Positions 1 through 32,138 of a stretch of 32,138 nucleotides of DNA are shown here, piece after piece; the stretch's first letter is position 1, and each line of letters starts with the position of its first letter. The notes below the pieces were generated by a model, which saw only the letters and a list, made by a program, of their open reading frames with translations, was not told where the DNA came from and did no database searches. Source of the DNA: Elusimicrobiaceae bacterium (GTDB lineage: Bacteria > Elusimicrobiota > Elusimicrobia > Elusimicrobiales > Elusimicrobiaceae); the NCBI GenBank assembly GCA_017528825.1, contig JAFXOI010000010.1, positions 1 through 32,138 on the forward strand, given 5' to 3'. The position numbers were made by a program, and so were the translations under genes.

Positions 1-1
1 C

Positions 2-1051
2 ACCATGGCTAATTTAGACGTAACAATGGAAAACAATGATTTAACATTTAATTTAATTACTCCTAATAATACATCTGACCCCAATGTAATCAGAGTAACG
101 AATAGCAAACTGCCCAATGTACGCCTAGCCAGTTACTTAGATGATAATCCGAAATTTGCCGGACAATTACATTGTGAGGCACTTACCGGAGATGAGAGAG
201 CAAACCGGCTATGCGGTGGTTTGTTACAAGGGCAAGAGTTAACGTCAGCTAACGGATATACAGGTTATCTTTTAGACCAGGAAATTGATCAAACCACTTG
301 TGGCTTTGCCAGTAAATCGTGGAGTACCAGCAAGACAAAGTGTTACAAAGATACCGCTTCTCGTTGCCAAGCCCTTGGTGTGGATGTCATATCAGGGCAA
401 GCAGATCAGTGCGGCTATACCGATACAAAGAGCCAGACACTTAGTGAGGAAATAGCCTGTGTGGCAACGAAAAATTTCGGGTGTGATTATAGTATCATAG
501 AGGCAGGCGGGATTTGCCAAACAACACGTGATGCTGCCCAACAATATCAATGTCAAGGCTCTACTATTAAACAAGGCGGAAAATGTGTAGGGGAGGTAGC
601 TGCTGCTTGTCACCAATCTACTATAGAAAATGGAGGAATTTGTGAAGTTCCCCAAGGTGGTGCGGGTTGTAAGGAATTAAAAGCTATTCAAGCAGGCGGT
701 GTTTGTGTTAGTTATGCAAATGTTGATTCCGCTGCCTGTAATAGTGCCCAGCAGGTATCTGGTGCCATTATTTGTAATGCTACAGGAAAGTATTGTGGAT
801 CTAATAGTACTTTTAACGGAGGAGTTTGTGTAACCAATGCGGATAGCTCAGCTTGTTGGAAAAGTACCCTTACAAACGGTTCTGTTTGTTATGCAAATAT
901 TGAGGGAAGCCGATGTGACACTTCGAAGACTGGTCATGTTTCTTATAATGATACTTCTTGTTGTTGCGGCGATTATTGTGGCAATGCACCAACTTGTTCT
1001 GCCGAACGCTGTTCCTCTGTCAGAGCACAATACGCACAGTATTTTGAATAA
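2..1051 (+). CDS. Cys-rich repeat pilin-like protein, 5' end missing
   Basis: This is the 3' part of a type IV pilin-like gene that begins outside the window. The frame is open from base 2, and the ATG at 5 is internal: the residues around it (ANLDV) align with ENLDV at about residue 48 of the complete paralogue at 19268-20437. The shared block LPNVRLASYLD, a GDERANRLC segment, a GY..YLLDQ segment and a KCYK motif follow. The C-terminal two thirds are repeats of the form C-x3-[T/x]-[I/F/L]-x2-G-[G/S]-x-C, with cysteines 11 apart and short linkers (for example CQGSTIKQGGKC, CHQSTIENGGIC, CWKSTLTNGSVC). The end is a Cys cluster (SCCCGDYC). It should be an extracellular pilus or pseudopilus subunit, since paralogues have the pilin N-terminus. 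The role of the repeat is unknown, and a disulfide-stapled surface domain is an inference. Confidence 0.75.
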   Translation, partial: TMANLDVTMENNDLTFNLITPNNTSDPNVIRVTNSKLPNVRLASYLDDNPKFAGQLHCEALTGDERANRLCGGLLQGQELTSANGYTGYLLDQEIDQTTCGFASKSWSTSKTKCYKDTASRCQALGVDVISGQADQCGYTDTKSQTLSEEIACVATKNFGCDYSIIEAGGICQTTRDAAQQYQCQGSTIKQGGKCVGEVAAACHQSTIENGGICEVPQGGAGCKELKAIQAGGVCVSYANVDSAACNSAQQVSGAIICNATGKYCGSNSTFNGGVCVTNADSSACWKSTLTNGSVCYANIEGSRCDTSKTGHVSYNDTSCCCGDYCGNAPTCSAERCSSVRAQYAQYFE

Positions 1052-1107
1052 AAAGTGCTGCAATAAACATCATTCCAGTGTAACTGGGACAGTGCTTCCA
1101 ATAATAA

Positions 1108-1137
1108 AAAACAGCCCGCTTTTCAGCGGGCTGTTTT
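1108..1137. terminator. Bidirectional rho-independent terminator
   Basis: A perfect 12-bp stem (AAAACAGCCCGC / GCGGGCTGTTTT) with a TTTTCA loop lies between the convergent pilin (+) and hydA (-). The stem carries A/T tracts on both sides, so it can end transcripts from either direction. Confidence 0.9.
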
Positions 1138-1162
1138 GCATAAAGTTGGCAAGACCGAAACC

Positions 1163-2899
1163 TTATTTCTGACCGGTGCGGTCCTTGCGGTCCGTGTAGT
1201 GCGTGTGTAAGAGTTGGTGTGCGCGTTTGCCACCTACTTTATCAAACACTTTGCCATACAGAGCCATTACACCGCTGTTGTCTTGCGACTTATAGGCCAG
1301 TTCGGTGTCTTCTTGATACAAGCCTTCGGCGCGGCGTTTGCGCGGGGCCCAACCGTCAAATTGCGGTTGACCGGCTCCGGCCACACAGCCGCCTTGGCAA
1401 GACATCACTTCAATAAAGTCATATTTATTCTTGCCGGCTTTAATATCGTCTAATAGTTTGCGTGCATTTTTAAGCCCGCTGACTACGGCGACACGGATTT
1501 GCTTATCGCCGATAGTAAGGGTTTGTTCCTTAAAAGTGCTGCTTTCGCGCAAATTAGTAAATTTGACGCTGTGGGCGTGTTCGGGGTCGAGTTCCGCTAC
1601 CGCAAAGCGCAGCGCCGCTTCCATTACACCGCCGGAAGCACCGAAAATTACCCCGGCGCCTGTCTTGGTACCGAACGGCATATCAAACCATTCGTTTTCC
1701 AAGTTGGCAAAGTCAATGCCGGCTTCTTTAATCATGCGGGCCAACCCTACGGTCGTGACCACATAATCGGTATCCGGGTTGCCGTTGACGGAGAATTCTT
1801 CGCGGGTGGCTTCGTATTTTTTAGCCGAGCAAGGCATAATGGCCACGACAACTAAGTCTTCGCGTTTGCCGCCGCGTTCTTCAAAATCGGCCTTGATGAC
1901 GGGGCCCATCATTTGCATCGGAGAGCGTGCCGTAGATAAATTGGGCAAGAATTCCGGGGCATATTTTTCTACATAATTGACCCACGCCGGGCAGCAGCTG
2001 GTCAGCTGCGGCAAGTTGACGCCTTTGGTGAAGCGGCCCAAAAATTCGGTGGCTTCTTCCACGATGGTCAAATCGGCCGAGAAAGCGGTATCATAGACGT
2101 AATCAAAACCGAGCATGCGCAAGGCAGCGGCAATTTTTCCGTCCACGTTTTTACCTTGCGGCAAGCCGAAAATTTCGCCTAAACCCACACGTACCGCCGG
2201 AGCAATGTGTACGGCTACTTTTTTCTTGGGGTCATTGATGGCTTTAAATACCTTTTCAATTTCGTTAGAATTGGGCATCAAAGCACCGGTCGGGCAGACG
2301 CGGGCACATTGACCGCAGGATACACATTCTTTGCTTTCTCCTAATTCTTTATTAAAGGCGGTGGCAATTTTGGAGCGGAAACCGCGGAATGCAAAATCAA
2401 TGGCGCCAATGCCTTGTACTTCGTTGCAGATGCGTACGCAGTTACCGCACAAAATACATTTGCTATGGTCGCGCACGAGAGCCGGGGAAGTAGCATCTTT
2501 GTGGCTGTCAATCTTTTTGGATTTGAAGCGGATTTCCGTCACGTCCATATCTTTGGCGAGTTTCTGCAATTTGCAGTTGCCGGATTTGGAGCAGAGCGTG
2601 CAGTTGTGATTACCGGAAGACAATAACAATTCCAGGTTAATGCGGCGTAAGCGGCGGATTTCGTCGCTGTTAACGCGCACTTTCATACCGTCGCGCGGAG
2701 CTACGGTACAAGAGGCCACAATGCCCATCCCTTCCACTTCTACTAAGCACAGGCGGCACGCGCCATATACGGCCAGTTCCGGGTGATAGCAGAAGGTAAC
2801 GATATTAAAATTGGCCTTGCGGATTAATTCTAATAAATTACGTTCCCCTTCTATAGGTACTTGTTTTCCTTCAATGGTAACAAATTCTTTCTTTTCCAT
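1163..2899 (-). CDS. hydA: [FeFe]-hydrogenase catalytic subunit HydA (NAD-linked, bifurcating type)
   Basis: Catalytic subunit of a cytoplasmic trimeric hydrogenase that interconverts H+ and H2. Domain order in 578 residues: N-terminal [2Fe-2S] (C37, C48, C51, C64), a His-Cys cluster region (H98, C100, C103, C109), two [4Fe-4S] sites (C148/151/154/158 and C192/195/198/202), then the H-cluster domain. The three H-cluster signatures are intact: TSCCPAW (300-306), MPCSAKK (355-361) and MSCQGGCVAGAGQP (499-512). By analogy with clostridial CpI, the H-cluster ligands are C303, C357, C501 and C505, and C302 is the proton-transfer cysteine. There is no extra C-terminal [2Fe-2S] domain as in Thermotoga HydA; the size is close to Desulfovibrio HndD. 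The His-Cys spacing is H-x-C, not the usual H-x3-C. An AGGAG site sits 8 bases before the ATG and overlaps the hydB stop. It is the last gene of hydCBA. Confidence 0.95.
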   Translation of the reverse strand: MEKKEFVTIEGKQVPIEGERNLLELIRKANFNIVTFCYHPELAVYGACRLCLVEVEGMGIVASCTVAPRDGMKVRVNSDEIRRLRRINLELLLSSGNHNCTLCSKSGNCKLQKLAKDMDVTEIRFKSKKIDSHKDATSPALVRDHSKCILCGNCVRICNEVQGIGAIDFAFRGFRSKIATAFNKELGESKECVSCGQCARVCPTGALMPNSNEIEKVFKAINDPKKKVAVHIAPAVRVGLGEIFGLPQGKNVDGKIAAALRMLGFDYVYDTAFSADLTIVEEATEFLGRFTKGVNLPQLTSCCPAWVNYVEKYAPEFLPNLSTARSPMQMMGPVIKADFEERGGKREDLVVVAIMPCSAKKYEATREEFSVNGNPDTDYVVTTVGLARMIKEAGIDFANLENEWFDMPFGTKTGAGVIFGASGGVMEAALRFAVAELDPEHAHSVKFTNLRESSTFKEQTLTIGDKQIRVAVVSGLKNARKLLDDIKAGKNKYDFIEVMSCQGGCVAGAGQPQFDGWAPRKRRAEGLYQEDTELAYKSQDNSGVMALYGKVFDKVGGKRAHQLLHTHYTDRKDRTGQK

Positions 2900-2909
2900 A
2901 TATTAACTC

Positions 2910-4793
2910 CTATGCACCCACATTGACTGCGCCAAATTTGCAGGTGGCTTTACAGCTACCGCATTTAATACATTTCTGCGGGTCAATTTGATGGGGTTTG
3001 CCCGGTGTGCCGCTAATGGCTTGTACGGGGCAAGCGCGTTTACACATACCGCAACCTTTACATTTGGTCGCGTCGATTTCATAGCGTGCCAAGGCCTTAC
3101 ATACACCGGCCGGGCAGCGTTTTTCTACGACGTGAGCAATGTACTCATCCTTAAAGTATTTTAAGGTAGAAAGTACCGGGTTGGGAGCGGTTTTACCCAA
3201 GGCGCACAAGGAAGCTTTTTGAATGGCTTTGGCCAAATCTTCCAAGTTTTCCAAGGTTTTTAACGTACCGCGTCCTTCCACGATGTCGGTGAGCATGGAG
3301 AGCATCTGTTCCGTACCTTCGCGGCAAGGAACACATTTCCCGCAAGATTCGCGTTTGGTAAATTCCAAGAAGAAGCGGGCCACATTAACCATACAAGTAT
3401 GTTTATTCATGACCACCAAACCACCGGAACCGACCATGGCACCGGCCGCTTTTAAGGAGTCATAATCGAGCGGTAAGTCCAAATGTTCTTCGGTTAAACA
3501 ACCGCCGGAAGGACCGCCGATTTGGGCCGCTTTGAAAGCGTCTACATTGACTTTACCGTTATCTTCGGTAGTACCGCCGGCCACGTCGTTAATGACTTGA
3601 CGTAAGGTGGTGCCCATCGGCACTTCTACTAGACCGGTATTGGCAATATGTCCGGTGACGGCAAAGGTTTTGGTACCCGGGCTGGAAAGTGTACCGATTT
3701 TCTTAAATTCTTTGGCACCCATTTCAAACACTTTGGCAACGGTGGCCAAGGTTTCTACGTTATTAATAACGGTCGGTTTACCAAATAAACCGCTGTGGGC
3801 CGGGAAGGGCGGTTTGACACGCGGCATACCGCGTTTACCTTCTACAGAAGCAATCAGCGCGGTTTCTTCACCGCACACGAAAGCGCCTGCGCCTTCCATG
3901 ACGTGAATTTTGAAATTAAGTCCGCTGCCGAAAATGTTTTCGCCCAAAAGGCCTTTTTCTTCGGCTTGTTCAATGGCTTTGCGGATACGTTTAATCGCTA
4001 ACGGATATTCCATACGTACATAGACGTACCCTTCATCAGCGCCGATAGCGCGTGCGGCAATCATCATACCTTCTAATACTGCGTTGGGGTTGCCTTCCAT
4101 AACGGAGCGATCCATAAAAGCACCGGGGTCGCCTTCGTCAGCATTACAAATGACATATTTTTTGCCTTCGGGTTCAATGCGGGCAAATTCCCATTTCTTG
4201 CCCGTCGGGAAACCCGCACCGCCGCGGCCGCGCAGACCCGATTCAGTCATTTCTTTGCAGACTTGTTCCGGGGTCATTTCCAAATAGACGCGTTTGGCTT
4301 GTGCATAACCACCATGGGCGATATATTCATTAATGTCTTCGGGATTAATGCGTCCGCAATCATGTAACAAGATACGTTCTTGTTTGGCGTAGAACGGAAT
4401 TTCGGCAACCGTTTTGGAAGTGGTGCCGGTAGCCGGATTGTGATAGAGCAAACGGTCAATTACTTCGTCTTTGAGCAAGGTTTTCTCGACAATTTCCGCC
4501 ACATCTTCCGGTTTTACTTTGGTATAAAAAGTTTCTCCCACACTTACCAAGGGACCCATGGCACAAAATCCGCGGCAACCGCTTAAACTTAAATAATTTT
4601 CACGGCAACCTTTGGTAATTTGTAAGCAAAATTCAATGTTGCGTTTTTTCATTTCGGCTTGGAAAGCTTCATATACTTTCAAAGAGCCGCCGGCAATACA
4701 ACCGGTACCGCCGCAGATTACGACACGTTTGGTAATATTTTTGTAAGCGGTGTTATAATCTTTGGCAATTTTTTCAATATCACTTGTCGGCAT
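2910..4793 (-). CDS. hydB: NADH-binding hydrogenase subunit HydB (NuoF-like)
   Basis: This is the flavin subunit that exchanges electrons with NAD(H) and, in bifurcating enzymes, couples them to ferredoxin. In 627 residues it has an N-terminal thioredoxin-like [2Fe-2S] domain (cysteines near 27, 32, 73, 77), a NuoF core with the glycine-rich GRGGAGFPTGKKW motif (about 189-201), the NuoF [4Fe-4S] ligands (C484, C487, C490, C530), and a C-terminal 2[4Fe-4S] domain (C578/581/584/588 and C608/611/614/618). The open frame extends 10 codons further upstream, but the ATG at 4793 is preceded by AGGAGG at good spacing and is preferred. It overlaps the end of hydC by 14 bases, which suggests translational coupling. 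The domain plan matches HydB of Thermotoga maritima and HndC of Desulfovibrio. Confidence 0.93.
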   Translation of the reverse strand: MPTSDIEKIAKDYNTAYKNITKRVVICGGTGCIAGGSLKVYEAFQAEMKKRNIEFCLQITKGCRENYLSLSGCRGFCAMGPLVSVGETFYTKVKPEDVAEIVEKTLLKDEVIDRLLYHNPATGTTSKTVAEIPFYAKQERILLHDCGRINPEDINEYIAHGGYAQAKRVYLEMTPEQVCKEMTESGLRGRGGAGFPTGKKWEFARIEPEGKKYVICNADEGDPGAFMDRSVMEGNPNAVLEGMMIAARAIGADEGYVYVRMEYPLAIKRIRKAIEQAEEKGLLGENIFGSGLNFKIHVMEGAGAFVCGEETALIASVEGKRGMPRVKPPFPAHSGLFGKPTVINNVETLATVAKVFEMGAKEFKKIGTLSSPGTKTFAVTGHIANTGLVEVPMGTTLRQVINDVAGGTTEDNGKVNVDAFKAAQIGGPSGGCLTEEHLDLPLDYDSLKAAGAMVGSGGLVVMNKHTCMVNVARFFLEFTKRESCGKCVPCREGTEQMLSMLTDIVEGRGTLKTLENLEDLAKAIQKASLCALGKTAPNPVLSTLKYFKDEYIAHVVEKRCPAGVCKALARYEIDATKCKGCGMCKRACPVQAISGTPGKPHQIDPQKCIKCGSCKATCKFGAVNVGA

Positions 4794-5268
4794 GAGCGGC
4801 CTCCTGTTTTCTGATTTCAGCAATAATTTCGGCAGCCTTGGCGGGCGTGACTTGGCCGTGGACGGTTTCGTCCATTACCATCACAGGGGCCAGTCCGCAA
4901 GCGCCTAAACAAGATACACATTCAAGGGTGAACAAACCGTCTTCGGTGGTGTCTTGCCCGTCTTTGAGGTTGAGGGCTTGGCGTACCATACCGATAATAT
5001 TATCGGAGCCTTTTACATGGCAAGCGGTACCGTTACAGACACGCACAATGTGTTTGCCTTTGGGCGTAATAGCAAAGTGGGCAAAAAATGTCGCCACGCC
5101 AAACACGCGGGCGGGCGAAATTTCCAGTTCGTTTGCGATATAACGCATGATATCTTCGGGAAGATACGAATAATGATCTTGCACTTGTTGCAAGATGGGA
5201 ATAAGCTTTGCGCTGTCGTAGCCGTTATCTTTCAAGATTTTAGCGGCCGGAGCGAAACGGTCAGTCAT
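4780..5268 (-). CDS. hydC: Hydrogenase subunit HydC (NuoE-like [2Fe-2S] protein)
   Basis: This is the small electron-transfer subunit (162 residues) of the HydABC complex and the first gene of the operon. It is a NuoE-type thioredoxin-fold ferredoxin with the four [2Fe-2S] ligands in the usual C-x4-C...C-x3-C pattern (C78, C83, C120, C124). The helical N-terminal part (LIPILQQVQDHYSYLPEDI) is typical of NuoE and HydC. An AAGGAG ribosome-binding site lies 6-7 bases before the ATG, and a sigma70-like promoter lies further upstream (5334-5362). The order hydC-hydB-hydA, without a separate hndB-like gene, agrees with three-subunit bifurcating hydrogenases. Bifurcation is inferred from family and operon structure, not shown by sequence alone. 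Confidence 0.93.
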   Translation of the reverse strand: MTDRFAPAAKILKDNGYDSAKLIPILQQVQDHYSYLPEDIMRYIANELEISPARVFGVATFFAHFAITPKGKHIVRVCNGTACHVKGSDNIIGMVRQALNLKDGQDTTEDGLFTLECVSCLGACGLAPVMVMDETVHGQVTPAKAAEIIAEIRKQEAAHADK

Positions 5269-5305
5269 GATTTCTCCTTATTATAGGTAACTTGCAAATA
5301 AGAAT

Positions 5306-5324
5306 GGGATAAGTAGTTTATCCC
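5306..5324 (-). promoter_or_regulatory. Inverted repeat at the start of the hydCBA transcript
   Basis: A perfect 7-bp inverted repeat, GGGATAA / TTATCCC around a 5-base loop, lies between the hydC -10 box and its ribosome-binding site. The predicted transcription start (about 5327) falls at its edge. It could be an operator or a 5'-terminal mRNA hairpin. No regulator can be named from the sequence. Confidence 0.4.
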
Positions 5325-5333
5325 TCCTCTTGT

Positions 5334-5362
5334 ATTATAACAAAAAAATAGACGGGTATGAA
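5334..5362 (-). promoter_or_regulatory. Predicted sigma70-type promoter of hydCBA
   Basis: On the minus strand, -35 TTCATA (5357-5362), a 17-base spacer and -10 TATAAT (5334-5339) lie about 65 bases before the hydC ATG. The -10 is a perfect match and the -35 matches 4 of 6 bases. Confidence 0.55.
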
Positions 5363-5412
5363 AGAGCGGATAACTGAAATTCTTGCTTATAGTGGCTAAG
5401 CATACACAAAAA

Positions 5413-5439
5413 AAAACCGCCCCGGTAAGGGGCGGTTTT
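5413..5439 (-). terminator. Rho-independent terminator of the small pilin gene
   Basis: An 11-bp stem (AAAACCGCCCC / GGGGCGGTTTT) with a 5-base loop is followed on the minus strand by a run of T residues. It lies just after the stop codon of the pilin at 5456-5938 and insulates it from hydCBA. Confidence 0.9.
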
Positions 5440-5455
5440 GAAAACCTATCAGTGA

Positions 5456-5938
5456 TTAGAAACCACTGTTTTTACCGCTAGAGATAGCGTTGCAGGTCTT
5501 GGTGGCATCATCAGTGCCTTTGTCATTCTTGGCGCAAGAGCGAGTATAGGTGCCGTCAGCTCCAGTAGTACCCGTGATTGTGTAACCTAAATTACCGGTA
5601 GCTGCTGTACCAGCACTCGTATAGCGTTGAGCAGTAATAACGTAATTAGTGCCAGAAGTGGCTCCACTGATTAAAAAGTTCTTGGTTTTGAAGGATTTTT
5701 TGTCAGATTCCAAGGCGGCAGGAGCTTGGATATCCAATTCTTCAAAAGTAGCCGGCCAAGAACCAGTTTGCAAACGAGCACGTTCGGCAGACAAGCGCAA
5801 GGTGCCAATCAACGTCAACGCTTCAGTAGCGCGGGCCTTTTCCACTGCCGTAGTATATTGCGGCAATGCAATGGCGGACAAAATGCCGATAATGAGTACC
5901 ACTACCAGCAATTCAATCAAGGTGAAACCTTTCTTCAT
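5456..5938 (-). CDS. Type IV pilin-like protein (prepilin)
   Basis: A 160-residue prepilin. The N-terminus has the short basic leader and class III signal MKKG|FTLIELLVVVLIIGILS, with the conserved Glu at +5 after the peptidase cleavage site and the hydrophobic assembly helix. The C-terminal part is Gly/Thr-rich and has a cysteine pair (RSC...KTC) that fits the usual pilin D-region disulfide. It would be processed by PilD-type peptidase and assembled in a pilus or type II secretion pseudopilus. AAGGAG lies 7 bases before the ATG. The gene is monocistronic, with its own promoter (5988-6015) and terminator (5413-5439), and sits between two unrelated hydrogenase loci. Major or minor status cannot be told from the sequence. 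Confidence 0.9.
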   Translation of the reverse strand: MKKGFTLIELLVVVLIIGILSAIALPQYTTAVEKARATEALTLIGTLRLSAERARLQTGSWPATFEELDIQAPAALESDKKSFKTKNFLISGATSGTNYVITAQRYTSAGTAATGNLGYTITGTTGADGTYTRSCAKNDKGTDDATKTCNAISSGKNSGF

Positions 5939-5987
5939 AGTAATCTCCTTTTACTTAAGTAAAGTAGTACATCTAGTACTCCTTAAT

Positions 5988-6015
5988 ATTATAACAAAGA
6001 AAAAGGAAAATGCAA
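5988..6015 (-). promoter_or_regulatory. Predicted promoter of the small pilin gene
   Basis: Minus strand: -35 TTGCAT (6010-6015), 16-base spacer, -10 TATAAT (5988-5993), about 50 bases before the pilin ATG. The leader also carries the palindrome TTACTTAAGTAA (about 5951-5962). Confidence 0.5.
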
Positions 6016-6067
6016 CAGCTTTTTTACAGTTTCAAGTGCCTATGATAAGAAAAAATTTCCATAAAAA

Positions 6068-6095
6068 TACCCCGTCTGTTCGAAGAGACGGGGTA
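6068..6095 (-). terminator. Rho-independent terminator after the group B hydrogenase
   Basis: A 10-bp stem (TACCCCGTCT / AGACGGGGTA) with an 8-base loop is followed by a T-rich stretch on the minus strand, about 17 bases after the stop codon of the gene at 6112-7563. Confidence 0.8.
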
Positions 6096-6111
6096 AAATA
6101 AAAAGTACCAC

Positions 6112-7563
6112 TTATTTTTCATCTAAAGCACAAGGAACTTTAGGGCTTTTGGCTACTAAGTCCTTAATCGGCTGGATAACTTGTGCCTGCTGTTTGAGTG
6201 TGCACGGGCCACCGATACAGCCGCCCTTGCAGTTCATTACTTCAAGCAGTTGGAAATCCCCCGCTCCTTTGGCATAAGCGTTTAAGAGAGGAATTATCTT
6301 TTTATCCAGTCCATTAATGGCCATTTTCTTAAAAGCTTTTTTGCCGGCGATGGCATTTTCCACCGCTTGTGCCACGCCGCCGGTTACACCGTAATAGCGC
6401 GCTTCGCCGGAAATAGACGGGTCCAACTCTGCTTCTTCGCACTCGGCCGGAACAATGCCTTTTGCATCAAACATCGCGCCTAATTCTTCATAAGTCATGA
6501 CATAGTCAATGTTGGGATCTTCCATGCCTTCGGCACGTTTAGATACGCAGGGACCGACAAATACCGTTACACTGCCTTTTTTCTTCTCAATATCAGCCGT
6601 ATAGGATGCCGGGGTTTTGGTATGAGAGACAAATTCTTTCAAAGCCGGCAAGTGTTTTTTAACTGCTTGTACCCACGCGGCACAACAAGAAGTGGTCATA
6701 AAACGTGCACCGTTTTCCAGGCGTTCTACCAATTCGCGCGCTTCGTTGGCGGTGGTGATATCGGCACCCAATGCCACTTCGGTTACTTTTGGAAATCCTG
6801 CTTTTTTAATCGCAGTAATCAGTTGAGGTAATGTGCAGTCAAATTGTCCAACGATAGAAGGAGCAATCATCGCGCAAACCGGAGCACCCTTTTTGATTTG
6901 AGAGAGAATATCAATCAGTTGGCTGCGCTCCATAATGGCACCAAACGGGCAGGCTTCCATACAATGCCCACAGGAAATACATTTGTCAAAATCAATTTGC
7001 GCCAGGCCATTTTCCCCTTTATGAATGGCATTGACGGGGCATGCTTGCTCACAGGGTACGGGAATAAAGGTAATGGCATTATACGGGCAGGCCGCTTTGC
7101 ACATACCACAGTTTTTACATTTGTCCGGATTGATAAAAGAGCGGCCATCCATAAAGGTAATAGCACCAAATTTGCAGGATTGTTGACACGGGCGCGCCAA
7201 ACAACCTTGGCAGGCCTCCGTGACGATATGACGGGCCTTATGGCAACCGCGGCAGGCAATATCCATAACGGTCAACGTTTGCGGCGGTACTTGCGTACGT
7301 TGCAAAGCCTTTTGGGCGTAATCATTCAGCGAGGTGGCTTCATCATCCTCTTCCACGCTCATTCCCAAAGCGGCTAATGTGCGTGAGCGGAATACCGCGC
7401 GTTCTTTATAAATACAACAACGCACAGATGATTTGGCATCTTGCGGAATAACTTCGTAAGGGATGCGATAAGCATCACTTTCCAAGGTGTTTTTATCAAA
7501 GGCCTCAACAATTTTGCGCAAGGCCATGCGTCGAAAATAAATAGCTTTATTGTCTAAGTTCAT
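6112..7563 (-). CDS. Group B-type monomeric [FeFe]-hydrogenase
   Basis: A 483-residue single-gene [FeFe]-hydrogenase distinct from HydA. The first ~100 residues are unlike ferredoxin. Cysteine-rich clusters follow: C104/C107/C118/C121/C126/C130, C149/C152/C155/C159, C171/C175 and C195/C198/C201/C205, consistent with several [4Fe-4S] sites. The H-cluster domain has TSCCAAW (291-297), GPCVSKR (337-343) and MNCKGGCIGGPC (443-454), so all H-cluster cysteines (C294, C339, C445, C449) and the proton-transfer cysteine (C293) are present. The GPCVSKR and GGPC variants, and the absence of NuoF/NuoE partners, match group B enzymes of anaerobes. It probably exchanges electrons with ferredoxin to make or sense H2. 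There is no clear Shine-Dalgarno: an extended -10 lies only 6 bases before the ATG. The gene is monocistronic. Confidence 0.88.
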   Translation of the reverse strand: MNLDNKAIYFRRMALRKIVEAFDKNTLESDAYRIPYEVIPQDAKSSVRCCIYKERAVFRSRTLAALGMSVEEDDEATSLNDYAQKALQRTQVPPQTLTVMDIACRGCHKARHIVTEACQGCLARPCQQSCKFGAITFMDGRSFINPDKCKNCGMCKAACPYNAITFIPVPCEQACPVNAIHKGENGLAQIDFDKCISCGHCMEACPFGAIMERSQLIDILSQIKKGAPVCAMIAPSIVGQFDCTLPQLITAIKKAGFPKVTEVALGADITTANEARELVERLENGARFMTTSCCAAWVQAVKKHLPALKEFVSHTKTPASYTADIEKKKGSVTVFVGPCVSKRAEGMEDPNIDYVMTYEELGAMFDAKGIVPAECEEAELDPSISGEARYYGVTGGVAQAVENAIAGKKAFKKMAINGLDKKIIPLLNAYAKGAGDFQLLEVMNCKGGCIGGPCTLKQQAQVIQPIKDLVAKSPKVPCALDEK

Positions 7564-7569
7564 ACCCTT

Positions 7570-7578
7570 ATTCTAGCA
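7570..7578 (-). promoter_or_regulatory. Extended -10 directly before the group B hydrogenase start
   Basis: Minus strand TGC-TAGAAT (extended -10; hexamer 7570-7575) ends 6 bases before the ATG at 7563. Transcription would begin at or within a base or two of the start codon, so the mRNA could be leaderless. A weak -35 (TTGCTA) would need a 19-base spacer. Confidence 0.35.
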
Positions 7579-7669
7579 TATTCTAAATAAAAAATAGCAA
7601 TCACTTATCACTTATAAAGGAAATGTGTGACAAATAAAATGAAATCTTACGAAAGATTGCCGAAAAACA

Positions 7670-7675
7670 TATAAT
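7670..7675 (+). promoter_or_regulatory. -10 box directly before the MFS transporter start
   Basis: A perfect TATAAT ends 7 bases before the ATG at 7683, and the intervening bases contain no Shine-Dalgarno. This predicts a leaderless transcript. The -35 is weak (TTACGA-like near 7647). Confidence 0.4.
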
Positions 7676-7682
7676 AATTAAT

Positions 7683-9044
7683 ATGGAAAAAACAGAAAAA
7701 CAAACAGAAGCCAAAACTTCTTTGAAACAAGAACTGAAGATTATTTTTTCTTCCTCCCGTGCTTTTTGGTTGGTAAATTTAGTCAACTTTGGAGACGGGA
7801 TTGCCTATTTTGGTATTTTAACTTTGCTGACGCTTTTTTTGGGTGGTAGTGTGGGCATGAGCGATGCTATGACGGGCATGAGTGTGTCCACCTTCACCGG
7901 ATTAGTGACCCTGTTTATGTTCGGCGGCGGATTTGTATCGGATAAATACGGGGTACGCCGTGCACTAGGCATTGCGTTAACATTTTTATTGGTGGGGCGG
8001 GTATTGCTTGGATTTTCTGCGGTACCGTCCGGTATGGGGATGCCTCAGGTAGGCTATGTCATGTCTTGGGCATCGCTGGTGATTATGGCGATGGGATCCG
8101 GCATTTTACAACCTGCCTTATATGCCGGTGCTAAGGAGTACACCAATCCTAAAGTTTCTGCTATTGCCTTTAGTTTTATTTATGCCATTATGAACTTGGG
8201 TATTGTGTGTGAAAATTTTATTTCCCCCTTCATCCGTACGGATGAAAAATTTATTGGTAATATACACGGCTTAGGTTGGGGCATTATGGGTGTGTTTTTA
8301 ACCTGTACCGCTATCACCGGTGTGTTACTGTTGCTCCATTTAACTTTATTTACCAAGAAGGTGGAAAAAGAGTGCCGCGTAGCAGTGGTCGACGAAGAAT
8401 CCAATCAAAAGAAAACATGGAAACAGCGTTTGAAAGAAATGCCGTTTCGGGATGCGCGCCTGATGTGGTTCGTGTTTATTTTGTTGCCGGTACAAACGCT
8501 TTTTGCGCATCAATTTTTAACGATACCGGATTATGTGTTCCGCGTTTTTCCCGATACGGTAGCTGCAAAATTTGAGTGGATTAACGGAATTAATCCTTTC
8601 ATTATCGTAATCTTTGTGCCGTTGATTGCCATGTTCACGCGCAAAGTAAGTGTGTTCACCATGTTGCTCATCGGTACCAGCATTTCTGCCGCAACCACTT
8701 TCTTATTAATTGGTTCGCACACCACGCTGGCCATGTTGATTGCTTATGTGATTATCTGGTCTTTGGGGGAAGCGGCTTGGTCTTCGCGCTTATACGAATA
8801 TGTAGCCGATTTGGCTCCGGCCGGACAAGTGGGCGCGTATATGGGGCTGGCTAATTTGCCGTGGTTTATGGCTAAGTTCACCACCGGTTTATATTCCGGT
8901 ACCATGCTGGCTCATTTTATCCCAAAAACCGGCCCGCAAAATGCCGGTACCATGTGGCTGATTTACGGATGTATTGCGTGTATTACTCCCGTGGGGTTGT
9001 TACTGACTAAGAAATGGCTTGAAAACCGCCCCAAGGTTTCTTAA
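7683..9044 (+). CDS. MFS transporter (POT/peptide-transporter-like)
   Basis: A 453-residue inner-membrane protein with about 12-14 hydrophobic helices. The start NLVNFGDGIAYFGILTLLTLFL resembles the first helix of proton-dependent oligopeptide (POT) carriers. GGGFVSDKYGVRRALGIA carries the MFS loop 2-3 signature (G-x3-D-[RK]-x-G-x-[RK]-[RK]). A cytoplasmic basic loop around residues 225-250 divides the two halves. Substrate cannot be assigned firmly: the POT-like first helix points to peptides, but the E-x-x-E-R motif of true POT proteins is absent (FGDGIAYFG in its place). It is divergent from the group B hydrogenase gene. The ATG at 7683 has no ribosome-binding site, so it may be translated from a leaderless mRNA; no better downstream start is seen before the first helix. 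Confidence 0.8.
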   Translation: MEKTEKQTEAKTSLKQELKIIFSSSRAFWLVNLVNFGDGIAYFGILTLLTLFLGGSVGMSDAMTGMSVSTFTGLVTLFMFGGGFVSDKYGVRRALGIALTFLLVGRVLLGFSAVPSGMGMPQVGYVMSWASLVIMAMGSGILQPALYAGAKEYTNPKVSAIAFSFIYAIMNLGIVCENFISPFIRTDEKFIGNIHGLGWGIMGVFLTCTAITGVLLLLHLTLFTKKVEKECRVAVVDEESNQKKTWKQRLKEMPFRDARLMWFVFILLPVQTLFAHQFLTIPDYVFRVFPDTVAAKFEWINGINPFIIVIFVPLIAMFTRKVSVFTMLLIGTSISAATTFLLIGSHTTLAMLIAYVIIWSLGEAAWSSRLYEYVADLAPAGQVGAYMGLANLPWFMAKFTTGLYSGTMLAHFIPKTGPQNAGTMWLIYGCIACITPVGLLLTKKWLENRPKVS

Positions 9045-9060
9045 GAAATGCAAGTCGTTT

Positions 9061-9089
9061 TTGTAAGTTAGTCTCTTTTTTTGTAAAAT
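9061..9089 (+). promoter_or_regulatory. Predicted promoter of tRNA-Arg
   Basis: -35 TTGTAA (9061-9066), 17-base spacer, -10 TAAAAT (9084-9089), with the tRNA beginning 11 bases further on. Confidence 0.6.
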
Positions 9090-9100
9090 ATATAGGCAAT

Positions 9101-9172
9101 GCCCCCATAGCTCAATGGATAGAGCACCTGCCTTCTAAGCAGGGGATTACAGTTCGATTCTGTATGGGGGTA
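9101..9172 (+). tRNA. tRNA-Arg (anticodon TCT)
   Basis: A complete cloverleaf of 72 bases: acceptor GCCCCCA/TGGGGGT (with G1-U72 wobble), D stem GCTC/GAGC, anticodon stem CCTGC/GCAGG with loop CTTCTAA (anticodon TCT), T stem TACAG/CTGTA with loop TTCGATT, and discriminator A. The 3' CCA is not encoded. A short T run follows. Confidence 0.96.
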
Positions 9173-9242
9173 TTTTTATTGTTCTGTGTTTCTGCCTCAT
9201 ACAAATGCTACAATAAGAATAGTTCAATGCGTTGGGAGTATT

Positions 9243-10448
9243 ATGGCCAAAAATCTCTCTTTTTCCTATTCCAAAATGGGCATGTATAAAGAATGCCCGC
9301 AGAAATACAAATTCCGTTACGTGCATATGCTGCCCGAACAGCCTAAGTATTATTTTGCTTTTGGGTCTGCCTTGCATGAAGTAATGGAGTATATTTATGA
9401 TCCCAAACATGCCACTTTCCCCTCTCAAGCACAAGCATTAGCATTTTTCAAAAAACATTGGGATAGTACTTCTTTTGACCAAAAGGGGTATGCTTCCATG
9501 GAAAAAGAAGCGTTGGGATTTGAAGAGGGTTGCCGTATTTTGCGGGCTTATTATGATAAACACGCCGCCACGTTTCAACACCCTCTATCTGTGGAAATGA
9601 AAAGCACCTTAGAAATGGACGGTTTGAATTTAATCAGTATTTTGGACCGTATTGATTATCTGGGTGACGGAAAAATTAAAATTTTGGATTATAAAACCGG
9701 TAAAACTGTTCAGCGGGAGCCGGATCAACTCATGATGTACCAAAAGGTGGCCGAGAGTAGCCCGATGGTGCTGCAACTGGTGCAGACATTAGAACCCTCC
9801 GTAAAACAAGTGCGGGTGGAACAGATGAGTTTTTATCACTTGCCCACTTTGCAAGAAATGACCTTCGAGCGCAGTGATGATAAATCTCTTTACGAATTTT
9901 GGCAACGGGTACTGGGCGTGGCGGATTCTATTCGGGAGGGCAAGTTTGCGCCTGCTCCGGATGAGAACAAATGTCGTTGGTGCGATTATCGTAACATTTG
10001 CCCAGTATTTACCGGAAAAGAATATGATGGAGCCGCGGGTTTAAGTGCGAAAATTTTCCCCCCTTCTACTGCTCCGCAAGCAGCCCCTAAAACGGATGAG
10101 GAAGTATTAACGGAAAAAGTAGATCGTTTGGGGAATCTTTTTCAGGAAGAAAAAAAGTTACGCGCCGATGTAATTGCACTCATGGAAAAATTACAATTTC
10201 AACAGCATTTTACCACGCATTTTCATGCGGAACTTGCGCGACAAAAACAGTTGGTCTTTGCAGATAAAGCAAAAACGATAGAGCTGTTGCGCCGCTTGCA
10301 TTTGTTGGGCAAAACCTTAGTGCCTACCCAAAGTACCATTGCGGCTTTGTTGACGGACCCAACGCTATCTGATGAAATGAAAAATGAGTTGCGTGCTTTG
10401 GCCACTGAGCAGGAAAATAAAGAACTTCACATTACCGAGGCAGACTAA
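9243..10448 (+). CDS. PD-(D/E)XK nuclease with Fe-S cluster (RecB/AddB/Cas4-like)
   Basis: A 401-residue protein of the RecB-type nuclease superfamily, expected to cut DNA in repair or recombination. Visible motifs: an N-terminal cysteine (C18 in KECPQKYKFRY), GSALHEVMEY with the motif I histidine (H45), D135 in LDRID, and the catalytic DYK (D149, K151) in LDYKTGK. The C-terminal triad C244-x2-C247-x5-C253 with C18 forms the Fe-S staple known from AddB and Cas4. A ~140-residue helical tail follows. No cas genes or CRISPR array are nearby, so a Cas4 role is not supported. The ATG at 9243 is preferred over upstream in-frame codons because GGGAG precedes it and it opens directly with the conserved SFSYSKMGMYKECP segment. 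It is followed after one base by the next gene and is probably co-transcribed with it. Confidence 0.82.
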   Translation: MAKNLSFSYSKMGMYKECPQKYKFRYVHMLPEQPKYYFAFGSALHEVMEYIYDPKHATFPSQAQALAFFKKHWDSTSFDQKGYASMEKEALGFEEGCRILRAYYDKHAATFQHPLSVEMKSTLEMDGLNLISILDRIDYLGDGKIKILDYKTGKTVQREPDQLMMYQKVAESSPMVLQLVQTLEPSVKQVRVEQMSFYHLPTLQEMTFERSDDKSLYEFWQRVLGVADSIREGKFAPAPDENKCRWCDYRNICPVFTGKEYDGAAGLSAKIFPPSTAPQAAPKTDEEVLTEKVDRLGNLFQEEKKLRADVIALMEKLQFQQHFTTHFHAELARQKQLVFADKAKTIELLRRLHLLGKTLVPTQSTIAALLTDPTLSDEMKNELRALATEQENKELHITEAD

Positions 10449-10449
10449 T

Positions 10450-12375
10450 ATGTGGATTAAAAAACCTAAAAGAACTGATTTTCGCTTAAAACTTTCGATA
10501 ATCTTTATCTTGTTGGCGATGATACTATTCTCGGCGTTTCGTTTGATTTTATATGTTTTGTATCATTCCACTTTCTCTTCCTTGACAACGTCCGCTATTT
10601 GGAGTGCCTTTTTGAATGGGATGCGCTTTGACTTAAGCATGGTGGCCTTGTTTATGGGACCGGTTATTTTGCTGTTGAATTTGCCGGTCAATTCGGTGCG
10701 TTATGTGAAGTACTGCGTGTTGTTTCTAATCACAGAGCTTATTGTAATGAGCGGTTTCTTAATCGCAGATTTAATTTATTTTCCATACGTAAAACGACAT
10801 ATTGCAGAAGAGATTTTGCAAGTTTCTGCCGACTGGGGATTTGTAATACACTTTGCTTTGACAAAAGCGCTGTTACCTTTGCTCATTTTGTTTGTTTTGT
10901 TTATTTTAGCCGGTATTTGGGTGCATAAAGTTTTTAAATATCGTTATATTTTTGATCCGTATTATGCAAAAGGAGAATTGCTCAAATTAGGAGCATGCAT
11001 TCTCTTTATTTTGTTGGGCATTCGAGGCCATTTGGGCACCGGCAAACCAATCGGCATTGCAGATGTTTACCAATATGCTCCTTCCCCTGCGGCGGCGGCA
11101 CTTACGTTAAATGGCGTTTTTACCGCTTATCAAGTCGGACGAAAGGGAAGCGTAGATATTCAGAATGATTTTCCGGTAGAAAAAGCATTTTCCATTGCAC
11201 AACAACAATTTATCGGAGCTAATGAAAAAGTAGAAGATCCGACGTACCCGTTGATGCGCCGTCCAGTAAAACCTTCTAAAGCCCAAGACATTAATATCTT
11301 TATCGTATTGTTAGAAGGATGGCATCCCTATTATGTGGATTCTCTATCGGGAAATCATTTTGGGGTAACGCCCGTATTTGATGAAATTGTAAAGAACGGT
11401 GTGAATTTTACCAATGCCTATGCGGTAGGGTTGCGCAGTATTTTTGGTTTTGCCGGTGTTTTGGCCAGTGTGCCTTTGGTGCCGGGACTACCGATGTTTG
11501 GCTATGGGTTAGAATTATCTAGTTTTTTCCGTTTCCCCGGTGTTTTGGCTGAGAAAGGATGGTATCCGTTCTTTGCCCAAACTTCACACCGAGATTCATA
11601 CCGATTGTGTTCTTTGGCTTCTTATTTAGGAGTGCAAGGTAGTTACGGTTGGGAAGATATGAAAGAGCTCCTGCCTTATATCGATCGCGCTCCGTTTGGC
11701 TATGACTACGATGGATTGATGTTCGGGGCGGACCAAGTCAAGACACATTTGCCTAAGCAAGTGATGGGGATGGTATTTACGGGCATTACACATTCTCCGT
11801 TTGCTCGCACGTTACCGCAATTTGATAAATATAAGGGCAAAACATGGGACGATCAATTTAAGAATACGCTCTATTTTGCAGATTGGTCCATCGGTGAATT
11901 GTTAAAAAGAGCCCAAGAAGAAGGATGGTTTGATAATACGATTTTCGTGTTTGTCTCGGATCATACTTCCGGCGGACCGGATTCAGATTCCCTGTATAAT
12001 AAATTCCGCATTCCATTGGTATTTTACGCTCCTAAAATATTCGAACCGCGTACCATCGATTATGTGGTTTCTCAATTAGATATTGTTCCCACTTTATATG
12101 ATTTAGTCGGTTTAGACGTGCCTTATACGGCTTTTGGGCGCAATATGTTCGATAACACTCATGCGGATCAACGCGTGGCTTTAGTATCTGAAGGAGTAAA
12201 TATCGGGTTGATTACAAAACAAGGAGCGTTACGCCACAGCCGTAAACAAATTTTATCAGTCGAAAAATTAGCTCCGGATTTTGATGAAAAACAAGCGGAA
12301 GAAACCTTGCTGGCTTTAGATAAAACAGCCTACACGCTACTTAAAAATAATACATGGTATAAAGATGAACAATAA
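10450..12375 (+). CDS. LtaS/sulfatase-family membrane phosphotransferase
   Basis: A 641-residue inner-membrane enzyme with about five N-terminal helices (roughly 14-38, 60-80, 88-110, 131-158, 180-193) and a large extracytoplasmic sulfatase-fold domain from about 280. Ligands match lipoteichoic acid synthase: E289 in LLEGW, a nucleophile position in GLRSIFG (S330, where LtaS has Thr), and D504-H505 in SDHTSGG. H448 in GITHSP is also typical. LtaS and MdoB-type relatives transfer glycerol phosphate (or phosphoethanolamine) from lipid to a surface glycan or polymer. In a Gram-negative-type cell the likely target is a periplasmic glycan or LPS, but this is inference. The ATG at 10450 (GAGG upstream) is chosen over earlier in-frame starts because they overlap the nuclease. 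It overlaps the next gene by 11 bases. Confidence 0.85.
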   Translation: MWIKKPKRTDFRLKLSIIFILLAMILFSAFRLILYVLYHSTFSSLTTSAIWSAFLNGMRFDLSMVALFMGPVILLLNLPVNSVRYVKYCVLFLITELIVMSGFLIADLIYFPYVKRHIAEEILQVSADWGFVIHFALTKALLPLLILFVLFILAGIWVHKVFKYRYIFDPYYAKGELLKLGACILFILLGIRGHLGTGKPIGIADVYQYAPSPAAAALTLNGVFTAYQVGRKGSVDIQNDFPVEKAFSIAQQQFIGANEKVEDPTYPLMRRPVKPSKAQDINIFIVLLEGWHPYYVDSLSGNHFGVTPVFDEIVKNGVNFTNAYAVGLRSIFGFAGVLASVPLVPGLPMFGYGLELSSFFRFPGVLAEKGWYPFFAQTSHRDSYRLCSLASYLGVQGSYGWEDMKELLPYIDRAPFGYDYDGLMFGADQVKTHLPKQVMGMVFTGITHSPFARTLPQFDKYKGKTWDDQFKNTLYFADWSIGELLKRAQEEGWFDNTIFVFVSDHTSGGPDSDSLYNKFRIPLVFYAPKIFEPRTIDYVVSQLDIVPTLYDLVGLDVPYTAFGRNMFDNTHADQRVALVSEGVNIGLITKQGALRHSRKQILSVEKLAPDFDEKQAEETLLALDKTAYTLLKNNTWYKDEQ

Positions 12376-13822
12376 TATAATTATTACCTTAGATCAAGGA
12401 AGTTCTTCTTCCCGTGCTTTAGCTATAGACGGCACAGGCCGTGTGGTGGCGCAGGCAGCCCGTACCTTGCAAACTATTCGCCCTGCAGAGGGATTAGCGG
12501 AAATAGATGCGTCCTCTTTACTAGCGGATCAATTAGCTGTTTTACGTGAGGTATGTGCTCAAATTACTAATCGTCGCGTTGCGGCATTGTCCGTGGCTAC
12601 CCAACGTTCCACTATCGTTTTTTGGGATCGTATAACCGGTCAGCCGTTAGGGCCTGCATTAAGTTGGCAAGACGGCCGGGCTGCTTCTTTGATGCCGCAA
12701 ATTACCATTTCTCAGGAAATAGTGCACCAACTTACCGGTTTATATAAAACTCCTTTTTATTCAGCAGCTAAAATTACGTGGGCTTTGCAACATATTCCAG
12801 CTGTATCTGAGGCAGCTCAATCGGGGCGTTTGTGCATTGGGCCGGTGGCTTCGTATTTGATATGGCATTTGACGGGCGGTAAGGTGTTTGCGTGTGACCC
12901 GACTTTAGCTCAACGTATGTTGCTATTTAATATGAACACGCTTACGTGGGATGATCAGTTGCTGAGTGCTTTTTCCGTGCCGAAAAATTGCTTGCCCCAA
13001 ATTAAAAAGACTGCTGATGATTATGGGGAATGGATTTATCAGGATACTTCTATTCCTATACGGGTTTGTGTCGGGGATCAACAAGCCGCTTTGGTTGCTT
13101 TGCAAGTCAAAAAGGGCGAAAGTTGTATCAATTATGGTACGGGAGCCTTTTTTATGCACAATACCGGCAGTAAATTGCATTTATTGGCGGGTTTATTAAC
13201 TTCAGTAGCAGCTACTGAGTCTTCAATGGGCGCTTGTGAGTACTTGCTGGAAGGTCCTGTTAATGCGTGTGGTACTTTATTGGATTGGCTACAAAAAATT
13301 GGTTTTGATTTTTCCGTAAAAGAACTGGATGACTTATGCCAACAGGCAAAAGCGCCGATTGATTTTTTGCCGGCTTTGGGCGGATTGGGAGCACCTTATT
13401 GGAAATTTGATTCTTCCGTCGTAATGGCCGGTTTTTTCCCGCAAACTACACGCGCAGATGTGGCGGCCGGAGCCGTGCGTTCTTTGGCATATTTGTTGGC
13501 AGATATTGTATTTTATGTTGCTAAGTCCGGTGTAAAGAGTACGAACATTAAAGTGACCGGTGGGTTATCGCAAAATCTTTCCTTGCTTACCGCACAAGCG
13601 GATATTCTTCAAACCCCGCTTATCCCTTGCGCAGAAACGGAAGGGACGGCTCTGGGGGCCGCTATGCTGGCCGCTAAAGAGCTGACATGGGATATTTCTT
13701 CTTGGCAAACCAATCGTCTGTTGCCGGCCATTACACCTCGTATAGACGCAACGACCGCTCAAAAGTGCTATCAGCATTGGCAGGCATTTTTGCAGTGGAG
13801 TCTTCAACATCCTAAGGCTTAA
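12365..13822 (+). CDS. FGGY-family carbohydrate kinase, glycerol kinase-like
   Basis: A 485-residue two-domain ATP-dependent sugar/polyol kinase. The N-terminus TLDQGSSSSRALAID is the phosphate-1 loop, very close to glycerol kinase (DQGTTSSR). TQRSTIVFWD corresponds to the substrate-binding NQRET region but has Ser for Glu, and SWQDGRA replaces WQCRRT. CVGDQQAAL and the GTGAF phosphate-2 loop contain the catalytic-Asp region and ATP site, and VTGGLSQN is the C-terminal adenosine motif. Length matches GlpK (about 500). The substitutions in the glycerol pocket mean glycerol is likely but not certain; xylulose or another polyol is possible. The start codon lies inside the 3' end of the phosphotransferase gene with no strong ribosome-binding site, pointing to translational coupling and a shared pathway around glycerol phosphate. 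Confidence 0.82.
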   Translation: MNNNIIITLDQGSSSSRALAIDGTGRVVAQAARTLQTIRPAEGLAEIDASSLLADQLAVLREVCAQITNRRVAALSVATQRSTIVFWDRITGQPLGPALSWQDGRAASLMPQITISQEIVHQLTGLYKTPFYSAAKITWALQHIPAVSEAAQSGRLCIGPVASYLIWHLTGGKVFACDPTLAQRMLLFNMNTLTWDDQLLSAFSVPKNCLPQIKKTADDYGEWIYQDTSIPIRVCVGDQQAALVALQVKKGESCINYGTGAFFMHNTGSKLHLLAGLLTSVAATESSMGACEYLLEGPVNACGTLLDWLQKIGFDFSVKELDDLCQQAKAPIDFLPALGGLGAPYWKFDSSVVMAGFFPQTTRADVAAGAVRSLAYLLADIVFYVAKSGVKSTNIKVTGGLSQNLSLLTAQADILQTPLIPCAETEGTALGAAMLAAKELTWDISSWQTNRLLPAITPRIDATTAQKCYQHWQAFLQWSLQHPKA

Positions 13823-13830
13823 TAAAAAAA

Positions 13831-13848
13831 CCCCGCTTTTCAGCGGGG
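13831..13848. terminator. Bidirectional terminator between FGGY kinase and ankyrin gene
   Basis: CCCCGC / GCGGGG stem with TTTTCA loop between convergent genes, flanked by a T tract for the minus strand (TTTTTTT) and a weaker one for the plus strand. The loop is identical to that of the terminator at 1108-1137. Confidence 0.8.
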
Positions 13849-13867
13849 CTCTTTATGTATGAAGAAA

Positions 13868-15640
13868 TTACTGTGCCATTTGTTGATCTAACTCTTGCAT
13901 CTTGGCGTTAACAGTTTCTTGTATTTGAGCTTCTTTTTTGGCCTTTGCTTCGTCGAGTTGTTTTTGTAAAGCAGCCAATTCTTCATCTTGTTGCGTCATT
14001 TCTTGTTCCACTTGTTGGCGGATCGCTTGACGTTGTTGTTCAAGTTGTTCTTTTTGTAGTTGCTTTACCACGGCTTCTTCTTCTTCCAACTGACGTTCTA
14101 AATTGCGAATTTCTTCTAATTTTTCGTCTGCTACAACTTGGGCTTGCTCACGCAATTTTGCTTGTTCTTCATTTGCCAAGGCTTGGGCGGCGGCGCGAGC
14201 TTTTAATTGTCCTTGTAAGACGGTGCTTTTCTTAACTTGTAGTACTTTCATTACCGGCGATTCCGGCATATACGCAGCGGCTAAGGTAAAGGCATCTTGG
14301 CCTGTTTTGTTGGAAGCGGATAAATCAACGTCTTGCTTTACCAGTAACAATGCCGCCTTTTCATTTTGATTTTTAATTGCATGCATAAGCGGAGTATTTC
14401 CCATCTCATCTTGAGCATTCAAATCCGCACCTTTATCGATGAACCATTGCACCGCATCTGAACCTTGAGCAGTGGCATACATTAAGGCAGTTTTTCCGTG
14501 TGCGTCGGCCGCATTGATATCAAAGTATTTCGGAGCCAAAAACTGCAGAGCGGGAATGTTTTGTGCTTGCGCGGCGGCCATAAATACAGTTTGACCGTTT
14601 TTATCGGTAGCCTGTAAATCTGCTCCCAAGCGAATCAACTGTTTCAGTAAACTAATTTGACCGTTCTCGGCGGCATAAAATACGGCGGTGCGTCCTTCCT
14701 TATCTTGCAGGTTTATGTTTGCTCCGTTATTTACTAAGAGTTGTGCTGCACGTTCCTGTCCGGCGGCTGCCGCAGAAGCTAAAGCAGAAAGGCCATTGGT
14801 CGGATTTTGGTAATCCGGATTTGCTTTGTATTTGAGCAATACCTTAATGTTATCCTCGGCGCCATTTTTGGCCGCGTAAATCAGCGGGGTATTACCGGTG
14901 TTATCGGGTAAATTAATAGCGCGATTATTTTGGCTGACCAAAGATTCCGTCAATTTTTTATCATTGGCTGGCATGGCGTGCAGGAGGGCAGTTTTTCCTA
15001 AATCATCTTTAGCTGTGGGGTCTGCACCGTTAGCAAGCAGGTATCCTACTACTTCTCGGTTGCCGGCCGCAGCGGCAGCAATCAATGGAGTCACACCATA
15101 GCTGGAGGGTGTATTAATGGAGGCTCCCCCTTCTTCAATCAGCTTTTTGATAATTTCCATATTCCCTTTTTCTGCGGCAATAGTGAGCGGCGTGATGCCC
15201 GCGTAGTTACGTTCGTTGACATCTACGTTGGCATAGATAAGCGTGCGGACACGGTCCGCATCATTGGTTTTAATAGCGCGCACCAACGAAGTATCATACA
15301 CGTATTTAGTTTTAGCCAACTCGGGCTTTTCCCCTAAAATGTTGCCATGATAATCAGGAGAAGTGGTACCAAAAATCGTTCCGCGATAAATGTCTCCGGT
15401 ATCATTTTGGCGATTGATATTTTTATTTTGTCCCAACACCGTTCCGCGGTAAATGTCTCCGGGAATGCTGGAGCGAGCAGCTTCTTCTTCTGCCGTGTGA
15501 GATTTTTTGGTTTCTTCGGCGGGTTCTAACCCTTTGATGTATACGGGTTTACCGTCTACATAAATAATGTCGGGTTCTTCCGCATGTACAAAAGGAACTA
15601 AGCACAAAGACAACAACAACGTCCAAGATAATTTATTCAT
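13868..15640 (-). CDS. Secreted ankyrin-repeat protein with C-terminal coiled coil
   Basis: A 590-residue exported protein. Residues 1-20 form a Sec signal peptide (basic start, Leu-rich core, VHA|EE cleavage). Two GDIYRGT repeats lie near 60-90. From about 110 to 460 there are roughly ten ankyrin repeats of 33 residues (recurrent G.TPL..AA..G / LL..GAD). From about 475 to the end the sequence is almost purely Glu/Gln/Lys/Ala and should form a long coiled coil. It probably acts in the periplasm or outside as a protein-binding scaffold; the partner is unknown. The ATG at 15640 is chosen over the one 12 bases upstream because GGAGGA lies directly before it and the signal peptide then starts properly. 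The gene is monocistronic, with a -10 box at 15660-15665. Confidence 0.85.
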   Translation of the reverse strand: MNKLSWTLLLSLCLVPFVHAEEPDIIYVDGKPVYIKGLEPAEETKKSHTAEEEAARSSIPGDIYRGTVLGQNKNINRQNDTGDIYRGTIFGTTSPDYHGNILGEKPELAKTKYVYDTSLVRAIKTNDADRVRTLIYANVDVNERNYAGITPLTIAAEKGNMEIIKKLIEEGGASINTPSSYGVTPLIAAAAAGNREVVGYLLANGADPTAKDDLGKTALLHAMPANDKKLTESLVSQNNRAINLPDNTGNTPLIYAAKNGAEDNIKVLLKYKANPDYQNPTNGLSALASAAAAGQERAAQLLVNNGANINLQDKEGRTAVFYAAENGQISLLKQLIRLGADLQATDKNGQTVFMAAAQAQNIPALQFLAPKYFDINAADAHGKTALMYATAQGSDAVQWFIDKGADLNAQDEMGNTPLMHAIKNQNEKAALLLVKQDVDLSASNKTGQDAFTLAAAYMPESPVMKVLQVKKSTVLQGQLKARAAAQALANEEQAKLREQAQVVADEKLEEIRNLERQLEEEEAVVKQLQKEQLEQQRQAIRQQVEQEMTQQDEELAALQKQLDEAKAKKEAQIQETVNAKMQELDQQMAQ

Positions 15641-15659
15641 AATTTCCTCCATTGCTTAT

Positions 15660-15665
15660 ATTATA
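15660..15665 (-). promoter_or_regulatory. -10 box of the ankyrin gene
   Basis: Minus-strand TATAAT 19 bases before the chosen ATG. No convincing -35 is visible at 16-18 bases. Confidence 0.4.
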
Positions 15666-15786
15666 GCAAGAGCAGATAAATTTTGACACGAAAATTTTCA
15701 AGATTTTTCCGATATTGCTATTTAATAGTATAAAAAGATTATATAAAAATAGTACAAAAAATTTTTATTTATGATTAGAAAATTTT

Positions 15787-15816
15787 TTGCATATTTTGCT
15801 TCTGGATTGTTATGAT
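15787..15816 (+). promoter_or_regulatory. Predicted promoter of a candidate small RNA
   Basis: -35 TTGCAT (15787-15792), 18-base spacer, -10 TATGAT (15811-15816). Predicted start near 15823. No open reading frame follows; the transcript would run into two hairpins and a terminator. Confidence 0.5.
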
Positions 15817-15822
15817 AAAAAT

Positions 15823-15906
15823 ATACAATTTCTCCCCCCAGAACCTTTCGATTTACCCCCCGATAGGTTCTGACAAAAGAGCAGGGTACATCCCCCTGCT
15901 CTTTTT
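15823..15906 (+). ncRNA. Candidate small RNA with C-rich loops
   Basis: An ~84-base transcription unit with no coding potential. It has a single-stranded 5' part containing a run of six C, hairpin 1 (AGAACCT 15840-15846 / AGGTTCT 15865-15871) whose loop holds a second six-C run, and hairpin 2, a 12-bp terminator stem whose loop side holds more C residues. A promoter precedes it and a T tract ends it. C-rich unpaired motifs are typical of trans-acting sRNAs that bind G-rich ribosome-binding sites. No known family is recognised, and the function is inference. Confidence 0.5.
15875..15906 (+). terminator. Strong rho-independent terminator of the candidate sRNA
   Basis: Perfect 12-bp stem (AAAAGAGCAGGG / CCCTGCTCTTTT) with a 7-base loop and T run. 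No annotated gene ends here, so it implies an unannotated transcript. Confidence 0.85.
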
Positions 15907-15999
15907 ATCTAATACTCCCCGCTATGTGCAAGATTCTATAAATACTATTTTAACCGTAATTTCCGCGTTTCTGTGCCGGGAATAGATACTATTATTTAC

Positions 16000-16027
16000 A
16001 TACTTTTTCTAGCCGTAGAAAAAGTAT
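16000..16027. repeat. Short perfect inverted repeat
   Basis: A 12-bp perfect inverted repeat (ATACTTTTTCTA / TAGAAAAAGTAT) with a 4-base loop (GCCG). No T tract follows it outside the stem. It is part of the non-coding stretch between the sRNA and the pilin at 16291. Confidence 0.75.
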
Positions 16028-16040
16028 ATAAAAAGACTCT

Positions 16041-16154
16041 CGGCTCTGAAGCAAAAAAGTATTGTTTTGGGGCTGTTTTGTAAACTCGCTGAACTCAAAC
16101 ATACAAAACAGACAACTCCCCAAAACAATACTTTTTTAAACGCTTCCAAAGCCG
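16041..16154. repeat. Long interrupted inverted repeat (MITE- or REP-like)
   Basis: A 114-base inverted repeat. The perfect core is a 20-bp arm (16053-16072 against 16118-16137) plus a further 10 bp (CTGTTTTGTA 16073-16082 against TACAAAACAG 16102-16111), separated by a 6-base one-sided bulge, with a 19-base loop. Outer arms CGGCTCTGAAGC (16041-16052) and GCTTCCAAAGCCG (16142-16154) also pair with mismatches. It contains no gene. It could be a small non-autonomous element or a structured RNA. Confidence 0.75.
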
Positions 16155-16234
16155 AATTAACCATATAAAAGCAACAGATTGTAATGAGATTCATGTTTCT
16201 TTTTCTTTAATGAAAAAGTTAAACTGGAAAGTGC

Positions 16235-16262
16235 TTGACACCGTTTTTTTTTTTAGTATAAT
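16235..16262 (+). promoter_or_regulatory. Consensus sigma70 promoter with an 11-T spacer tract
   Basis: Perfect -35 TTGACA (16235-16240) and perfect -10 TATAAT (16257-16262) with a 16-base spacer. Bases 16244-16254 of the spacer are eleven consecutive T. Slippage in this tract would change the spacing between the two boxes and so the promoter strength of the pilin gene at 16291. Confidence 0.75.
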
Positions 16263-16290
16263 TTTAAAAATCGTACAAAAGGAGAAAATA

Positions 16291-16803
16291 ATGAAACAAG
16301 CATTTACACTCATAGAGTTACTAGTAGTTGTGTTAATTATAGGGATATTAAGTGCCGTTGCTTTGCCACAATATGAAAAAATAGTTGAACGAAGCAAGGC
16401 AACCCAAGCATTTGCTCTATTAAATCCTCTCATTCAGGCATATCAAGCAAGTTATTTAGAAAATGGCACCTATGTGGCTAGCTTAGATGAATTAGCCATT
16501 TCTCTTCCTTCTAGTTTTACGGGAGAAGATGCTAATCACTTATCTAATGGAGAGTGGGAAGTTGTTTTCAGCAACTCTTACGGAATACAAGTGTCCGTTA
16601 AAAGAAAAAGTGGAAAATATAAAGATGCGGTAAGTTTTTTATATGTATTTGCCAAGAGACCTGATCCCGTACCGGTTGGTCAATGGCTATGTTTTGAAAA
16701 TATTGCTACATTTCCGGGAAAAGCGGATGATTATTGCAAAAAAATTTTAAATGGAACAAAAGATGCATCATCAGGTTCTAGTGATCGTGTGTATAGACTA
16801 TAA
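16291..16803 (+). CDS. Type IV pilin-like protein (prepilin)
   Basis: A 170-residue prepilin with leader and assembly helix MKQA|FTLIELLVVVLIIG, including Glu at +5. The C-terminal part has a cysteine pair (WLC...DYC) fitting the pilin D-region disulfide. The globular part differs from the pilin at 5456-5938 apart from the N-terminal helix. Start: the ATG at 16291 has AAAAGGAG 6 bases upstream and begins directly with the prepilin leader; in-frame codons further upstream overlap the promoter and are rejected. It is monocistronic, with a consensus promoter carrying a poly-T spacer (16235-16262) and a terminator at 16804-16833. Phase-variable expression is a testable possibility. Confidence 0.92.
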   Translation: MKQAFTLIELLVVVLIIGILSAVALPQYEKIVERSKATQAFALLNPLIQAYQASYLENGTYVASLDELAISLPSSFTGEDANHLSNGEWEVVFSNSYGIQVSVKRKSGKYKDAVSFLYVFAKRPDPVPVGQWLCFENIATFPGKADDYCKKILNGTKDASSGSSDRVYRL

Positions 16804-16833
16804 AACACCCCTTCTGTATGTAGAAGGGGCGTT
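16804..16833. terminator. Terminator between pilin (+) and ferredoxin (-)
   Basis: An 8-bp core stem (CCCCTTCT / AGAAGGGG) extended by AAC/GTT across one mismatch, loop GTATGT, located between convergent genes. The flanking T residues are modest on both strands. Confidence 0.7.
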
Positions 16834-16855
16834 GTTATAAATCTACTGTTCCTGT

Positions 16856-17026
16856 TTACAGTGCAATTGCGCTGACCGGGCAGGTAGCGGCACAGGCACC
16901 GCATTCAATGCATTTGGAAGCATCGATATTGCGTTTTCCGTCTACTTCGGAAATTGCACCCACGGGGCAGGCAGATTCGCAAGCACCGCAATTTACACAC
17001 ACATCCGGATTTACTTTATAAGCCAT
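16856..17026 (-). CDS. 2[4Fe-4S] bacterial-type ferredoxin
   Basis: A 56-residue clostridial-type ferredoxin with two complete C-x2-C-x2-C-x3-C-P motifs: C10/C13/C16/C20 and C39/C42/C45/C49. Length and both cluster motifs match this family closely (start MAYKVNPDVC). It is the low-potential soluble carrier linking pyruvate or 2-oxoacid oxidation to ferredoxin-dependent hydrogenases, so it is a plausible electron donor for HydABC and the group B enzyme in this window. AAGGAG lies 8 bases before the ATG. A -10 TATAAT is at 17061-17066 on the minus strand, so the gene is likely monocistronic. The specific partners are inferred. Confidence 0.95.
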   Translation of the reverse strand: MAYKVNPDVCVNCGACESACPVGAISEVDGKRNIDASKCIECGACAATCPVSAIAL

Positions 17027-17145
17027 AAATCATCTCCTTGCTACTAATTTTAGATACTTTATTATAGCAAATTGATCCTTCACAAAGTGGATGAAACGTT
17101 AAAAACAGGTTGCTTCTCGTCGCAAAATAACCCTTTTTCCCCCTC

Positions 17146-17175
17146 TTGCACCCTAAGTGTTAAGTGTAGTAAAAT
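17146..17175 (+). promoter_or_regulatory. Possible promoter of the feoAB fusion gene
   Basis: -35 TTGCAC (17146-17151), 18-base spacer, -10 TAAAAT (17170-17175), 27 bases before the ATG. No Fur-box-like dyad was recognised. Confidence 0.4.
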
Positions 17176-17201
17176 ATAAAAGTAAGGAATAACTAACTTT
17201 T

Positions 17202-19193
17202 ATGGAACCGATTACTTCATTAACTCTTTTTGATTTGCAACCCGATATTACCGCGGAAATTTTATCTATTAATGTTTCTCCCGCTCAGGCAGATAAACTG
17301 GCGGCGATGGGACTGGTTAAAGGCCAACAGGTCAGCCGCAAAAAGGGCAAACGCCCCTTGGTGGTGTGTGTCTGTGGAAGTGAAATTGCCATTGGACCGA
17401 AAATTGCCAAACAAATTATTGTTTCGACTAATACCCCCACTGTACTGGCGGACCGTAAATATACCTTCTTATTGGCGGGCAATCCCAATGTCGGAAAAAG
17501 TTTGCTCTTTTCTCGTTTGACGGGTATCGGTATTTTATCTTCTAACTTTCCGGGTACGACCGTTGGGTTGCATCATGGCAGTACCGTATTTAATGGTAAG
17601 TCGTATCATATCATTGATATTCCGGGTCTGTACCGTTTGGAAGAAAAATGGGTGATTGAAGGTAAAAAGCGGGATTTATTCAAAGAACTTTCCTATGATT
17701 TTATCGTTTGCGTGGCGGAAACAGCGCATTTAGAGCGCAATCTGTACTTCGTACTGGAACTTCTGCACCTGGGCAAACCGGTGATTTTACTGCTTAATAA
17801 ATTTGATGAGGCTCAGCGCAAAGGTATTTTTATTGATGTGCGCATGCTGTCTAAAATGTTAGGCATTCCGGTGATTGCCACGGTGGCCACAACGGGAGAA
17901 GGGTTAAAGCGTCTGGAAGTTACCGTCGGCAAATTAGATTTGGCAAAGCCCTTTGTGTGGAAGGGTGTACAAGATTTGCAAGGCGGTTTAATTCCCATGG
18001 AAGAAACGCCGGAAAGTAAGTGGCATGCTATCGGACAAATCATTCGCCGCGTCCAAAAAATCAAACATAAACATGCTTCTTGGGTGGAACATTTGCAGGC
18101 ATGGGCTACGCATCCGGTTAGCGGTTTATTTATAGCATTGGCGGTATTGGCGCTGTCTTTGGTCATTATTCGTTTTGTGGGCGAAACGTTTGTGAATTGG
18201 TTAGAGCCGCTTTACGAGGCATACTATCTTCCGTTTGTGGAGCGGATGCTCGCTTTTTGGCAGGGAAATCCGTTATATTTGTTTTTGGTGGGTGACGGCG
18301 GAACCCAATACTTCGGAGTGCTGACAGACGGTCTGAAAATCGCCTTGGTAGATGTGATGCCTTATGTACTCGCATTTTATGCACTGCTTGGTTTTTGGGG
18401 AGAACTGGGATACCTGCCCCGTTTAGCGGTTCTGTTAGACGGTTTGTTACACCGGATTGGCTTGCACGGTTATGGTGCGATCCCTATCATGCTGGGCTTA
18501 GGTTGTAAGGTGCCGGCCGTTATGGGGGTGCGTGTGTTGGAAACGCGACGTGAACGTGTGATTGCGCTGGCGTTACTGCTTGTAGTGGCGCCTTGTATTT
18601 CACAAACGGCGATGATTTTGTCCATTTTATCTCCGTACGGATGGAAATATGTGTTGTGCGTGTTTGGCACTTTGCTGATTAACGGCATTGCGGCGGGCAC
18701 GCTGTTAAACCGTCTGTTGCCGGGCGATACGCCGGAAATGTTTATGGAGATTCCATTGTGGAGTTTGCCGCAATGGCGTTCTTTAGGGCGCAAAATTTGG
18801 TTGCGCATGAAGGAGTATTTGGCGGATGCCTTGCCGTTGATTTTAGCAGGTGTATTGTTTGTAGATTTGATGCAATTTACCGGTATTACGGATTGGTTGA
18901 CGCAACTTTTCCGCTATCCGGTGGAATATCTATTGCATTTACCGGCAGATACCACACCTCTTTTGTTATTGGGATTTTTACGCAAAGACATTTCGATTGC
19001 GCTCTTGGAGCCGTTTAATCTCCCCCCCAGCCAACTGGTGGTAGCGTGTGTATTTATGAGTATGTATTTGCCGTGTATCGCTACGTTCTTTGTGATGTTA
19101 CGCGAGAATGGCATCAAAGATACGCTACGCGTTGCGGCATTGACGATATCCTTGGCGATACTGAGTGCAACGGTACTGCGGTTTATAATATAA
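17202..19193 (+). CDS. feoB: Ferrous iron transporter, FeoA-FeoB fusion
   Basis: A 663-residue inner-membrane Fe(II) uptake protein. Residues 1-75 are a FeoA-type SH3-like domain (AAMGLVKGQQV segment), fused to a FeoB G domain: G1 GNPNVGKS (93-100), G2 PGTT (117-120), G3 DIPG (139-142), G4 NKFD (199-202) and a G5-like TVATTGEG segment. Membrane helices begin near 305. The Gate motif GLGCKVPAVMGVRVLETRRER is close to the FeoB GCNVPA signature with its conserved cysteine. The usual second signature (PFMSCSARLP) is replaced by LLVVAPCISQTAMIL, so this is a divergent branch, and it is shorter than typical FeoB (about 770) despite the fusion. Iron supply for the many Fe-S and H-cluster enzymes is the obvious role; another divalent metal cannot be excluded. 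Confidence 0.88.
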   Translation: MEPITSLTLFDLQPDITAEILSINVSPAQADKLAAMGLVKGQQVSRKKGKRPLVVCVCGSEIAIGPKIAKQIIVSTNTPTVLADRKYTFLLAGNPNVGKSLLFSRLTGIGILSSNFPGTTVGLHHGSTVFNGKSYHIIDIPGLYRLEEKWVIEGKKRDLFKELSYDFIVCVAETAHLERNLYFVLELLHLGKPVILLLNKFDEAQRKGIFIDVRMLSKMLGIPVIATVATTGEGLKRLEVTVGKLDLAKPFVWKGVQDLQGGLIPMEETPESKWHAIGQIIRRVQKIKHKHASWVEHLQAWATHPVSGLFIALAVLALSLVIIRFVGETFVNWLEPLYEAYYLPFVERMLAFWQGNPLYLFLVGDGGTQYFGVLTDGLKIALVDVMPYVLAFYALLGFWGELGYLPRLAVLLDGLLHRIGLHGYGAIPIMLGLGCKVPAVMGVRVLETRRERVIALALLLVVAPCISQTAMILSILSPYGWKYVLCVFGTLLINGIAAGTLLNRLLPGDTPEMFMEIPLWSLPQWRSLGRKIWLRMKEYLADALPLILAGVLFVDLMQFTGITDWLTQLFRYPVEYLLHLPADTTPLLLLGFLRKDISIALLEPFNLPPSQLVVACVFMSMYLPCIATFFVMLRENGIKDTLRVAALTISLAILSATVLRFII

Positions 19194-19213
19194 ATCTTTT
19201 TGCAAAAATAAAT

Positions 19214-19242
19214 ACAGCCCGAAACAAAATGTTTCGGGCTGT
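19214..19242 (-). terminator. Terminator of the large Cys-rich pilin gene
   Basis: A perfect 13-bp stem (ACAGCCCGAAACA / TGTTTCGGGCTGT) with AAA loop. A T-rich tail follows on the minus strand, and the stem may also help end feoB transcripts. Confidence 0.85.
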
Positions 19243-19267
19243 GTGATATGAAAAGAAGAATAAAATA

Positions 19268-20437
19268 CTAGCATTTCGGTGCATTAGATGGGCAATAAGG
19301 CCCTTCACAACACCCTCCGTCGTAAATTACACTGTAATAGGTACCACCACTTGCCAAACAAGTTCCCGGTGCATTAGCAACACACTTGCCCCCAACCCCA
19401 ATCCTACTTCCGCGGCAGGTTTCATGAGCGGCTACTTGTGCTACGCAGCTGGCACCATCAGTAAATGTACTATATCTACAACCACCAACTTCTGCTATAC
19501 ATTGACTTCCTGAAGTATAAGTACCACTAGTACAAGATGAGCTGTCATATTGTGCAATACATTTTGATTCATTTTTATATGTCTTTTCCCCGTCGCCATA
19601 TGCCCGATTAGAGTAATGAATCGCTCCATCGAAGACAGAATTATTACACTGACCTCTACAAATACTTCCCGGATTATATATAGAGTTGTTACATCCTCCA
19701 CCTCCTCCCTTATCAGAACATTCTCCTCCTTCTTTTACATCCAAATAAGCACAACCACCCCATTGACCAACACATTTAGCTCCTTCTTCAATTACTAATC
19801 TATTATTTTCTGTTCCAACATTTCCGTTATACCCGCAAAAGCCATCCTTATAGGGCATGCCGTTGGCTTTACAGCGTTCTTCATTGGTTTTATAACATTG
19901 TGTTTGTTTATTGGACCATACCCGGCTGACGCCGTCACACGTGGCTTTATCTACCGCTTGGTCTAATAAATACTGTGTGTAACCATCTTCTGTCGTGCTT
20001 AGTTCCTCTCCATTAAGAAGCTTACTGCATAGTCTTGTACCACGCCCGTTTTCCCCGTCGTTAGATTCGCAATATAAGTGTCCGGCCCGTATGGTGTTTT
20101 CATCCAAATAACTAGCTAAACGTACGGTAGGCATTTTATTATTTATGGCACGCACTACGTTGGCAGTGCCGTCATCATTAATGGTTTCTATGGTATATTG
20201 CACATCACCACTGGGCATACTGACATCCAAGTTTTCCATATTAGCGGTATAAAGACCGCTACTCATTCTAATGGCTTCTTCGGCATCTTTTATCGCTTTG
20301 GCTCCGGGGAGCATAGTACTCCAATGGGTTTTATCTACGGCCCCTTGGTACATAGGGATAGCTATAGCCGATAGTACTCCGATAATGAGTACCACTACTA
20401 ATAATTCTACGAGGGTAAACCCCTTTTTTATTTGCAT
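19268..20437 (-). CDS. Cys-rich repeat pilin-like protein (complete)
   Basis: A 389-residue prepilin-type protein and the only complete member of the family in the window. Leader and helix are MQIKKG|FTLVELLVVVLIIG with Glu at +5. Residues 45-130 share the block LDVSMP...PTVRLASYLDEN with the gene at 2-1051. A C..SR.WSNKQTQCYK region follows. From about 200 onward there are repeated cysteine pairs 11 apart (CNNSIYNPGSIC, CTSGTYTSGSQC, CRYSTFTDGASC, CRGSRIGVGGKC), one unit expanded by about 18 residues, and a terminal GGCCEGPYCPSNAPKC cluster. It should be exported and anchored through the pilin helix; repeat function is unknown. AAAAAGGAG lies 6 bases before the ATG. The gene ends at its own terminator, and the upstream leader is unusually rich in hairpins (20460-20700). 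Confidence 0.9.
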   Translation of the reverse strand: MQIKKGFTLVELLVVVLIIGVLSAIAIPMYQGAVDKTHWSTMLPGAKAIKDAEEAIRMSSGLYTANMENLDVSMPSGDVQYTIETINDDGTANVVRAINNKMPTVRLASYLDENTIRAGHLYCESNDGENGRGTRLCSKLLNGEELSTTEDGYTQYLLDQAVDKATCDGVSRVWSNKQTQCYKTNEERCKANGMPYKDGFCGYNGNVGTENNRLVIEEGAKCVGQWGGCAYLDVKEGGECSDKGGGGGCNNSIYNPGSICRGQCNNSVFDGAIHYSNRAYGDGEKTYKNESKCIAQYDSSSCTSGTYTSGSQCIAEVGGCRYSTFTDGASCVAQVAAHETCRGSRIGVGGKCVANAPGTCLASGGTYYSVIYDGGCCEGPYCPSNAPKC

Positions 20438-20471
20438 ATATAACTCCTTTTTCTCGGGCCCGTAACAGCAT

Positions 20472-20666
20472 AAAAAACGGCCGCTGTTTCAGAGCCGAAA
20501 CCAGCGACCCCAAAAACAACAGCCGTAGTTTGCCGTACCCGAAGGTACGGCAAACACTCGGCACAAAACAAAGAGCTCATGACTTCCCTTTATTTTGTGC
20601 CTAGAACGACTGCTTTTGGACTGGTTTCTTGCTAGGAATTACCTAGCTGTCCGTATCCATATACGG
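20472..20666 (-). ncRNA. Palindrome-rich region, candidate structured leader RNA
   Basis: Intergenic stretch of about 300 bases before the Cys-rich pilin, on its strand. It contains a 12-bp stem closed by a TTCG tetraloop (20528-20539 / 20544-20555), a 13-bp stem with one mismatch (20561-20573 / 20588-20600), an enclosing pair GAAACCAG / CTGGTTTC (20497-20504 / 20621-20628), and small hairpins at 20631-20647 and 20651-20666. A hairpin followed by six T on the minus strand (T run at 20472-20477) could terminate an RNA before the pilin start. A C(UUCG)G tetraloop argues for function as RNA from the minus strand. No known RNA family is recognised. Confidence 0.4.
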
Positions 20667-20743
20667 TTCCAAAAACAGATTAAATTTATTTTTAAGTAGC
20701 GCCTTGCTTGTGCGCAAAATTCTCCTTTTTAGTCTTTATGAAA

Positions 20744-21205
20744 TTAGTTATTACTGCCGCGGCGGCCGATATCCACCGGTATGGGCACATCCCCTAGCGG
20801 TGTTTCAAAATAAGCAGTACCTGTGATGTGATAATCTACGCTGGCGCTACCCATACTCACCAGCCCCACTAGTTTGCTGCCCAGTTTAAGGGTAGGAATA
20901 TCAATATGGGCCTTTTGATTTTTGGTGCTGCCGGCTTCCACGCGGATATTTTCTAAAGTGAATTGGCCTACCGGTGTATCATTCATGGTTACATTACCGA
21001 CAAATTTTTTAATAGAAGCATCTGTTTTCTTGTTTAAGTTGGTGATGGCAATAATTAAATCTACCCCTAAAGAGGTGATGTTAAAATCAGCCATTTCTAC
21101 CGCTACGACTGAATATTTGCAGTTGGCAAAGGCCTTGGCTTCTTCAATTGTTTTACATGCTCCCAAACAACAAAGTACAACTAGCAGACATATTATTTTT
21201 TTCAT
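20744..21205 (-). CDS. Lipoprotein with LEA14/WHy-like domain
   Basis: A 153-residue lipoprotein. The signal sequence MKKIICLLVVLCCLGAC ends in an LGAC lipobox (Cys17 would be lipidated). The mature part (VVAVEMADFNITSLGVDLIIAITNLNKK...) has the alternating beta pattern of LEA14/water-stress WHy domains, which form a small beta sandwich. It should be anchored in the inner or outer membrane on the periplasmic side; function in bacteria is poorly known and is not claimed here. GAGGAG lies 6 bases before the ATG. It is divergent from pepT, and the two share the AT palindrome at 21234-21243. It reads toward the structured region before the pilin, with no clear terminator of its own directly after the stop. 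Confidence 0.75.
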   Translation of the reverse strand: MKKIICLLVVLCCLGACKTIEEAKAFANCKYSVVAVEMADFNITSLGVDLIIAITNLNKKTDASIKKFVGNVTMNDTPVGQFTLENIRVEAGSTKNQKAHIDIPTLKLGSKLVGLVSMGSASVDYHITGTAYFETPLGDVPIPVDIGRRGSNN

Positions 21206-21233
21206 AAAAGCTCCTCGTAAAGCAGATGTATAA

Positions 21234-21243
21234 ATTATATAAT
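21234..21243. promoter_or_regulatory. Shared divergent -10 palindrome
   Basis: ATTATATAAT gives a TATAAT -10 box for pepT on the plus strand (21238-21243) and one for the lipoprotein on the minus strand (21234-21239). The two promoters would compete for the same DNA. The -35 matches are weak. Confidence 0.45.
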
Positions 21244-21271
21244 ATTAAAAAGGATTTCTTAGGAGAATTTT

Positions 21272-22504
21272 ATGAACGAGTTACAGAAAAAGATTTATGA
21301 CCGTTTTGTTCGTTATGTTTCTATGGATACCACCAGTAACGGTGCCAGCCAAACAGTGCCGACGACAGCCACGCAACTGGCCTTTGGCAAGATGTTGGCG
21401 GCGGAAATGAAAGAAATTGGCTTTTCTAACGTAGATATTGATAAAAATGGATTTGTATTTGGCGAAATACCGGCCAATGTATCCGGCGCGCCTGCAATTG
21501 GATTTTTGGCGCATATGGACACGGTAGAAGATTACTGCGGAAAAAACATTAAACCCGTTTTGCACGAGAATTATCAGGGCGGAGATTTGGTAATCAATCA
21601 AGCCAAAAATATGATTTTATCCGTCAAAAGTGCCCCGGATTTGCTCAAATGTATCGGACACGATTTGGTAACCGCTGACGGAAATACCTTATTAGGCGGA
21701 GACGATAAAATCGGCATTGCCTTGATTATGACTTTGGGTGAATATTTACTTGCCCATCCCGAAATCAAGCACGGTCCGGTTAAAGTTTCTTTTACGATTG
21801 ATGAAGAAACCGGTACCGGCATTGCGCATTTTGATTTAGCACGCTTTCAAGCGGATTTTGCTTATACTGTTGATGGCGCAGATTTGGAAAAAATTGATTG
21901 TGGCAATTTTAATGCCGATAGTTTTGTTATTGAAATTGAAGGAAAAAACTGCCATCCCGGTTCAGCCAAAGGCTTTATGGCTAATCCCGTGCGTATCGGG
22001 GCTGATATTGTTTCTTCATGGCCGGAAAATAGATTGCCGGAAACCACGGAAGGAGAAGAAGGCTTTATTCTGTTTATGAATATGCAGGCGCAGTTGGATA
22101 AAGCCACTCTCAAAGGTATTATTCGCCACCACGATATGGGGCAGTTTGAACAATTCAAAAAAGATTTGGCCGATTTAGTAGAAGCTAAACAAGCCAAATA
22201 TCCCAACGCCAAAATTCATTTGAAAATTACCAAACAATACCGCAATATGCGTGAAGTGCTCAAAGAAAAACCGCAAGCTATGCAAGTATTAGAAGCGGCG
22301 TTGAAAGCAGAAAATATTTCGTATTCGCTCATTCAAGCCCGCGGCGGCACCGACGGGGCGCAACTCTCTTTGCGCGGGCTTCCTACGCCGAATATTTTTG
22401 CTTCGTATGAAAACCCACACGGCCCGTACGAGTGGCTCAGCCTAGGTTGGAGTGAAAAAGTATTTCACTTATTAGTGCGCATTTTACAAGAAGCGGTGAA
22501 ATAG
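21272..22504 (+). CDS. pepT: Peptidase T (tripeptide aminopeptidase)
   Basis: A 410-residue cytoplasmic M20-family zinc aminopeptidase that removes the N-terminal residue of tripeptides. Metal and catalytic motifs are in place: AHMDT (H81, D83), LGGDDK (142-146), IDEETG with the catalytic and metal Glu (E178, E179), D201 in TVDGAD and a C-terminal NPHGPYEW with the metal His (H383). Length equals E. coli PepT (about 408). TTAGGAG lies about 8 bases before the ATG. It is monocistronic with a terminator at 22525-22556. It suits use of peptides as a carbon or energy source and may work with the peptide-type MFS carrier at 7683, although they are not linked. Confidence 0.95.
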   Translation: MNELQKKIYDRFVRYVSMDTTSNGASQTVPTTATQLAFGKMLAAEMKEIGFSNVDIDKNGFVFGEIPANVSGAPAIGFLAHMDTVEDYCGKNIKPVLHENYQGGDLVINQAKNMILSVKSAPDLLKCIGHDLVTADGNTLLGGDDKIGIALIMTLGEYLLAHPEIKHGPVKVSFTIDEETGTGIAHFDLARFQADFAYTVDGADLEKIDCGNFNADSFVIEIEGKNCHPGSAKGFMANPVRIGADIVSSWPENRLPETTEGEEGFILFMNMQAQLDKATLKGIIRHHDMGQFEQFKKDLADLVEAKQAKYPNAKIHLKITKQYRNMREVLKEKPQAMQVLEAALKAENISYSLIQARGGTDGAQLSLRGLPTPNIFASYENPHGPYEWLSLGWSEKVFHLLVRILQEAVK

Positions 22505-22524
22505 AAAATCTTGTCTATCCAAAT

Positions 22525-22556
22525 AAAAACGCAAGACTTTCCGTCTTGCGTTTTTT
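22525..22556. terminator. Bidirectional terminator between pepT and hydE
   Basis: A 13-bp stem (AAAAACGCAAGAC / GTCTTGCGTTTTT), 5-base loop and T6 on the plus strand. The minus strand side also has a T run, so it serves the convergent hydE. Confidence 0.92.
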
Positions 22557-22579
22557 GTGTGAAAATTCAGTATATCAAA

Positions 22580-23617
22580 TTATTCAGAAATTTTTTTGTG
22601 GAACCCATACCCGGTCGATACCGAGCGGCCAATCAAATGCAGTTTGGCAGTTAAGCAACCGCGGCATTTGGAAGGATCCTCGCCGGCGCAGGCTTTGCCC
22701 GGGTAGAGTGCATAATTGAGGCGAGCCTCGCCTTCGGTAACGTTGGGCATAACCACATTGGCTCCGCTCTGTAATGCACGCAGACGGCCGTCCGGTTGTA
22801 TCGTTTCCATAGCCGTGGTAGCCGGGATATTAATATCGGGCAACAAAAGCCGCGTTAGGGCCATTACTTTTAGGGCCGGCGTGAGTTTTGGGGCCGGAGC
22901 ATCTTTAAGAGGCGTGTCGGGATTGGGGATAAACGGCCCCAAGCCAATCATATCGGCATCTAATTGTTTGAAAAATAAAATATCCTTGGCCAGAGAGGTT
23001 ACCGTCTGGCCGGGTAGTCCTACTAAAATACCGGTGCCTACCTCATAACCCAATTCTCTTAAATCGGTCAGACAGCGCAAGCGATTTTCAAAACTCATCC
23101 CGGGATTGTATTTTTCATACAGCGCTTTGTCCGTTGTTTCAATACGTAGTAAAAAACGGTCCGCTCCGGCTTGTTTCAAGGCGGCATAATCTTCCCGCGT
23201 GCGTTCGCCGATACTTAGCGTAAGAGCCAGCCCCATCTTTTTAATTTCTTGAATAATGGGTACGAGTACTTGCGCAGTAAAAAAGGCATCTTCCCCCCCT
23301 TGTAACACGAGCGTTTTATATCCGTAATTAGCGGCTTTTTGGGCAAGGGAAAGGATTTCCTCGGCAGAGAGTCGATAACGCTGCAGAGCCTTGTTTTGGC
23401 GTTGCAGTCCGCAATATAGACATTGGTTGCGGCAAATGTTGGTAAATTCTATCAGCGCACGCAAATGCACCTCATCACCCACATATTTTCGACGCACGCG
23501 ATCGGCCGCCGCAAAAAGGATGTCATCGATTTGCGAATCGGTCAGAATATGTGCCAATTCTTCTTCAGTCAAAAGATGAGTTTGTTCGGCCTTTTCAATT
23601 AGTTGCGTGCAGTTCAT
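22580..23617 (-). CDS. hydE: [FeFe]-hydrogenase H-cluster maturase HydE (radical SAM)
   Basis: A 345-residue radical SAM enzyme needed to build the di-iron dithiolate part of the H-cluster. The radical SAM motif is C62-x3-C66-x2-C69 in FTNICRNQCLYCG. GGED at 107-110 is the usual SAM-binding GGE segment. A second, C-terminal cluster motif is present (C310, C318, C321), as in Thermotoga maritima HydE. These features and the length separate it from biotin synthase and PylB relatives. HydF and HydG are not in the window. The ATG has no Shine-Dalgarno and lies only 17 bases after the T tract of the preceding gene's terminator, with a TATACA -10-like box 8 bases before the ATG, so the mRNA may be leaderless. 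Confidence 0.93.
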   Translation of the reverse strand: MNCTQLIEKAEQTHLLTEEELAHILTDSQIDDILFAAADRVRRKYVGDEVHLRALIEFTNICRNQCLYCGLQRQNKALQRYRLSAEEILSLAQKAANYGYKTLVLQGGEDAFFTAQVLVPIIQEIKKMGLALTLSIGERTREDYAALKQAGADRFLLRIETTDKALYEKYNPGMSFENRLRCLTDLRELGYEVGTGILVGLPGQTVTSLAKDILFFKQLDADMIGLGPFIPNPDTPLKDAPAPKLTPALKVMALTRLLLPDINIPATTAMETIQPDGRLRALQSGANVVMPNVTEGEARLNYALYPGKACAGEDPSKCRGCLTAKLHLIGRSVSTGYGFHKKISE

Positions 23618-23634
23618 ACGTATAGTGTATAAAA

Positions 23635-23660
23635 AAACCCCTATCTTCAGATAGGGGTTT
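23635..23660 (-). terminator. Terminator of the long minus-strand gene series
   Basis: An 11-bp perfect stem (AAACCCCTATC / GATAGGGGTTT) with a 4-base loop and a T7 tail on the minus strand, 15 bases after the GYF-protein stop codon and directly before hydE. Confidence 0.92.
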
Positions 23661-23675
23661 GTGTAGAAAAACTGA

Positions 23676-26129
23676 TTAGGATTTCAAGGAATCCAACAAG
23701 TTTTTGGAATCAGAAATTGTTGGGTCCAATGCTTTCGTAACCGTATTATAATTGAAGCGGTAAGTAATACGGAAACTTTGCGGATTCTCAGGCGGTATTT
23801 TGACCAAGACAGAATAATTGTCCGGTTCAACTGCCGTTGTAATGCTCCATTCAATCAATCCTCCGGCGGCAGGATGGCGGGAATTGATTAACTGTTCCAA
23901 AGTTTGCCCGTTAACCATCGGGAAATTTTTAACTTCCGTCAAGATGGCATCCATCGGATTTGCATTTTCTTCCATAGCAGGAGCGGCCGTGAGCGCATTT
24001 TCTACATCACTGGGCATTTGATCCGGTTGAACCAATTGTTCCGGCTCTGCCTGAGGAGCTTGTTGCTGGTCGGTAGTACCCAACATTTCATTTAATTGCT
24101 CATCTTGAGCCGGTTCTGTCGCAGTTGCTTTCTTTAAGACATTAAACTGTGCAGGAATGATGTCCAAGTAGGCAAGACCAACGTAAATCAAGGCTGCAAA
24201 TACTAAGGCCACCAGTGTTCCCAAGATAACTTTAGTTAAACTGGAACCCGGTTGTTTGAAATCGGCCGCTTTCAGATCATGCTGTGCGTTAATGTCCAAG
24301 TCGGAATCTGTCAAATCTAATCGTTCAGAGTCAGCAGGTTCTTTCACCATAGGCACGGTCTTAATGTCCATAGATGCTCCACGTTTGGTGCGGATGGTAT
24401 TTTCCAAAATAACTTTGGACATGGTAATATCATCTTTATCTTTACCGGGCACAATTTCTTCAATGCTTTCCCCGGTGATGGTAGCTTCCGTGGTTAATTT
24501 ATCAGCGGGTTTGTCTGTAGCGGCCGCAATAGCAGCTAAGGCAGCAGCACCCGTGGCAGCGGCAGCAGCAGCACCGGCTTTGTCGTCTAACACGGTGTTA
24601 CCCGTATTGGCAGACGGAATGAAATCGGAAATCAAATAAGTAGAACCTTCTTTTAGTTGCACTTCCGTCATGTCATTTGGATTATAAAATCCCTCTCCGG
24701 AAGGTAAAGATTGAGCTTCCGATTGTTGAGAATTTCCCTCAGCAGAGGACGTTTCCTCTTGTATTTCCGAGAAGGGAAAGTCTTGTGCAGGGGTCCGTTC
24801 CGTAAAAGCTTCTTCAAGATCGGCCTGTGAAATTAACTCGTCATCATCTTCTTTCTTTTCTGCACTTTCCAGTTTTTTGCCCGGCACTAATTCTTGTGCG
24901 GTTTGTGTGATTTCTTTTTGGGCTTCAATCGGATGAGCTTCTGGTTCTTCCCCTAATGCCGGCACCTCTTGGCCAAATTGCGCTGCAGGAGCAGGTTGCT
25001 CTTCGGGAGCCGTTTGTGTTTCAGACAAACTTTCTGCTGTGGGCTCGGGGATGGATGCCAAATTTAATTGAGGCTCTTCCGTTAGTTCTAAAGACGGCTT
25101 TTCAGCAGTTTCTTGCGGCAACTCCGCATTTTCCAAAGTGGGTACGTCAGAAGCAGGAGCTTGCTGTGCTTCTTCTATCGCTTGTGATAAAGCATCTTTC
25201 GGCTCTGCAGCGGGAGCGGTAATTTCATTGATAATTTCTTCCCGTTTTTCTTCTGTGACGGGCGCAGCAACTTCGGGCTCAGTAGCTTCTGGTGCAACAA
25301 CTTCGGGTTCAGTAGCTTTGGGTTCTGTAACTTCGGGTTCAACAGCTACCGGCTCAGCGGTTGCTTCTTGCTCCGTTCCTCCCAAGGTGGCTGCGGTCAA
25401 AGCCACTCCGGCCGCGGCTGCGGCTGCGGTAACGGCAGTTGCTTTGGCGGGTGATAACAAATCTTGGAAAGTGGATTCTTTTTCTTCTTCGGGTTCTTGT
25501 TTGGCCCCGTACATAGAATCCAAAGCCGAGCGGAGGACTACTTCTTCTCCGTTTTTATCTTCGACAGTTGCGGAAGCGGCTTCATCTCCGATGTGAATTT
25601 CGTTTAAGAAATCAAGCGGTTTTTCTTCTTTTTCCGTGCCGGCTTGGGCAACAATTTGTTCGGCGTGATTGACTAAACTTTGCGTATTGGTGATAAGGGC
25701 ATCCTCCACAACAGGTTCTTCTGTTGACGGAGCAGTCTGAACCGTTTGCACCGGAACGGCATGAATTTTTTCCATAGCGGCCTGTGTGGCAGCTGAGGCT
25801 TGCCACGTCTGGTCCAGCTTGGTTTTCATACCTTCAATTTCTTTGGTCAAACTGTCAATTTTATCAATTAAAACTTGTACAGCGGCCGCATCCATAGTCG
25901 CTTGTGCAGCCGTTGAAGCAGTTGCCTGTTGCACCGGCATCTCCTGCGCGGCAGGGGCGGCTGATGTATTGGTAGCCCCAAAATCAAACACAGAATTGGC
26001 TTTTACCCATTCTTGGTTTCCGCCATCTGCACAAATCAAAGTATCGGGAGAGAACCCTTCCAATGATGCTAATTGGCCTTCTTCATAAGGACCCACTACT
26101 TTATCGTTAATATAGACCCAGTATTTCAT
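23676..26129 (-). CDS. GYF-domain membrane protein with long acidic Ala/Pro/Glu linker
   Basis: An 817-residue protein of unknown function. Residues 1-50 are a GYF_2 (DUF4339) domain (WVYINDKVVGPYEEGQL...W). From 50 to about 630 the sequence is low-complexity, acidic and rich in Ala, Pro, Glu and Thr, with degenerate EPEV/TEPE repeats near 260-300 and Ala-only stretches near 235-255 and 535-560. One strong membrane helix spans about 634-658, followed by a ~160-residue C-terminal domain ending in LDSLKS. Topology is probably N-in, so the GYF domain is cytoplasmic and the C-terminal domain periplasmic. GYF_2 domains often bind proline-rich partners in membrane-linked complexes. It is the last gene of the series from 30999, separated from its neighbour by 80 bases. 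The ribosome-binding site is weak (AGGG at a distance). Confidence 0.75.
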   Translation of the reverse strand: MKYWVYINDKVVGPYEEGQLASLEGFSPDTLICADGGNQEWVKANSVFDFGATNTSAAPAAQEMPVQQATASTAAQATMDAAAVQVLIDKIDSLTKEIEGMKTKLDQTWQASAATQAAMEKIHAVPVQTVQTAPSTEEPVVEDALITNTQSLVNHAEQIVAQAGTEKEEKPLDFLNEIHIGDEAASATVEDKNGEEVVLRSALDSMYGAKQEPEEEKESTFQDLLSPAKATAVTAAAAAAGVALTAATLGGTEQEATAEPVAVEPEVTEPKATEPEVVAPEATEPEVAAPVTEEKREEIINEITAPAAEPKDALSQAIEEAQQAPASDVPTLENAELPQETAEKPSLELTEEPQLNLASIPEPTAESLSETQTAPEEQPAPAAQFGQEVPALGEEPEAHPIEAQKEITQTAQELVPGKKLESAEKKEDDDELISQADLEEAFTERTPAQDFPFSEIQEETSSAEGNSQQSEAQSLPSGEGFYNPNDMTEVQLKEGSTYLISDFIPSANTGNTVLDDKAGAAAAAATGAAALAAIAAATDKPADKLTTEATITGESIEEIVPGKDKDDITMSKVILENTIRTKRGASMDIKTVPMVKEPADSERLDLTDSDLDINAQHDLKAADFKQPGSSLTKVILGTLVALVFAALIYVGLAYLDIIPAQFNVLKKATATEPAQDEQLNEMLGTTDQQQAPQAEPEQLVQPDQMPSDVENALTAAPAMEENANPMDAILTEVKNFPMVNGQTLEQLINSRHPAAGGLIEWSITTAVEPDNYSVLVKIPPENPQSFRITYRFNYNTVTKALDPTISDSKNLLDSLKS

Positions 26130-26209
26130 TTCTTTTTCACCCTAAATACGCAAGATAACTTACCCATGCTAACAGCATAGCAAAATTAGCAATACTTTGC
26201 ACGGCTTTT

Positions 26210-27793
26210 TTACTTTTCTGTAAAATCTTCTTTTTCCTTGGCACTTAAGCGAGCTTTCTGATACATGGCCAGCAGCTTAGCCAATTCTTCCGAATTATTT
26301 TTATGTTGGTGAATGTTGACTAGCATATCCCCCACCAATTCAAGTGAGGTGCCGTTTTCCAACATTTCCAATACAAATTTTGAAATAGTGGCATTTGAAG
26401 TGCCGTTTAATTCCTCTACCAACGCTTGCAAGGCAAATTCGTGAGCGGACTGATTGGATTTCCAAAACGTATAAGAGGATAATGTCTTCTCAAAGAAAGC
26501 CATAATTTCATCAGCCGGTTTAGTGCCTAAATAATTTTTGAGTACTCGCGGAGCCAACCCTTTAGTCAATGTTTTTGCTTTTAAATCTCTCAGATATTCC
26601 GCTTGTTGTTGCGCCTCGGTTTGACTAAGGGTGCCTAATAAAACTTTACAGGCTAATTCTTTATTTTCCAGCGGATCTTGGCAATAGGGAAGTTGAGCTA
26701 ATACTTCTGTAATTTCCGCTTGTACTTGTTCAAAATCTTTTTGTCCGGCGAAGTGTTGAGCCAGTTCATGTTCATAGCCGGCGAAGGTATCGTGTAAAGA
26801 TAACGCATTGCATAATAAGATGCGTTCCCGTCTAAGAGAAGCCTTTTTCTGTGCTTTTTCAAACGTCGCTTCCGTGCCGTCTAACAGTACCTGTACGGCC
26901 AGCGCCAGATTTTCTTCTTTTTGTTGTACGTGTGGCAAACGTTTGAGCACGGCGTCAAATGTATCAACGATATCTTGCGGTGTTTTTTCTTTCAAATAAC
27001 GGCAGGCAATAATCATCAAATCTTCTTCTAAAATTTGATCGTTGAGCAAATTGGAAGTCAATGTAATTGCTTGCGCATCTTTGGGCGTGATGGAACACAG
27101 CATGGTTTTGGCCGCTAAAGAAGCATTGAGTTTTTCGTTTGAATTTATTTTTTGCAACTCTTCAAACAAGGTGGTAAACAGTTGCATAAAGTCGGCCGCA
27201 CCAGAGACGGTAAAAATGTTTAATAAAGAGGCGGTTGTTTGTACGGATAAATGATATTTATCCGCTACTTTATAAATGGCTTTTTTGTTATTATCCGGCA
27301 ACTGAGGATGTGCCTTCAAATCATTCGTGGCAAAGGATAACAGAATATTTAGAGCGTGCTGTGCTTTGTCGGCATCCGGCATGGTTTTGTCGTCGCGTAC
27401 GTCCTTTAAGGCGGCGGCAAATTCCGTATCAAAGAAGCGGCGTGAACCAAAAGAAGCATAATAATTAAGCAATAAATCCGTATCTTGCGAAGAGCAATCC
27501 AATGCATTTGTTAATTCGGAAATGGCAATTGCATTGTTATATACACGCAACTGACGCAGCGCAGCGGGCAATGTAATTTCATCTAATAAAATCTTGGCTA
27601 CAATGGTATCGGCCATGGCGTTCGTTTCGCCTAATTGAGCGGCAATATCTGCGATATCTTGCTGTAAGCGGGATAATGTCTTGGTGCTTTCCAATGTATA
27701 GACCAATTTGGCGGCATAATCGTCGTCAATATTGGGCAACATTTTATAAATAGTTCCCAGCATTCCGCTGCGTTTGGTTGATTTTTCAGTCAT
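26210..27793 (-). CDS. Hypothetical all-helical protein
   Basis: A 527-residue protein that I do not recognise. It has no signal peptide or membrane helix and reads as short amphipathic helices throughout, with recurrent A-x-x-LL and hydrophobic heptad-like spacing. Sub-segments such as LAxKTMLC, LAVQVLLDGT and LACKVLLGTLS recur at ~100-residue intervals, suggesting an alpha-solenoid of degenerate repeats. It would be a cytoplasmic scaffold. AAGGG lies 7 bases before the ATG, and it begins 11 bases after the cyclodeaminase-family gene, so it is in the same operon. It precedes the GYF membrane protein, and a shared function is possible but not shown. Confidence 0.65.
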   Translation of the reverse strand: MTEKSTKRSGMLGTIYKMLPNIDDDYAAKLVYTLESTKTLSRLQQDIADIAAQLGETNAMADTIVAKILLDEITLPAALRQLRVYNNAIAISELTNALDCSSQDTDLLLNYYASFGSRRFFDTEFAAALKDVRDDKTMPDADKAQHALNILLSFATNDLKAHPQLPDNNKKAIYKVADKYHLSVQTTASLLNIFTVSGAADFMQLFTTLFEELQKINSNEKLNASLAAKTMLCSITPKDAQAITLTSNLLNDQILEEDLMIIACRYLKEKTPQDIVDTFDAVLKRLPHVQQKEENLALAVQVLLDGTEATFEKAQKKASLRRERILLCNALSLHDTFAGYEHELAQHFAGQKDFEQVQAEITEVLAQLPYCQDPLENKELACKVLLGTLSQTEAQQQAEYLRDLKAKTLTKGLAPRVLKNYLGTKPADEIMAFFEKTLSSYTFWKSNQSAHEFALQALVEELNGTSNATISKFVLEMLENGTSLELVGDMLVNIHQHKNNSEELAKLLAMYQKARLSAKEKEDFTEK

Positions 27794-27804
27794 ACATTAC
27801 CCTT

Positions 27805-28374
27805 TTAGCAAGATTTTAAAAAATGTTCTATTTGCTTGTTGAGTTTTTCTGCCAATTCATCGTTGACAATAAAAGCCAAATTGGCCCGAATGTTTTCCAC
27901 ACTGCACCGGACTGCACTCTTTAGCAAATGTTGTCCACAATAAATATCCGATAAAATAACAGGGGCAATGTCTTCTTTAATAGCGTCTAATTCTCTTAAA
28001 CAGGTGATAGCCGTAGTGGCAGTATCTGCCGGGACCCGTGCGGCATAGGCCAGCGCATCTTGCATGGCTTGAAAGCGTGTAGGATTTTCTTTGGGCAATT
28101 TAGCCGCGACTACATAAGCAGCATACGCGGCTCCGTCTTCTTCGATTAAATGATTAAGCTGAGTTTTCAGCGCGGCCAATTTATGTATTGCATTTTCCAG
28201 CCGACCTTTTACCTCAGGAGCTGTAGTCTTTCTGCGATGGGTAGTTTGGGCGGCCATTAGTGCCAAACTGCAACCCATAGCGGCGGCCATAGCGGCTGCC
28301 GCCCCCCCGCCCGGAGTGGGGTCTGTGGAGGCTAAGGCTTGATTAAATTTTTCTGCTGCGGTGTACCATTCCAT
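27805..28374 (-). CDS. Cyclodeaminase/cyclohydrolase family protein (FTCD_C)
   Basis: A 189-residue protein of the formiminotetrahydrofolate cyclodeaminase / methenyl-THF cyclohydrolase (FchA) family. The signature STDPTPGGGAAAAMAAAMGCSLA near residues 16-38 is the diagnostic glycine-rich folate-binding start, and the rest is helical as in this fold. Length (about 190-210) matches stand-alone FchA proteins. It would process folate-bound C1 units in the cytoplasm, for example formimino-THF from histidine or methenyl-THF. Which reaction cannot be told from the sequence, and no other folate gene is beside it. AGGAG overlaps the TAG stop of the HAD gene 8 bases upstream. Confidence 0.85.
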   Translation of the reverse strand: MEWYTAAEKFNQALASTDPTPGGGAAAAMAAAMGCSLALMAAQTTHRRKTTAPEVKGRLENAIHKLAALKTQLNHLIEEDGAAYAAYVVAAKLPKENPTRFQAMQDALAYAARVPADTATTAITCLRELDAIKEDIAPVILSDIYCGQHLLKSAVRCSVENIRANLAFIVNDELAEKLNKQIEHFLKSC

Positions 28375-28382
28375 ACTAACTC

Positions 28383-29231
28383 CTACATAATTGTGCCAGA
28401 AGGCAAATCTTCATACTTCTTTATTTTTAGCATTTTAAGACGGTCTTCATCAATGCCTGTTCGGCTAAAAAATACGTGTTCAATCGCGCTGGCCGGTGAA
28501 ATATAAATACCGCGTTTGACTCCTTTCGGGTCCGTGCTGATACCCAGCCACACGCAGAAGGTGGTTAAATCCTTGAAGTCAGCCAATTCCAATTCCGCGG
28601 CGGCTTGCCGTAACCGTGTTACATCCCCAAAGCCGCATAATACGGCCGCGCTATGAAAACCGCATGACTTGGCCGCCAGTACATCTCGATGTGTATCCCC
28701 TACTACATATACTTGGTCGGCGGTAAATTTGCTTTTGAATTTTTTTTCGGCGCGTTTGACGGCGGCTGTTAACATTTCTTCCCGTGTGTGTCCGTCTTCG
28801 CCATAACCGCCAAATGTGAAGTAGGGCAATAAGCCGGAAGGTTCTAATTTAATATAAGCACCTTGTTCAATGTTACCGGTACCTAAACCGAGGGCAATCT
28901 CTTTTTCGTGTGCCAGTCTTTCTAATAATTTCTTGATACCCGGCACTAATTTATAGGATTTATTTTTGAGTGATTTCTTTATTTCTAGCGGTAAAAATTC
29001 CAAGTATTTGTTATGAATTTTTTTAAGCTCAGCCTTAGAGGCCTTTTTGTGCTTAACTAGCTCATATACGATAGAAAAATTGTCGGTGTCTGTACGGCCG
29101 GAAATTAAACTATGTTCAAATTTAGGCGTGATGCCATATAAAAATTTTATTGCTTGGATTAAAGCACTGCGGCCGGCCTGCCCCGTATATACTAAGGTGC
29201 CGTCCAAATCAAATAAAACTAATTTTTTCAT
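28383..29231 (-). CDS. HAD-family hydrolase (phosphoglycolate phosphatase-like)
   Basis: A 282-residue cytoplasmic HAD phosphatase. Motif I FDLDGTLV gives the nucleophile D8 and acid D10; motif II is LGTGN; motif III Lys lies in the following segment; motif IV is VVGDTHRDVLAAK. A helical cap lies between motifs I and II. A C-terminal extension of about 50 residues (from about GVKRGIYISPASA) is longer than in typical Gph. The ATG at 29231 is chosen because AAGGAG precedes it and the HAD core begins there, while the open frame extends 65 codons further and overlaps the upstream EamA gene. It overlaps the EamA gene by 4 bases (ATGA). Substrate is unknown. Confidence 0.85.
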   Translation of the reverse strand: MKKLVLFDLDGTLVYTGQAGRSALIQAIKFLYGITPKFEHSLISGRTDTDNFSIVYELVKHKKASKAELKKIHNKYLEFLPLEIKKSLKNKSYKLVPGIKKLLERLAHEKEIALGLGTGNIEQGAYIKLEPSGLLPYFTFGGYGEDGHTREEMLTAAVKRAEKKFKSKFTADQVYVVGDTHRDVLAAKSCGFHSAAVLCGFGDVTRLRQAAAELELADFKDLTTFCVWLGISTDPKGVKRGIYISPASAIEHVFFSRTGIDEDRLKMLKIKKYEDLPSGTIM

Positions 29232-30112
29232 TTCTTTTCTCCTTGCGGGGCAATTAGTCCGGTTACGATATACGCGCCGCCCATGGCTAAAACAAGGCCG
29301 GATACTTTTAACACGGTAAAACGGTCTAGCCCTAATAAAACCGACAAAATGAAAGTCATTACGGGGTAGGATAAAATAATAGCCGTTGCTTTGCTTAAGT
29401 CCATATGGCGTATGGCGTAATACCAAAAGCTATTACCGATAAAATAATTGAGAATAGCTGTAAAGGCTAACGTACCCCATAAAGTACCGGTTGGCGTAAA
29501 TTGTATCCCCTGCGTAATGGCTACATATATTATAAGAAAAAATAGGGCCGGAAGGGCAAATAGAGCCCGTACGCACGCGATCGTTTGACTATCCATATCT
29601 GCGGGTAATTTTTTGGCGAAGATGTGGCTTAATTGAAACATCCATAAACAGCTGATAATCATCAAATCTCCTTTTAGCTGTACGGTATATCCGGCTTGCC
29701 ACAAGAGCATCGTTACGCCTGCAATAATCAGCGCAGAGCCGCCCACTTGCCGCCAAGAAGGTCGTTCTTTGAGCAGCCACCACGTTAATAAAATGGAGTA
29801 TATAATTTCAAACTGATTGAGGATAGCTCCGTTGGTAGGGGTGGTGTAATTCAGTGCAATCATAAATACGGTCATCGGAAGGGCCGTTCCTAAGGTGCCC
29901 AATCCCAGATATTGCCACATTAATTTTTTACTAAAAACAATATGCCAATTATGACTGCGTGTAATATGCGGCACAAAACAAAGAACTGCTCCGGCGCAGG
30001 CTAAAAATAAAAATAAAGCCGAGGTAATATAGGGAACAGCATATTTGGCGACGATTAAATTGACCGCCGTGATAAACCAAGCAATCCAGATAGCAGCAGT
30101 AGGACTTTTCAT
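29228..30112 (-). CDS. EamA/DMT-family permease (second of a tandem pair)
   Basis: A 294-residue inner-membrane protein with ten hydrophobic helices and the two EamA halves, including N-YTTPTNGAILNQFEIIYSILLTWWLL in the first and DLSKATAIILSYPVMTFILSVLLG in the second. EamA carriers export amino acids or other small metabolites; the substrate is unknown. The ATG at 30112 is used because AGGAG lies 8 bases upstream and the open frame before it overlaps the first permease. It overlaps that gene and the HAD gene by 4 bases each (ATGA), indicating tight translational coupling. It is clearly paralogous to its upstream neighbour. Confidence 0.87.
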   Translation of the reverse strand: MKSPTAAIWIAWFITAVNLIVAKYAVPYITSALFLFLACAGAVLCFVPHITRSHNWHIVFSKKLMWQYLGLGTLGTALPMTVFMIALNYTTPTNGAILNQFEIIYSILLTWWLLKERPSWRQVGGSALIIAGVTMLLWQAGYTVQLKGDLMIISCLWMFQLSHIFAKKLPADMDSQTIACVRALFALPALFFLIIYVAITQGIQFTPTGTLWGTLAFTAILNYFIGNSFWYYAIRHMDLSKATAIILSYPVMTFILSVLLGLDRFTVLKVSGLVLAMGGAYIVTGLIAPQGEKK

Positions 30113-30999
30113 ATTTTTTTCTCCTGTTGTTTTTGTACGATAAAGCTCATCCAGTAAGCTCCGCATAGTGTTAATATCATACCGAACAATTGATATAGGT
30201 GCGGGATTTCTATCCCAAGTAAAACAGATAAAACAAAAGATAATACGGGGTAGGACAAATAGATAGCGGTGACTTTACTTAAGTCTAACGCACGGATGGC
30301 CTGATACCATAAAATCATGGCCCATCCGTATTTCAAAATACCCGTATAAAGCAAAACCCAGGTGGTTTGAAAATTTGCTTTACAAAGCAGATTCCCCCCC
30401 TTTTGCCACATTAAAAATAACAGTAATAGAGTAAGTACCGGTAACGCATATAAATTGCGTGCGGCAGCAATGGTGCGATGGTGCAACTGCGATGGTAATT
30501 TTTTAGCCATACAAGAGGCGGCCTGAAACATCCACGGGCAGGCTACAATCATTAAATCTCCGCTCCAGCGCGGCGTGTAATGTTCTTTGCATAAAATCAG
30601 TAGTACGCCCGATAAAATCAGGGCACCGGCGGTAAGGGTTTTTTTCGTTGGGATTTCACGCAAAAAAATCCACGCAATTAATATGGAATAAATGAGTTCG
30701 CTTTGCTGTAAAATGGCGGCATTGGTGGGCGTTGTATAATGAAAAGCCCATAAGATAATGGAGAACGGCAGAGCCGTGCCAAAAGTGCCGATAAAGAGAA
30801 ATTTTAGGCGTGTTTGTTTGGCAAACAGCACATGCCATTGTTTTTGTTTGGTCAGCCATGGAGCAAAAAACAGGACGGCCAATATCGTGCCTAAAAAACT
30901 TAACAAAACCGGGTTAATAAAGCCGACGGCATAATGTCCGGCAATCGGTGAAAGTCCTACAATTGCCCAACATAACCATGCGGCGAGCAAAGGATTCAT
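30109..30999 (-). CDS. EamA/DMT-family permease (first of a tandem pair)
   Basis: A 296-residue, ten-helix permease of the drug/metabolite transporter superfamily. It shares with its neighbour the YTTPTNAAILQQSELIYSI segment and the DLSKVTAIYLSYPVLSFVLSVLLG segment, so the pair arose by tandem duplication. Two related genes next to each other could form homodimers or an EmrE-like hetero-pair, though ten-helix EamA proteins normally work alone. GGAG lies 7 bases before the ATG, and a -10 box is at 31026-31031. It is the first gene of the minus-strand series. Confidence 0.87.
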   Translation of the reverse strand: MNPLLAAWLCWAIVGLSPIAGHYAVGFINPVLLSFLGTILAVLFFAPWLTKQKQWHVLFAKQTRLKFLFIGTFGTALPFSIILWAFHYTTPTNAAILQQSELIYSILIAWIFLREIPTKKTLTAGALILSGVLLILCKEHYTPRWSGDLMIVACPWMFQAASCMAKKLPSQLHHRTIAAARNLYALPVLTLLLLFLMWQKGGNLLCKANFQTTWVLLYTGILKYGWAMILWYQAIRALDLSKVTAIYLSYPVLSFVLSVLLGIEIPHLYQLFGMILTLCGAYWMSFIVQKQQEKKI

Positions 31000-31025
31000 A
31001 AAAACTCCGTGTGTGAGATATATAA

Positions 31026-31031
31026 ATTATA
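31026..31031 (-). promoter_or_regulatory. -10 box of the EamA-led operon
   Basis: Minus-strand TATAAT preceded by GA, 26 bases before the ATG at 30999. No convincing -35. Confidence 0.35.
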
Positions 31032-31071
31032 TCAAATATAGCTAAAGCGCCGACGGAAAAATAAGAAAATT

Positions 31072-31100
31072 TTGTCAGCACTGGTTATATTTGCTACAAT
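31072..31100 (+). promoter_or_regulatory. Predicted promoter of tRNA-Leu
   Basis: -35 TTGTCA (31072-31077), 17-base spacer, -10 TACAAT (31095-31100); the tRNA begins 36 bases further on. Confidence 0.6.
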
Positions 31101-31136
31101 GTAATCAGGAGTTTTCCCTCGTTGTAACAGATTTAA

Positions 31137-31218
31137 GCGCGGGTGGCGGAATTGGTATACGCGTGCGTTTGAGGGGCGCATGCCGCAAGGCTTGGGGGTT
31201 CGAGTCCCCCCCCGCGCA
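31137..31218 (+). tRNA. tRNA-Leu (anticodon GAG)
   Basis: An 82-base class II tRNA: acceptor GCGCGGG/CCCGCGC, D-arm with AATTGGTATAC, anticodon arm TGCGT-TTGAGGG-GCGCA (anticodon GAG), a long variable arm (TGCCGCAAGGCTT region), T arm GGGGG-TTCGAGT-CCCCC and discriminator A. CCA is not encoded. Confidence 0.95.
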
Positions 31219-31283
31219 ATAAAATATAAAATCCGGCTTTTAAGCCGGATTTTTATTTTATCGGGGAGCACGCAAACTGCTTT
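31209..31283 (+). repeat. Direct repeat, copy 1 (tRNA-Leu 3' end plus terminator)
   Basis: About 75 bases that run from the tRNA acceptor CCCCCGCGC through the terminator to GGGGAGCACGCAAACTGCTTT. A second copy with few differences lies at 31413-31488. In this copy the end forms a 9-bp palindrome (GCACGCAAA / TTTGCGTGC). Confidence 0.85.
31228..31254 (+). terminator. Terminator of tRNA-Leu
   Basis: 12-bp stem (AAAATCCGGCTT / AAGCCGGATTTT) with a TT loop and a T-rich tail, 10 bases after the tRNA. Confidence 0.88.
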
Positions 31284-31412
31284 GCGTGCGTGGGGACGAG
31301 AAAGGCGGAGCGATGTTTTTGTTTGAGACGCGTGTTGTAAGCGGCGAAAGGCAAAAACCGCGAGCCCGGCCTGCAGGAAAAATCCGTCAGGATTTTTACC
31401 GGAAGGCGATAT
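31284..31412. other. Non-coding segment between the two direct repeats
   Basis: About 130 bases, purine-rich and G+C-rich compared with its flanks. It holds no plausible gene. A hairpin AAAAATCC-GTCA-GGATTTTT lies at 31378-31397. Confidence 0.5.
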
Positions 31413-31488
31413 CCCCCGCGCATAAAATATAAAATCCGGCTTTATGCCGGATTTTAGTTTTATATGAGGGGAGCACGCAAACTGCTTT
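31413..31488 (+). repeat. Direct repeat, copy 2
   Basis: This second copy of the tRNA-Leu 3' end/terminator segment starts with the same CCCCCGCGC and ends with GGGGAGCACGCAAACTGCTTT, reaching exactly the last base of the pilin fragment's stop codon. Small indels and substitutions separate the copies (roughly 88 % identical by eye). Confidence 0.85.
31431..31455 (-). terminator. Terminator of the right-edge pilin gene
   Basis: A 10-bp stem (AAAATCCGGC / GCCGGATTTT) with a 5-base loop lies within repeat copy 2, 33 bases after the pilin stop on the minus strand, with A/T-rich flanks on both sides. Confidence 0.75.
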
Positions 31489-32054
31489 TAATCAGCGCAT
31501 TTATGTGCAGCTGGGCAAGCAGCTCCTTCACAACATCCAGTGCCTTCATATACAACTTGCTGACAGCCGCCCCCTGCATTACAAATGGCTTTTCCTCCAT
31601 CATGAATAGTGGCACCCCAACAGCCATCAAAAGAATTTGCTATGCAGGACCCACCGGCATATATTTGTGCCCGCCAACATCCATCCACTACATCTCCTAT
31701 ACAACTGGCCCCCGCATACACTTTTGCATTATTACATCCATGTACAGATGTGCCTTTACAAACCCCTCCTTCTTCAACAGTTGCATTTTGTACATTGGTG
31801 TATCCACACACGCCATCTTTATAGGGCATGCCATTTGCTTCACAACGGTCTTCTTCTGTTTTATAACACTTTGTTTGTTTATTAGACCATGTGCGGCTTA
31901 CTCCGTCACACGTGGCTTTATCGATATTTTGATCTAACAAATAGGCCACGTATCCATCATCTGTCGTTTTTAAGTCTTGCCCCATTAAAAGTTTCTCACA
32001 TAGCCGATTGGCCCGTTCATCTCCGCTTTTCGCTTCACAATGCAGTTGCACCAA
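31488..32054 (-). CDS. Cys-rich repeat pilin-like protein, 5' end missing
   Basis: A 188-codon open frame matching the C-terminal part of the Cys-rich pilins at 2-1051 and 19268-20437: QLHCEAKSGDERANRLC, YLLDQNIDKATCDGVSRTWSNKQTKCYK, then the clearest repeats of the family. Cysteines at 107, 126 and 145 are 19 apart, as are 99, 118 and 137, giving alternating 8/11 spacing (GCNNAKVYAGASC, GCWRAQIYAGGSC). The end is GCCEGAACPAAHKC. The N-terminal pilin helix is missing: family similarity stops near 32050 and an in-frame stop lies just upstream. The TTG at 32054 is not believed to be a natural start. Either the gene is broken or the window edge is misjoined. Confidence 0.72.
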   Translation of the reverse strand: MVQLHCEAKSGDERANRLCEKLLMGQDLKTTDDGYVAYLLDQNIDKATCDGVSRTWSNKQTKCYKTEEDRCEANGMPYKDGVCGYTNVQNATVEEGGVCKGTSVHGCNNAKVYAGASCIGDVVDGCWRAQIYAGGSCIANSFDGCWGATIHDGGKAICNAGGGCQQVVYEGTGCCEGAACPAAHKCAD

Positions 32055-32138
32055 GACCGCTCATCTCGGCGCTGGCGTTCAGCATGAAAAGGTCTTTTTG
32101 ACGCATTTCCAGGTCTAGCGCATAATCCCGGACGAGAA
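32055..32138. other. Edge sequence not continuing the pilin
   Basis: These 84 bases do not encode the expected upstream part of the pilin in any frame. On the minus strand one other frame is open to the window edge (…MRQKDLFMLNASAEMSGLG…) and stops about 10 codons into the pilin sequence. I do not recognise the peptide. The segment is more G+C-rich than the pilin. Confidence 0.4.

Follow-up and report, generated by a model that had tools for sequence, protein, structure and literature searches.

Promoters with a pure T or A homopolymer in the spacer between their -35 and -10 boxes precede many pilin-like genes in an Elusimicrobiaceae bacterium and its sister species. They are probably tuned by slippage, and hence phase-variable, with 16 bp as the working spacer length. 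Together they suggest a large set of switches through which DNA slippage would reshuffle the surface fibres. The window, the whole stretch of DNA that was analysed, is a contig of 32,138 nucleotides (JAFXOI010000010.1) from a genome of 1.53 Mb in 41 contigs (G000).

A poly-T spacer promoter upstream of a single pilin-like gene

The sequence-only reading of the window had described perfect TTGACA and TATAAT boxes, with eleven T residues in a 16-bp spacer, ahead of a pilin at 16291. Direct reading bears this out exactly (Table 1). AGGAG begins after 17 bases 3' of TATAAT, and the gap from TATAAT to the ATG is 28 bp. The predicted protein contains the prepilin N-terminal methylation motif and a hydrophobic helix (N-terminus MKQAFTLIELLVVVLIIGILSAVALPQY), and its PF07963 match is above the cut-off. 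The gene stands alone, with an ankyrin-repeat ORF on one side and ferredoxin/FeoB genes on the other. The -10 box reads TATCAT, TACGAT, TACCAT or TAGCAT in other poly-T pilin promoter copies. The element at 16235-16262 is best explained as a sigma-70-type promoter that drives a single-gene pilin unit, and as a member of a family of promoters with poly-T/A spacers. Two other roles for the tract were considered. A terminator was ruled out, as the tract has no hairpin ahead of it. Translational switching via an in-frame ORF that runs from 16210 through the tract was set aside, because the promoter is the shared feature and the pilin has its own ribosome-binding site and its own start at 16291.

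Upstream of the promoter, the window holds a perfect 20-nt inverted repeat (16053-16137; AAAAAAGTATTGTTTTGGGG, 45-nt loop). The sequence AAAAAGTATT reappears directly upstream of several further poly-T pilin promoters.

Table 1 Features of the pilin promoter, its gene and the leader RNA in the window.
Feature	Position	Strand	Basis and remarks
-35 box TTGACA	16235..16240	+	Direct reading; TTGAC at the equivalent place in other poly-T pilin promoters
16-bp spacer CCG-T11-AG	16241..16256	+	Direct reading; CCG = 16241-16243, AG = 16255-16256
T11 homopolymer tract, candidate slippage site	16244..16254	+	Direct reading; among the 32 T>=10 runs of the genome
-10 box TATAAT	16257..16262	+	Direct reading
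Ribosome-binding site AGGAG	16280..16284	+	Direct reading
Type IV pilin-like gene, 170 aa	16291..16803	+	ORF; PF07963 N_methyl, E=3e-6
Likely terminator, a G+C-rich hairpin downstream of the pilin stop codon	16808..16829	+	Direct reading; inference
Leader RNA, window copy	20470-20614	-	34 further pilin leaders in other loci of the genome

Long T runs mark pilin promoters in the genome

Perfect -35/poly-T/-10 sites occur twice in the whole genome, compared to none in the reversed-pattern control, and the second site also precedes a pilin gene. With up to three mismatches allowed, the genome holds four such sites (the perfect ones included), and a pilin gene is next in all four. We also collected every run of T>=10 in the genome, independent of the promoter motif. 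A pilin-like gene lies ~40-260 bp downstream on the same coding strand for 31 of these 32 runs. The remaining run is ~105 bp from a contig end and has flanks like those of the other pilin promoters. The 300-bp windows upstream of pilin genes cover 1.1% of the strand sequence, which gives log10 P ~ -59 for the placement of 31 of the 32. Dinucleotide composition predicts ~73 runs of T>=10, compared to the 32 observed. Since all but one of the runs present are at pilin genes, this indicates that long T runs are avoided outside pilin promoters. Inclusion of T8 and T9 tracts brings the set to 36 tract loci, representing 33 distinct sequences.

The genome contains 113 pilin-like genes with PF07963 matches above the cut-off, and 64 to at least 150 such matches were found in the sister species G004, G006, G007, G011, G015 and G019 (G011, at least 150). 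These numbers are far above the need of one pilus. Four PF00437 proteins, consistent with PilB/GspE and PilT types, represent the type IV filament ATPases. The assembly machinery is therefore encoded in the genome, and the 16291 pilin would be assembled on the surface. The window also encodes long cysteine-rich pilin-like proteins (2-1051, plus strand; 19268-20437 and 31488-32054, minus strand) with C-terminal repeat units of ~20 aa that contain GG-x-C. One of these proteins was checked against Pfam and matched at the N-terminal motif only.

The promoter architecture is shared by sister species

The motif was found in 52 of 61 genomes of the same genus, with up to ~150 matches per genome, a count in which variable gaps make a few sites count twice; the reversed-motif control gave 2 matches in total. 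Across 248 genomes sampled from the phylum, the motif was restricted to one family, probably Elusimicrobiaceae, with at most three matches in any genome outside it.

We inspected 394 kb of the sister species G011, picked by contig rather than by match. This sample contains 33 poly-T promoters, and a recognised pilin gene follows every one. Of these, 29 have T11, and the T11 form reads TTGACATCG-T11-GC-TACATT, with a 16-bp spacer. A second, poly-A form is present in 24 copies (loci L229-L248), TTGACAAATC-A11-C-GATAAT, also with a 16-bp spacer, and 23 of these have a recognised pilin gene downstream. Across G011 and three further species picked to hold promoters (G012, G049 and G044; 1.17 Mb in all), each of the 89 runs of at least 10 T, or A on the opposite strand, is a pilin-type promoter, and 88 have a recognised pilin gene downstream. 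Run-length counts in the sister species fall steadily to 8, drop to 0-3 at 9 and return at 10-13. We had considered G014, G017 and G020, which have equal motif counts, as close relatives for ortholog comparison, and dropped them after their listed promoters were found to be mismatched by sequence.

Spacer length centres on 16 bp while tract length varies

The usual promoter forms in the window's genome are GCTTGACT-(C/T)G-T(n)-GC-TACGAT and CTTGACATCG-T(n)-AG-TATCAT, with tracts of T8-T16 and spacers of 13-20 bp. The 33 distinct promoters have spacers of 13 (4), 14 (1), 15 (4), 16 (16), 17 (5), 18 (2) and 20 bp (1). The window copy is thus at the mode, and 17 of the 33 are off it. A mode of 16 bp is seen in almost all sampled species, the exception being G017 (six copies). 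This length is built in various ways (3+T11+2, 2+T12+2 and 4+A11+1). Because different flanks combine with T11, T12 or A11 to give the same 16-bp mode, we take the working spacer to be 16 rather than 17 bp, and the T11 of the window looks like the full-length state rather than one that is a base short.

Near-identical paralogs differ in tract length. In G044, four copies that show 1-4 mismatches over 63 bases of flank have tracts of T12, T12, T11 and T9, and copies in the window's genome with 2-3 flank mismatches have T12 and T11. These comparisons are between paralogs in consensus assemblies, with one genome per species, so that the differences cannot yet count as within-population variation, and single tract-length values are open to assembly error in homopolymers. 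The tracts are nearly always pure: 92 are uninterrupted, and only 3 T-rich interrupted candidates were seen, 1 of which resembles a broken member of the family. Relatives of the window pilin were also compared in genomes that carry a name. Two reindeer MAG copies have a poly-T promoter (T11 and T12), and the stretch with the highest identity to the window pilin, in RUG14242, is without one.

The sequence-only reading had interpreted the tract as a candidate slippage switch in which one added T would give an optimal 17-base spacer. The idea of a switch is supported in part by the size of the promoter family, the length differences among near-identical copies and the retained purity. The 17-base optimum is unsupported, given the common 16-bp spacer.

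Proposed switching and alternative explanations

We propose that replication slippage would add or remove one or more bases in the tract, and that this would alter the distance and the rotation between the -35 and -10 boxes. Transcription would be good with a spacer of ~16 bp and low when the tract is shorter or longer. Each pilin gene would then drift between high and low expression across the population. Since about half of the promoters in G000 deviate from the mode, a mixed set of ON and OFF genes is predicted. On this proposal the length differences would be caused by slippage, slippage would be frequent and reversible, and spacing would set expression. As in contingency loci of the promoter-spacer type, a pure homopolymer is found between the -35 and -10 boxes of a surface-structure gene, the tracts are localised to such genes, and their purity is kept beyond chance. 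Loss of mismatch repair was rejected, as a MutS of the mismatch-repair type was found; with this protein present, there is no obvious rise in slippage to expect. Indel-prone homopolymers alone, a review cautions, do not amount to phase variation (PMC11868660), and for this reason we rate switching no higher than probable.

The tract could instead be a fixed structural spacer, in which poly(dA:dT) is kept for its stiffness and twist, or for a protein that recognises it, as a means to set promoter strength or to regulate the pilin genes jointly. The 16-bp length would then be held, and length variants would be rare and mostly damaging mutations. This would account for a 16-bp mode that persists though the flanks differ, for most copies being at 16 bp in several species (53 of 58 homopolymer promoters in G011), for the T12 tract of all G014 copies, and for T-type and A-type promoters presenting the same duplex with the strands exchanged. 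A stiff A/T spacer, however, could mix the two bases, yet the tracts are almost entirely pure, the rest of the genome avoids long runs, and about half of the distinct promoters in the window's genome depart from 16 bp. We consider a fixed spacer unlikely.

Shared descent offers another account of the same data: pilin cassettes would multiply together with their promoter, and the length differences would be neutral decay. Promoter flanks and pilin N-termini are indeed repeated across the genome, and several copies are at contig ends, but the tract stays pure while the flanks diverge, in one genome the T and A tracts share a single spacer length, and the architecture is common to most of the genus. 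Such a copy-paste relic is improbable. A random T run beside random consensus hexamers, or an assembly error, has next to no probability. Each species is represented by one genome and some sequencing types are error-prone at homopolymers, but the localisation of the runs to pilin promoters in five genomes refutes this explanation, and the reversed-motif controls are near zero. Slippage-tuned promoters with a 16-bp working length are therefore the reading that we favour.

Comparison with known systems

The closest described case is in Helicobacter pylori, which also has T or A homopolymers in promoter spacers of surface-protein genes. In strain 26695, nine loci have T or A homopolymers between the -35 and -10 boxes, and tracts at this position or beside the -35 box are enriched at outer-membrane-protein genes (hopZ, babB, hopG and others) (PMC4081817). 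For sabA and hp_0350, the length of the tract beside the -35 box tunes output, a rheostat effect that was measured (PMC4081817). Strain length variation and its effect on transcription have been measured in H. pylori, whereas the Elusimicrobiota promoters are read here from sequence. The Elusimicrobiota family, which belongs to an unrelated phylum, differs further in having tens to more than 100 such promoters, nearly all at one gene family (pilin-like), with the tract always inside the spacer and a 16-bp mode. Bifidobacterium breve is likewise a gut bacterium, and its pilus expression is governed by replication slippage in a G tract (PMC9187656), the kind of control proposed here. The B. breve tract is intragenic and acts as an ON/OFF control in two clusters, in contrast to the promoter-spacer tracts of Elusimicrobiota.

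Repeat length also controls fimbrial promoters: Haemophilus influenzae hif has a TA repeat within a divergent promoter, and Bordetella fim has a poly-C tract outside the spacer. Both are single loci with another type or place of repeat. In the vlp promoters of Mycoplasma hyorhinis, poly-A lies between the -35 and -10 boxes of a multigene surface-protein family and yields combinatorial expression. The vlp genes are few and form one cluster, whereas the Elusimicrobiota genes are dispersed and single, have mostly poly-T tracts and encode type IV pilin-like products. The Vlp system is cited in PMC11868660. We found no paper on phase variation in Elusimicrobiota in the literature searched, which took in few subscription papers. 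The kind of promoter is already known from H. pylori and Mycoplasma, and the lineage and the scale are new.

Most contingency promoters described so far come from pathogens, in which each genome has a handful of such loci. The lineage studied here, from gut and rumen and mostly uncultured, seemingly reserves nearly all of its long homopolymers for pilin promoters. If the switching is real, many pilin expression patterns would coexist within each population, with a bearing on adhesion, on phage escape and on the reason why small genomes carry 60-150 pilin genes. Our judgement is evenly balanced on whether this family of Elusimicrobiota has the largest known promoter-spacer contingency system, in which tens to more than 100 dispersed single-gene units per genome, each with a slippage-prone T or A tract tuned around a 16-bp spacer, would provide a combinatorial, reversible and heritable pilin repertoire alongside a set controlled by a new leader RNA of the attenuator type.

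A leader RNA upstream of other pilin genes

The window's genome has ~74 pilin genes without a tract, and 35 of them have a common leader. The leader is predicted to fold into a three-way junction, the closing strand of which (CGGCUGU) can alternatively pair in a terminator-like hairpin with AACAGCCG-UUUUUU, and the two structures are mutually exclusive. Of the 34 further leaders of the genome, 28 are in an alignment (A1). Covariation in the three-way junction is strong: 98% of cells are paired, and both sides have changed in 55 cells, compared to 12.7 in shuffles. The terminator-like hairpin is likewise supported by covariation. Neither the window copy nor 12 loci with the leader gave an Rfam match. 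The pilin leader looks like a candidate new attenuator or riboswitch. A search of the sister stretches gave one clear match, in G011 (L248, 10887-11023, minus strand; 35.5 bits), and the gene that follows it is lipoprotein-like, not a pilin.

What the first reader, a model, noticed from the sequence alone, without database searches (positions are those of the whole stretch)
20460..20700. Multi-hairpin region with a UUCG tetraloop before the Cys-rich pilin
Seen: at least five inverted repeats in about 240 bases, including a 12-bp stem with C(TTCG)G loop, an enclosing 8-bp pair that would create a multibranch fold, and a hairpin plus T6 before the pilin ribosome-binding site. A stable tetraloop on the pilin strand suggests selection at the RNA level. 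It could be a leader that controls pilin expression by attenuation, an independent RNA, or a structured mobile repeat.
Basis: partly seen in the sequence, partly recalled or inferred. Interest (0 to 1): 0.6.

Follow-up and report, generated by a model that had tools for sequence, protein, structure and literature searches.

The report
Switching leader RNA before pilin genes
The hairpin cluster in front of this pilin gene is one of about fifty diverged copies, in one small gut-bacterium genome, of an unlisted folded RNA that sits mostly in front of type IV pilin genes and looks built to switch between stopping transcription and letting it continue.

Summary
The minus strand of 20460-20720 folds far better than chance (z -7.3) and matches no Rfam family. 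About 49 diverged copies lie in this 1.53 Mb genome; 39 of 49 precede a type IV pilin motif within 400 nt. The family occurs in 97 of 340 genomes of the phylum; the 82 named pattern hits carry Elusimicrobiota-type titles, bar two called 'uncultured bacterium'. Helices covary strongly, except near-invariant P1.

Best reading: a two-state leader. RNA ending at the T-run folds as P1 plus an intrinsic terminator (92 of 103 copies). With the tail up to the start codon, 40 copies, the window's included, flip to an antiterminator built on the long-range helix (19.4 expected with shuffled tails). The trigger is unknown and no RNA was measured. The UUCG loop is not conserved.

New RNA family of a known kind (attenuator-like leader), unusually amplified.

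The parts
20668..20678 (-). Strand S, 5' side of P1 (CTGTTTTTGGA)
   Evidence: Invariant in the 37-copy alignment over its first ten bases
20651..20666 (-). Hairpin P2
   Evidence: 6 of 6 pairs with two-sided changes
20631..20647 (-). Hairpin P3
   Evidence: 7 of 8 pairs with two-sided changes
20620..20628 (-). PKa, 5' side of the long-range helix
   Evidence: pairs PKb in every correctly parsed copy; all 37 sequences differ
20610..20620 (-). Strand S', 3' side of P1 and proposed antiterminator strand
   Evidence: 100% paired with S in 37 copies, G-U changes only; pairs T5 in the full-length fold
20557..20604 (-). Hairpin P4 with palindrome-centred loop
   Evidence: 14 of 16 pairs with two-sided changes; loop classes
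20528..20555 (-). Hairpin P5, the UUCG hairpin of the finding
   Evidence: 11 of 12 pairs with two-sided changes; loop not conserved
20506..20525 (-). Strand T5, 5' side of the terminator stem
20497..20505 (-). PKb, terminator loop and 3' side of the long-range helix
20478..20496 (-). Strand T3, 3' side of the terminator stem
   Evidence: 10 of 19 terminator pairs with two-sided changes, 18 of 19 across relatives
20472..20477 (-). T-run of the intrinsic terminator
   Evidence: TTTT or longer at this place invariant in 37 copies
20457..20469 (-). Strand B in the tail, pairs T3 in the full-length fold
   Evidence: the window flips state with its tail
20444..20450 (-). Pilin Shine-Dalgarno sequence
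   Evidence: read
19268..20437 (-). Pilin-like gene, 389 aa, N-terminal methylation motif
   Evidence: PF07963, E 5.5e-7
20699..20727 (-). AAGGAG element (20722-20727) and small 5' hairpin
   Evidence: read; counterparts in other copies

Best explanation
It is a cis-acting two-state leader RNA, a transcription attenuator, that controls the gene behind it, most often a type IV pilin. Shown by comparison: a conserved RNA with helices P1-P5, a canonical intrinsic terminator, and a long-range helix joining the segment before strand S' to the terminator loop. Inferred: in the OFF state S pairs S' (P1), which leaves T5 free to pair T3, and RNA polymerase stops at the T-run. In the ON state PKa and S' pair with PKb and T5 as one helix of about 20 bp around P4 and P5, so the terminator cannot form. 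The read-through tail then favours this state: either a second copy of the S' sequence pairs with the freed S (type A), or strand B pairs with the freed T3 (type B, the window). What pushes the RNA from OFF to ON (small molecule, protein, tRNA or ribosome) is unknown.
For: Position: 39 of 49 copies have a pilin motif 0-400 nt downstream on the same strand; about 1.5% would be expected for random sites (my arithmetic from 113 pilins in 1.53 Mb). Conservation: 91.0% of cells paired, 458 two-sided changes against 142.6 +/- 10.4 shuffled (37 copies); 94.0% paired and 65 of 71 pairs with two-sided changes over 76 distinct rows of relatives (alignment fitted to the structure). Long-range helix: self 23.9 against cross 11.6 +/- 2.4; 23.3 against 11.1 (54 copies) and 24.3 against 10.8 (45 copies) in two families. 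Competing folds: P1 plus terminator -93.6, antiterminator -87.0 kcal/mol on average (36 of 37 copies). The native tail shifts the balance towards ON more than shuffled tails (98 copies, Wilcoxon p 7e-10). 92 of 103 terminated-length RNAs fold as terminator plus P1; with the tail 40 flip to the antiterminator, 19.4 expected. Second S'-like sequence before the SD: 21 of 35, 12 of 20 and 10 of 10 pilin-linked copies against 5.1, 1.0 and 2.2 expected. Promoter-like -10 sites just upstream in many copies.
Against: No transcript, termination or ligand data. P1 and the lower terminator stem hardly vary, so covariation cannot prove the exchange itself. 43 of 103 copies keep terminator plus P1 as MFE even with the tail. 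Shuffled tails also shift the balance, by about half as much. The long-range helix could coexist with the terminator as a static pseudoknot. Genes behind non-pilin copies are varied, so no single signal is obvious, and the second S'-like sequence is found in only 11 of 46 of those.
Confidence: 0.62

Rival explanations
1. A static pseudoknotted leader: the long-range helix ties the terminator loop into the P1 junction and simply makes termination, or RNA stability, constitutive; no antiterminator is used.
For: PK, P1 and terminator share no bases and each is conserved; P1 plus terminator is the MFE of 92 of 103 short RNAs.
Against: PK pairs of 9-11 bp take up the whole terminator loop, which is sterically strained (inference); native tails favour the exchanged fold beyond shuffled tails; the window's full-length MFE is the exchanged fold.
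Confidence: 0.17
2. An independent small RNA with its own promoter and terminator that acts in trans and merely travels with pilin genes.
For: -10-like sites upstream and a canonical terminator; palindromic P4 loops could mediate RNA-RNA contacts.
Against: Strand-specific place directly before a gene's SD in 39 of 49 own copies; S-complementary sequence beyond the terminator in pilin-linked copies; the window copy shows no promoter-like site in the 110 nt examined.
Confidence: 0.1
3. A translational switch: the tail hides the Shine-Dalgarno sequence and strand S frees it.
For: Some copies have long SD-complementary segments (L054, L087, L108, L112).
Against: For most of the 127 records tested the SD-pairing score is no better than shuffles, and the window has none.
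Confidence: 0.07
4. A structured mobile repeat (MITE/REP-like) that lands near pilins.
For: Many copies per genome; copy number varies widely between congeners.
Against: Copies are only 67-79% identical yet keep pairing and orientation to genes; five congeners keep the same copy before the same 468-aa gene fragment (L058, L059, L064, L065, L066).
Confidence: 0.03

Closest known systems
Class II c-di-GMP riboswitch before pilA1 of Clostridioides difficile (Cdi-2-4)
   Same: A leader with a terminator that decides read-through into a major type IV pilin gene (PMC6366702, passages read).
   Different: No Rfam match to any riboswitch; different architecture; one of four class II copies there against about 49 copies here; ligand unknown. 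The genome has three GGDEF domains, so c-di-GMP as a signal is not excluded.
Intrinsic-terminator attenuators with terminator/antiterminator exchange (kind, recalled)
   Same: Mutually exclusive terminator and antiterminator predicted by folding.
   Different: No leader peptide with a consistent start codon seen by eye; a hypervariable long-range helix is part of the antiterminator; tail strands favour the ON fold.
Termite-flg and Termite-leu RNA motifs (RF01729, RF01730)
   Same: Structured RNAs known from termite hindgut only (table passage, PMC2864571), a habitat shared with Endomicrobia.
   Different: No match to either model in the window or in eight relatives' loci; a word search of the paper's main text found no pilin, pili or Elusimicrob.

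Membership tests
Any Rfam 15 family (including c-di-GMP-I/II, T-box, Termite-flg, Termite-leu) | covariance-model score at or above the gathering cut-off | tested here: not met
   Only two tRNAs in the whole window; the two in-region matches at E <= 10 are chance-level miRNA models; in 8 related loci at E <= 0.5 only three sub-threshold matches, none on the element.
Transcription attenuator leader | intrinsic terminator between leader and gene, same strand | tested here: met
   Sequence and covariation; termination itself not measured.
Transcription attenuator leader | mutually exclusive antiterminator | tested here: inconclusive
   Predicted 6.6 +/- 4.1 kcal/mol above OFF in the short RNA; 40 of 103 flips against 19.4 expected; not measured.
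Transcription attenuator leader | signal-dependent change in read-through | not testable with these tools
   No transcript data.
Riboswitch | specific small-molecule binding by the RNA | not testable with these tools
   No binding data; ligand unknown.
Leader-peptide attenuator | short translated ORF in the leader | tested here: inconclusive
   SD-like element upstream in 27 of 52 same-family and 10 of 44 own copies but 1 of 45 in the other family; no consistent start codon by eye. The window could encode a 24-codon ORF starting with TTG (read).
MITE/REP mobile repeat | near-identical recent copies, insertion regardless of gene class | tested here: not met
   Copies 67-79% identical over their longer matches; 39 of 49 before one gene class. 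Target-site duplications were not tested.

The most novel reading that the evidence does not exclude
A surface-gene regulon run by one RNA device copied dozens of times per genome, in which strands exchange in a chain (S, S', T5, T3, tail strand) and in which copies may also dimerise through palindromic P4 loops, so that pilin paralogues and, in relatives, outer-membrane, polysaccharide and restriction genes are switched in groups by loop class.
Probability: 0.1. Interest if true: 0.92.

Novelty: new variant of a known kind. Interest (0 to 1): 0.74.

Why it matters
It gives a structured RNA family to a little-studied gut phylum and a concrete, testable handle on how a 1.5 Mb genome with 113 pilin-like motifs could decide which pilins to express. 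Tens of natural variants in one genome, with a helix that differs in every copy, make the switching model unusually easy to test by swapping strands.

Tried and rejected
Rejected: a known Rfam family. Rejected: the UUCG loop as the selected feature. Rejected: selection for mutually distinct PK sequences (an 'address code'); nearest-neighbour distances were smaller, not larger, than in column shuffles (2.41 against 2.97 +/- 0.14). Weak: SD-hiding hairpins, mostly not above shuffles. Weak: strand-B pairing as a general rule (14 of 111 tested copies by the strict ungapped score; 17 of 98 by a looser one); the window's own strand-B helix was not caught by that score and shows only in the full fold. 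Not resolved: c-di-GMP as signal (three GGDEF domains).

Literature: searches on Elusimicrobium minutum/pilin, Elusimicrobi/type IV pili/RNA motif, candidate structured RNAs/pilin/riboswitch, Elusimicrobia/noncoding RNA/pseudopilin, Elusimicrobi/riboswitch and Termite-flg/Termite-leu listed no paper whose title or abstract start describes this RNA; passages of four papers were read; the E. minutum genome paper is not held.

Rows dropped: 3 of 40 own copies did not parse and L010's PK was mis-parsed; L010 was left out of the 36-copy energy means; 26 of 75 own-genome model matches were dropped as antisense or partial overlaps of other matches; four of the 49 kept are weak (27-42 bits); 10 of 114 distinct copies did not parse; 13 copies failed; five antisense matches were left out of the P4-loop counts.

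Full report
What was checked. As RNA it folds at z -7.3; the leader up to the ATG gives z -8.5. Rfam has nothing for it.

It is a family. A blastn of the region against the window's own genome gave about 40 places. Thirty-eight stretches were fetched; with the window they hold 40 copies, first aligned. A covariance model (R1) built from 37 of them finds 75 matches at E <= 0.1 in the genome; after removing 26 antisense or partial overlaps 49 remain, four of them weak (27-42 bits) and two cut by contig ends. 39 of the 49 have a pilin N-methylation motif 0-400 nt downstream on the same strand, and 39 of 113 such motifs in the genome have the RNA.

Anatomy, 5' to 3' on the minus strand: S, P2, P3, PKa, S', P4, P5, T5, PKb, T3, T-run, tail, SD, ATG. 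On the 37-copy alignment 91.0% of cells pair, 57 of 80 pairs change on both sides, and slid controls fall to 38-46%. P1 pairs in every copy but varies only by G-U changes there. Over 76 distinct rows from other genomes 94.0% of cells pair and 65 of 71 pairs change on both sides (this alignment is fitted to the structure and leans towards it).

The long-range helix. PKa and PKb were looked for in fixed segments, without fitting an alignment to the pairing. Within-copy complementarity is 23.9 against 11.6 +/- 2.4 between copies; it is the best in its row for 36 of 37 copies, and all 37 helices differ (L010 there was mis-parsed). The same holds in 54 other copies of the own family (23.3 against 11.1; strictly best in 45) and 45 copies of a distant family (24.3 against 10.8; strictly best in 36); 10 of 114 distinct copies did not parse. 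The variability is not evidence of an address code.

Spread. In the phylum search 97 of 340 genomes and 8 of 100 genera match at E <= 0.001, with at most six places scored per genome. By that listing they are 64 of 66 genomes of the own genus, 18 of 18 of genus g5, 1 of 3 of g2, and 14 genomes of the distant family f21. A closer search of 23 of these genomes gave 0 to 25 copies each at E <= 1e-6. An exact three-part pattern scan of named genomes gave 82 stretches, titled Elusimicrobium, Elusimicrobiaceae, Elusimicrobiales, Elusimicrobia, Elusimicrobiota or Endomicrobia, apart from two 'uncultured bacterium'; viral contigs gave none. Copy number does not follow pilin number: G025 has 106 pilin motifs and 2 RNA copies.

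Genes behind it in relatives. Besides pilins, the first genes include outer-membrane beta-barrels, a sulfatase, glycosyltransferases, polysaccharide enzymes, a zinc-ribbon protein and restriction-modification proteins (GmrSD, type III methylase, N6/N4 methylase, HsdR-like): I chose 18 such proteins for scanning, and 16 have at least one Pfam family at E <= 0.01, some of these hits below the curated cut-off. Surface and defence genes recur; this is a lead, not proof of a common signal.

How it may work. S' with the bases after it resembles T3 and can pair T5 (read). For 36 copies P1 plus terminator averages -93.6 and the antiterminator -87.0 kcal/mol (pseudoknot energy not counted for the OFF state). 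Adding the native tail moves the balance towards the antiterminator by 4.0 to 7.5 kcal/mol in group means, against 1.7 to 4.0 with shuffled tails (98 copies). Unconstrained folding shows terminator plus P1 in 92 of 103 terminated-length RNAs; with the tail 45 are antiterminators, 40 of them flips, 19.4 expected from shuffled tails, while 43 keep terminator plus P1. The window copy flips, and none of 10 shuffled tails makes it do so; its full-length MFE shows the helix PKa-S'/T5-PKb and a second hairpin between T3 and strand B. In pilin-linked copies the tail often carries a second S'-like sequence that can capture S: 43 of 65 tested against about 8 expected, but 11 of 46 non-pilin copies against about 4.

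5' end. A -10-like site lies 28-75 nt upstream of S in 34 of 44 own, 27 of 52 same-family and 26 of 45 distant copies (7.4, 8.4 and 12.0 expected). The window copy shows none in the 110 nt examined and starts soon after the upstream gene's stop, so it is probably transcribed from that gene's promoter (inference).

What is not shown. No transcript, termination event or ligand was observed. The exchange between states is inferred from sequence and energy models; the static pseudoknot is the main rival. The GGDEF count leaves c-di-GMP possible.

Relation to the known. It works like a terminator/antiterminator leader; functionally the nearest I saw is the c-di-GMP riboswitch before pilA1 of C. difficile (PMC6366702, passages). 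It is not a member of any family in Rfam 15. Six literature searches found no description of it, within an open-access library that lacks most subscription papers.

Noticed in passing
window 20574-20587 and the P4 loops of other copies: The apical loop of P4 comes in a few classes whose central four bases are self-complementary (TAATTA, TGATCC, TTATAA, TCATGA, TAGCTC, TTCGAA): 120 of the 128 loops that fit the search pattern, of 156 examined, 28 not fitting. Possible kissing dimer; untested.
   Followed up: partly
window 20722-20727; L050, L053, L058 and others: An SD-like element lies 30-80 nt upstream of S in 27 of 52 same-family copies (1.2 expected) without a consistent start codon; nearly absent (1 of 45) in the distant family.
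   Followed up: partly
L009, L010, L021, L029, L039; L102, L103, L108, L110, L116, L159: Several pilins behind the RNA carry in-frame N-terminal extensions before the prepilin motif that look like inserted repeats.
   Followed up: no
genome of the window: 113 pilin-like N-methylation motifs over the cut-off in 1.53 Mb; 106 and 111 matches in congeners G025 and G065.
   Followed up: no
window 20744-21205: The lipoprotein-like 153-aa ORF before the leader has no Pfam family at E <= 0.01.
   Followed up: no
L090, L152, L153 (genus g81): A compact variant in which P4 and P5 seem replaced by one hairpin while the S/S' and terminator-loop logic is kept (read by eye).
   Followed up: no
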